The notes under the pieces are model-generated. The model saw only the letters and a program-made list of their open reading frames with translations. It did not search any database and was not told where the DNA came from. From Candidatus Gastranaerophilales bacterium (GTDB lineage Bacteria > Cyanobacteriota > Vampirovibrionia > Gastranaerophilales > Gastranaerophilaceae): a DNA stretch of 35,839 nt. The translations under genes and the position numbers were made by a program. The first letter of the stretch is position 1, and every line of letters starts with the position of its first letter. The stretch lies in NCBI GenBank assembly GCA_944324835.1, contig CALUXV010000016.1, positions 1 through 35,839 of the forward strand, read 5' to 3'. Positions 1-35,839 of this stretch are shown one piece after another.

Positions 1-435
1 CCGCCGCCAATCCATACCCCATCTTTTATGGTTACAGGGTCAGCACAGGTATTAAAATAGCAGGTTGAACCGGTTTTCTTATCTTTTAGACGTTCTTCCG
101 GTAACAAAGGATGATATGCCGTATATATTTGAACATTTGGGGCAATTAATACTTTGTTTCCTATTAATATTTTTTCATTATCAATAAATGTACAGCCGGA
201 ATTTATAATTACGTCATTACCAATAAAAATATTTTTCCCGAAATCACAAAAGAAATTTTCATCAATTGCTACGTTACTGCCAATAGCACCGAATAATTCT
301 TTTAAAACAGCATCTTTTGCTTCAAAATCATCGTAATCTAAGCGTGAATATTTTTTTTGTTAATTTTCTTGCTTGAATATTCAAATTGAAAAGTTCTTGA
401 GATTCCGTATCAATATATTTATACGATTTACGCAT
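1..435 (-). pseudogene. Sugar O-acetyltransferase (Maa/LacA family), frameshifted and cut by window edge
   Basis: Reading leftward from ATG at 435 (preceded by GGGAAAG) gives MRKSYKYIDTESQELFNL and reaches a stop at 328-330 after 35 codons. If one base is removed from the A8 run (T8 on the plus strand at 351-358), the frame continues to the window edge through left-handed beta-helix hexapeptide repeats (IGSNVAIDENFFCDFG, IFIGNDVIINSG) and the acetyl-CoA/active-site segment YTAYHPLLPEER, whose His matches the catalytic His of galactoside and maltose acetyltransferases. The N-terminal half resembles the Maa domain. The C-terminus lies outside the window. The lesion may be true inactivation, phase-variable slippage, or a homopolymer sequencing error; the rest of the frame is clean, so any loss would be recent. 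Confidence 0.8.
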
Positions 436-614
436 ACTTTCCCTTTCTAATTTAAAATAATATAAGTTGTTTTATTATATATCTAATAATTTTATCAATA
501 TTCGTTAAATAAAAAATTTTGTTATTAATAATCTCTCTCTTTTCATTTCTTTCTATTTGATATAAAATAATTGTAAGTTAATGGGAAGTATAAATTATAA
601 GGAGAGATTTGAAT

Positions 615-1985
615 ATGGAACGTCAAAGACCAAAAGAACAGGATAAAATTCTACGCAGAAGTAATTTTGATGCGGTAGAAGAAAACCTTACACCGGAACA
701 GGCTAAACTTGAAGCATCAAGATGCTTAAACTGTAAAAACCCGAGATGTGTAAAAGGATGCCCTGTAAATATTCAAATTCCTCAATTTATACACGAAATA
801 AAAGAAGGCAACCTTGAAAAAGCCGGTGAAATCATTCGTCAAACAAGTATGTTACCATCAGTTTGCGGACGTGTTTGCCCTCAAGAAAGACAATGCGAAG
901 GCCAATGTGTTTTAGGAATAAAAGGAGAGGCTGTTGCAATCGGAGCTCTTGAAAGATACGTAGGCGATAATACAAGACCGAAAGCAACAACAATTACACC
1001 TTCCGGTAAAAAAGTTGCAGTTGTAGGTTCAGGCTGTGCCGGTATTACTGCAGCATCTGACCTTAGAAAAGCAGGGCACGAAGTCGTTGTATTTGAAGCT
1101 CTTCATAAATTCGGCGGGGTATTAAGATACGGAATACCTCCTTTCAGATTACCAAGAGTGGTTTTAGATAGAGAAATTGATGCTCTAAAAGAAATGGGTG
1201 TTGAATTTAAGAAAAATGTTATTGTAGGAAAATCCATCACTATTAAACAACTTGAAGATGACGGATTTGATGCAATATTCATTTGTTCAGGGGCAGGACT
1301 TCCTAAAATGATGGGTATTCCTGGAGAAAATCTAAACGGTGTATTCTCAGCAAACGAATTCTTAACACGTGTTAACCTAATGCAGGCAAACGACGAAAAC
1401 ACACCGACTCCGCTTAAAGTCGGCGAAAAAGTTGCAGTTATAGGCGGCGGAAATGTTGCGATGGATGCGGCAAGAACAGCTGTCAGAGTCGGATTCAAAG
1501 AAGTTTATATAGTATACAGACGTACAGAAAAAGAACTTCCTGCACGTTTAGAAGAAATAAGACACGCAAAAGAAGAAGGTGTTGTATTCAAATTTTTACA
1601 CGCACCTTATGAAATCATAGACAAAGATGGTTATGTCGGCGGTATGAAATTTGAAATCATGGAACTTGGAGAACCTGACGAATCAGGAAGATGCAAACCA
1701 GTCGGTACAGGTAAATACGAAACATTTGATGTTGATACTGTTATCGTTGCATTGGGAACAGGGCCTAACCCGATTATCCAAAAATCATCAGAAGCTGACG
1801 GAATCGAATTCGCAACAGACAAACGCGGATACTTCACAGTAGATGAAGAAACAAGAGAAACATCCATTCCTAGAATCTATGCAGGCGGTGACGTTGCTCC
1901 TGTAGGAACATCTAATGCAATCAACGCTATGGGTGCAGGTAAAAAGGCAGCAAAATCAATTAATGAATATCTTGCAACAAAATAA
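615..1985 (+). CDS. gltD: Stand-alone glutamate synthase small-subunit-type flavoprotein (GltD/GltA family)
   Basis: FAD/NAD(P)H- and Fe-S-dependent oxidoreductase of about 456 residues, related to the NADPH-dependent glutamate synthase beta subunit. Two cysteine clusters are visible: C37, C40, C45, C49 and C84, C88, C94, C98, the usual [4Fe-4S] ligands. An FAD Rossmann motif follows (VAVVGSGCAGITAA, about 134-147, with Cys where Pro is usual), an NADPH motif (VAVIGGGNVAMDAA, about 273-286), and the C-terminal FAD motif IYAGGDVA. I chose ATG 615 over an in-frame TTG at 609 because GGAGAG at 601-606 is then spaced normally. No large GOGAT subunit or NfnA partner is adjacent, so it may act as a homo-oligomeric glutamate synthase-like enzyme or as a diaphorase for another complex; the physiological reaction is uncertain. 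Confidence 0.9.
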   Translation: MERQRPKEQDKILRRSNFDAVEENLTPEQAKLEASRCLNCKNPRCVKGCPVNIQIPQFIHEIKEGNLEKAGEIIRQTSMLPSVCGRVCPQERQCEGQCVLGIKGEAVAIGALERYVGDNTRPKATTITPSGKKVAVVGSGCAGITAASDLRKAGHEVVVFEALHKFGGVLRYGIPPFRLPRVVLDREIDALKEMGVEFKKNVIVGKSITIKQLEDDGFDAIFICSGAGLPKMMGIPGENLNGVFSANEFLTRVNLMQANDENTPTPLKVGEKVAVIGGGNVAMDAARTAVRVGFKEVYIVYRRTEKELPARLEEIRHAKEEGVVFKFLHAPYEIIDKDGYVGGMKFEIMELGEPDESGRCKPVGTGKYETFDVDTVIVALGTGPNPIIQKSSEADGIEFATDKRGYFTVDEETRETSIPRIYAGGDVAPVGTSNAINAMGAGKKAAKSINEYLATK

Positions 1986-2886
1986 AACTAAAAAGTTTTT
2001 TATATCATTTCTTATACAGGCATTATTTATAGTGCCTGTATTTGGTATTGATTTAGATTATACGGTAGATGATGCGATAAGAAAAAATTATGGGGTCGGC
2101 TCAAACGGGATTAACAATGCAAAACCTGCAGTTAAACCTGTTCAAAAAACAACACCTGCTCCTGCAAAACCTAAGACAACAGAATCCATGCCAAAACTTC
2201 CGGCATTACCTAAAAACAAACAACCTGTTACAAAACAAACTACATCTGTAACAAAGAAAACAACTCCAGTAAAAAAAGTCGTCATAAAAAAAACTGCTGC
2301 ATCTAAATCATTCCCTATGAGAAAAGGAATGTCATTTGAAATAGTTAATACAAATGCAATATCAGACAAACAAAGAACCGGGACGAGAATAGTATTTACA
2401 ACTAGAAAGCCTATTAAAACGGCATATTATACTATTCCGCAGGGAACAAAACTTACAGGTGAAATAGCGGAATCACATACTCCTCAAATTTCAGGAAACG
2501 GAGGACTTGTTTCATTATCTATTGATACAATCATTCTTGGTGGGAAATATCAGCATATTGAAACCAGAGTATTAAGAGTCGGAGGGAAAAAAGTTTTCTT
2601 AAAAGATATCAAAGGTAAACGTTCTTACTGGAAAAACACTGTAAACAAAGGGAAATGGGGAAGAAGAACATTCCATAAAATGAACAAACTATCTGCAAAC
2701 CTTGTACAGGACAAAACAACTGTAATACTGGCACCGTTTACATTTGTATATGGAGTTGTATTAGGTACAGTAAGTACCGTAACATCACCTGTTGTATCAA
2801 TTTTCTGCAAAGGCGGTTCTGTTTATATCCCTGTAAATACACCTTTCAAAATCAAACTTACTGAAGATGTAAAACTGTATTATTAA
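1963..2886 (+). CDS. Exported protein of unknown function with shared C-terminal domain
   Basis: Unrecognised 307-residue protein. ATG 1963 lies inside the end of gltD (23-base overlap), and this start gives a lysine-rich N-terminus followed by a hydrophobic stretch ending VPVFG, a Sec signal peptide. Residues about 40-120 are a Pro/Lys/Thr-rich low-complexity linker (repeated KP, TTxxTKKTT), typical of a periplasmic spacer. The C-terminal half (about 125-307) holds a beta-rich domain with TIPQGTKLTGEIAES, then a hydrophobic Val/Thr-rich segment, then VNTPFKIKLTEDVKLYY. The same order of motifs (PAGTKLVAEV, then hydrophobic segment, then GEKIKVILNEDLS) occurs in the proteins at 21236-22423 and 22584-23288. 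No strong RBS is seen, so translational coupling to gltD is likely. Role unknown; cell-envelope location inferred. Confidence 0.8.
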   Translation: MNILQQNKTKKFFISFLIQALFIVPVFGIDLDYTVDDAIRKNYGVGSNGINNAKPAVKPVQKTTPAPAKPKTTESMPKLPALPKNKQPVTKQTTSVTKKTTPVKKVVIKKTAASKSFPMRKGMSFEIVNTNAISDKQRTGTRIVFTTRKPIKTAYYTIPQGTKLTGEIAESHTPQISGNGGLVSLSIDTIILGGKYQHIETRVLRVGGKKVFLKDIKGKRSYWKNTVNKGKWGRRTFHKMNKLSANLVQDKTTVILAPFTFVYGVVLGTVSTVTSPVVSIFCKGGSVYIPVNTPFKIKLTEDVKLYY

Positions 2887-2940
2887 CTTCTAATAAAAAA
2901 GAATTTTAATGTTACATATTTATCACAATTGATTGACTAA

Positions 2941-3070
2941 CAGCTATGCTTTTCATAGAATTTTCATGAGGAAATGAAGTGAATATCTTCAGCTGTGCCG
3001 CAGCCGTAATAGCCGGAATACTCAGAGTTTTAATAATGTTTCGTCGCAAAACATTATAGGCGGGGTAAAA
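2941..3070 (+). promoter_or_regulatory. Cobalamin-riboswitch-like leader
   Basis: The untranslated stretch before the gene at 3128 contains, in the expected order, the marks of a cobalamin riboswitch core: a small hairpin (CTATG/CATAG, 2944-2958), GAGGAA, a P5-like stem-loop TGAAG-TGAATAT-CTTCA (consensus loop UGnAAnU, one mismatch), GCTGTGCCGCAGCCGT at about 2991-3006 (matches the B12-box consensus RCnGnCCCGCnRCYGU at nearly every position), and GCCGGAATAC at about 3012-3021. It then shows a strong hairpin ATAATGTTT/AAACATTAT (about 3033-3057) and a second one AAATGTA/TACATTT (3075-3095). The large P7-P11 peripheral arm is absent, as in the short class. No U-run terminator follows, so control would be translational or via RNA stability. 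Family call is from consensus recall, not a covariance search. Confidence 0.55.
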
Positions 3071-3127
3071 GGGTAAATGTAGTTTCATTACATTTAAACC
3101 TACAGGTTAAGAAGCAGAAAGGGTATT

Positions 3128-3826
3128 GTGAGTTTAGCAGTATCAGCAATACAAACAACAGGAGTACGTTCAGGATTATGTCCGCATGGTCTGCCGCCGG
3201 GAGCATGTCCTATATGTTCCGGCATGGGGTCAGGTTCATCCAACAAAGTTGTTACTGCCGATTTTTCCGCAAAACCGGGAGAAATGAGTTGGAATGAATG
3301 TGCTGCAATCGGTGCATTTCTAAAATCACTTCAGAACGCAAGGATGGCAAGAGAAGCAGATTACCAGCATCAAATTATTGCAATGGCCCAGTTCCAAAAC
3401 AATATGTCCAAAATGGCTGCTAATCTTCAAAATTTTATTAATAATATGAGCCAATCTCCTCTAACCCGCCCGATTGCTTATATCGCACAAAACATACTTC
3501 TTCCTGTTGTAAAATTTATGCGGGATTTACCTGCAAACTTCTTACAGGCAACTGCCAACTTAAGTCAAAAACTTGCAGATATTACAGATAAACTTACCGC
3601 AATATATGGAGAATTAAAAGCTGCATTAGATAAGAAATTTTCTGATTTCTCAAAGAAAGTTAAAAAGAAAATCATCTCTATTTTTGAAATCTTTAAATCA
3701 TCAAATGAAGGTTCCGACGATGAAAGAATTGAAGATTATCAAAAACAACTAAACAAACTGAAATCTTTATTGGAAAAGATTTCAAACAAACCAACCAAAT
3801 ATAAGGAATTAACAGGTGAATATTAA
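3128..3826 (+). CDS. Unknown protein with N-terminal CxH/CxxC metal-binding-like motif
   Basis: Not a family I can name. GTG 3128 is preceded by AGAAAGGG. Near the N-terminus lies CPHGLPPGACPIC, with C18, H20, C27 and C30 spaced like a compact zinc knuckle, followed by a Gly/Ser linker. The rest (about 50-232) is strongly helical: Gln/Met/Asn-rich amphipathic helices, a more hydrophobic stretch (about 115-140, PIAYIAQNILLPVVKF) that might associate with membrane, then a Lys-rich coiled coil to the end. There is no signal peptide. It is the first gene after the riboswitch-like leader and overlaps the next gene by 11 bases, so the two are probably co-translated. Metal binding is inferred from the spacing of Cys/His only. 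Confidence 0.8.
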   Translation: MSLAVSAIQTTGVRSGLCPHGLPPGACPICSGMGSGSSNKVVTADFSAKPGEMSWNECAAIGAFLKSLQNARMAREADYQHQIIAMAQFQNNMSKMAANLQNFINNMSQSPLTRPIAYIAQNILLPVVKFMRDLPANFLQATANLSQKLADITDKLTAIYGELKAALDKKFSDFSKKVKKKIISIFEIFKSSNEGSDDERIEDYQKQLNKLKSLLEKISNKPTKYKELTGEY

Positions 3827-5321
3827 TCAAGATCTTGAATCGCAACGATTACACAGAAACCAAACCAGAACACAAATCAAAACAACAAATATGCTAAAAG
3901 AAGGAGTATTGGTAAACTCTAATATTTCATTGAATGATTCTTATAACTCAATGATTATAGGAGATTCTGTCACCTTACCAAACAAATTATACGAAGAATC
4001 AACAAAAAAAGAAAAAGGTTTGCTTCCGATTTGTGCAGCTACAACAGGGTTCATGGGAGTCGTTGCAGGAGCAACTGCTCTGCTTGCAAAATCTGCAAAA
4101 GATACAATTAATGTTGACTTGGCAAAGAAACTCCCTTCTATGACAAGAAACGTCTGTATAAATGAAGAAATTAATCAAGCAATCTACCGTATGATAGCAT
4201 CCCCTAGTAAAAAAGCTACAAAAGCTATGCTAGGAGTTGCAGCATTATCATCTATGGCGTTTATGGGCAAAACCTTCTGCGATGGTTTCAAAGATGTTTG
4301 GGTAAAGAAAAAAGAGGCTGATATTCATAAAAACCTTCAAGAAAATCTCATTGCGGTTGAAACACAATCTTTTGCAGGTAAGTTACAAATTAATCGCAGT
4401 CTTTTATCTCAAAAAGCAAAAGAATTTTCGGATGCTTTATCAGAAAATCCTGAGCCTACAGAAAATTTTAAACGCCGCCGGCTACATTTTAGAGGAGAGA
4501 AAGATAATCATGATAAGAAACGAAAAACTTCTTTCTTAAAAAATTTAGGCTACTTTGCATTAGGCGCAGCTTCACTTACTGCAATTGCAGGATTTGGATA
4601 TCTTTCAATGAAAAATATACGGAAAAGTGTTTCTTCAATGAAAGAAGGCAGAGAAAAAGTCAAAGAATCTATCAATTATATTATTGAAACAATGAAAGAA
4701 CATACACCTGAAAAACTTGGGGAAGAAGGACATAAAACAGCAAAAGAACTAAATAGCAACAATATTAAAAACCTTCTTGTATCAATAGATGCAACTCCTC
4801 AAGAAGTTACAGAAACTGCATCAAAAATGCACTGGCATGATGATAATGAAAAAAAAGATTTTGTAGAAGATACACTGTTTACAATAAAAAAATCTACAGA
4901 AAAAGCAAATAGTGCAATGGGCGGCTCAGGTGAGGACAGAAATACATTTTATTCGCATGTTAGTGATTACACCGCATTTTTCTATAACTGGATGCTTGAC
5001 TCTTCTAATAAACAATTTAAAACTCTATTTTTAGGAATAACCGGAGCCACAGCTGCTGCATATTTAGGAAAAACCGCAGGAGAAGCAGTAAAAGATGTTC
5101 AGGTAAAAAAATACAATGCAGATACTGAACTTTCACTCCAAAAAAGACTTGTCGCAACAGAATTAAGAAACTACAAATCTAAAAAAGAAGCATCCATTGA
5201 ACCATTATGCGATGAATTTTATAGGCAAAAAGACAATGGTAAACCAAAAGAAGAATTAAAAGTGATAGCAGATAGCATCTTGAACGAAATTAAAAACGGA
5301 CCGCCATATATTTATTCTTAA
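3816..5321 (+). CDS. Unknown multi-segment membrane protein with internal duplication
   Basis: 501 residues, family not recognised. GTG 3816 sits within the end of the upstream gene; AAGGA at 3803-3807 gives an 8-base spacing, supporting this start. There are four Gly/Ala-rich hydrophobic segments: about 70-92, 137-153, 243-265 and 403-421. Segments two and four belong to a duplicated unit: GKTFCDGFKDVWVKKKEAD (151-169) and GKTAGEAVKDVQVKKYNAD (418-436), each followed by a Leu/Gln-rich helix containing LIAVE or LVATE. Between the copies lies a charged soluble region (about 210-240 basic, 270-400 helical and acidic). GKT here is not in a P-loop context. There is no cleavable signal peptide. 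Probably an integral or peripheral membrane protein acting with its two neighbours. Confidence 0.8.
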   Translation: MNINQDLESQRLHRNQTRTQIKTTNMLKEGVLVNSNISLNDSYNSMIIGDSVTLPNKLYEESTKKEKGLLPICAATTGFMGVVAGATALLAKSAKDTINVDLAKKLPSMTRNVCINEEINQAIYRMIASPSKKATKAMLGVAALSSMAFMGKTFCDGFKDVWVKKKEADIHKNLQENLIAVETQSFAGKLQINRSLLSQKAKEFSDALSENPEPTENFKRRRLHFRGEKDNHDKKRKTSFLKNLGYFALGAASLTAIAGFGYLSMKNIRKSVSSMKEGREKVKESINYIIETMKEHTPEKLGEEGHKTAKELNSNNIKNLLVSIDATPQEVTETASKMHWHDDNEKKDFVEDTLFTIKKSTEKANSAMGGSGEDRNTFYSHVSDYTAFFYNWMLDSSNKQFKTLFLGITGATAAAYLGKTAGEAVKDVQVKKYNADTELSLQKRLVATELRNYKSKKEASIEPLCDEFYRQKDNGKPKEELKVIADSILNEIKNGPPYIYS

Positions 5322-5394
5322 AAAGTGACAGGGTAGTTAAGGTAGTAGGTTGGCATACCTGCTCAATCAATAAAAATAATCAAGGTAAACTAAA

Positions 5395-5850
5395 ATGACA
5401 ATATCAGCAACTTTTCAACAAATGAAACAACCTTCATATAGACCGATAGAACTTCCAAATGAAAATAGGAATTATTCTGTTGTTGACAAAAATAAGGTAG
5501 ACTTCTACTTAAATCAGCGTGAAAAAGGATTACCTCAATTAGAAAATATTTTAAGAAGTTCAAATGATGAAAAAACAGTGACAGAAACACTCTATATTGT
5601 AGACAGAATGATTGACAGCGGGGTCGAAGGTGTTGACAAAATGTATCCCGCTTTATCCAGATTTAATGATACAAAATCTCCAAATATTCAGACATTCTTA
5701 GCCGGAATTTATCGTAAAACACAAGTACCTGATGCATTTGGACCATTATGTAAAATGCTTATTCAAAATTCTATTAATCCCCCGAAAACCCCGCAATATT
5801 TTGACCCAAATGAAGAAATCGGCGGCGCAATATTAAGTTATCTGGCATAA
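5395..5850 (+). CDS. Unknown small helical protein, third gene of the cassette
   Basis: 151 residues, not recognised. ATG 5395 follows AAGG at 5382-5385 with about 9 bases of spacing. The sequence is soluble and mostly helical with a HEAT/ARM-like feel: KGLPQLENILRSSNDEKTV and SPNIQTFLAGIYRKTQVPDA look like paired helices, and there are no cysteines beyond one and no membrane segment. It follows the 501-residue membrane protein after 73 bases with no clear terminator, so it is probably in the same transcript. Weak repeats were judged by eye, so the fold is tentative. Its 3-prime end converges on a TPR gene with only 16 bases between. Confidence 0.7.
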   Translation: MTISATFQQMKQPSYRPIELPNENRNYSVVDKNKVDFYLNQREKGLPQLENILRSSNDEKTVTETLYIVDRMIDSGVEGVDKMYPALSRFNDTKSPNIQTFLAGIYRKTQVPDAFGPLCKMLIQNSINPPKTPQYFDPNEEIGGAILSYLA

Positions 5851-5866
5851 TATTTAATGAATTAAT

Positions 5867-7261
5867 TTATTTTGATTTTTTGTAAGAACTAAATGCCTGA
5901 CCAAAATTTAAAATCTGGTCAGCGAAAAATTTAATATACGATTGACAATCCAAATAGTTTTTAGACTGTTCTACTTTTATTTTTGTATTATTGAAAACCG
6001 GCCCGTTATACACTGTTAATTTTCTATTTTTTACTTTATATAAATAAATTTGTACTGACAAATTAGGTAAATCAGTTTGTTTATACTTGCGGTATGTATC
6101 AGGTATAATTGTACTTTCTCCTATATAATCACCTGGAAGCAAGTGGTTAGAAGAATCAATTAAAGACCTTGAATACTTTTCTATTACTTGATTATTTAAT
6201 TTATAAACAACATCTATATTTAAGTTTTGTATTATATAATTAGAAATATTTTGAAGTTTAAATTTAAGTATGATTTTATATTTGTCACCTTTTTTCACCA
6301 GTGCCGCATTTGTTATTCTAAAATCAACATCCTGCAAGTAAATTAAATTTTCATAAACATTTTCCAGTAATTCTTTTGCTCTAAAATCATATAATTTTGC
6401 CTTTGCAGTATCACCTTGAGACGCACACATATCAGAAAGACGCATAAGTATATTGTAGTATGCTTTATAGTTAATCCGTGTCGGGTCTTGTTTAAAGAGC
6501 TTTTTAAAATACTTACAAGATTCTTCTGGATGAGTATCTGCAAGAGTTAGAGCAAGTTTATATCTCACACTAAAATCATTTGGTTTTACACGTTCGGCTC
6601 GTCTTAAAAACTGAATAGCATCGTCTACTCTATTTGAATTCACACAAATATCTGCCAGTAATACTGCGGAACGTAAAATTTTATCATTAATCTGGTTCAT
6701 ATACTTTATACCTGGAGTATATAGCTTTTGCCAGTAATATGCAGCCATTTCATATTCTTTAAGAGATTTATAATACAAACTTTTGTTATAATATGCATCA
6801 CCTAATTTACAATATAATCTTGCTTGATATTTTATTAATGATTCATTTGATTTTTGCGGAAGATTTTCCATGATATTTAAAGCTTCTTTATATCTTTCTC
6901 TCTCAATATAAAAAGAAGCTAAAGAATAAAACGGTTTATAAATATTCGCAGGTGCTTTTTCTACTGCTTTTTTGTAATAATATTCAGATTTATCAAATTC
7001 TTTAACTACACTATACAAGTAGCCTAAATGAATATCAATTCTATAATCATTAGGATACGTAGCTTCTAAATCTTCATTTTGGCTGATAACTGTATTTTTT
7101 ATATATTCATTGAAAACACGTTCACTATAATGTAATGATGCATTATTCATAACATCATATTGGGCATAATATATTATCACCCCCGCAAATATACAGGCTC
7201 CAAGTATTGTCCATAATATTGTTGTTATATATGAAAAAAAATTAATCTTATATTTATTCAT
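5867..7261 (-). CDS. Membrane-anchored TPR protein
   Basis: 464 residues. A single N-terminal transmembrane segment (about 10-32) with a basic start indicates anchoring without cleavage. Residues about 70-300 hold TPR-like helical pairs (for example DIHLGYLYSVVKEFDKSEYY, FYSLASFYIERERYKEALNI, DDAIQFLRRAERVKPND), so it is likely a protein-interaction scaffold. Residues about 310-440 form a separate beta-rich domain (YKIILKFKLQNISNYIIQNL) resembling an Ig-like or FxLYD-type extracytoplasmic fold, which suggests that the bulk faces outside the inner membrane. ATG 7261 overlaps the end of the MgtC-family gene by 8 bases (ATGAATAA), so it is the last gene of the transporter operon. Function unknown. 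Confidence 0.8.
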   Translation of the reverse strand: MNKYKINFFSYITTILWTILGACIFAGVIIYYAQYDVMNNASLHYSERVFNEYIKNTVISQNEDLEATYPNDYRIDIHLGYLYSVVKEFDKSEYYYKKAVEKAPANIYKPFYSLASFYIERERYKEALNIMENLPQKSNESLIKYQARLYCKLGDAYYNKSLYYKSLKEYEMAAYYWQKLYTPGIKYMNQINDKILRSAVLLADICVNSNRVDDAIQFLRRAERVKPNDFSVRYKLALTLADTHPEESCKYFKKLFKQDPTRINYKAYYNILMRLSDMCASQGDTAKAKLYDFRAKELLENVYENLIYLQDVDFRITNAALVKKGDKYKIILKFKLQNISNYIIQNLNIDVVYKLNNQVIEKYSRSLIDSSNHLLPGDYIGESTIIPDTYRKYKQTDLPNLSVQIYLYKVKNRKLTVYNGPVFNNTKIKVEQSKNYLDCQSYIKFFADQILNFGQAFSSYKKSK

Positions 7262-7976
7262 TTACACCCTGGATTGAAATAGAATCTACGCCCGGTAATT
7301 TTTCTATTTTTTTATACAAAGATTGAACCGGTTTTTTCGAAGCTAATTCAACTGTCATGCTAACCTTAATTTTTTCAGGATTTTCAAAGAGTTTTTGGAT
7401 TTTTAATGCTTCTACTGCTTTGAAATTATCTGTCATAAAATCTTTTATATTATCAACTTCTTCTTGTTGGCAGAAAAGAGTTACTTTTAATCTTCTTATA
7501 TTTTTAGATGAATTACTCAAGACTTTCTTTTCAAACACGCGGATTAAAGTTAAAACAAGTACTGATGCAAATGTTGAAACAACTGCAATCCCATACATTC
7601 CGCTTCCGCAAGCCATACCAATACTTGCTGCCATCCATAATGTTGCAGCAGTCGTAAGCCCAAAAACAGTCGGGCCGTTTCTTAGAACTGTACCGGCACC
7701 AATAAAACCGATACCGGTAACTATTTGTGCTGCAACCCTTGCGGTATCTCGAATCCCATTTGGATGATAGGCTGGTATATCTCCTGAAAACATAGGAAAA
7801 CCATATATAGAAATTATTGTAAATACACAAGCACCCAAACATACAAGAATATGCGTTCTTAAACCTGCGTATTTGTTTGTTATCTCACGTTCGAATCCTA
7901 AAATAAATCCTAAACCGATTGCCGCTAAAATCCTGACAATTAAATCTATGTTTAAAGGGTCTATTATATTTTCCAT
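7254..7976 (-). CDS. MgtC/SapB family membrane protein
   Basis: 240 residues with about four to five N-terminal transmembrane helices bearing the family signatures LAAIGLGFILGFERE, YAGLRTHILVCLGACVF, GIGFIGAGTVLR and GLTTAATLWMAASIGMACG. The C-terminal 80 residues form a soluble ACT-like domain (RRLKVTLFCQQEEVDNIKDF to the end), as in full-length MgtC/YhiD proteins. In pathogens MgtC modulates F1Fo ATPase and growth at low Mg2+; most family members are uncharacterised, so that role is not assumed. GGAG lies about 7 bases before the ATG. It stands 22 bases after the dipeptide permease gene and overlaps the TPR gene, consistent with one operon. No Mg2+ riboswitch is seen, expression probably comes from the operon promoter. 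Confidence 0.88.
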   Translation of the reverse strand: MENIIDPLNIDLIVRILAAIGLGFILGFEREITNKYAGLRTHILVCLGACVFTIISIYGFPMFSGDIPAYHPNGIRDTARVAAQIVTGIGFIGAGTVLRNGPTVFGLTTAATLWMAASIGMACGSGMYGIAVVSTFASVLVLTLIRVFEKKVLSNSSKNIRRLKVTLFCQQEEVDNIKDFMTDNFKAVEALKIQKLFENPEKIKVSMTVELASKKPVQSLYKKIEKLPGVDSISIQGVNE

Positions 7977-7998
7977 ACTATTCTCCGATTAAATTATT

Positions 7999-9057
7999 TT
8001 ACTCTCGTATTCTTCCTTTTGGATCTAATATATCTCTTATTGTATCACCTATTAGATTAAATGCTAATACTGCAATAAAAATTAAAAATCCGGGAGTCAA
8101 AAGCCAAGGTCTATATAATATATTAATATATTCCTGCGCTTCTTTCAACATATTGCCCCAGCTTGCATCCGGCTGTTGTATACCAAGCCCTAAAAAACTT
8201 AAACCTGATTCTGCCAGAATATATGAAGGAACTGATAAAGTCATCGCAATTATTACATAACTGGTTGTCTGAGGTAAGATATGTTTCAGTATTACTCTCA
8301 AATCCGACGCTCCAATTGTTTTTGCCGCAAGAACAAACTCTTCATTTTTTATAGACAAAACCATACCTCTTACTACTCTTGCGAATCCAGACCAGCCAAT
8401 AAGAGCAAGTATTACAACAATAAGTGTAAACCTTTGTGTACTTGTCATATTTGATGGAAGTATAGCTGCGAGGATTATTAAAAGATAAAAACTCGGAATC
8501 GCCATAACAGCTTCTGCAAACCGCATCATAATATTATCAACCCAACCGCCGAAATAGCCGGATATTCCGCCGTATATAAGGCCTATCGGGAACAATATAA
8601 ACAATGATAAAAATCCTATTGTTAAAGATATTCGCCCTCCGAATAATAATCTTGAAAATACGTCACGACCGTTAATATCTGTTCCAAGTAAATACAAACG
8701 TCCGCTTTTTTCAACTCCGAACAGATGAATATTGGTTTTTATTAAACCTAAAAACTTATATTCTTCACCACGATTGAACAGGTTTATATAATATTTGTGC
8801 GACCTGTCAAGCGTATATACAGCTTGATAAAGTTCCGGCATGTACTCTCGCTTGTAGTTATATGTATAAGGTTTTGAAAATTTCCCGTTTTCATCAATAA
8901 CAAAAATCTTTGACGGCGGAGCATAAGATTGGTTTCTGTCTGAAAAATCTTTTGAATACGGAGCAATAAAATCTGCAAACAAAATCATCAGATACATAAC
9001 AACCAGAACTATTAAAGCAATACTTGCAAATCTATCTTTCATTATCTCTCGTATCAT
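7999..9057 (-). CDS. ABC transporter permease, OppC/DppC type
   Basis: Inner-membrane permease of a peptide/nickel-class importer. The first transmembrane helix (about 10-30) is followed by an extended periplasmic region (about 35-115, Tyr/Lys-rich, ending LYLLGTDINGRDVFSRLL), longer than in E. coli DppC but as found in several OppC/YejE-type proteins. The binding-protein-dependent transport domain follows, with GRISLTIGFLSLFILFP and the EAA loop around EEFVLAAKTIGASDLRVILK, and SGLSFLGLGIQQPDASWGNM near the C-terminus, a strong OppC signature. It overlaps the OppB-type gene by 4 bases (ATGA). Substrate is not determinable; oligopeptide or dipeptide is the family expectation. Confidence 0.93.
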   Translation of the reverse strand: MIREIMKDRFASIALIVLVVMYLMILFADFIAPYSKDFSDRNQSYAPPSKIFVIDENGKFSKPYTYNYKREYMPELYQAVYTLDRSHKYYINLFNRGEEYKFLGLIKTNIHLFGVEKSGRLYLLGTDINGRDVFSRLLFGGRISLTIGFLSLFILFPIGLIYGGISGYFGGWVDNIMMRFAEAVMAIPSFYLLIILAAILPSNMTSTQRFTLIVVILALIGWSGFARVVRGMVLSIKNEEFVLAAKTIGASDLRVILKHILPQTTSYVIIAMTLSVPSYILAESGLSFLGLGIQQPDASWGNMLKEAQEYINILYRPWLLTPGFLIFIAVLAFNLIGDTIRDILDPKGRIRE

Positions 9058-10025
9058 CTTGCCCCCCTTATTCTAGGGTCTGTTATAATCAATAAGATAT
9101 CCGCAAGGAGATTCCCTAATACAAGCATAATTGAACCCATCATCAATGATGCCATAACAAGGTTTATATCTGATTTCATAACGGCTTCCAGTATTAGTCT
9201 TCCAAGTCCCGGATATTGAAATACGTATTCTGTAAGTGCTGCACCGCTTAATAGTCCTGCAAATTCAAATCCTAATAACGTTATCATAGGATTAAGTGCG
9301 TTTCTTAATGCATGTTTAAATATAACCTTGAATTCCGACAGCCCTTTTGCCCTTGCAAATTTTATATATTCAGAATCCATTACATCAAGCATATTGGCTC
9401 TCATTTGCCGCTGCAATCCGGCAAGTGATATTGTAAATAAAACCGTAACAGGAAGTACTAAGTGTCTTGCAAGGTCAAGTATTTTCCCGCCTAAAGAAAG
9501 TTCATCAAAATCAAAACTTGTTAATCCACCAACCGGAAATATTGATGTTTTGACCGCAAAAATTAACAGTAATATCGCAAAGAAGAATGATGGTATTGCC
9601 ATACCAATACTGGATAAAACTGTCAAAAGCCTGTCAAATTGACTCTTATGATAAATTGCTCCAAGAATTCCCAGAGGTACTCCGACAGCCCATGTCATAA
9701 AAATTACGATTGAAGTTAAAAGAAGAGTATTTGGTATTCTTTCTTTTAATTTATCTGATACTCTCTCTCCTGAGGACGTTACTCCTAAATCGCCTTTTAC
9801 GAAAGAAACTGCCCATTTTGCATACTGAACAGTTATCGGTTTATCCAATCCCAGCCGTTGAGTTTCTTTCTGTAATGTTTCCTGCGAGATAGAAGGATTT
9901 AACCTTAATTCCGCAAGCGGGTCTATCGGACTTAATCTTATTATGAAAAAACTTATTATTGATACAATGAACAATAACGGAATTATTTGAATTATTCTTT
10001 TTAGGATATATTTTAATATGTTCAT
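9054..10025 (-). CDS. ABC transporter permease, OppB/DppB type
   Basis: 323 residues, six predicted membrane helices, with the OppB N-terminal pattern LKYILKRIIQIIPLLFIVS and FFIIRLSPIDPLAELR. The EAA loop is DSEYIKFARAKGLSEFKVIF followed by HALRNALNPMITLLG, and the C-terminus has the EYVFQYPGLGRLILEAV signature. It partners the downstream OppC-type protein. ATG 10025 overlaps the stop of the binding-protein gene by 4 bases, showing translational coupling. No ATP-binding subunits (OppD/OppF) are encoded anywhere in the window, so they must be supplied from elsewhere. Confidence 0.94.
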   Translation of the reverse strand: MNILKYILKRIIQIIPLLFIVSIISFFIIRLSPIDPLAELRLNPSISQETLQKETQRLGLDKPITVQYAKWAVSFVKGDLGVTSSGERVSDKLKERIPNTLLLTSIVIFMTWAVGVPLGILGAIYHKSQFDRLLTVLSSIGMAIPSFFFAILLLIFAVKTSIFPVGGLTSFDFDELSLGGKILDLARHLVLPVTVLFTISLAGLQRQMRANMLDVMDSEYIKFARAKGLSEFKVIFKHALRNALNPMITLLGFEFAGLLSGAALTEYVFQYPGLGRLILEAVMKSDINLVMASLMMGSIMLVLGNLLADILLIITDPRIRGAR

Positions 10026-11872
10026 TTATTGTCCTCAATATAAATTTCTTCTATATTATATAGTATTCCAGATAATGTTGTAGGATATATGTTTTTAAAT
10101 TTTCTTCTTATTGCAACAACTCTTGTTGGAGAATACAGATATATTATAGGACGTTCATCGTAAATAATCTGCTGATACCTGTCATAATATTTTTTTCGTT
10201 CATTAAAATTAAGTTTTAATGCTCCTTCTTCAAAAATATTATCAAGTTCTTTTTCCCAGGATAATCTGTCATCTTTATTATACTGAGGCGGTCTTTGATT
10301 AAATAAATGCAGAGGACCGTTTGATGCCCAAACATTTTTACCGTTATGAGGTTCCAAAGGCGAACCCGTAAGCCCCATTATACACATATCCCAGTCATAA
10401 GTATTAGTTAATTTATTTACAAGAGTATTAAATTCAACAGGTTTAAAATTGACGGTCATTCCTAAATCCGCCAAATCCTGTTTAATCATTACCCCTATTG
10501 ATTCTCTTTCTGTATTTCCGGCATTAGTATATAAATCGAATTCGACTTTGTTGCCTGATTTATCGTAGAGTAAGCCATTTTTACCTTTATGGAACCCGCT
10601 TTTTTCAAGGAGAGATTCAGCATATTTTAAATCTCTTTTATGCCCTTTTATGTTTTTATTCAAATATATCCCGTTCAGGCTTTCCGATGTAAATAATGGT
10701 GCAGCAAGACCTTGTGCTATATTTGTAACCATACTGTCTCGGTCAACTGCATAATCTATAGCTGTTCTGAAATTTATATCTGAAAACCATTTTTGTTTTA
10801 AATAGCTGACATGCGGTTTTCCTTTTTCATTTTTGCGATTATTTAAATTTATTGCAAGAAACATTGTCCCTGTATCCGGTCCAAGATTATATATTGCATA
10901 ATCGGATTTCCCTTCACGCGCTTTATACCTTGCAACTGCTGCACCTTGTAAATTTATTGTATCTATTTCTTTACCTTCAAATTTTAATAATTCATTATTC
11001 AAATCCCCAACAATCAAATATACGACTTGATTTAGATACGGGAGTTTTTGGTTTTTCAAATTTATTTCATAATAATCAGGGTTTCTGTCAAAAACTACTC
11101 TTTGAGCCGGAACGTATTTTTTAAGATGAAATGCTCCTGAATATACAATTTCTTTCGGATTTATTGTTGTTGTAAGAATTCTGTCAAAAGATTTCTCCCA
11201 GTTAGGAATTGATGTGAAATAGTGTTTTGGTGCAACCGGATTTGATAAAATTCTTAAAAACGGAGCAAAAGGCTTTGGCACGGTAAATACAACCGTATAA
11301 TCATCAATTTTTTTAATTTCTGGAAGTTTTCCGTCAATTATAATACTATCTCTTACAGATGTATTACCAAGCCCCTTGAATACAATATCCCGCCAGGTAA
11401 ATATAACATCATCCGCCGTAATCGGTTTTCCGTCAGACCATTTTATACCATGACGAAGATGAATAATATAATCATTTTCTTTGATTTCTACTGATTTTGC
11501 CAGCTTTGGAGTAACTTCTCCTGTAACAGGATTGGCTGATACAAGCCCGTCATACATCATATTGGCCATCTGTGAAGATGTTGCATCTTTTGCTGTAAAA
11601 GGGTTGAATGTTTTTGGGCCTTCTCCAATTGTGGATGCTATTATACGTCCACCCAAATTCCCTGCAGGAAGTTGTGATTGCAAATAATCAACTCCTTTTA
11701 TCGTGACAGTTTTAGGATTTGGAAATAACTGATTAATAGAGTATTTATCAATATTTACTCCCTGGGTTATCGGAATTTCCGGCTGAATATCTGGATTGTC
11801 TTTTTTAATACATGCCGGCAAGGAAACAACTATAATCCCTATTAAAATAATAAGATAAATTACTCTTTTCAT
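10022..11872 (-). CDS. Peptide/nickel-type solute-binding lipoprotein (SBP family 5)
   Basis: 616-residue binding component of the transporter. ATG 11872 is chosen over an upstream TTG at 11914 because it yields a clean lipoprotein signal ending in lipobox LPAC with acylated Cys21, and because the likely -10 hexamer lies between the two. Family 5 signatures include TLAKSVEIKENDYIIHLRHG-like text (LAKSVEIKENDYIIHLRHG), WSDGKPITADDVIFTWRDI, and FRTAIDYAVDRDSMV. The protein is tethered at the outer face of the inner or inner face of the outer membrane. Large SBPs of this type bind peptides or cyclic ligands; specificity is unknown. It heads the operon with OppB, OppC, MgtC and TPR genes. No convincing Shine-Dalgarno is seen before ATG 11872. 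Confidence 0.92.
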   Translation of the reverse strand: MKRVIYLIILIGIIVVSLPACIKKDNPDIQPEIPITQGVNIDKYSINQLFPNPKTVTIKGVDYLQSQLPAGNLGGRIIASTIGEGPKTFNPFTAKDATSSQMANMMYDGLVSANPVTGEVTPKLAKSVEIKENDYIIHLRHGIKWSDGKPITADDVIFTWRDIVFKGLGNTSVRDSIIIDGKLPEIKKIDDYTVVFTVPKPFAPFLRILSNPVAPKHYFTSIPNWEKSFDRILTTTINPKEIVYSGAFHLKKYVPAQRVVFDRNPDYYEINLKNQKLPYLNQVVYLIVGDLNNELLKFEGKEIDTINLQGAAVARYKAREGKSDYAIYNLGPDTGTMFLAINLNNRKNEKGKPHVSYLKQKWFSDINFRTAIDYAVDRDSMVTNIAQGLAAPLFTSESLNGIYLNKNIKGHKRDLKYAESLLEKSGFHKGKNGLLYDKSGNKVEFDLYTNAGNTERESIGVMIKQDLADLGMTVNFKPVEFNTLVNKLTNTYDWDMCIMGLTGSPLEPHNGKNVWASNGPLHLFNQRPPQYNKDDRLSWEKELDNIFEEGALKLNFNERKKYYDRYQQIIYDERPIIYLYSPTRVVAIRRKFKNIYPTTLSGILYNIEEIYIEDNK

Positions 11873-11905
11873 AATTAAAGAATAGCATAATTTTATTATT
11901 TTAAC

Positions 11906-11933
11906 ATAGTACAACTAGTGGGATAAGAAACAA
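11906..11933 (-). promoter_or_regulatory. Predicted sigma-70-type promoter of the transporter operon
   Basis: On the minus strand, TTGTTT (11928-11933) and TACTAT (11906-11911) are separated by 16 bases. Transcription would begin near 11899, about 27 bases before ATG 11872 and after the upstream TTG, which supports the lipoprotein start chosen. Confidence 0.5.
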
Positions 11934-12110
11934 ACTAACATATAAGTACAATTGTTGTCTGGCCATTTTAATTTTTTGTTAAAAAATATTACAAAAAATT
12001 CAAACACTGAAATTCGAGCATAATTATATACTTTATATATAAGTAAGCATTAAATAAACACAAAAGATATTAAGAGAGAGCAACAAACAAAAAGAATCGC
12101 AGGTGAGAGT

Positions 12111-12266
12111 ATGGCTGTATTAAACATCTATGACATCAATGCCAGAGCAAACGAATTATCAGATGAGTTTAAAAAACTCGATGAAAATCCGGAAGATGAA
12201 AGTAGTGTATTGTTTGAAGAGATGAGAATTATGGCACTTAACAACCGTACAAAATTCAAACTGTAG
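12111..12266 (+). CDS. Small acidic protein, 51 residues, unknown
   Basis: A short ORF from ATG 12111 to TAG 12264-12266, beginning MAVLNIYDINARANELSDEF and ending NNRTKFKL. AGGTGA lies about 4 bases before the ATG, and a strong rho-independent terminator follows at 12340-12364, so it looks like a complete monocistronic unit. It is acidic and helical, with no signal peptide, membrane segment or cysteine. I do not recognise the family. A candidate -10 (TATATA near 12036) would leave a leader of about 65 bases rich in A. The local GC is higher than the flanking non-coding DNA, which supports coding. Confidence 0.72.
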   Translation: MAVLNIYDINARANELSDEFKKLDENPEDESSVLFEEMRIMALNNRTKFKL

Positions 12267-12295
12267 ATGAGTGATGTTTGGGTTACAGAAAAACT

Positions 12296-12335
12296 ATAAC
12301 TTAACTTAACTCAACTTAATTCCCACTAACTTAAT
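12296..12335 (+). repeat. Imperfect pentamer repeat (TTAAC-like)
   Basis: Eight successive pentamers read ataac, ttaac, ttaac, tcaac, ttaat, tccca, ctaac, ttaat, between the small gene and its terminator. Probably low-complexity DNA; no role is evident. Confidence 0.5.
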
Positions 12336-12339
12336 TTTC

Positions 12340-12364
12340 AGACCCTTTTCAGGGTCTTTTTTTT
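12340..12364 (+). terminator. Rho-independent terminator after the small gene
   Basis: Stem AGACCC/GGGTCT with a 6-base loop followed by eight T. It overlaps the stop region of the convergent rmlA gene at 12363, so it terminates only plus-strand transcription efficiently. Confidence 0.88.
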
Positions 12365-13250
12365 AATTTTTTACACTCACTAAATCGTGCATAATAATAT
12401 TTCTTATATAACTATAATAAGGATTATTACCGTATTTTTCTATTTGATTAAGAAGTTCTGATGCAGAAATAAACCCTTGATTGTAGGCAATTTCTTCTAA
12501 ACAAGATATCTTAGCACCTGTATTAAGTTCCATAGAATTAACAAAATTACTTGCTTGAAGCATTGAATCATGTGTTCCTGTATCTAACCAGGCAAAGCCT
12601 CTGCCCAAAATTTCTACATTTAACATACCACGGTCTAAGTACATTTTATTAAGGTCAGTTATCTCTAATTCTCCTCTTGCTGAAGGCACCAATTGTTTCG
12701 CAAAATCACAAACATTTGAATCATAAAAATATAGGCCTGTTACTGCATATGCAGATTTTGGATGTTGTGGTTTTTCTTCCAGTGAAATTGCTTTTTTATT
12801 TTTATCAAATTCAACTACACCGAATCGTTCAGGATCTTTTACAAGATAGCCAAAAACAGTTGCTCCATGGTTTGTGGTAATCGCTTCTTTCATCATAGTG
12901 GAGAACCCGTGCCCGTGGAAAATATTATCACCTAAAATAAGTGCTACATTATCACCTTGAATAAAATCTTCCCCAATTATAAACGCATCAGCAATACCCC
13001 TTTGCACATACTGAATTTTGTATGAAAGATTTATTCCAAATTGTGAACCATCACCTAAAAGTTTTACAAAATTATCATAATCAGTTTCATTTGTAATAAT
13101 TAAAATATCCTTTATACCAGCAAGCATTAGCGTTGATAATGGATAATATATCATTGGCTTATCGTAAATCGGTAACAAAATTTTTGATATTGGTTGAGAT
13201 GCCGGATATAATCTTGTACCTGCACCTGCTGCTAATATTAATCCTTTCAT
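12363..13250 (-). CDS. rfbA: Glucose-1-phosphate thymidylyltransferase
   Basis: 295 residues, the usual length for RmlA. It makes dTDP-glucose from glucose-1-phosphate and dTTP, the first step towards dTDP-rhamnose and related sugars, in the cytoplasm. The nucleotide-binding start is [20 protein letters not shown] (the common form has GGSGTRL) followed by [20 protein letters not shown]; later marks are [50 protein letters not shown] and [24 protein letters not shown] lies 6 bases before the ATG. The partners rmlB, rmlC and rmlD are not in the window. It is divergent from a GtrA-family gene, which may share a role in surface glycan modification. Confidence 0.95.
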
Positions 13251-13280
13251 ACAAAACTCCTTATATAATTGATGAAATAT

Positions 13281-13310
13281 ATTATATCATTACTTTATAA
13301 AGATTGTAAA
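13281..13310 (-). promoter_or_regulatory. Predicted promoter of rfbA
   Basis: Minus strand TTTACA (13305-13310), 18-base spacer, TATAAT (13281-13286). It abuts the -35 of the divergent gtrA promoter back to back. Confidence 0.6.
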
Positions 13311-13339
13311 TTGTTTGTATCAAATATTTATAGTATAAT
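13311..13339 (+). promoter_or_regulatory. Predicted promoter of the GtrA gene, giving a leaderless start
   Basis: TTGTTT (13311-13316), 17-base spacer, TATAAT (13334-13339). The ATG at 13348 lies 8 bases past the -10, so the transcript would begin at or next to the start codon; no Shine-Dalgarno is possible. Confidence 0.7.
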
Positions 13340-13347
13340 TTTTACTA

Positions 13348-13911
13348 ATGAAAAAGTTAAAAGTCTTTTTAAAAAAGATACATGATATTTGGTTTCATAT
13401 AAATGAAAAGCTACGATTTATCATAATCGGAGGCTTTAATTCCCTTGTATCATTTTTAATGTTTGTATTTTTAATTCATTTTTTTGCACAATTTTTCGTT
13501 GATGATACAACAAAATTGTATGAATATTTAAAAGCACATATTATGATATTAAAATACATAACATTTTTCCAATTTATACGGCAATTTTCACTTGCACTTG
13601 CATGGTTTGTATCATCATTTTTATCATTTACAACACAAAGACTTTTAGTTTTTCGTGCAAGAGGACATTCGCATGTACTGAAACAATATTTTAAATGTTT
13701 ATCAACCTGGTTTATCGGATATTTGATTAACGCTGTTATACTGGAAATTTTTGCAGCATTATTTGCAAAAATAGATTTATTCCCTCCGGTAATTGAAACA
13801 GATATTTCGCAAGCATTTGCTGCAATTGTTTCTGCAATTGTTACATATGTTTTATTCAAATATTTTGCGTTTAAAAAGAAATTAAAAATATCTCCGCTAT
13901 CCGAACTATAA
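13348..13911 (+). CDS. GtrA family membrane protein
   Basis: 187 residues with four hydrophobic helices. The family pattern is visible in LRFIIIGGFNSLVSFLMFVF near the N-terminus and in RQFSLALAWFVSSFLSFTTQ, then RLLVFRARG, the basic loop typical of GtrA. Family members are thought to move or help move polyprenyl-linked sugars across the inner membrane for O-antigen or teichoic acid glycosylation. No GtrB-type glycosyltransferase is adjacent, so the substrate is unknown. The loop between helices one and two is longer than usual (FFVDDTTKLYEYLKAH). The gene appears to be translated leaderlessly. It lies divergent from rfbA, a likely functional neighbour. Confidence 0.88.
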   Translation: MKKLKVFLKKIHDIWFHINEKLRFIIIGGFNSLVSFLMFVFLIHFFAQFFVDDTTKLYEYLKAHIMILKYITFFQFIRQFSLALAWFVSSFLSFTTQRLLVFRARGHSHVLKQYFKCLSTWFIGYLINAVILEIFAALFAKIDLFPPVIETDISQAFAAIVSAIVTYVLFKYFAFKKKLKISPLSEL

Positions 13912-13925
13912 TTTTTGTTAACAAT

Positions 13926-13954
13926 TTGAAATCAAATAATAGCTTTGATACAAT
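13926..13954 (+). promoter_or_regulatory. Predicted promoter of the histidine kinase gene, near-leaderless
   Basis: TTGAAA (13926-13931), 17-base spacer, TACAAT (13949-13954). Transcription would start near 13961, three bases before ATG 13964, and no RBS is present. Confidence 0.65.
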
Positions 13955-13963
13955 TGGTGTATC

Positions 13964-15232
13964 ATGATGAAATTAAATAGTGAAGAAGTACTGAGAGTAA
14001 TACCATCTTTTTTTGAAACAAATTTAAATACAGATGCTACTGCAAAAAGTATATTCCATAAACTTGGGCAAATTTTTGATTTTGAACAAGGATATATATA
14101 CTACCTTAATCCGGCAGGTGCACAGCTTAAATTTTCTGCAAATAATGATAATGAATATATCCTTGATTCTATTTTTGAACTTTCACCAAGAATTATGGAA
14201 AAAATGTATCATGATGGCGGATATTTATTAGATGAAAATTCTGACATTATCAAAGCTTTAAAGATTTTAGGATGTAAATCATTCATGCTGCAAAAACTTG
14301 GTATTGGATCAACAATTTTTGGTTTTTTAATATTGGCAAAAAAACAATCTAAATTTTATAATGAAATGGACTTAAATGTTTTAAAATCTTGCACTGCAAT
14401 TTTATCTTATCTTATAAAAGATTTAGAATTGTCGAATGTATTTAAGATTCAGTTAAAAGCATTAAAAGATGGCATTGTTGAAAAAAATGAAGCATTAAAA
14501 GTTATTAAAGAACAGAATGAAAAAATATTAGAAGCAGATAAAGCTAAAAATGAATTTCTTGCAAATGTTTCACATGAATTAAGAACCCCATTAAATGCGA
14601 TTTTAGGATTTTCAGAAATTCTTGCAACAAATCTTTACGGCGTTTTAAATCCAAAACAAGCAGAATATATATCTGATATTAGAGTTTCAGGAATACACCT
14701 TTTGAGCATGATTAATGAAATTCTTGACATTTCAAAAATTGAAGCAAAAGCTGTTAAGCTTGTACGTTCAACTTTTTATATTTCAAGAGCTTTAGATGAA
14801 GTTGTAAATATATTGGAACCGCTTGCAATTAAAAAATCTATTACTTTAAATAAAATTCTTGAAACAGATTTTGAAGTCTACGCAGATTATCAAAAAATCC
14901 AACAAATTTTATATAATCTTGTAAATAACGCAATCAAATTTAGTCCTGAAAACGGACAAGTAGATATTGAAGGAATTAAAAGAGGTAAAACTTTTGAAAT
15001 AAAAGTTCATGATAACGGCATTGGAATTGATAAAAAATATCATGGCAAAATTTTTGCAAAATTTGTACAGTTAGACTGTGCCTATACCAAAAAAGAAAGT
15101 TCAACCGGATTAGGTCTAACAATTACAAAAGAGCTCGTAGAACTACATGGCGGAAAAATTTCTCTTTTAAGCGAAGTAAATAATGGCTCTACATTTATTG
15201 TCTCAATTCCTTTACTTAGTGAGCCTCAATAA
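13964..15232 (+). CDS. Soluble sensor histidine kinase (GAF-like sensor, HisKA, HATPase)
   Basis: 422 residues without transmembrane segments, so cytoplasmic. Residues about 15-155 look like a GAF-type sensor (ATAKSIFHKLGQIFDFEQGY; FGFLILAKKQSKFYNEMDL). A coiled coil (160-195) leads to the H-box FLANVSHELRTPLNAILGFS with phospho-acceptor His204. The ATPase has an N-box (IQQILYNLVNNAIKFSPENG, about 312-331), DNGIGI (350-355) and TGLGL (381-385), so all catalytic motifs look intact. No response regulator is adjacent, making it an orphan kinase. The signal sensed cannot be inferred; two Cys lie in the sensor (C104, C143). Its last 17 bases overlap the convergent purD-like gene. Confidence 0.93.
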   Translation: MMKLNSEEVLRVIPSFFETNLNTDATAKSIFHKLGQIFDFEQGYIYYLNPAGAQLKFSANNDNEYILDSIFELSPRIMEKMYHDGGYLLDENSDIIKALKILGCKSFMLQKLGIGSTIFGFLILAKKQSKFYNEMDLNVLKSCTAILSYLIKDLELSNVFKIQLKALKDGIVEKNEALKVIKEQNEKILEADKAKNEFLANVSHELRTPLNAILGFSEILATNLYGVLNPKQAEYISDIRVSGIHLLSMINEILDISKIEAKAVKLVRSTFYISRALDEVVNILEPLAIKKSITLNKILETDFEVYADYQKIQQILYNLVNNAIKFSPENGQVDIEGIKRGKTFEIKVHDNGIGIDKKYHGKIFAKFVQLDCAYTKKESSTGLGLTITKELVELHGGKISLLSEVNNGSTFIVSIPLLSEPQ

Positions 15233-16457
15233 TGGTACAAATATCTTTTCTGTAATATTTACCTTCAAAATTTATAAATTCAAGTTCTTCATACAATCTT
15301 TGTTTAGCTCTTGATAATGTTTTTGCTATTTTTGTTACAACAAGAGTACTATTTCCTTGAGTTTCATATTCAAGATACTCATTTCGTTTTGTATTAAGAT
15401 GAGCAATTATTGTATCATCTTGAAGTTCGTCTAATCCTTCAATTATTGAATTTTTATATTTACCTGATGAAAGCACTCCTGATACAGCAAACTCATCTTT
15501 CAAATCAATATATTCATAATCGTCTGAGAATGAACCAATAACACAAGCTTCCATTAATTTGTATATATCATGATTTAAAAGTGATAAAATACATTGAGCA
15601 TCATGATCTCTCATAAATGTATTACATTCAATTATTGAAATTTTTCCTTCCGGAGTAATAATTCCATCAAATCCAATTACACCTAAATAAGGATTTCCCT
15701 GACTTTCTAGAGTGTCGATTAATGGATATGCTATTTCAGAAATTATATATGCAATATGATCATCTGTCAGTTTTAAACAAGGTGAATAAGCCCCCATACC
15801 GGATGTTATAACACCACCATTCCCATCAAGGGAAAATTTATAATCTGTAACAGAACCTATTGGCAAAACTTTATATCCATCAGTTATTACGTATAATGAA
15901 AAATTTGTTCCCGGAATATATTCTTCAATAATGACTTTTTCTTCACTGTTGAAAAAACAATCTTCTATAAAAGATTTAGCAATTTTTTCAGATGGACAAA
16001 CCATTACAGAATTTAATAACTTATGTTTATCCGTTTTTATAACAACAGGCATTTGTATATTTTTTAAATAATCAAATGCTAATTGTTTCTTTTCAAAAAT
16101 TCCAAACCGTGGTGTTGGAATTTTTAATTTGTACATCAATTTTTTGCCTATAGATTTATGTATTGCAAAATTAGCAGCTGCAGCTGTAGGTGCAAATATT
16201 CGTAAATTATTAATTTCAAATAATTTTGCAATATCAGACTCTATTGCGGTTTCTGAACAACAAACAGTAAATGAAATATCATTTTCTAAAGCATACTCTA
16301 CAAGTTCTACCGGATTTGATTCCCTTATATCAACAATTGTTGCAAATTCCGATACTGCATCATTACCAGGAGCAACAAAAACATTAAAATCTTTTGATAA
16401 AATTTTTGCTAATGCATATTCTTTGGCAGAATGTCCGATGATTAATATATTTTTCAT
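15216..16457 (-). CDS. purD: Divergent phosphoribosylamine-glycine ligase-like ATP-grasp protein
   Basis: 413 residues with the PurD domain order: N-domain (MKNILIIGHSAKEYALAKIL, where canonical PurD has GxGGREHAL), ATP-grasp (HKSIGKKLMYKLKIPTPRFG; VVIKTDK; VIIEEYIPGTNFSLYVITDG), the PurD hallmark SGMGAYSP, and a C-terminal domain (YKNSIIEGLDEL to YYRKDI). It would catalyse glycinamide ribonucleotide formation in purine synthesis. Two usually strict motifs deviate: the loop expected as GPNTGGMGAYSP reads GVITSGMGAYSP, and the Mg-binding ExNxRFGDPExQ region reads ECNTFMRDHDAQ. It may be a fast-evolving PurD or a paralogue with a changed acceptor. No other purine genes are adjacent. Symbol is tentative. 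Confidence 0.72.
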   Translation of the reverse strand: MKNILIIGHSAKEYALAKILSKDFNVFVAPGNDAVSEFATIVDIRESNPVELVEYALENDISFTVCCSETAIESDIAKLFEINNLRIFAPTAAAANFAIHKSIGKKLMYKLKIPTPRFGIFEKKQLAFDYLKNIQMPVVIKTDKHKLLNSVMVCPSEKIAKSFIEDCFFNSEEKVIIEEYIPGTNFSLYVITDGYKVLPIGSVTDYKFSLDGNGGVITSGMGAYSPCLKLTDDHIAYIISEIAYPLIDTLESQGNPYLGVIGFDGIITPEGKISIIECNTFMRDHDAQCILSLLNHDIYKLMEACVIGSFSDDYEYIDLKDEFAVSGVLSSGKYKNSIIEGLDELQDDTIIAHLNTKRNEYLEYETQGNSTLVVTKIAKTLSRAKQRLYEELEFINFEGKYYRKDICTIIEAH

Positions 16458-16463
16458 AAAAAA

Positions 16464-16491
16464 ATTATATCATGAGAAAAAAACAACGCAA
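16464..16491 (-). promoter_or_regulatory. Predicted promoter of the purD-like gene, leaderless
   Basis: A perfect TATAAT on the minus strand (16464-16469) lies 6 bases before ATG 16457, with TTGCGT (16486-16491) 16 bases upstream. The start codon would sit at +1; there is no RBS. Confidence 0.5.
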
Positions 16492-16514
16492 AACAGAGAA
16501 AAAAATAATTAGAT

Positions 16515-16546
16515 AAAAAAACAGGTAAGTAAAGCTACTCACCTGT
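16515..16546 (-). terminator. Rho-independent terminator of the TolC-type gene
   Basis: Minus strand ACAGGTGAGTA, loop GCTT, TACTTACCTGT, then a T-run: an 11-pair stem (one G-U). Outer flanks AGATAAAAA/TTTTTATCT can extend the stem almost to the stop codon. Confidence 0.88.
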
Positions 16547-16566
16547 GGATCTTCTGGTATTTTTAT

Positions 16567-18021
16567 CTAATCAAGTTTCTTTGTTTTATTTACACCTGCA
16601 CCTGTTGCTTTATATAAGCCAATTGAATCAATAATACAGGCGATTTTGTTTTGTACAACAAGGTTATCTATTGTTAAAAGATTTTCTTGTTTTTGGTTCA
16701 AATCAAGTTTTGATATAATCCCCTGGTCATACATATGTTTAGATAAATTATAATCTTTTGTTTCAAGTTTTAAATTTTGAACATTTTGATTATATTTATC
16801 ATTACTGTATTTGTATGCGTACATTGCATCATTTACTTCCTGAATAGATGTAAGGTTAGTATTTCTATACGTATCAAGCATTCTTTCATACTTAACTTTG
16901 TTCATCTTCAAATTAGCCATTTTGGCACCGCCGGTGAAGAAGGTTTCAACAACACCGCCGCCAATTCCCCAAAGGAAATTCGGGAATAAATTGCCGCTTG
17001 AATTGAGTACGTTAAATAAAGCCATGCCGCCGATATTAATTGTCGGCAGAAATTCTTTCTTTGCAACTCTAACATCAATGCCTGCTTTTTGTAACATTAT
17101 TTCCGCTTTCAAATAATCAGGACGTTGTGTAATAATTTCTGATGAAATACTTTCCGGCATGTTATACTTATAAACGATTGATTTATAATCTGCGCGTTTT
17201 AAAGAATTAATATTTGCAGGACTTTCACCGATAAGTACTGCAAGCTGGTTCAATGCTTGAACTCTTGCTTTTTCTAAATCAATTAAATCAGCTTCTCCCG
17301 CAACAAGCGCTTTATTAGCCTTTACAACATCAGATGTTGATGTAACTCCTTCACGGTTACTTATTAACATTTGATGATAAATTTCATCTCTTAATCTTAC
17401 AATGTGTTTTTGTGTTTCTATTAACTGGTCTAATTGAATAATATTAAAATATGTTGTCCCGACTGCTGATACAATCGATATATACGTTGCTCTTTCATCT
17501 TGAATTGATGCTTCATAAGTTTTTTTGACCGATTTTGTTTTGTCATGATTTTTTAAGAAAATATCAGCCTCATAATTTACCATTATAGGGAAAATCATTG
17601 AACCATCACTATTATGTTCAGTTCCACCATAACCCGGCAAGAATCCAGCACCAACTGTTGGTAATTCATTTGCTCTTTGTGCTTTTACACTTTGAAAATA
17701 TTCATCAACAGTTAAAGATGCTATTTTAGCACTGTAATTGTGTTCAACAGCCCTTTGGATATAATCATTTAAATAATCATCATTAAACGCTTCCCACCAC
17801 GGAAGATTTACAAAATCATACTTGTTTTCTATTCTTAATTTTGTCCACTTTGTTTTTTTATATTTTTCTTTTTTAGGTTTTTCTACTTTTGTTTTTTCGG
17901 CTTTTACATTATTATCAGTTGAATCTTTTTGCACACCAAGATGTATAAATGCTAATGCAGGAGCTGTGTTCATTGTAATAAAACTTGTTAATAATAATCC
18001 TGCTAATATCTTTTTTTTCAT
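16567..18021 (-). CDS. TolC-type outer membrane efflux factor
   Basis: 484 residues from ATG 18021, chosen because AGGAG precedes it and the N-terminus is a signal peptide (KKKILAGLLLTSFITMNTAP, then ALA). An earlier in-frame ATG at 18087 would start inside the operator and before the promoter. The protein shows the two-fold OMF repeat: WWEAFNDDYLNDYIQRAVEH begins the NodT-type domain, and later RPDYLKAEIMLQKAGIDVRV and GGGVVETFFTGGAKMANLK mark the second half. A Lys-rich spacer (VEKPKKEKYKKTKW) follows the signal. It forms the trimeric export duct, probably with the EmrA-type adaptor transcribed divergently. It has no lipobox. Regulated by the MarR operator at 18071-18102 (inferred). Confidence 0.9.
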   Translation of the reverse strand: MKKKILAGLLLTSFITMNTAPALAFIHLGVQKDSTDNNVKAEKTKVEKPKKEKYKKTKWTKLRIENKYDFVNLPWWEAFNDDYLNDYIQRAVEHNYSAKIASLTVDEYFQSVKAQRANELPTVGAGFLPGYGGTEHNSDGSMIFPIMVNYEADIFLKNHDKTKSVKKTYEASIQDERATYISIVSAVGTTYFNIIQLDQLIETQKHIVRLRDEIYHQMLISNREGVTSTSDVVKANKALVAGEADLIDLEKARVQALNQLAVLIGESPANINSLKRADYKSIVYKYNMPESISSEIITQRPDYLKAEIMLQKAGIDVRVAKKEFLPTINIGGMALFNVLNSSGNLFPNFLWGIGGGVVETFFTGGAKMANLKMNKVKYERMLDTYRNTNLTSIQEVNDAMYAYKYSNDKYNQNVQNLKLETKDYNLSKHMYDQGIISKLDLNQKQENLLTIDNLVVQNKIACIIDSIGLYKATGAGVNKTKKLD

Positions 18022-18055
18022 TTTTTCTCCTACTACTTGCTTTTTATTTAAGTTG

Positions 18056-18084
18056 ATGATACCATAAGTATGTTGCAAATGCAA
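18056..18084 (-). promoter_or_regulatory. Predicted promoter of the TolC-type gene
   Basis: Minus strand TTGCAT (18079-18084), 17-base spacer, TATCAT (18056-18061). The -35 lies within the palindrome at 18071-18086, so a bound repressor would block it. Confidence 0.65.
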
Positions 18085-18102
18085 CATGTTTTTTAAGCAA
18101 CA
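18071..18102. promoter_or_regulatory. Tandem MarR-type operator
   Basis: A 16-base palindrome TGTTGCAAATGCAACA (18071-18086, arms TGTTGCA/TGCAACA, perfect) is followed with no gap by a second 16-mer TGTTTTTTAAGCAACA (18087-18102) sharing its outer half-sites. The pair covers the -35 of the TolC-type promoter on one strand and the likely -35 of marR on the other. It lies 22-53 bases before a MarR start codon; binding is inferred. Confidence 0.7.
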
Positions 18103-18123
18103 TTAATTATATGATATAACATT

Positions 18124-18606
18124 ATGGCAGAACAATTCAAATCAAAAATTACAAACAGGTTATATACAGAATCGCTTTATTATGATGTAAAGCTGACAGA
18201 GAAGTATTCAAAAATGCTGGGGTTACAATTATTTGCTAAATTGAATGCACCGGTTAACCCTGAAGAGTTACTGGTTTTGGATGTAACTTATTCCAATCCT
18301 GATATATGTCAGAGAGATTTGGCAAAATTGTTGGTAAAGGACAGGGCTAATACCGGCAGATTGCTGGAATCGTTGGAGAAAAAAGAATTAATCAAGCGTG
18401 TTGTTGACGTAAAAAATAACCGGTTGGTGAAAAAAATTATGATAACTGAGAGCGGAAATCAGGTTCTTCATGACGTAATGGATAAAATTTTTCCGTTATT
18501 TGATAAAATATCAGAAAAATTTACTGATGAAGAAATTATGATAGTTAAAGATGTATTAAAACGTATGCGAGATTCATTTAAGGATATAGTTGAATTACAA
18601 ATATAG
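18124..18606 (+). CDS. MarR family transcriptional regulator (efflux locus 1)
   Basis: 160 residues with the MarR winged-helix layout: an N-terminal dimer helix region, the DNA-binding part NPDICQRDLAKLLVKDRANT, then GRLLESLEKKELIKRVVDVK and the wing (NRLVKKIMITESG), and a C-terminal helix returning to the dimer interface. It probably represses itself, the following adaptor gene and the divergent TolC-type gene through the tandem operator, with relief by a small toxic ligand. A -10-like TATGAT at 18110-18115 puts the transcript start about 2 bases before ATG, and no RBS is seen, so this gene may be leaderless. The EmrA-type gene starts 9 bases after its stop. Confidence 0.92.
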   Translation: MAEQFKSKITNRLYTESLYYDVKLTEKYSKMLGLQLFAKLNAPVNPEELLVLDVTYSNPDICQRDLAKLLVKDRANTGRLLESLEKKELIKRVVDVKNNRLVKKIMITESGNQVLHDVMDKIFPLFDKISEKFTDEEIMIVKDVLKRMRDSFKDIVELQI

Positions 18607-18615
18607 AGGTTAAAA

Positions 18616-19608
18616 ATGGAAGAAAAAGAAAAAAATATTACAGACAAAGAAAAAAAGACTCCTAAAAACAAAATAATTATAGCAATTATTACAGTTGTTG
18701 CTGCATTGTTATTACTGTGGTTATTCCATGAACTTCATTATCAATCAACTGATGACGCTTATGTAGAAACAACAACAGTTAGTGTTGCTCCTCGTGTTTC
18801 GGGAGAAATTATTGCGGTATACGTAACCGATAACCAAAAAGTTAAAAAGGGAGATATCGTTGCAAAAATTGATCCGAGAGATTATCAAGTAGCTCTTGAC
18901 CAAGCAGAAGCAGCATATCAAAAAGAACTTCTTGCACAAACAAATGCAAAAGCTAATCTTGATGCTGCAAATTCAGAACTTGATTTAGCAAAGAGAGATG
19001 TTGACAGATATACAAATCTTTATAAAGTTGGAGCAGTATCTAAACAAACTTTGGATAACGCAATCACTAAATACGATTCTTTAAATGCAAGAAAAATCAG
19101 AGCACAAGAAGATATAATTACATTTTCAAAAACAAATAAAAAAGTTGCGGATGCTAATATCAAAATGTTAAAAGCACAAAGAGATGCCGCAGCACTAAAC
19201 CTTTCATACACAACAATCTATGCACCGCAAGACGGAACTGTTTCTTCCCGTCGTGTTGAAAAAGGTATGATGGTTTCAGCAGGTTCTCCATTATTCACAC
19301 TCGTTCCGCACGAAGTTTGGGTTGTAGCAAACTATAAAGAAACACAATTAAAAGGAATGAAACCTGGCATGCCGGTAGAACTCAAAATAGATACTTACCC
19401 GCATCACAAGTTCAAAGGAAAAATTGACAGTATTCAACGCAGTTCTGGAGCAAAAGCCAGCCTGTTCCCGCCTGAAAATGCTGTTGGTTCTTTCGTAAAA
19501 ATTGTACAAAGAATACCTGTAAAGATTGTATTCGATGAAAAAATTGATCCTAACGAATATACAATTGTTCCGGGTATGTCTGTTGTACCAAAAGTAAAAG
19601 TTAGATAA
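18616..19608 (+). CDS. EmrA/HlyD-type membrane fusion (adaptor) protein
   Basis: 330 residues. A cytoplasmic Lys/Glu-rich tail (1-18), one membrane anchor (about 19-40), then the adaptor fold: the barrel-sandwich half STDDAYVETTTVSVAPRVSG with VKKGDIVAKIDPRDYQVALD, a helical hairpin (about 95-200), the second half IYAPQDGTVSSRRVEKGMMV, and a beta-barrel to the C-terminus. The TDDAYV start is characteristic of the EmrA branch, which pairs with MFS pumps (EmrB/DHA2). GAGG spans the marR stop and gives normal spacing. No MFS or other inner-membrane pump follows: the gene is closed by a terminator at 19648. It would link an unlinked pump to the divergent TolC-type channel. Confidence 0.92.
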   Translation: MEEKEKNITDKEKKTPKNKIIIAIITVVAALLLLWLFHELHYQSTDDAYVETTTVSVAPRVSGEIIAVYVTDNQKVKKGDIVAKIDPRDYQVALDQAEAAYQKELLAQTNAKANLDAANSELDLAKRDVDRYTNLYKVGAVSKQTLDNAITKYDSLNARKIRAQEDIITFSKTNKKVADANIKMLKAQRDAAALNLSYTTIYAPQDGTVSSRRVEKGMMVSAGSPLFTLVPHEVWVVANYKETQLKGMKPGMPVELKIDTYPHHKFKGKIDSIQRSSGAKASLFPPENAVGSFVKIVQRIPVKIVFDEKIDPNEYTIVPGMSVVPKVKVR

Positions 19609-19647
19609 GGAACATAATAGATAATAATTGTATACAAAACTTACTTA

Positions 19648-19674
19648 CTAGAGCATTTTGCTCTAGTTTTTTTT
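19648..19674 (+). terminator. Terminator of the marR-emrA operon
   Basis: CTAGAGC, short loop, GCTCTAG, then eight T. The remaining intergenic DNA up to 19821 is AT-rich and shows no further gene. Confidence 0.9.
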
Positions 19675-19821
19675 ATTTAAGATATATTTATCTTGAACAG
19701 ATATTTATATATACAATTAATATTTCTGCATTATGTAGATTAATCATACAGAAAATACCTTTCTTTGCAGCCTTATTTCCGCATACAATAACAAGAGTTT
19801 ATCTATCATAAAATATTAACA

Positions 19822-19850
19822 TAAAAAACAGGGCTTTATAAAAGCCCTGT
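19822..19850 (-). terminator. Terminator of rplJ-rplL
   Basis: Minus strand ACAGGGCTTT, short loop, AAAGCCCTGT followed by a T-run; it lies 34 bases after the rplL stop. Confidence 0.9.
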
Positions 19851-19883
19851 TCCATTAAGATTTTAAGAATTATCAAGAAAGAA

Positions 19884-20261
19884 CTACTTTAATTCAACAG
19901 TAGCACCAGCTTCTTCTAATTTTTTCTTTAATTCTTCAGCTTCTTCTTTCTTAACGTTTTCTTTGATAGGTTTTGGAGCACCGTCAACTAAATCTTTAGC
20001 TTCTTTTAAGCCAAGACCAGTAATAGCTCTAACTTCTTTTAATACAGCAATTTTGTTAGCACCAGCAGAAGCTAATACTAAAGTTACTTCAGCATCACCA
20101 GCTTCTTCAGCAGCACCGCCAGCAGCAGGAGCAGCAGCTGCAGCAACAGCTACAGGAGCAGCAGCAGAAACGCCGAATTTTTCTTCCATTGCTTTTACTA
20201 ATTCAGATGCTTCTAATAAAGTTAATTTTTCGATTGATTCTAAAATTGATTCTACACTCAT
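19884..20261 (-). CDS. rplL: 50S ribosomal protein L7/L12
   Basis: 125 residues, the standard length. The N-terminal dimerisation and L10-binding domain starts [20 protein letters not shown], followed by an Ala/Gly-rich hinge (about residues 33-55) and the conserved C-terminal domain with [40 protein letters not shown] and the closing [10 protein letters not shown]. It forms the ribosomal stalk that recruits translation GTPases. It lies 52 bases after rplJ in the normal order and ends at a strong terminator. AAGGAG precedes the ATG. Confidence 0.98.
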
Positions 20262-20313
20262 GGTTTTCTCCTTTTTATTAATTTAGTTGTGTAATATACG
20301 TATTTATCGCCTC

Positions 20314-20835
20314 TTATGCAGATTTTTGGTCTCTAACAGCAGCCATAGCTCTTGTTAATGAAGACATAACCGCATTGATAGAATTTGCGATACCAGATGC
20401 AGGTGAATTGATACATCCAAGCATTTTTGCGTAAATTTCGTGTTTAGATGGTAAGTTAGCTAATGCTTTTGCTTCAGATGCTGATAATAATTTACCATCC
20501 ATAGCAGCAGCTAAAATTTCACCTTTTTTAGTTTCTTTAATAAACTTAGCCAAAGCTTTTGCAGGTGCAACTTGATCATCAAAACCAAATGCAATCGCAA
20601 CAGGACCTGTCAAAGCGTCAGCCAATACTTCATATTCTGTTCCTTTAATGGCAATCTTTGCTAAAGTATTTTTAGTTACCATATAATCGCCGTCTTCTTT
20701 TTGGATAGAACGTCTTAATTTGGTAATTTCTTCTACTGACAAACCTTTGTAATCAGTAACAATAGCAACTTTTGCCTTTTCCATTTTCTCTTTCATTTGA
20801 GAAATTTTTTCTTCTTTAAAGGCTTTTGTTGACAT
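20314..20835 (-). CDS. rplJ: 50S ribosomal protein L10
   Basis: 173 residues. Family marks are EEKISQMKEKMEKAKVAIVT, DYKGLSVEEITKLRRSI, TKNTLAKIAIKGTEY and LTGPVAIAFGFDD. The C-terminal helix (after about 145) binds L7/L12 dimers and the N-domain binds 23S rRNA at the stalk base. AAAGGAG precedes the ATG. Upstream there is an L10-type leader and an attenuator hairpin, pointing to autogenous control by L10 or L10(L12)4. The usual upstream partners rplK and rplA are not present; a divergent SLH gene lies there instead, so rplJL is its own transcription unit. Confidence 0.98.
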   Translation of the reverse strand: MSTKAFKEEKISQMKEKMEKAKVAIVTDYKGLSVEEITKLRRSIQKEDGDYMVTKNTLAKIAIKGTEYEVLADALTGPVAIAFGFDDQVAPAKALAKFIKETKKGEILAAAMDGKLLSASEAKALANLPSKHEIYAKMLGCINSPASGIANSINAVMSSLTRAMAAVRDQKSA

Positions 20836-20894
20836 TTTTTGCTCCTTTGTTTTATTTTCCGGATTTCTCCGTTTCGACCTTTTTCATTACATAG

Positions 20895-20934
20895 TAAAAA
20901 GATTTTGCGTCTATTTACTTAACCGCAAAATCTT
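20895..20934 (-). terminator. Attenuator hairpin in the rplJ leader
   Basis: Minus strand AAGATTTTGCG, 14-base loop, CGCAAAATCTT, then T residues: a perfect 11-pair stem about 60 bases before the rplJ start. Between it and the L10 leader lie two abutting palindromes, TAACCTAGGTTA (20978-20989) and AGCCGGCT (20989-20996), which could form an alternative fold. Confidence 0.75.
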
Positions 20935-21009
20935 ACACATTTCTTTGTTTAATTACTATTTTAATATTTCGACTGTGTAACCTAGGTTAGCCGGCTTATC
21001 CTTTTATAA

Positions 21010-21092
21010 TTTCGATGAGTTAGAAACTTTCTTTCTTTTACGTCAAGGATTTTCACCTTGCAACTCCATCACATAACTAACTGTCTGCGGTT
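21010..21092 (-). promoter_or_regulatory. Ribosomal protein L10 leader
   Basis: The minus strand carries ACCGCAGACAG, the conserved start of L10 leaders, then AGTTAG pairing with CTAACT further on, enclosing an inner hairpin GCAAGG-TGAAAAT-CCTTG, and ends in TCATCGAAATT. The placement in front of rplJ, followed by an attenuator, supports L10 binding and feedback. Call made from recalled consensus. Confidence 0.65.
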
Positions 21093-21099
21093 TGTGTCT

Positions 21100-21130
21100 A
21101 TTATATTAGCAGATAAAAAATAAAAATCAA
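21100..21130 (-). promoter_or_regulatory. Predicted promoter of rplJ-rplL
   Basis: Minus strand TATAAT (21100-21105) just before the leader, with TTGATT (21125-21130) at a 19-base spacing, slightly long. Confidence 0.5.
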
Positions 21131-21157
21131 GTGTTTATTTTACAATTGTAAAATTTC

Positions 21158-21186
21158 TTGAAAAAAATTAACATGTAAGATATACT
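21158..21186 (+). promoter_or_regulatory. Predicted promoter of the SLH-domain gene
   Basis: TTGAAA (21158-21163), 17-base spacer, TATACT (21181-21186), about 50 bases before ATG 21236. The -10 context TATACTTTG recurs before the paralogue at 22584. Confidence 0.65.
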
Positions 21187-21235
21187 TTGTTTACAAATTA
21201 ATATTGTTATTCACTTATTGAAGAGGTGTGGAATT

Positions 21236-22423
21236 ATGAAAAAACAATTAGCGGGTTTTTTAACCGCATGTATGTTAGGTTTAAACTTTGTTCCTGCATT
21301 AGCAGAAACAATTACAAGCGGAATAAAAGATATCCCAAATGATTTTTGGGCAAAACAGCAGGTTGAATCTGCTGTATCTGAAGGGATTATGAAAGTTAAC
21401 GAAGAAGGTAACTTCAATCCTGATAAAGACATGACAAGAGTTGAATTTGTGCAGGCTTTGCTAAAAGTTTTATCAAACGACAATCTTGATGTAAAAGTAG
21501 AAAATTCTTTTACAGATATTAAATCTACAGATGAATTTTATAATGATATTCTACGCTCTCAACAATTAGGTCTTGTATACGGATATCCGGATAAAACATT
21601 TCAGCCAAACAAAACAATGCTAAAATCTGAAACAACATCCGTAATCAGCCATATAACAAAAGATAAGTTTATTGATTGTTCTATATTAAATAAATATACA
21701 GATAAAGATGATATCCCTTCCTGGGCTAAAATTCCTTATGCAAAATCTATTAATTACGGTATTTTTGTAAATCATCCTGATAAAAACAAACTTGAACCAA
21801 ATAGAAATATAACAAGAGCAGAAGCAGCTGTATTATTAACAGAGTTAAAAAACAAATTGGCAGTTGTAAAACCTGAATACAAAGGGCCTCAGGAATCACT
21901 TTTATCAACAGAACATATAAATATGGTTAGACGTGCTCCTGCAAATAAGGTTCACCTTACAAACATAAGAAGAATTATTGCTCAAAATAATGTTTTTCCT
22001 GTAACATTTGAATCTGCATTTCTTTCTCAAACAGCATCAGAAGGTGACGCAGTAAATTTTGTATTTAATCAGCCGGTGTGCACAGATGAAGGAACAACTA
22101 TTTTCCCTGCAGGAACAAAGCTGGTTGCAGAAGTTGCAACTATTCAATGTCCGCAAAAGTATAATCAAGCTGCAAAAGTTTATTTGAATTATAAACAAAT
22201 TGTTCTTCCAGACGGCACCGCTTATAATCTGGATGCAAAAACATATACAAGAAATAATTCCCTTCAAGAAAGCTACTGGCTTACAGGGCTTAAATACTTA
22301 TCTTTAGTTGGTGCTTTCACTAAAGGACTGGATTATAAAGCAAAATGCGGAGAAAAAATAAAAGTCATTTTGAATGAAGATTTATCAATAATAAATCCTG
22401 AACGATTAAATGTTCAACAATAA
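21236..22423 (+). CDS. Exported SLH-domain protein with shared C-terminal domain
   Basis: 395 residues from ATG 21236, chosen over TTG 21218 because GAGG at 21223-21226 then acts as the RBS and a signal peptide results (KKQLAGFLTACMLGLNFVPA, then LAE). Three S-layer-homology repeats follow: DIPNDFWAKQQVESAVSEGI to about residue 75, TDIKSTDEFYNDILRSQQLG to about 140, and a third with IPSWAKIPYAKSINYGIF and NRNITRAEAAVLLTEL. In cyanobacteria SLH domains tie outer-membrane proteins to cell-wall polymer. The C-terminal region (about 220-395) matches the downstream paralogue: NKVHLTNIRRIIAQNNVFPV, FPAGTKLVAEVATI, YKQIVLPDGTAYNL, YKAKCGEKIKVIL. Role unknown; an envelope structural or anchoring task is likely. 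Confidence 0.9.
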   Translation: MKKQLAGFLTACMLGLNFVPALAETITSGIKDIPNDFWAKQQVESAVSEGIMKVNEEGNFNPDKDMTRVEFVQALLKVLSNDNLDVKVENSFTDIKSTDEFYNDILRSQQLGLVYGYPDKTFQPNKTMLKSETTSVISHITKDKFIDCSILNKYTDKDDIPSWAKIPYAKSINYGIFVNHPDKNKLEPNRNITRAEAAVLLTELKNKLAVVKPEYKGPQESLLSTEHINMVRRAPANKVHLTNIRRIIAQNNVFPVTFESAFLSQTASEGDAVNFVFNQPVCTDEGTTIFPAGTKLVAEVATIQCPQKYNQAAKVYLNYKQIVLPDGTAYNLDAKTYTRNNSLQESYWLTGLKYLSLVGAFTKGLDYKAKCGEKIKVILNEDLSIINPERLNVQQ

Positions 22424-22432
22424 TTTATTTAT

Positions 22433-22458
22433 AAAAAGAGCCTTCGGGCTCTTTTTTT
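22433..22458 (+). terminator. Terminator of the SLH-domain gene
   Basis: AAAGAGCC-TTCG-GGCTCTTT with a stable UUCG tetraloop and a T-run. Confidence 0.92.
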
Positions 22459-22493
22459 ATGCCAATAAAACAATTAAGTTTTATTACAGGCAG

Positions 22494-22522
22494 TTGCAAA
22501 AAGTCTATAAATAAGCTATACT
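22494..22522 (+). promoter_or_regulatory. Predicted promoter of the 22584 gene
   Basis: TTGCAA (22494-22499), 17-base spacer, TATACT (22517-22522). Together with the leader GAGGAATAGAATTATGAAAA it resembles the promoter and leader of the SLH paralogue, suggesting duplication including upstream DNA. Confidence 0.6.
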
Positions 22523-22583
22523 TTGAATGCAGATTTAAATTTGAATTATAATGTTAATTAATAATTAGATGAGGAATAGAATT

Positions 22584-23288
22584 ATGAAAAAGATTTTATC
22601 AGCTTTCCTTGTTCTCTCAATGGCAGCATTTAATATTGCCCCTGCATTAGCAATAACAGAACAAGAAGAAACAGTAGAACATTTAAGTATTAGCAAAAAA
22701 GCCCCTAGTAACATTGTCAAAGTTACTAAGATGAAAAAAATCATTACTCAAGGTAACGTACTGGCGGTTTCTTTTGATTCAACATTTAAATCAAAGGAAC
22801 ATAAAGCCGGAGATATTGTAAACTTTGTATTACCTGAGGCTTTGTATACAGATGAAGGAACATTGCTTTTACCGGCACAAACCAAAATCGTAGCAGAGAT
22901 AACAAGAATTGTACCGCCAAAAAAATTCAACAAGAATGCAAGAGTTAATTTGACTTATAAACAAATTGTGACTCCTGACGGCAAGGCATACGATATAAAA
23001 GCAAGACCGTTCACAAAAGATTCTGCTTTAAAAGAAGGACCTTGGAGTACAGCAGGTAAGGTTGCATTATCAACCATTACACTAGGCATCGTTGGTGCCG
23101 GTGCAGGTGTCGGGTTTGCTTTTATTCCGACACATGCTGCAATTGGAACAGGGTTAGCAATCGGTATACCTGTTGGCTGCGGAGTAGGTCTTGTTGTTGG
23201 TCTTTTAACACCTGGTGTTAACTACAAAGCTAAAGAAGGCGAACAGGTAATGATTTTATTGATGGATGATGCATCAATTGCAAAATAA
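22584..23288 (+). CDS. Exported paralogue lacking SLH domains, with glycine-rich hydrophobic hairpin
   Basis: 234 residues from ATG 22584; the ATG at 22569 would place its own codons over the AGGA ribosome-binding site. Signal peptide: KKILSAFLVLSMAAFNIAPA, then LA. The mature part corresponds directly to the C-terminal domain of the SLH protein: NIVKVTKMKKIITQGNVLAV, LPAQTKIVAEITRI, YKQIVTPDGKAYDI and YKAKEGEQVMILL. Between the last two motifs it has a Gly/Ala/Val-rich hydrophobic stretch (about 160-210, GIVGAGAGVGFAF and GIPVGCGVGLVVG), resembling a glycine zipper, that the SLH protein has only in short form. It ends at a terminator. Function unknown; envelope association inferred. Confidence 0.88.
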   Translation: MKKILSAFLVLSMAAFNIAPALAITEQEETVEHLSISKKAPSNIVKVTKMKKIITQGNVLAVSFDSTFKSKEHKAGDIVNFVLPEALYTDEGTLLLPAQTKIVAEITRIVPPKKFNKNARVNLTYKQIVTPDGKAYDIKARPFTKDSALKEGPWSTAGKVALSTITLGIVGAGAGVGFAFIPTHAAIGTGLAIGIPVGCGVGLVVGLLTPGVNYKAKEGEQVMILLMDDASIAK

Positions 23289-23306
23289 GATAAATTGTTA
23301 TAGAAT

Positions 23307-23336
23307 AAGACCCGAGGACTTCGGGTCTTATTTTTA
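23307..23336 (+). terminator. Terminator of the 22584 gene
   Basis: AAGACCCGA, 5-base loop, TCGGGTCTT, then ATTTTT. Confidence 0.88.
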
Positions 23337-23340
23337 TATT

Positions 23341-23436
23341 TGGAGCCGGAGTTTTTAAATCTTAAGAGTGCTGCGAGAGCAGTACGAGCAGGTTTTCGAG
23401 TCGGAGCCGTTTCAGCGAAAACTGACAATTGAATAG
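23341..23436. other. Structured GC-richer non-coding segment upstream of tRNA-Gly
   Basis: This stretch is richer in GC than the surrounding intergenic DNA and contains GTGCTGC-GAGA-GCAGTAC (23368-23385, one G-U) and GTTTTCG/CGAAAAC (23392-23398 with 23416-23422), plus a repeated GGAGCCG word (about 23342 and 23403). No plausible gene is present. It may be a dispersed repeat or a small RNA; I cannot decide from one copy. Confidence 0.4.
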
Positions 23437-23511
23437 GCGGGCGTAGTTCAGTGGTAGAATACTTCCTTCCCAAGGAATAGATCGCGAGTTCGAGTCTCGT
23501 CGCCCGCTCCA
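23437..23511 (+). tRNA. tRNA-Gly, anticodon CCC
   Basis: 75 bases including an encoded CCA. Acceptor arms GCGGGCG/CGCCCGC pair perfectly; the D arm is GTTC/GAAT, the anticodon stem CTTCC/GGAAT (outer C-T mismatch) encloses loop TTCCCAA with anticodon CCC at 34-36, and the T arm GCGAG/CTCGT encloses TTCGAGT. The anticodon reads GGG glycine codons. A terminator follows directly. Confidence 0.95.
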
Positions 23512-23515
23512 TTAA

Positions 23516-23540
23516 AACAGACCTTATAGGTCTGTTTTTT
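23516..23540 (+). terminator. Terminator of tRNA-Gly
   Basis: AACAGACCT, 3-base loop, AGGTCTGTT, then T residues, starting 5 bases after the tRNA CCA. Confidence 0.88.
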
Positions 23541-23664
23541 GTGTCGGAGTCGACTCGACTAGTCTTCTCTTGGATTTCATTCTGCAAAATGTAATAAAAT
23601 GATAATTTTATTACTATTTATGCAATGTGGTAACAATTAACAATCGGGTATAAATAATATATTA

Positions 23665-23690
23665 TTAGGTCATTTTAGGTCTAATTAGGT
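23665..23690. repeat. Three TTAGGT hexamers at exact 10-base spacing
   Basis: TTAGGT occurs at 23665-23670, 23675-23680 and 23685-23690, one helical turn apart, running into TATAAT at 23690-23695. The stretch 23541-23731 otherwise holds no gene. It looks like a protein-binding array or a promoter element, but no target gene is evident on the plus strand. Confidence 0.45.
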
Positions 23691-23731
23691 ATAATATGCT
23701 ATTTTTCTAGCAAATCGTACAAATATTTTTA

Positions 23732-24175
23732 TTAAGAACTGCCTAGTTCTTTTTCAAAAGATGATTTTAAATTATCTAAGAAATTTTGAGAAAGTTCTAT
23801 AAGCTTATCTCCATCTTTAACATTATGAAAAGCTTCTTCTTCAACTTTATAAACCCTGTTAAGCATTTGTTTGGCATATTCTTTGCCTTTGTCAGTAAGT
23901 ATAATTACTTTTTCTCTACGCTGTCCTTTTATCGGTTCAAAAGTTATATACCCCATCTGTTCACACTCTTTTATTAGTGTATTTATTGTCGTTTTTGGGA
24001 TATCCCAATCTTCACAAATCTGTTTTTGGGACATTGGTTCATTATTATCAAGATAATACAAAAGCCAAAACAAATTAGATTTATAGCCCATTTTTCTTAC
24101 AGCTTTTACATACTGCGCATCAACATTATATAAAATTTTTAATAATCGCTTAACTTTATCCCTTTGATTTTCCAT
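23732..24175 (-). CDS. MarR family transcriptional regulator (efflux locus 2)
   Basis: 147 residues. Winged-helix features: LFWLLYYLDNNEPMSQKQIC, EDWDIPKTTINTLIKECEQM, the wing PIKGQRREKVIILTDKGKEY, and a C-terminal dimer helix. GGGA lies about 5 bases before ATG 24175. It is divergent from the RND pump operon and its own promoter carries a perfect palindrome, so it probably controls both itself and the pump. It is not closely similar to the regulator at 18124, and the operator sequences differ, so the two loci likely respond separately. Confidence 0.92.
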   Translation of the reverse strand: MENQRDKVKRLLKILYNVDAQYVKAVRKMGYKSNLFWLLYYLDNNEPMSQKQICEDWDIPKTTINTLIKECEQMGYITFEPIKGQRREKVIILTDKGKEYAKQMLNRVYKVEEEAFHNVKDGDKLIELSQNFLDNLKSSFEKELGSS

Positions 24176-24187
24176 AAAAATCCCATT

Positions 24188-24200
24188 TTCGTACTACGAA
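24188..24200. promoter_or_regulatory. Palindromic operator candidate
   Basis: TTCGTACTACGAA, a perfect 6+1+6 palindrome overlapping the end of the marR -10 hexamer and the transcription start region. A partly similar TTCGAACTATTC occurs at 24253-24264 across the pump promoter, within a wider inverted repeat CCTAATTC (about 24248) and GAATTAGG (about 24282). Confidence 0.62.
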
Positions 24201-24227
24201 TATATTTTAAATTTTCAAAAAAGTCAA
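24199..24227 (-). promoter_or_regulatory. Predicted promoter of the second marR gene
   Basis: Minus strand TTGACT (24222-24227), 17-base spacer, TATATT (24199-24204), about 24 bases before ATG 24175. Confidence 0.68.
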
Positions 24228-24236
24228 TAATACCCA

Positions 24237-24265
24237 TTGACAATAATCCTAATTCGAACTATTCT
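24237..24265 (+). promoter_or_regulatory. Predicted promoter of the RND pump operon
   Basis: TTGACA (24237-24242, consensus), 17-base spacer, TATTCT (24260-24265), about 50 bases before ATG 24316, which has GGGAGA at 24302-24307. Confidence 0.68.
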
Positions 24266-24315
24266 GATATCACAATAATATGAATTAGGATTTTTAAACC
24301 TGGGAGAAGATTTTA

Positions 24316-25404
24316 ATGAAATTTAATAAATACATCGTAATAACACTGGTTTTGCTTATAATTCTCTGTGCTGCAGTATATAAGATTTTTCACAAAACCA
24401 TGCCGGTAGAAAAAACTATTGTTAAAACTGAAATAGTTAAAGAAGAAGAAATTGAACTTTATGAAATATATCAAGGTTATTTGATTTCAAGAAATTCTGT
24501 TCTTCTTCATCCGCAGGTTTCCGGTCAGATTTCCGAAATCAAAGTTAAAGCAGGTAATAAAGTTAACAAAGGGGATTTACTGATTGTAATCGACCCGAAC
24601 AAACAGGAAGCTGTTCTAAATTCTTATAAAGTTAAACAAGCATCACTGCAATCAGCTTATGAAACAGCAAAAATCCAATATCAACGCTATAAAGATTTAT
24701 ACGAAAAGAAAACTGTAAGCAAGCAGGATTATGAAAATTATGAGAATGAATATAAAAGAGCAAAATCCGCATTGGATGAAAATATTGCCAACATAAAAGA
24801 ACAGGGTGTACAGCTTGGTTATCATTATATAAAAGCTCCATTTTCAGGTGTTGTTGGCGATATTCCGGTTAAAATCGGAGAGTATGTAACAGGTGAAACA
24901 ATGTTATTATCTGTTACACAAAATAACCCGCTTGAGCTTAATATCGGTGTCGCAGCGGATAGAACTTTTGACCTTAAAAAAGGGTTGGAGGTTCAAGTCT
25001 TTGATAATGTAGGAAAAGTTGTTGGTAAATCTTCTATAAGTTTTATTTCGCCAAGAATTGACCCTTCAACTCAAACAATTTTAACAAAGTCAATATTAAA
25101 AAATCCGAAAGAAATTTTAAAAGCGGATCAGTCAATTAAGGCAAAAATTATTTTTGACAAAACAAAAGCAATATTAATCCCTGTAACATCCGTTGCAAAA
25201 ATTGCAGGACAGGACTTTGTGTATTTAGCCGTAGAAGAGAACGAACAGCTGACAGCAAAACAAACTCCGATTATAACAGGTGATATCCAAAACGGCAAAT
25301 ATATTGTTAAAGACGGACTTAAAAACGGTGATAATGTTGTAATAAAAGGAATTCAAAAAATGTACGACGGTGCACTAATTGAAAACGAGCAGGGAGAGGG
25401 ATAA
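24316..25404 (+). CDS. RND efflux membrane fusion protein (AcrA/MexA type)
   Basis: 362 residues, periplasmic adaptor of a tripartite pump. An N-terminal hydrophobic segment (about 7-24) lacks a proper lipobox (the Cys is preceded by IIL), so it is probably membrane-anchored rather than a lipoprotein. The lipoyl halves are LHPQVSGQISEIKVKAGNKV with NKGDLLIVIDPN and YIKAPFSGVVGDIPVKIGEY; a coiled-coil hairpin lies between (about 100-160); the beta-barrel and membrane-proximal parts follow (FISPRIDPSTQTILTKSILK). GGGAGA lies 8 bases before the ATG. The stop shares one base with the ATG of the pump gene (TAATG), so translation is coupled. Confidence 0.94.
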   Translation: MKFNKYIVITLVLLIILCAAVYKIFHKTMPVEKTIVKTEIVKEEEIELYEIYQGYLISRNSVLLHPQVSGQISEIKVKAGNKVNKGDLLIVIDPNKQEAVLNSYKVKQASLQSAYETAKIQYQRYKDLYEKKTVSKQDYENYENEYKRAKSALDENIANIKEQGVQLGYHYIKAPFSGVVGDIPVKIGEYVTGETMLLSVTQNNPLELNIGVAADRTFDLKKGLEVQVFDNVGKVVGKSSISFISPRIDPSTQTILTKSILKNPKEILKADQSIKAKIIFDKTKAILIPVTSVAKIAGQDFVYLAVEENEQLTAKQTPIITGDIQNGKYIVKDGLKNGDNVVIKGIQKMYDGALIENEQGEG

Positions 25405-28400
25405 TGTTTTTAGAAACTTTTATAAAAAGACCTATTTTATCTTCTGTTTGTTCAATTATAATCTTATTCTGCGGTTTGATCTGTATTCCTCTGCTCCCTA
25501 TAGAACAATATCCGCAGCTTGCACCGCCGCAAATTTATATCACGGCAAATTACACAGGTGCAAATGCCCAAACTGTTGAATCAACGGTTACTACACCTTT
25601 GGAACAAGCAATCAACGGTGCTGAGGGTATGAAATATATTACATCTTCAAGCGGTAATGACGGCTCCTGTTTTATTACAGTTACATTTAATTTAGACCGC
25701 TCGCTTGATGATGCACTTCTTGATGTTCAATCCAGAGTAAAAGAAGTCGAACCTAGATTGCCGCAAGAAGTTAAAATGACCGGTATTAACGTGATGAAAA
25801 GTTCAACAGCAGTTGTTGTTTTATATGCTTTCAGTTCAAAAGACGGAATTTATAATACAGAATTTATAAGTAATTATATAGACAGATATGTTAAAGACTA
25901 TCTTCAACGTGTAAATGGTGTTGCAAGATTAAACATTGCAGGAGAAAGAAAATATGCAATGAGAATCTGGCTTGACCCGTATAAATTAGCGAATTTAGGA
26001 ATGAATGCATCAGAAGTTTCTCAGATTTTATCGGAACAAAATATGATGGTTGCCGCAGGACAAATCGGAGCAGCTCCTGCATCAAAAAATCAGGAAGTTC
26101 AATTAAGTATCCTGACACAAGGACGGTTACAATCCCCTAAAGAGTTTGAAGAAATTGTCTTAAAATCAGACAGTAATAATATCGTAAGATTAAAAGATGT
26201 TGCAAGAATAGAACTGGGTGCTGAAAATTATAATTTGATTTCCAAATTAAACGGAACAGATTCAGTCGGCGTAGAAGTTTATCAATTGCCTACAGCTAAT
26301 GTTATGGCTGTCGCAAAAGATGTTAAAGCACAAATGGCAAAGCTTAAGAAAAACTTCCCTGCCGGACTTGAAGTCAGTACAATTATAGATACAAGTAATA
26401 TTGTAGAAGAATCAATAAACGAGGTTTTATACACTCTTATCGGTTCAATTGTTCTTGTAATACTTGTAATTTATGTATTCCTGCAAAAATTAAGAACAAC
26501 AATTATTCCTGCTGTAACAATTCCGATTTCGTTAGTAGGGACTTTTGTTATGATGAAAATTTTAGGATTTTCAATTAACAGTCTTACTCTGTTTGGAATA
26601 GTTCTTGCAACCGGACTTGTTGTAGACGATGCAATCATTGTTGTTGAAAACATTGAACGTTTTATGCGTGAGCATAAAATGAAACCGTTAGATGCTGCGA
26701 TAAACGGAATGAAAGAAATATTTGGAGCAGTTATTGCAACTTCGCTTGTTTTAATAACGGTTTTTGTACCGATTTCATTTTTCCCGGGAACCACAGGTAT
26801 TTTATACAGACAGTTTGCATTGACAATAGCCTGTTCTATCGCAATCTCCGCTTTTGTTTCTCTTACATTAACACCTGCAATGACGGCTCTTATTTTAAAA
26901 GAAGGTATCAGTGAAGTTAAATTTTTTAAAAAGTTTAATGAAGTTTTTGACAAAATCAGAAATAAATACAATGTTTTATTGAGATTTGTAGTAAGAAATT
27001 CTAAAAAAGCTATTGCTGTTTTTTGTATATTGCTTTGTGCTACAGGTGTATTATTTAAACTTGTTCCTCAATCATTTATCCCGATTGAAGATCAAGGATA
27101 TTTTACGGTAATGATTCAGGCACCGCCGGGAATTTCACTGCAAAAAACTTCTGAAATAGCAAATAAAGTTAATCAGATTTGTAGAAAAGAAAAAGATATT
27201 ACAGAAATATATGAATTTACGGGGTATAACTATACAGGACAAACTCCGACAGCATCTCTTATGTTTATAACTTTGAAACCGAATGCGGAAAGACATGGAG
27301 CAAAGCATTCAGCAAAATATCTTGTGAACAAATTAAATACGGAATTTTCAAAAATTCCGGACGGTATTGTTGTAGCTTTTGAACCGCCTGCTGTACAGGG
27401 CTTAGGTTCAATAGGCGGTTTTCAGTTTGAGCTGCAGGATAATGGCGACAATACACTGGTAACATTATCAGATGTTACACAAAAAATGATTACGGAAGGT
27501 TCAAAATCAAAAGAATTAACCGGTTTATTCAGTTCATTCAATGCTACAACTCCGCAAATCAATTTAGTCGTGGATAAATTAAAAGCAAAACAGCTAAATA
27601 TCCCGTTAAATTATATTTATGATGCTCTGCAGGTCTATATCGGTTCTTATTATGTAAATGATTTTACTTTTATGAATAGAATCTATAGAGTGTATTTGCA
27701 AGCCGATAAAGATTATAGAGCCAATATTGCTGATATCGGAAGATTATATGTGAAAGCACCTGATGGAAACATGGTTTCTTTAGCTAATTTAACATCTTAT
27801 TCAACAATTTTTACGGCAGATTCCATTCAGCATTATAACTTAAGACGCTCCAGTGAAATCACAGGTTCGGCTTCCGGATCAACAAGTATGGGAACTGCGG
27901 TTAAACAGATGGAAAAAATAGCAAAAGAAGTACTGCCGAGAGATTTTACGTTTGAATGGTCTGGACTTGTTTTAGAACAGCAGGAATCCGAAAGTAAAAC
28001 TTTTATAATTTTTGCTTTGAGTTTTGTTTTTGTATTCTTGATTTTGGCAGCACAGTATGAAAGTTTGTATTCTCCGCTTGTAATTATGCTTGCAGTTCCG
28101 CTGGCATTATTCGGGGCTATGCTGTTTCAGTATTTAAGAGGGCTTGAAAACAATGTATTTTGTCAAATAGGGCTTGTTATGTTAATAGGTCTAGCGGGTA
28201 AAAATGCAATTTTAATCGTAGAATTTGCCAATCAGTTAAGAGAACAAGGCTTAACTATTGAAAAAGCGGCAATAGAATCCTGCTTGATACGTTTCAGACC
28301 GATTATTATGACTTCATTCGCCTGTATTTTAGGTATTCTCCCGCTTGTATTAGCAACCGGTACAGGGTCATTAAGCCGTATTTCTATGGGGACAGCGGTA

Positions 28401-28559
28401 TTTGGCGGAATGGTTGTTTCTACAATTCTCAACCTTTTTATAACCCTTGTTCTTTATATTTTAGTTATGAAACAGCAGGAAAATTTAAAAATGTTTAAAA
28501 ATCCACAGATTAAAAAGAAAATTTTTAATTGGATTATGAGGTTTAAAAATGGGAAATAG
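25404..28559 (+). CDS. RND efflux pump inner-membrane transporter (HAE1/AcrB family)
   Basis: 1051 residues, the normal AcrB length, with 12 membrane helices and two large periplasmic loops. The proton-relay residues are present: Asp408 and Asp409 in GLVVDDAIIVVENIERFM, and Lys933 in GLAGKNAILIVEFA (equivalents of AcrB D407, D408, K940). Other marks are FIKRPILSSVCSIIILFCGL at the start, ALIGS-like TM entries, FPGTTGILYRQFALTIACSI, and LAAQYESLYSPLVIMLAVPL. Likely exports hydrophobic or amphiphilic compounds by proton antiport; the substrate range is not predictable. It overlaps the downstream OMF gene by 11 bases. Confidence 0.97.
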   Translation: MFLETFIKRPILSSVCSIIILFCGLICIPLLPIEQYPQLAPPQIYITANYTGANAQTVESTVTTPLEQAINGAEGMKYITSSSGNDGSCFITVTFNLDRSLDDALLDVQSRVKEVEPRLPQEVKMTGINVMKSSTAVVVLYAFSSKDGIYNTEFISNYIDRYVKDYLQRVNGVARLNIAGERKYAMRIWLDPYKLANLGMNASEVSQILSEQNMMVAAGQIGAAPASKNQEVQLSILTQGRLQSPKEFEEIVLKSDSNNIVRLKDVARIELGAENYNLISKLNGTDSVGVEVYQLPTANVMAVAKDVKAQMAKLKKNFPAGLEVSTIIDTSNIVEESINEVLYTLIGSIVLVILVIYVFLQKLRTTIIPAVTIPISLVGTFVMMKILGFSINSLTLFGIVLATGLVVDDAIIVVENIERFMREHKMKPLDAAINGMKEIFGAVIATSLVLITVFVPISFFPGTTGILYRQFALTIACSIAISAFVSLTLTPAMTALILKEGISEVKFFKKFNEVFDKIRNKYNVLLRFVVRNSKKAIAVFCILLCATGVLFKLVPQSFIPIEDQGYFTVMIQAPPGISLQKTSEIANKVNQICRKEKDITEIYEFTGYNYTGQTPTASLMFITLKPNAERHGAKHSAKYLVNKLNTEFSKIPDGIVVAFEPPAVQGLGSIGGFQFELQDNGDNTLVTLSDVTQKMITEGSKSKELTGLFSSFNATTPQINLVVDKLKAKQLNIPLNYIYDALQVYIGSYYVNDFTFMNRIYRVYLQADKDYRANIADIGRLYVKAPDGNMVSLANLTSYSTIFTADSIQHYNLRRSSEITGSASGSTSMGTAVKQMEKIAKEVLPRDFTFEWSGLVLEQQESESKTFIIFALSFVFVFLILAAQYESLYSPLVIMLAVPLALFGAMLFQYLRGLENNVFCQIGLVMLIGLAGKNAILIVEFANQLREQGLTIEKAAIESCLIRFRPIIMTSFACILGILPLVLATGTGSLSRISMGTAVFGGMVVSTILNLFITLVLYILVMKQQENLKMFKNPQIKKKIFNWIMRFKNGK

Positions 28560-29928
28560 AAAAAATATAATAGTCTTACTCATATTATCACTGTTATTTA
28601 TTCAAATTCCTGCTTTATCTATTGAAAATAAATCAATAATAAATGCAGGAACTGAAAAGAATCAATATCTTAATCAAAGTTGGTGGGATAGTTTTCATGA
28701 CCCATACTTAACGGAATATATTTTAAAAACTGCGGAATCAAATTACGATATAAAAATTAACGAACTGAAAACTTTAATAGCAAAAGAAGGTGTTAAAGAA
28801 GCATTTGGGAAAGAATTTCCGCAAATAGGTTTTTCTCCTGATATAAACCGGCAAAAATATACAGGAAGTATACCTTATGCGGGTATGTTTTTCCCGTCAT
28901 ATTATTCAACGAGTATTTATTTCCCGTTGAATGTTAATTATGAACTTGACATTTGGCTGAAAAACAGAACTTACACAAAGAAAATAAAGAAAGAATATGA
29001 AGCAGCAAAATTTGACGAAAATGCACAATTTATTTCGCTAACAACTCTTAGTGCAGCAACGTATTTTAACATTCTTTGCAGTGATAAGAAAATTCAAATT
29101 CAAGAAGATTTAGTTAAGACAAGAAAAGAGATTTTTGATTTAACAAATATAAATTTTGAATACGGTTTAAGCAGTTCAACAGATGTTACGGACGCAGAGC
29201 AGCTCTACGTTGAAACAATGACTGAACTTGAAGCATTAAAACAAAACAGAAGTATTTTATTAAACCAGCTTGCAGTATTAATTGGCAACAGCAGCGATAA
29301 TTCTTCTAAAATTAAAAGAGGCTCGTTTGATAAAATTAATATTCCTAAGAATTTACCCAAAAACATTTCAACAGAAATAATTAATTCAAGACCTGATATT
29401 TTAAAATCAGAAGCGGAACTTGAAGCAGCAGCGTTAGATGTAAAACTGGCGAAGAAAGCATTCTTGCCTTCATTGAATTTGTCCGGTTTTGTAGGGTTTA
29501 ATGCCTATTCCATGTCAAAAATGTTTGACTGGCAGAGTTTTGTTATAAATGGTGCGGCAGGTTTAGTACAAAATATTTTTACGGGCGGACAGTTAAAAGC
29601 ACGTTTGAGAGCAAAGAAATACAACTATGATGCAATGTTGAACTCTTATCAGAAAACTATTCTGACGTCAGTTCAGGAAGTCAATGACAGCCTTGTAAAT
29701 GTAAAAGCTGATGAGACTAAATATTCAAATTATACAAAACGCACAGAACTTGGGAAATCAAAATACAATGATATAAATTACAAATACGAAAAGGGAGCTT
29801 TGTCATACTTAGATACCTTAAAGTTCAAGGAGAATCTTCTTGTACTGGAAAAAGAGCAGACCCAGAGCAAAACAGAATATCTGATTTCCGCATTAAGCTT
29901 GTATAAAGCCACCGGCGGGAAATTATAA
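28549..29928 (+). CDS. RND-pump outer membrane factor (NodT/OprM type)
   Basis: 459 residues. ATG 28549 follows GAGG at 28538-28541 and lies in the end of the pump gene. A signal peptide (IIVLLILSLLFIQIPALS) precedes the mature domain; no lipobox Cys, unlike OprM. The OMF fold shows WWDSFHDPYLTEYILKTAES, the helical barrel repeats and the C-terminal half SRPDILKSEAELEAAALDVK, AAGLVQNIFTGGQLKARLRA and SLYKATGGKL. It resembles the TolC-type protein at 16567 over its whole length, so the two are paralogues serving separate pumps. Last gene of the operon; no clear terminator follows. Confidence 0.93.
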   Translation: MGNRKNIIVLLILSLLFIQIPALSIENKSIINAGTEKNQYLNQSWWDSFHDPYLTEYILKTAESNYDIKINELKTLIAKEGVKEAFGKEFPQIGFSPDINRQKYTGSIPYAGMFFPSYYSTSIYFPLNVNYELDIWLKNRTYTKKIKKEYEAAKFDENAQFISLTTLSAATYFNILCSDKKIQIQEDLVKTRKEIFDLTNINFEYGLSSSTDVTDAEQLYVETMTELEALKQNRSILLNQLAVLIGNSSDNSSKIKRGSFDKINIPKNLPKNISTEIINSRPDILKSEAELEAAALDVKLAKKAFLPSLNLSGFVGFNAYSMSKMFDWQSFVINGAAGLVQNIFTGGQLKARLRAKKYNYDAMLNSYQKTILTSVQEVNDSLVNVKADETKYSNYTKRTELGKSKYNDINYKYEKGALSYLDTLKFKENLLVLEKEQTQSKTEYLISALSLYKATGGKL

Positions 29929-29988
29929 TATTAACTCTTGATAAAATTGATTCAAAATAAAAATTAATAAAATTTGGAGGTAAAAGAA

Positions 29989-30048
29989 GTGTTAACTAAT
30001 ATTTTTCAAAATTATTTGACAATTATTCCCGTTCAAATCTTTCTTTAA
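29989..30048 (+). CDS. Possible 19-residue ORF with strong RBS
   Basis: GTG 29989 is 8 bases after a consensus GGAGG (29976-29980) and opens 19 codons, MLTNIFQNYLTIIPVQIFL, hydrophobic and membrane-peptide-like, ending TAA 30046-30048. The RBS is better than those of most genes here, yet the ORF is very short and overlaps the opposing ORF at 30023. It may be a leader or micropeptide, or chance. Confidence 0.3.
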   Translation: MLTNIFQNYLTIIPVQIFL

Positions 30049-30178
30049 TCGGGCACTCTTCATCAACCCAAACAAGCGTTATGAAATTAGGATTTTTAAA
30101 CGGGTTTGTTTGCGATGCTGCTTTATTATATGCATCTATTTTTTTATTTAATGTTTTAAAAAAATTAATAAATTCCAT
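30023..30178 (-). CDS. Possible small protein, 51 residues
   Basis: A minus-strand ORF from ATG 30178 beginning MEFINFFKTLNKKIDAYNKA and ending CPIKERFERE. The segment has visibly higher GC than the AT-rich flanks on both sides, and the composition is normal for a soluble protein, which supports coding. No Shine-Dalgarno is evident; TAATAT-like -10 DNA lies immediately before it, so a leaderless start is conceivable. No family recognised. It sits between the RND operon and thiL. Confidence 0.45.
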   Translation of the reverse strand: MEFINFFKTLNKKIDAYNKAASQTNPFKNPNFITLVWVDEECPIKERFERE

Positions 30179-30252
30179 AGTTATATTATTTCTTGTTAAT
30201 AAAAATATTAATTACCCTAAAGAACATATTTTATTTTTTATTATTATCTATA

Positions 30253-30281
30253 TCGACTAAGTATATTTTTTCTGATAAAAT
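30253..30281 (+). promoter_or_regulatory. Predicted promoter of thiL, leaderless
   Basis: TCGACT (30253-30258), 17-base spacer, TAAAAT (30276-30281); ATG 30288 would be at about +1. No RBS is seen. Confidence 0.45.
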
Positions 30282-30287
30282 TCATTT

Positions 30288-31211
30288 ATGAATGAAATTA
30301 ATTTAATTAACCGTATAAAAACTGTTTTAAATTCTGATTATATAGGTGATGATTGTGCCTATTTAAAAGATTTAGGTATTGTAATAACTCAAGACAGCCT
30401 TGTACAGGGGGTGCATTTTGATAAGCGAATTATGACACCTTATCAAAACGGTTACAAAGCTGTAATGTCAAATTTAAGTGATATTGCAGCATCTGGGGCA
30501 GAACCGTATTACATGACAGTTTCATTATCATTACCAAATTATACAGTTGAAGAAGATGTTGAAGATTTTTATGAAGGATGCAAGTTCGCTTTAAAAGATA
30601 CTAAAGTACAAATTGTAGGCGGTGATGTTACGGGCGCCGATAATCTTTATATCTCCATTTGTGTAATTGGTAAAACTGAAAACCGGCGTATTTCATCCAG
30701 AAGTAATGCAAAAATCGGACACAAGATTATTACAAGCGGTGTTCACGGTTCAAGTGCTGCAGGCTTAAAAATTCTTATGGAAAACTTAGAACCGGATAAA
30801 GATTTAATCAAAGCCCATTTAATGCCGGTTGCTCAACTTGATTTTTCAAAACAAATTGCAGAACAAATAGAAGAAGATTATGCAATGATGGATACATCTG
30901 ACGGACTTATTGATGCTCTTTATAAAATAGGAACTGCAAGTAATTGTACGATGTCTGTTGATTTTGAAAGAATATTATATGACCCTAATTTAGAAAAATA
31001 TTTTGATAATTATAAAGATTTAATTTTCTATGGCGGAGAAGATTATCAAATTATCGCAACTGTACCAGTTGATTTACTTCCGAAATTAAAAGATTATACA
31101 ATTATAGGGGAAGTTATTCCTAAAGAAGATTCTGTTGTCAAAATCAATTATGACAATGATGTTGAAAATATTAATAGTATTGATAAATGTTTTAATCATT
31201 TTGGATTATAA
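30288..31211 (+). CDS. thiL: Thiamine-monophosphate kinase
   Basis: 307 residues, cytoplasmic; phosphorylates thiamine monophosphate with ATP to give thiamine diphosphate, the last step of cofactor synthesis. Family signatures: IGDDCAYL at about 19-26, TQDSLVQGVHF (family TTDxxVEGVHF), NLSDIAASGAEP, VGGDVTGADN, MMDTSDGLIDALYKI and YGGEDYQII, all Mg/ATP-binding or active-site segments. N-terminal residues are short compared with some homologues, but the GDD motif is placed normally. Other thiamine genes are not in the window. It is followed by the TPR gene after 31 bases. Confidence 0.95.
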   Translation: MNEINLINRIKTVLNSDYIGDDCAYLKDLGIVITQDSLVQGVHFDKRIMTPYQNGYKAVMSNLSDIAASGAEPYYMTVSLSLPNYTVEEDVEDFYEGCKFALKDTKVQIVGGDVTGADNLYISICVIGKTENRRISSRSNAKIGHKIITSGVHGSSAAGLKILMENLEPDKDLIKAHLMPVAQLDFSKQIAEQIEEDYAMMDTSDGLIDALYKIGTASNCTMSVDFERILYDPNLEKYFDNYKDLIFYGGEDYQIIATVPVDLLPKLKDYTIIGEVIPKEDSVVKINYDNDVENINSIDKCFNHFGL

Positions 31212-31230
31212 CACACAATCTTTTTTATAA

Positions 31231-31236
31231 TATAAT
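31231..31236 (+). promoter_or_regulatory. -10 element of the TPR gene, leaderless
   Basis: A perfect TATAAT ends 6 bases before ATG 31243, and another overlaps it at 31226-31231. The -35 is weak. No RBS precedes the ATG. Confidence 0.4.
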
Positions 31237-31242
31237 TTAAAT

Positions 31243-33000
31243 ATGGAAGTTTTAGATGAAGTACAAAATTTAATTACAGATAATGAATTTGCAAAAGCAA
31301 AACATCGTTTGCTGCAAATAATAGCAGAAAATGGTGAAAACCTGGAATCCATAAAACTTTTAGGACTGGTCAATGTTAATCTTGGCTGTTATGAAGAAGC
31401 TAAAATAAATTTTGAAGATGTACTTGCTAAAGATATAAATGATGCAACATCATGGTTCTATCTTGGCAGCTGTTATGACAAACTAAATGATTTACAAAAA
31501 GCTAAAAATGCATATTTAAAAGTAATACAATTAAGAGAAAACTATCTTGATGCATATAAAAGTTTGTGTGTCATTTTTATGCAGTTAAAAGAAGAAGATA
31601 ACGCTATTCTTTATGCTCAAAAAGCAAAAGAAATAGATTCTGAAGATTACACTTATGATTATCTTATTGGTACAGCTCTTGTAGCACAAAAAAAATATCA
31701 GGAAAGTATTAAATATTTGGAACACGCTATTGAATTAAAACCTGACCATGCACAAATATACGGCAATCTTGGAACAGCATATCTTTTAATAAATAATCAG
31801 GCAAAGGCTTTTGAAATGTATAAAAAAGCTATTGAATTGCAGCCTGAAAATGCAGATGCTCTATATAACCTTGCATCACTCTACCAAATCCAAAACAATC
31901 ACAGTGAAGCCTGCATTTATTTTGAAAAAGCTTACGCCTTAACTAACGATGAAAAATCTCTTGTTGGGTTGACACTATCAGAATTAAAAGGCGGGAATTA
32001 TTTAAAAGCAATAGAACATTATAAAGCTCTTATCGTTGCACACCCTGAAAAAGATTCATACCAGTATAATCTTGCAACCTGCTATGAACAAGTTAGGGAT
32101 TATAAATCTGCTATCAATATCTTAAAGCAACTTTTGACCAGAAATCCTAAATCTGTTAATATGGCTCAAAAACTGGCAAGTCTTTATATGGAAACAAAAG
32201 ATTTAAGAAGCGCTAAAGAATTATACGATACAATTATTCTGAAAAATTCACCTACATCAAGTGTTCTTTATCAATATGCAATTCTTTCTTCACAATTATA
32301 TGACACCGATACTGCAGAAAGAATATTCAAAAAAGTTATTGGAATGAACCCTGATAATGCTCTTGCACACAAAGATTTGGGAGTTATTTACCTAAACAAA
32401 AGACTCTTTGATTACGCAGAAGATGAATTTAAAACAGCGTTGAATCTCGCACCTGACAATTTTGATATCGTATTCGAATATGCAAATTATCTATATTCCG
32501 TAACAAAATATAAAGAAGCAGATGAGTATTATAAAAAAGCACTATCTTTACAAGATGATGTTATCGCAAAAACTCTTTGGGCAATGAATAAAATAGAACT
32601 TAACGAATTGGAGAAAGCTAAAGAATTAATTGATGCAGCATTAAAACAAGAACCACATCACGAATATATCCAATTTATGGCAGGACGTATTTATTTTTCT
32701 CTAAAAGAATATGACACTGCTAAAAGATTTCTTATTCATTCAATTGAACAAAATCCGGATATTGAATCACAAAACCTTCTTGCTCTTACATATTTTGGAC
32801 TGGAAGAATATCAAAATGCAGTCAATATTTTTGAAAATCTTCTTCAAAAAAATGAAAAAAATATTTCACTGCTTTATAACACAGCACAATGCTATGACAA
32901 ACTTGGTAATAACGACAAAGCATTAGAAAAACTGTATAAGCTGACAGATATTTTCCCTGAACATGAAGAAGCTCAAGAAATGATAAGAAGATTATCTTAA
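31243..33000 (+). CDS. Large soluble TPR-repeat protein
   Basis: 585 residues made almost wholly of about 16 tandem 34-residue TPR units from residue 1 to the end, recognisable by the W/L-G-Y-A-P pattern: [80 protein letters not shown]. There is no signal peptide or membrane segment, and no attached catalytic domain (no glycosyltransferase or kinase motif), so it is a cytoplasmic interaction scaffold. Its stop shares TTAA (32997-33000) with the stop of the convergent sigma-factor gene, leaving no terminator between them. Partner proteins cannot be inferred. Confidence 0.9.
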
Positions 33001-33989
33001 GACTTGATATAGTTTTTTAAGTTTGAAGAAATATCTTTATTCTTACAAAGCTTTTTAAGTTTTGATATTGCTCTGTTTTCAATTTGTCTGATACGTTCTC
33101 TTGAAACATTATAGATAGAACCGATTTCTTCCAGAGTCTTTTTATTGCCGTCACTATCAAGTCCGTATCTTAGAATCAGAATATCACGTTCTTTAGGACT
33201 TAATTGGTCAAGAATATGTCTTGTATCCTCAAGCAAATTTTCATCAGACACCCGATTATCAGGTGACATTGTTGATTCGTCTACAATATAATCAATGATT
33301 TTATTTGCATCATCTTTTTGATTAGTCGGTGTATCAATACTAATAGTAGATTGTGCCGACTTGATAATAGAATTCATTTTTTTAAGACTTAATCCTAAGC
33401 TATCTGCAACCTCTTGTTTTGTCGGTACTCTGCCTAGTTTTGTAGTTAAATCCAAAGTTTCTTTTTTTATTTTGGTTAATGAATCAATCAAATGAATCGG
33501 AAGTCTTATTATTCTTGCCTTATCAGCAATTGCACGTGTAATAGACTGTTGTATCCACCAGGTTGCATAAGTCGAAAATTTATACCCTTTTGTATAATCA
33601 AATTTTTCCGTTGCACGAATAAGTCCCATGTTCCCTTCCTGAATCAAGTCAAGAAAAGATAAACCTCTACCGATATATTTTTTTGCAATACTAACAACAA
33701 GACGCAAATTTGCATTTATCAAAATTTTTCTTGATAAATCACAGTGTTCTTCTTTTATTTTTCTGGCAATTTCATGCTCTTCTTCCGTTGATAAAAGCGG
33801 GATTTTACCAATTTGTTGAAGGTATATTTTGACAGAATCATCAGAATTGACTATTGATAAATTTTCAGAATTTTTTGGTTCTTCTATCACAACGGAATCA
33901 GAATCCGCATCAAGCTTATCAAAATCAACACCTTCTTCTGAGATTTCTTCAAAATTTAAATCAATTTTTTCCATATCAGTGTTGTTCAT
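32997..33989 (-). CDS. RNA polymerase sigma factor, RpoD/SigA-type (sigma-70 group 1 or 2)
   Basis: 330 residues. An acidic N-terminal tail (1-48) replaces region 1.1. Region 1.2 is [20 protein letters not shown] (about 52-71); region 2 has [40 protein letters not shown] and [20 protein letters not shown] (the -10 recognition helix); region 3 spans about 175-215; region 4 has [20 protein letters not shown] for -35 recognition. Motifs are those of primary or primary-like sigma factors. Length fits a short primary or a group 2 paralogue; I cannot separate these from one gene. ATG 33989 overlaps the RNA methyltransferase stop by 4 bases. Confidence 0.93.
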
Positions 33990-34747
33990 TGGCGTTTTTC
34001 CCTTCTGTTATTTAAACGTTGACGGACAGCCTCAAATACTATAATAGCTGCTGCGGCAGAAACATTCAAAGAATTAAAGTCTTTTAACATCGGTATTTTT
34101 ACCTGATAATCAGACATTTTTAATAGTGACTTTGACACTCCTGCGTGTTCTGCACCCATGATTAATGCGAAATTCATATCACAATAATCTATGTCATAAC
34201 AAGTATCCTTCGAACCTGCATCTGTTGCTATAACCCACCAGTTGTTATTTTTTAATTTTTGGACAGTAGCCGACAGACTGTTGACTTTTATAATCGGTAT
34301 ATGATTCACTGCCCCTGCTGATGTTTTTTCGACAACAGATGTTATAGGTGAATTACGTCTTGATGGTATTATTATACCATCAATTCCCGCACAAACACAT
34401 GTTCTTATTATTGCCCCTATATTATGAACATCTTCTACTCCATCCAATATAACTACAGAAGAATTTTCCGTATGCGTTTTGATAAAATCATCAATATCCG
34501 TATATTTGATAGGTGAAACTTGAGCAATAACTCCTTGATGGTTATAATCTGCATAATCTGCAAATTTTTCCTTCCCGACAAATTGATAAATTATACCGTT
34601 TTTTTGTGCAAGTTCTTTTATCTGTTCTATTTTTGAATCAGAATGAAGATTTTTAGAAATAAGAATTTTATTTATTTCACGTTTCCCGGAAGTTAATGCT
34701 TCCAAAACTGAATTCTTACCATAAATATAATCTGATTTTTCCATCAA
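33986..34747 (-). CDS. rlmB: TrmH/RlmB-type 23S rRNA (guanosine-2-prime-O) methyltransferase
   Basis: 253 residues of the SPOUT superfamily. The N-terminal substrate-binding domain starts [20 protein letters not shown]; the catalytic domain has motif 1 [20 protein letters not shown] (Asn109, Arg115), motif 2 [17 protein letters not shown] and motif 3 [18 protein letters not shown] forming the SAM-binding knot. RlmB methylates G2251 of 23S rRNA (E. coli numbering); other TrmH paralogues are an alternative. Two consecutive ATGs open the gene; the first (34747) is taken. It lies 10 bases after nadA and overlaps the sigma gene. Confidence 0.9.
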
Positions 34748-34757
34748 ACACCTGTCA

Positions 34758-35666
34758 TTATTTTGATACTTTAAGCATTCGTTCTATACAAACTAATGCT
34801 TTTTTTGAAATATCACTATCAAGCGTTATTTCATACTTTTCATTTAATAAAGCGTTATAAATATCTTCAAACCTGTTTGTTTTCATGCTTGAACATATCA
34901 TATCTTCTCTTATCAGATAAAATTTCTTATCCGGATAATCCCGTCTTAATCTATCTATAACACCTTTTTCAGTCACAATAATAAATTCATTTAAATCTTT
35001 GTTATCGGCAACATACTTTATTATACCTGTTGTACTGCCTACATAATCAGAAATTTGAGTCACCTCTACTCTACATTCCGGATGAGTAAGAACTTTTACT
35101 CCCGGATGTTTTGATTTCATTAATTTCACATCCTCAACTGTTACTTTATTATGGATAGGGCAGCAGCCGTTATAAGTAATAACCTCTACACCGTCCAATT
35201 GTGATTCTACCCACTTGCCCAAAAATTGGTCAGGCAGAAATAAAACTTTATCACTATTCAGACTCTTAACTATTTTCATTGCATTAGAACTGGTACAGCA
35301 AATATCGCATTCTGATTTAACCTCTGCCGTTGAATTAATATAGCATACAGTCGGAATATCCGGATATTTTGATTTAAATTCTCTTAACTGATTCAAGGTA
35401 ATCATATCCGCCATATCACAACCACAGTCAAGACTCGGAATAATAACCTTTTTATCAGGAGATATTATTTTAGCAGTCTGCGCCATAAATGTAACACCTG
35501 CAAAAACAATTATATCGGCATCCGACTCGACAGCCTTCTGGCTTAAATATAAAGAATCACCAACATAGTCCGCAATTTCATCAATTTCCACATTCTGATA
35601 ACAGTGGGCTAAAATTACGGCATTCTTTTCCTTTTTAAGTTCTAATATTTTTTCTCTAATATCCAT
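34758..35666 (-). CDS. nadA: Quinolinate synthase
   Basis: 302 residues; condenses iminoaspartate with dihydroxyacetone phosphate to quinolinate in NAD biosynthesis, using a [4Fe-4S] cluster. Three cluster Cys are placed as in known NadA: Cys83 in CGCDMADM, Cys169 in GCCPIH and Cys258 in MICSSMK. Other marks are AVILAHCYQNVEIDEIADYV, GDSLYLSQKA, VCYINSTAEVKSECDICCTS, FLPDQFLGKWVE and LTHPECRVEV. It heads a three-gene unit with rlmB and the sigma factor. NadB and NadC are not present in the window. Confidence 0.96.
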   Translation of the reverse strand: MDIREKILELKKEKNAVILAHCYQNVEIDEIADYVGDSLYLSQKAVESDADIIVFAGVTFMAQTAKIISPDKKVIIPSLDCGCDMADMITLNQLREFKSKYPDIPTVCYINSTAEVKSECDICCTSSNAMKIVKSLNSDKVLFLPDQFLGKWVESQLDGVEVITYNGCCPIHNKVTVEDVKLMKSKHPGVKVLTHPECRVEVTQISDYVGSTTGIIKYVADNKDLNEFIIVTEKGVIDRLRRDYPDKKFYLIREDMICSSMKTNRFEDIYNALLNEKYEITLDSDISKKALVCIERMLKVSK

Positions 35667-35673
35667 TTACACT

Positions 35674-35679
35674 ATTGTA
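35674..35679 (-). promoter_or_regulatory. -10 element of the nadA operon, leaderless
   Basis: Minus strand TACAAT lies 7 bases before ATG 35666, so the transcript would start at the start codon. The -35 is weak and no RBS is seen. The remaining DNA to 35839 is AT-rich with no gene detected. Confidence 0.4.
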
Positions 35680-35839
35680 TAACAAAAAGGATTATTTTTT
35701 GATAAAGCTTTTATTAAGATTTGTAAACATGTCTGAAAATCATGTCAATTCATGGTTTTAGGAATACTTTATATACATGTAAAAGGTTATTTAAAAAGTT
35801 TTAATTAGGTTAGTAAAGATTATAAAATTACTTATAGGT

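Follow-up and report, generated by a model that had tools for sequence, protein, structure and literature searches.

An almost certain AdoCbl-II riboswitch before a gene cassette known only from the Gastranaerophilaceae, with a possible role in cobamide acquisition or handling

The locus described here lies in a 35,839-nucleotide stretch of DNA, referred to throughout as the window, from the genome of a Candidatus Gastranaerophilales bacterium (1.98 Mb in 97 contigs, of which the window is C16). The Gastranaerophilales are gut bacteria and non-photosynthetic relatives of the cyanobacteria. A riboswitch leader is followed by three genes on the same strand, the second overlapping the first; the features of the locus are as follows.

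2958–3030, + strand: AdoCbl-II (class II cobalamin) riboswitch aptamer, RF01689, almost certainly; above gathering by cmscan, with an aptamer in all readable homologous loci and covariation in P4.
2975–2991, + strand: aptamer stem P4, supported by compensatory changes among distinct sequences.
2993–3003, + strand: aptamer stem-loop P5 with loop L5 (UGUGCC), which covaries with the downstream hairpin loop.
3033–3057, + strand: P13-like hairpin with a 9-bp stem and loop CGUCGCA (L13), the proposed kissing partner of L5; loop complementarity exceeds that with shuffled partners.
3128–3826, + strand: gene 1, 232 aa, with an N-terminal CPHGxPxGxCPxC motif, predicted helical and without a TM-like segment by hydropathy; invariant residues, found in 167/191 family genomes.
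3816–5321, + strand: gene 2, a 501-aa membrane protein with an internal duplication (hhalign) and three TM-like segments, overlapping and adjoining gene 1.
5395–5850, + strand: gene 3, 151 aa, without a TM-like segment by hydropathy, with FDPNEEIGGA conserved near the C terminus in alignment; assigned to the cassette by adjacency.

Searching the whole window with cmscan gave two matches above gathering thresholds, one a tRNA and the other the AdoCbl-II family RF01689 at 2958–3030 on the forward strand. The latter scores 37.5 bits, only 1 bit above its gathering score of 36.5, with E-values of 1.5e-5 over the whole window and 3e-7 over a short stretch. RF00174 has no match anywhere in the window's genome and was rejected as the class of this leader. 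Within the leader we located P4 (TGAAGTGAATATCTTCA, 2975–2991), P5 (CTGTGCCGCAG, 2993–3003), P6 (CCG..CGG) and GCCGGAATAC, and the P3-P4-P5-P6 core is seen as in RF01689. The fold energy of the leader is mildly better than that of shuffled sequences (z −1.69). We conclude that the leader is almost certainly an AdoCbl-II riboswitch; the identification is made from sequence, and both AdoCbl binding and an effect on expression are inferred.

The association of this aptamer with the downstream genes extends across the family. Rfam scans of 18 near relatives placed RF01689 ahead of gene 1 in every one, above threshold in 17. A sample of 42 genomes spanning 40 genera of the Gastranaerophilaceae yielded RF01689 at E≤0.01 in 39 (best 54.4 bits), and in each of the 38 sampled genomes that bear the cassette the aptamer stands before it, contig and position being matched to gene 1. 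Using a profile built from near relatives, we found the aptamer in 169/169 readable cassette loci, always within 450 bases on the 5' side of the CPHG codon, 168 of them at nhmmer E<1e-3; these loci contain 113 distinct aptamer sequences.

Among 114 distinct sequences, P4 shows 118 two-sided compensatory cells and is 96% paired, compared with 78% with shuffled partners and at most 60% with slid partners. Variation in P3 is less convincing than in P4, and P5 and P6 are nearly invariant. The complementarity of L5 and L13 was matched by none of 1000 partner shuffles, nor by any of 2000 on distinct types, although these shuffles ignore relatedness and the figure is not a probability. From sequence alone, loop covariation indicates a putative L5-L13 kissing-loop architecture that fits RF01689.

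These results bear directly on the original prediction, which had placed a cobalamin-riboswitch-like leader with B12-box-like and P5-like pieces before the gene at 3128. The leader held, as RF01689 (37.5 bits) and not RF00174, and the named pieces are present in it. Two outcomes would have refuted the prediction, namely no match above the gathering threshold in a covariance search against RF00174 and RF01689, or related genomes that keep the genes and lose the leader core. Neither was met, in that RF01689 matches above threshold and the genomes that keep the genes keep the core.

Window positions 3067–3083, and three further leaders from the same genus as the window (L010, L012, L013), show a purine-rich stretch and then TAAATG ahead of a very short ORF. 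In the window this ORF is simply ATG TAG, and the motif occurs twice in L010; a mini-ORF is possible.

The proteins encoded by the cassette resemble nothing that we could identify with confidence. Gene 1 encodes a CxHx6CxxC protein in which C18, H20, C27, C30 and C58 are invariant in the alignment; a metal site is plausible, as a possibility only. Beyond its Cys/His motif the protein is predicted to be helical. The gene 2 product contains repeats at approximately residues 116–210 and 382–474 (hhalign of the two halves, 95.7% probability, E 9.6e-9), with three TM-like segments by hydropathy and long helices. Comparison of genes 1–3 with Pfam, NCBIfam, PHROGs and PADLOC yielded weak matches at best (below curated cut-offs where such exist), and PDB sequence profiles returned mainly coiled-coil and helical-bundle matches of no weight. 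AlphaFold models were of low confidence (pLDDT 66 and 64), and Foldseek gave no structural match at E≤0.001. No transporter, receptor, ATPase or B12-binding domain and no confident fold was found in the three proteins by these searches, and none of the cassette genes matches a known B12 transport, synthesis or isozyme family. Gene 2 has no relative in IMG/VR, and a viral origin was rejected on that basis.

Gene 1 is present in 167 of 191 Gastranaerophilaceae genomes, representing 38 of 41 genera, and a sample of 146 genomes drawn at class level gave 52 gene 1 matches, every one of them within this family. No gene 1 was found outside the Gastranaerophilaceae, albeit by a single-sequence search that distant homologs could escape. 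Searching the genome collection with a gene 2 profile gave 351 related stretches, and the best 80 were retained. Of 170 gene-1 loci, 169 have gene 2 adjoining gene 1 in the same orientation, and gene 3 comes next in 32 of the 56 distinct cassettes whose downstream sequence is long enough. Genes 1 and 2 form the constant core of the cassette, to which gene 3 is a frequent but not universal addition. Gene 1 had no match in 24 genomes; one of these (G109) keeps gene 2, and the other 23 lack both. The three open reading frames that had been proposed downstream of the leader are present at 3128–3826, 3816–5321 and 5395–5850, and the claim that they belong to none of the known B12 transport, synthesis or isozyme kinds held, whereas the claim of a three-gene cassette held only in part since gene 3 is not universal (32/56).

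Genes flanking the cassette vary, and no constant neighbour was seen. A divergent nrdD lies within 1.5 kb upstream in 9 of 152 loci (L041, L080, L132, L138, L140, L037, L090, L093 and L096), too few to be a general rule, which we rejected. Elsewhere in the window, the ORFs at 1915–2886, 21218–22423 and 22569–23288 seem by eye, unaligned, to have a common C-terminal domain.

The same riboswitch class also precedes genes of recognizable kinds. Two further RF01689 matches of weight are present in the window's genome, at C76:2057 (37.4 bits) and C9:21382 (29.6 bits, below gathering), both directly before nrdD-nrdG, and most of the fetched RF01689 sites that are not before the cassette precede nrdDG, the B12-independent ribonucleotide reductase. 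In G018 and G038, RF01689 is followed by a TonB receptor, a FecCD permease, an ABC ATPase and a BtuF-like protein, and RF01689 also occurs within the stretches fetched around FecCD in G054, G080 and G106. The receptor, permease and BtuF-like protein have B12-family matches below curated cut-offs only, and 'Btu-like' is therefore the safe name for the operon. A BtuB-BtuCDF-like importer under this class is found in two genera.

Three other sites were seen in passing. An AdoCbl-II match at L198:803–878 (G032:C1:219802–219877) precedes a 467-aa ORF with a B12-binding domain match; another, at L191:657–734 (G012:C7; 44 bits), precedes a 94-aa and a 160-aa ORF of unknown kind; and an RF00174 riboswitch (33.9 bits) lies at L221:5544–5669 (G023) in a stretch with FecCD and plug genes.

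We surveyed markers of B12 use, synthesis and import in the family, for which the literature searched contains no description of either a cobalamin riboswitch or a B12 uptake system. B12-dependent NrdJ (TIGR02504) is over its cut-off in 126 of 191 genomes, that of the window included, and a MetH protein in the window's genome covers the pterin and B12 regions. CobS was found in none of the 42 sampled genomes, the window's among them. FecCD (BtuC/FecCD) is present in five of the 42 and a TonB plug in six, and both are absent from the window's genome. The CobS, FecCD and TonB plug searches matched 13, 10 and 3, respectively, of 14 known control genomes. For the markers searched, the genomes sampled mostly carry B12 enzymes, without CobS and mostly without Btu-type import; CobS was the sole synthesis marker, and ECF import and adenosyltransferases lay outside the search. 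At L215:117–4003 (G000:C28), MetH functions look split across a pair of neighbouring genes: the first, which was scanned, holds the pterin and B12 regions, and the second, judged by eye only, seems to hold the homocysteine-binding and reductase parts.

The presence of the cassette accompanies that of NrdJ, which 121 of 168 cassette-bearing genomes have, versus 5 of 23 that lack the cassette (Fisher p 5e-6). Related genomes are not independent, there are few independent losses, and no tree test was made, so that the statistic is only suggestive. The cassette is absent from every sampled genome of three genera, g27 (eight genomes), g19 (five) and g32 (one, 63% complete). All eight g27 genomes also lack FecCD, and NrdJ is over cut-off in none; RF01689, CobS, a TonB plug and a B12-binding domain were not found in G026, the sole g27 genome searched for these. 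By the markers read, g27 appears to be free of B12; for the riboswitch this rests on a single genome. Four of the five g19 genomes have FecCD, all four with RF01689 in the surrounding stretches, and one member (G018) has a B12-binding domain and no NrdJ. The genera g27 and g19, which lack the cassette, hence either look B12-free or carry a Btu-like operon. A simple rule of presence and absence is nonetheless contradicted by four sampled genomes with both cassette and FecCD (G012, G023, G038, G039) and by five with NrdJ and no cassette (G169, G069, G078, G079 and G090, one of them 99% complete). Moreover, no NrdJ reaches the cut-off in 47 of the 168 cassette genomes. Within g27, below-cut-off NrdJ matches were seen in G130 (4.2e-30) and G009, the protein of the latter exceeding the cut-off as an NrdA-type subunit instead of NrdJ.

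How the switch may work is suggested by sequence motifs in the leaders. The motif GAGGAYTTTT, a GAGGA arm (possibly the Shine-Dalgarno sequence) followed by a U run, precedes the start codon in 51 of 113 leaders, and in 43 of 113 the GAGGA arm is joined by a TCCTC anti-arm and by a competing strand, RGAGGA, on the aptamer's 5' side. Both the arm and the competing strand are possible partners for the anti-arm, which suggests a hairpin that would shut expression when the aptamer is folded, by blocking translation or ending transcription; this is inferred from sequence alone. No Shine-Dalgarno hairpin was seen in the window's own leader, where the longest Watson-Crick match is 4, and its expression platform is less clear, though the P13 hairpin (3033–3057) is present. 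In several corrinoid riboswitches the aptamer is known to contact the expression platform through a kissing loop (PMC9600662, PMC10653944). AdoCbl binding would be expected to stabilise the aptamer and the L5-L13 kissing loop, most likely turning expression off, such that the cassette would be made when AdoCbl is scarce. Repression by AdoCbl is the likely direction; it is inferred and not proven, because one naturally activating corrinoid riboswitch is known (PMC10653944).

The riboswitch itself and its lineage-wide tie to the cassette are firmly supported by sequence, the riboswitch being almost certain; the function of the cassette is inferred. Our leading hypothesis is that an AdoCbl-II riboswitch controls, by AdoCbl repression, a cassette known only from the Gastranaerophilaceae (genes 1 and 2, often gene 3) that would serve cobamide acquisition or intracellular handling in users of B12 enzymes that lack CobS and mostly lack BtuB-BtuCDF. 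We hold it no more strongly than all of its rivals taken together, and whether the role is in B12 acquisition or handling, rather than some other response to low B12, is finely balanced. The reading gains weight because B12-using genomes lack CobS and mostly lack Btu-type import, and it is further supported by the same riboswitch class before nrdDG and the Btu-like operon, and by cassette absence tracking NrdJ absence. Against it stand the lack of any transporter, receptor, ATPase or B12-binding domain detected in genes 1–3, and the genomes with cassette and FecCD, with NrdJ and no cassette, or with cassette and no NrdJ. The original prediction had guessed at corrinoid uptake or storage, which gains weight from the missing CobS and mostly missing Btu import and remains unproven; on its other guess, interaction with host-derived B12, we have no evidence.

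Several alternatives must be weighed against this reading. The cassette could be a low-B12 response that alters the cell envelope or a membrane-bound structure and leaves B12 itself untouched, as might befit a duplicated membrane protein with long helices (gene 2), a helical gene 1 product and the lack of resemblance to a classic transporter. We consider this unlikely, since alone it leaves unexplained the absence of the cassette from the B12-free-looking g27 and from g19 with its Btu-like operon. It could otherwise support B12-independent metabolism at low B12, for example class III RNR and anaerobic dNTP supply, as a member of an nrdDG regulon. The shared riboswitch class and the nine loci with a divergent nrdD just upstream favour this; however, such adjacency is rare (9/152), the 47 of 168 cassette genomes without NrdJ over the cut-off have no such B12-dependent RNR to replace, and no enzyme-like domain is seen in genes 1–3, so this too appears improbable.

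An activating switch, under which the cassette would serve to use or store B12 while the coenzyme is abundant, has a precedent in the naturally activating corrinoid riboswitch (PMC10653944). Genes of the nrdDG and btu-like kinds are usually repressed by cobalamin; that this class governs both, together with GAGGAYTTTT in 51/113 leaders and the TCCTC/GAGGA/RGAGGA trio in 43/113, makes an activating switch very unlikely. The remaining possibility is that the leader regulates nothing, being a relic or a chance resemblance; the 1-bit margin of the window copy and its modest z of −1.69 could be cited in favour. It is all but excluded, because the aptamer is kept in all readable loci and both P4 and L5-L13 covary.

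A bolder form of the acquisition or handling reading is that genes 1 and 2, in many cases joined by gene 3, make up a new cobamide system unrelated to Btu, ECF or BtuG/BtuH. We lean slightly against it; if true, a whole gut-bacterial lineage would live, via this cassette, on B12 made by others. The source of B12 is open for the Gastranaerophilaceae, most of which have NrdJ, with CobS in 0/42 and the usual import parts in few, and the cassette, with an AdoCbl-II leader wherever readable, is a specific and testable candidate for its acquisition. The known reach of cobalamin riboswitches is also extended, by protein families without domain matches.

The cassette may be compared with several described systems. 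For ECF-type B12 transport, genes 1–3 gave no Pfam or NCBIfam match, these three proteins being the only ones compared. The BtuG and BtuH proteins of Bacteroidetes, which act in B12 transport or binding, are likewise gut-bacterial, lack E. coli homologs and belong to riboswitch-bearing cobamide transport loci (PMC8941943). They differ in being surface proteins encoded with BtuB, whereas the products of genes 1 and 3 have no TM-like segment (by hydropathy only), a search of the window's genome for a TonB plug gave none, and the cassette matches no known family. The BtuB-BtuCDF system has a counterpart in the Btu-like operon beside an AdoCbl-II riboswitch in related genera, although nothing like a plug, FecCD, ABC ATPase or BtuF was matched in the cassette proteins, and plug and FecCD are absent from the window's genome. 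With respect to AdoCbl-II riboswitches, the gene set of the cassette lies outside the transport, synthesis and isozyme families and ligand binding is inferred, whereas the leader itself resembles RF01689 in its score over gathering, its P3-P4-P5-P6 core and its putative L5-L13 kissing loop.
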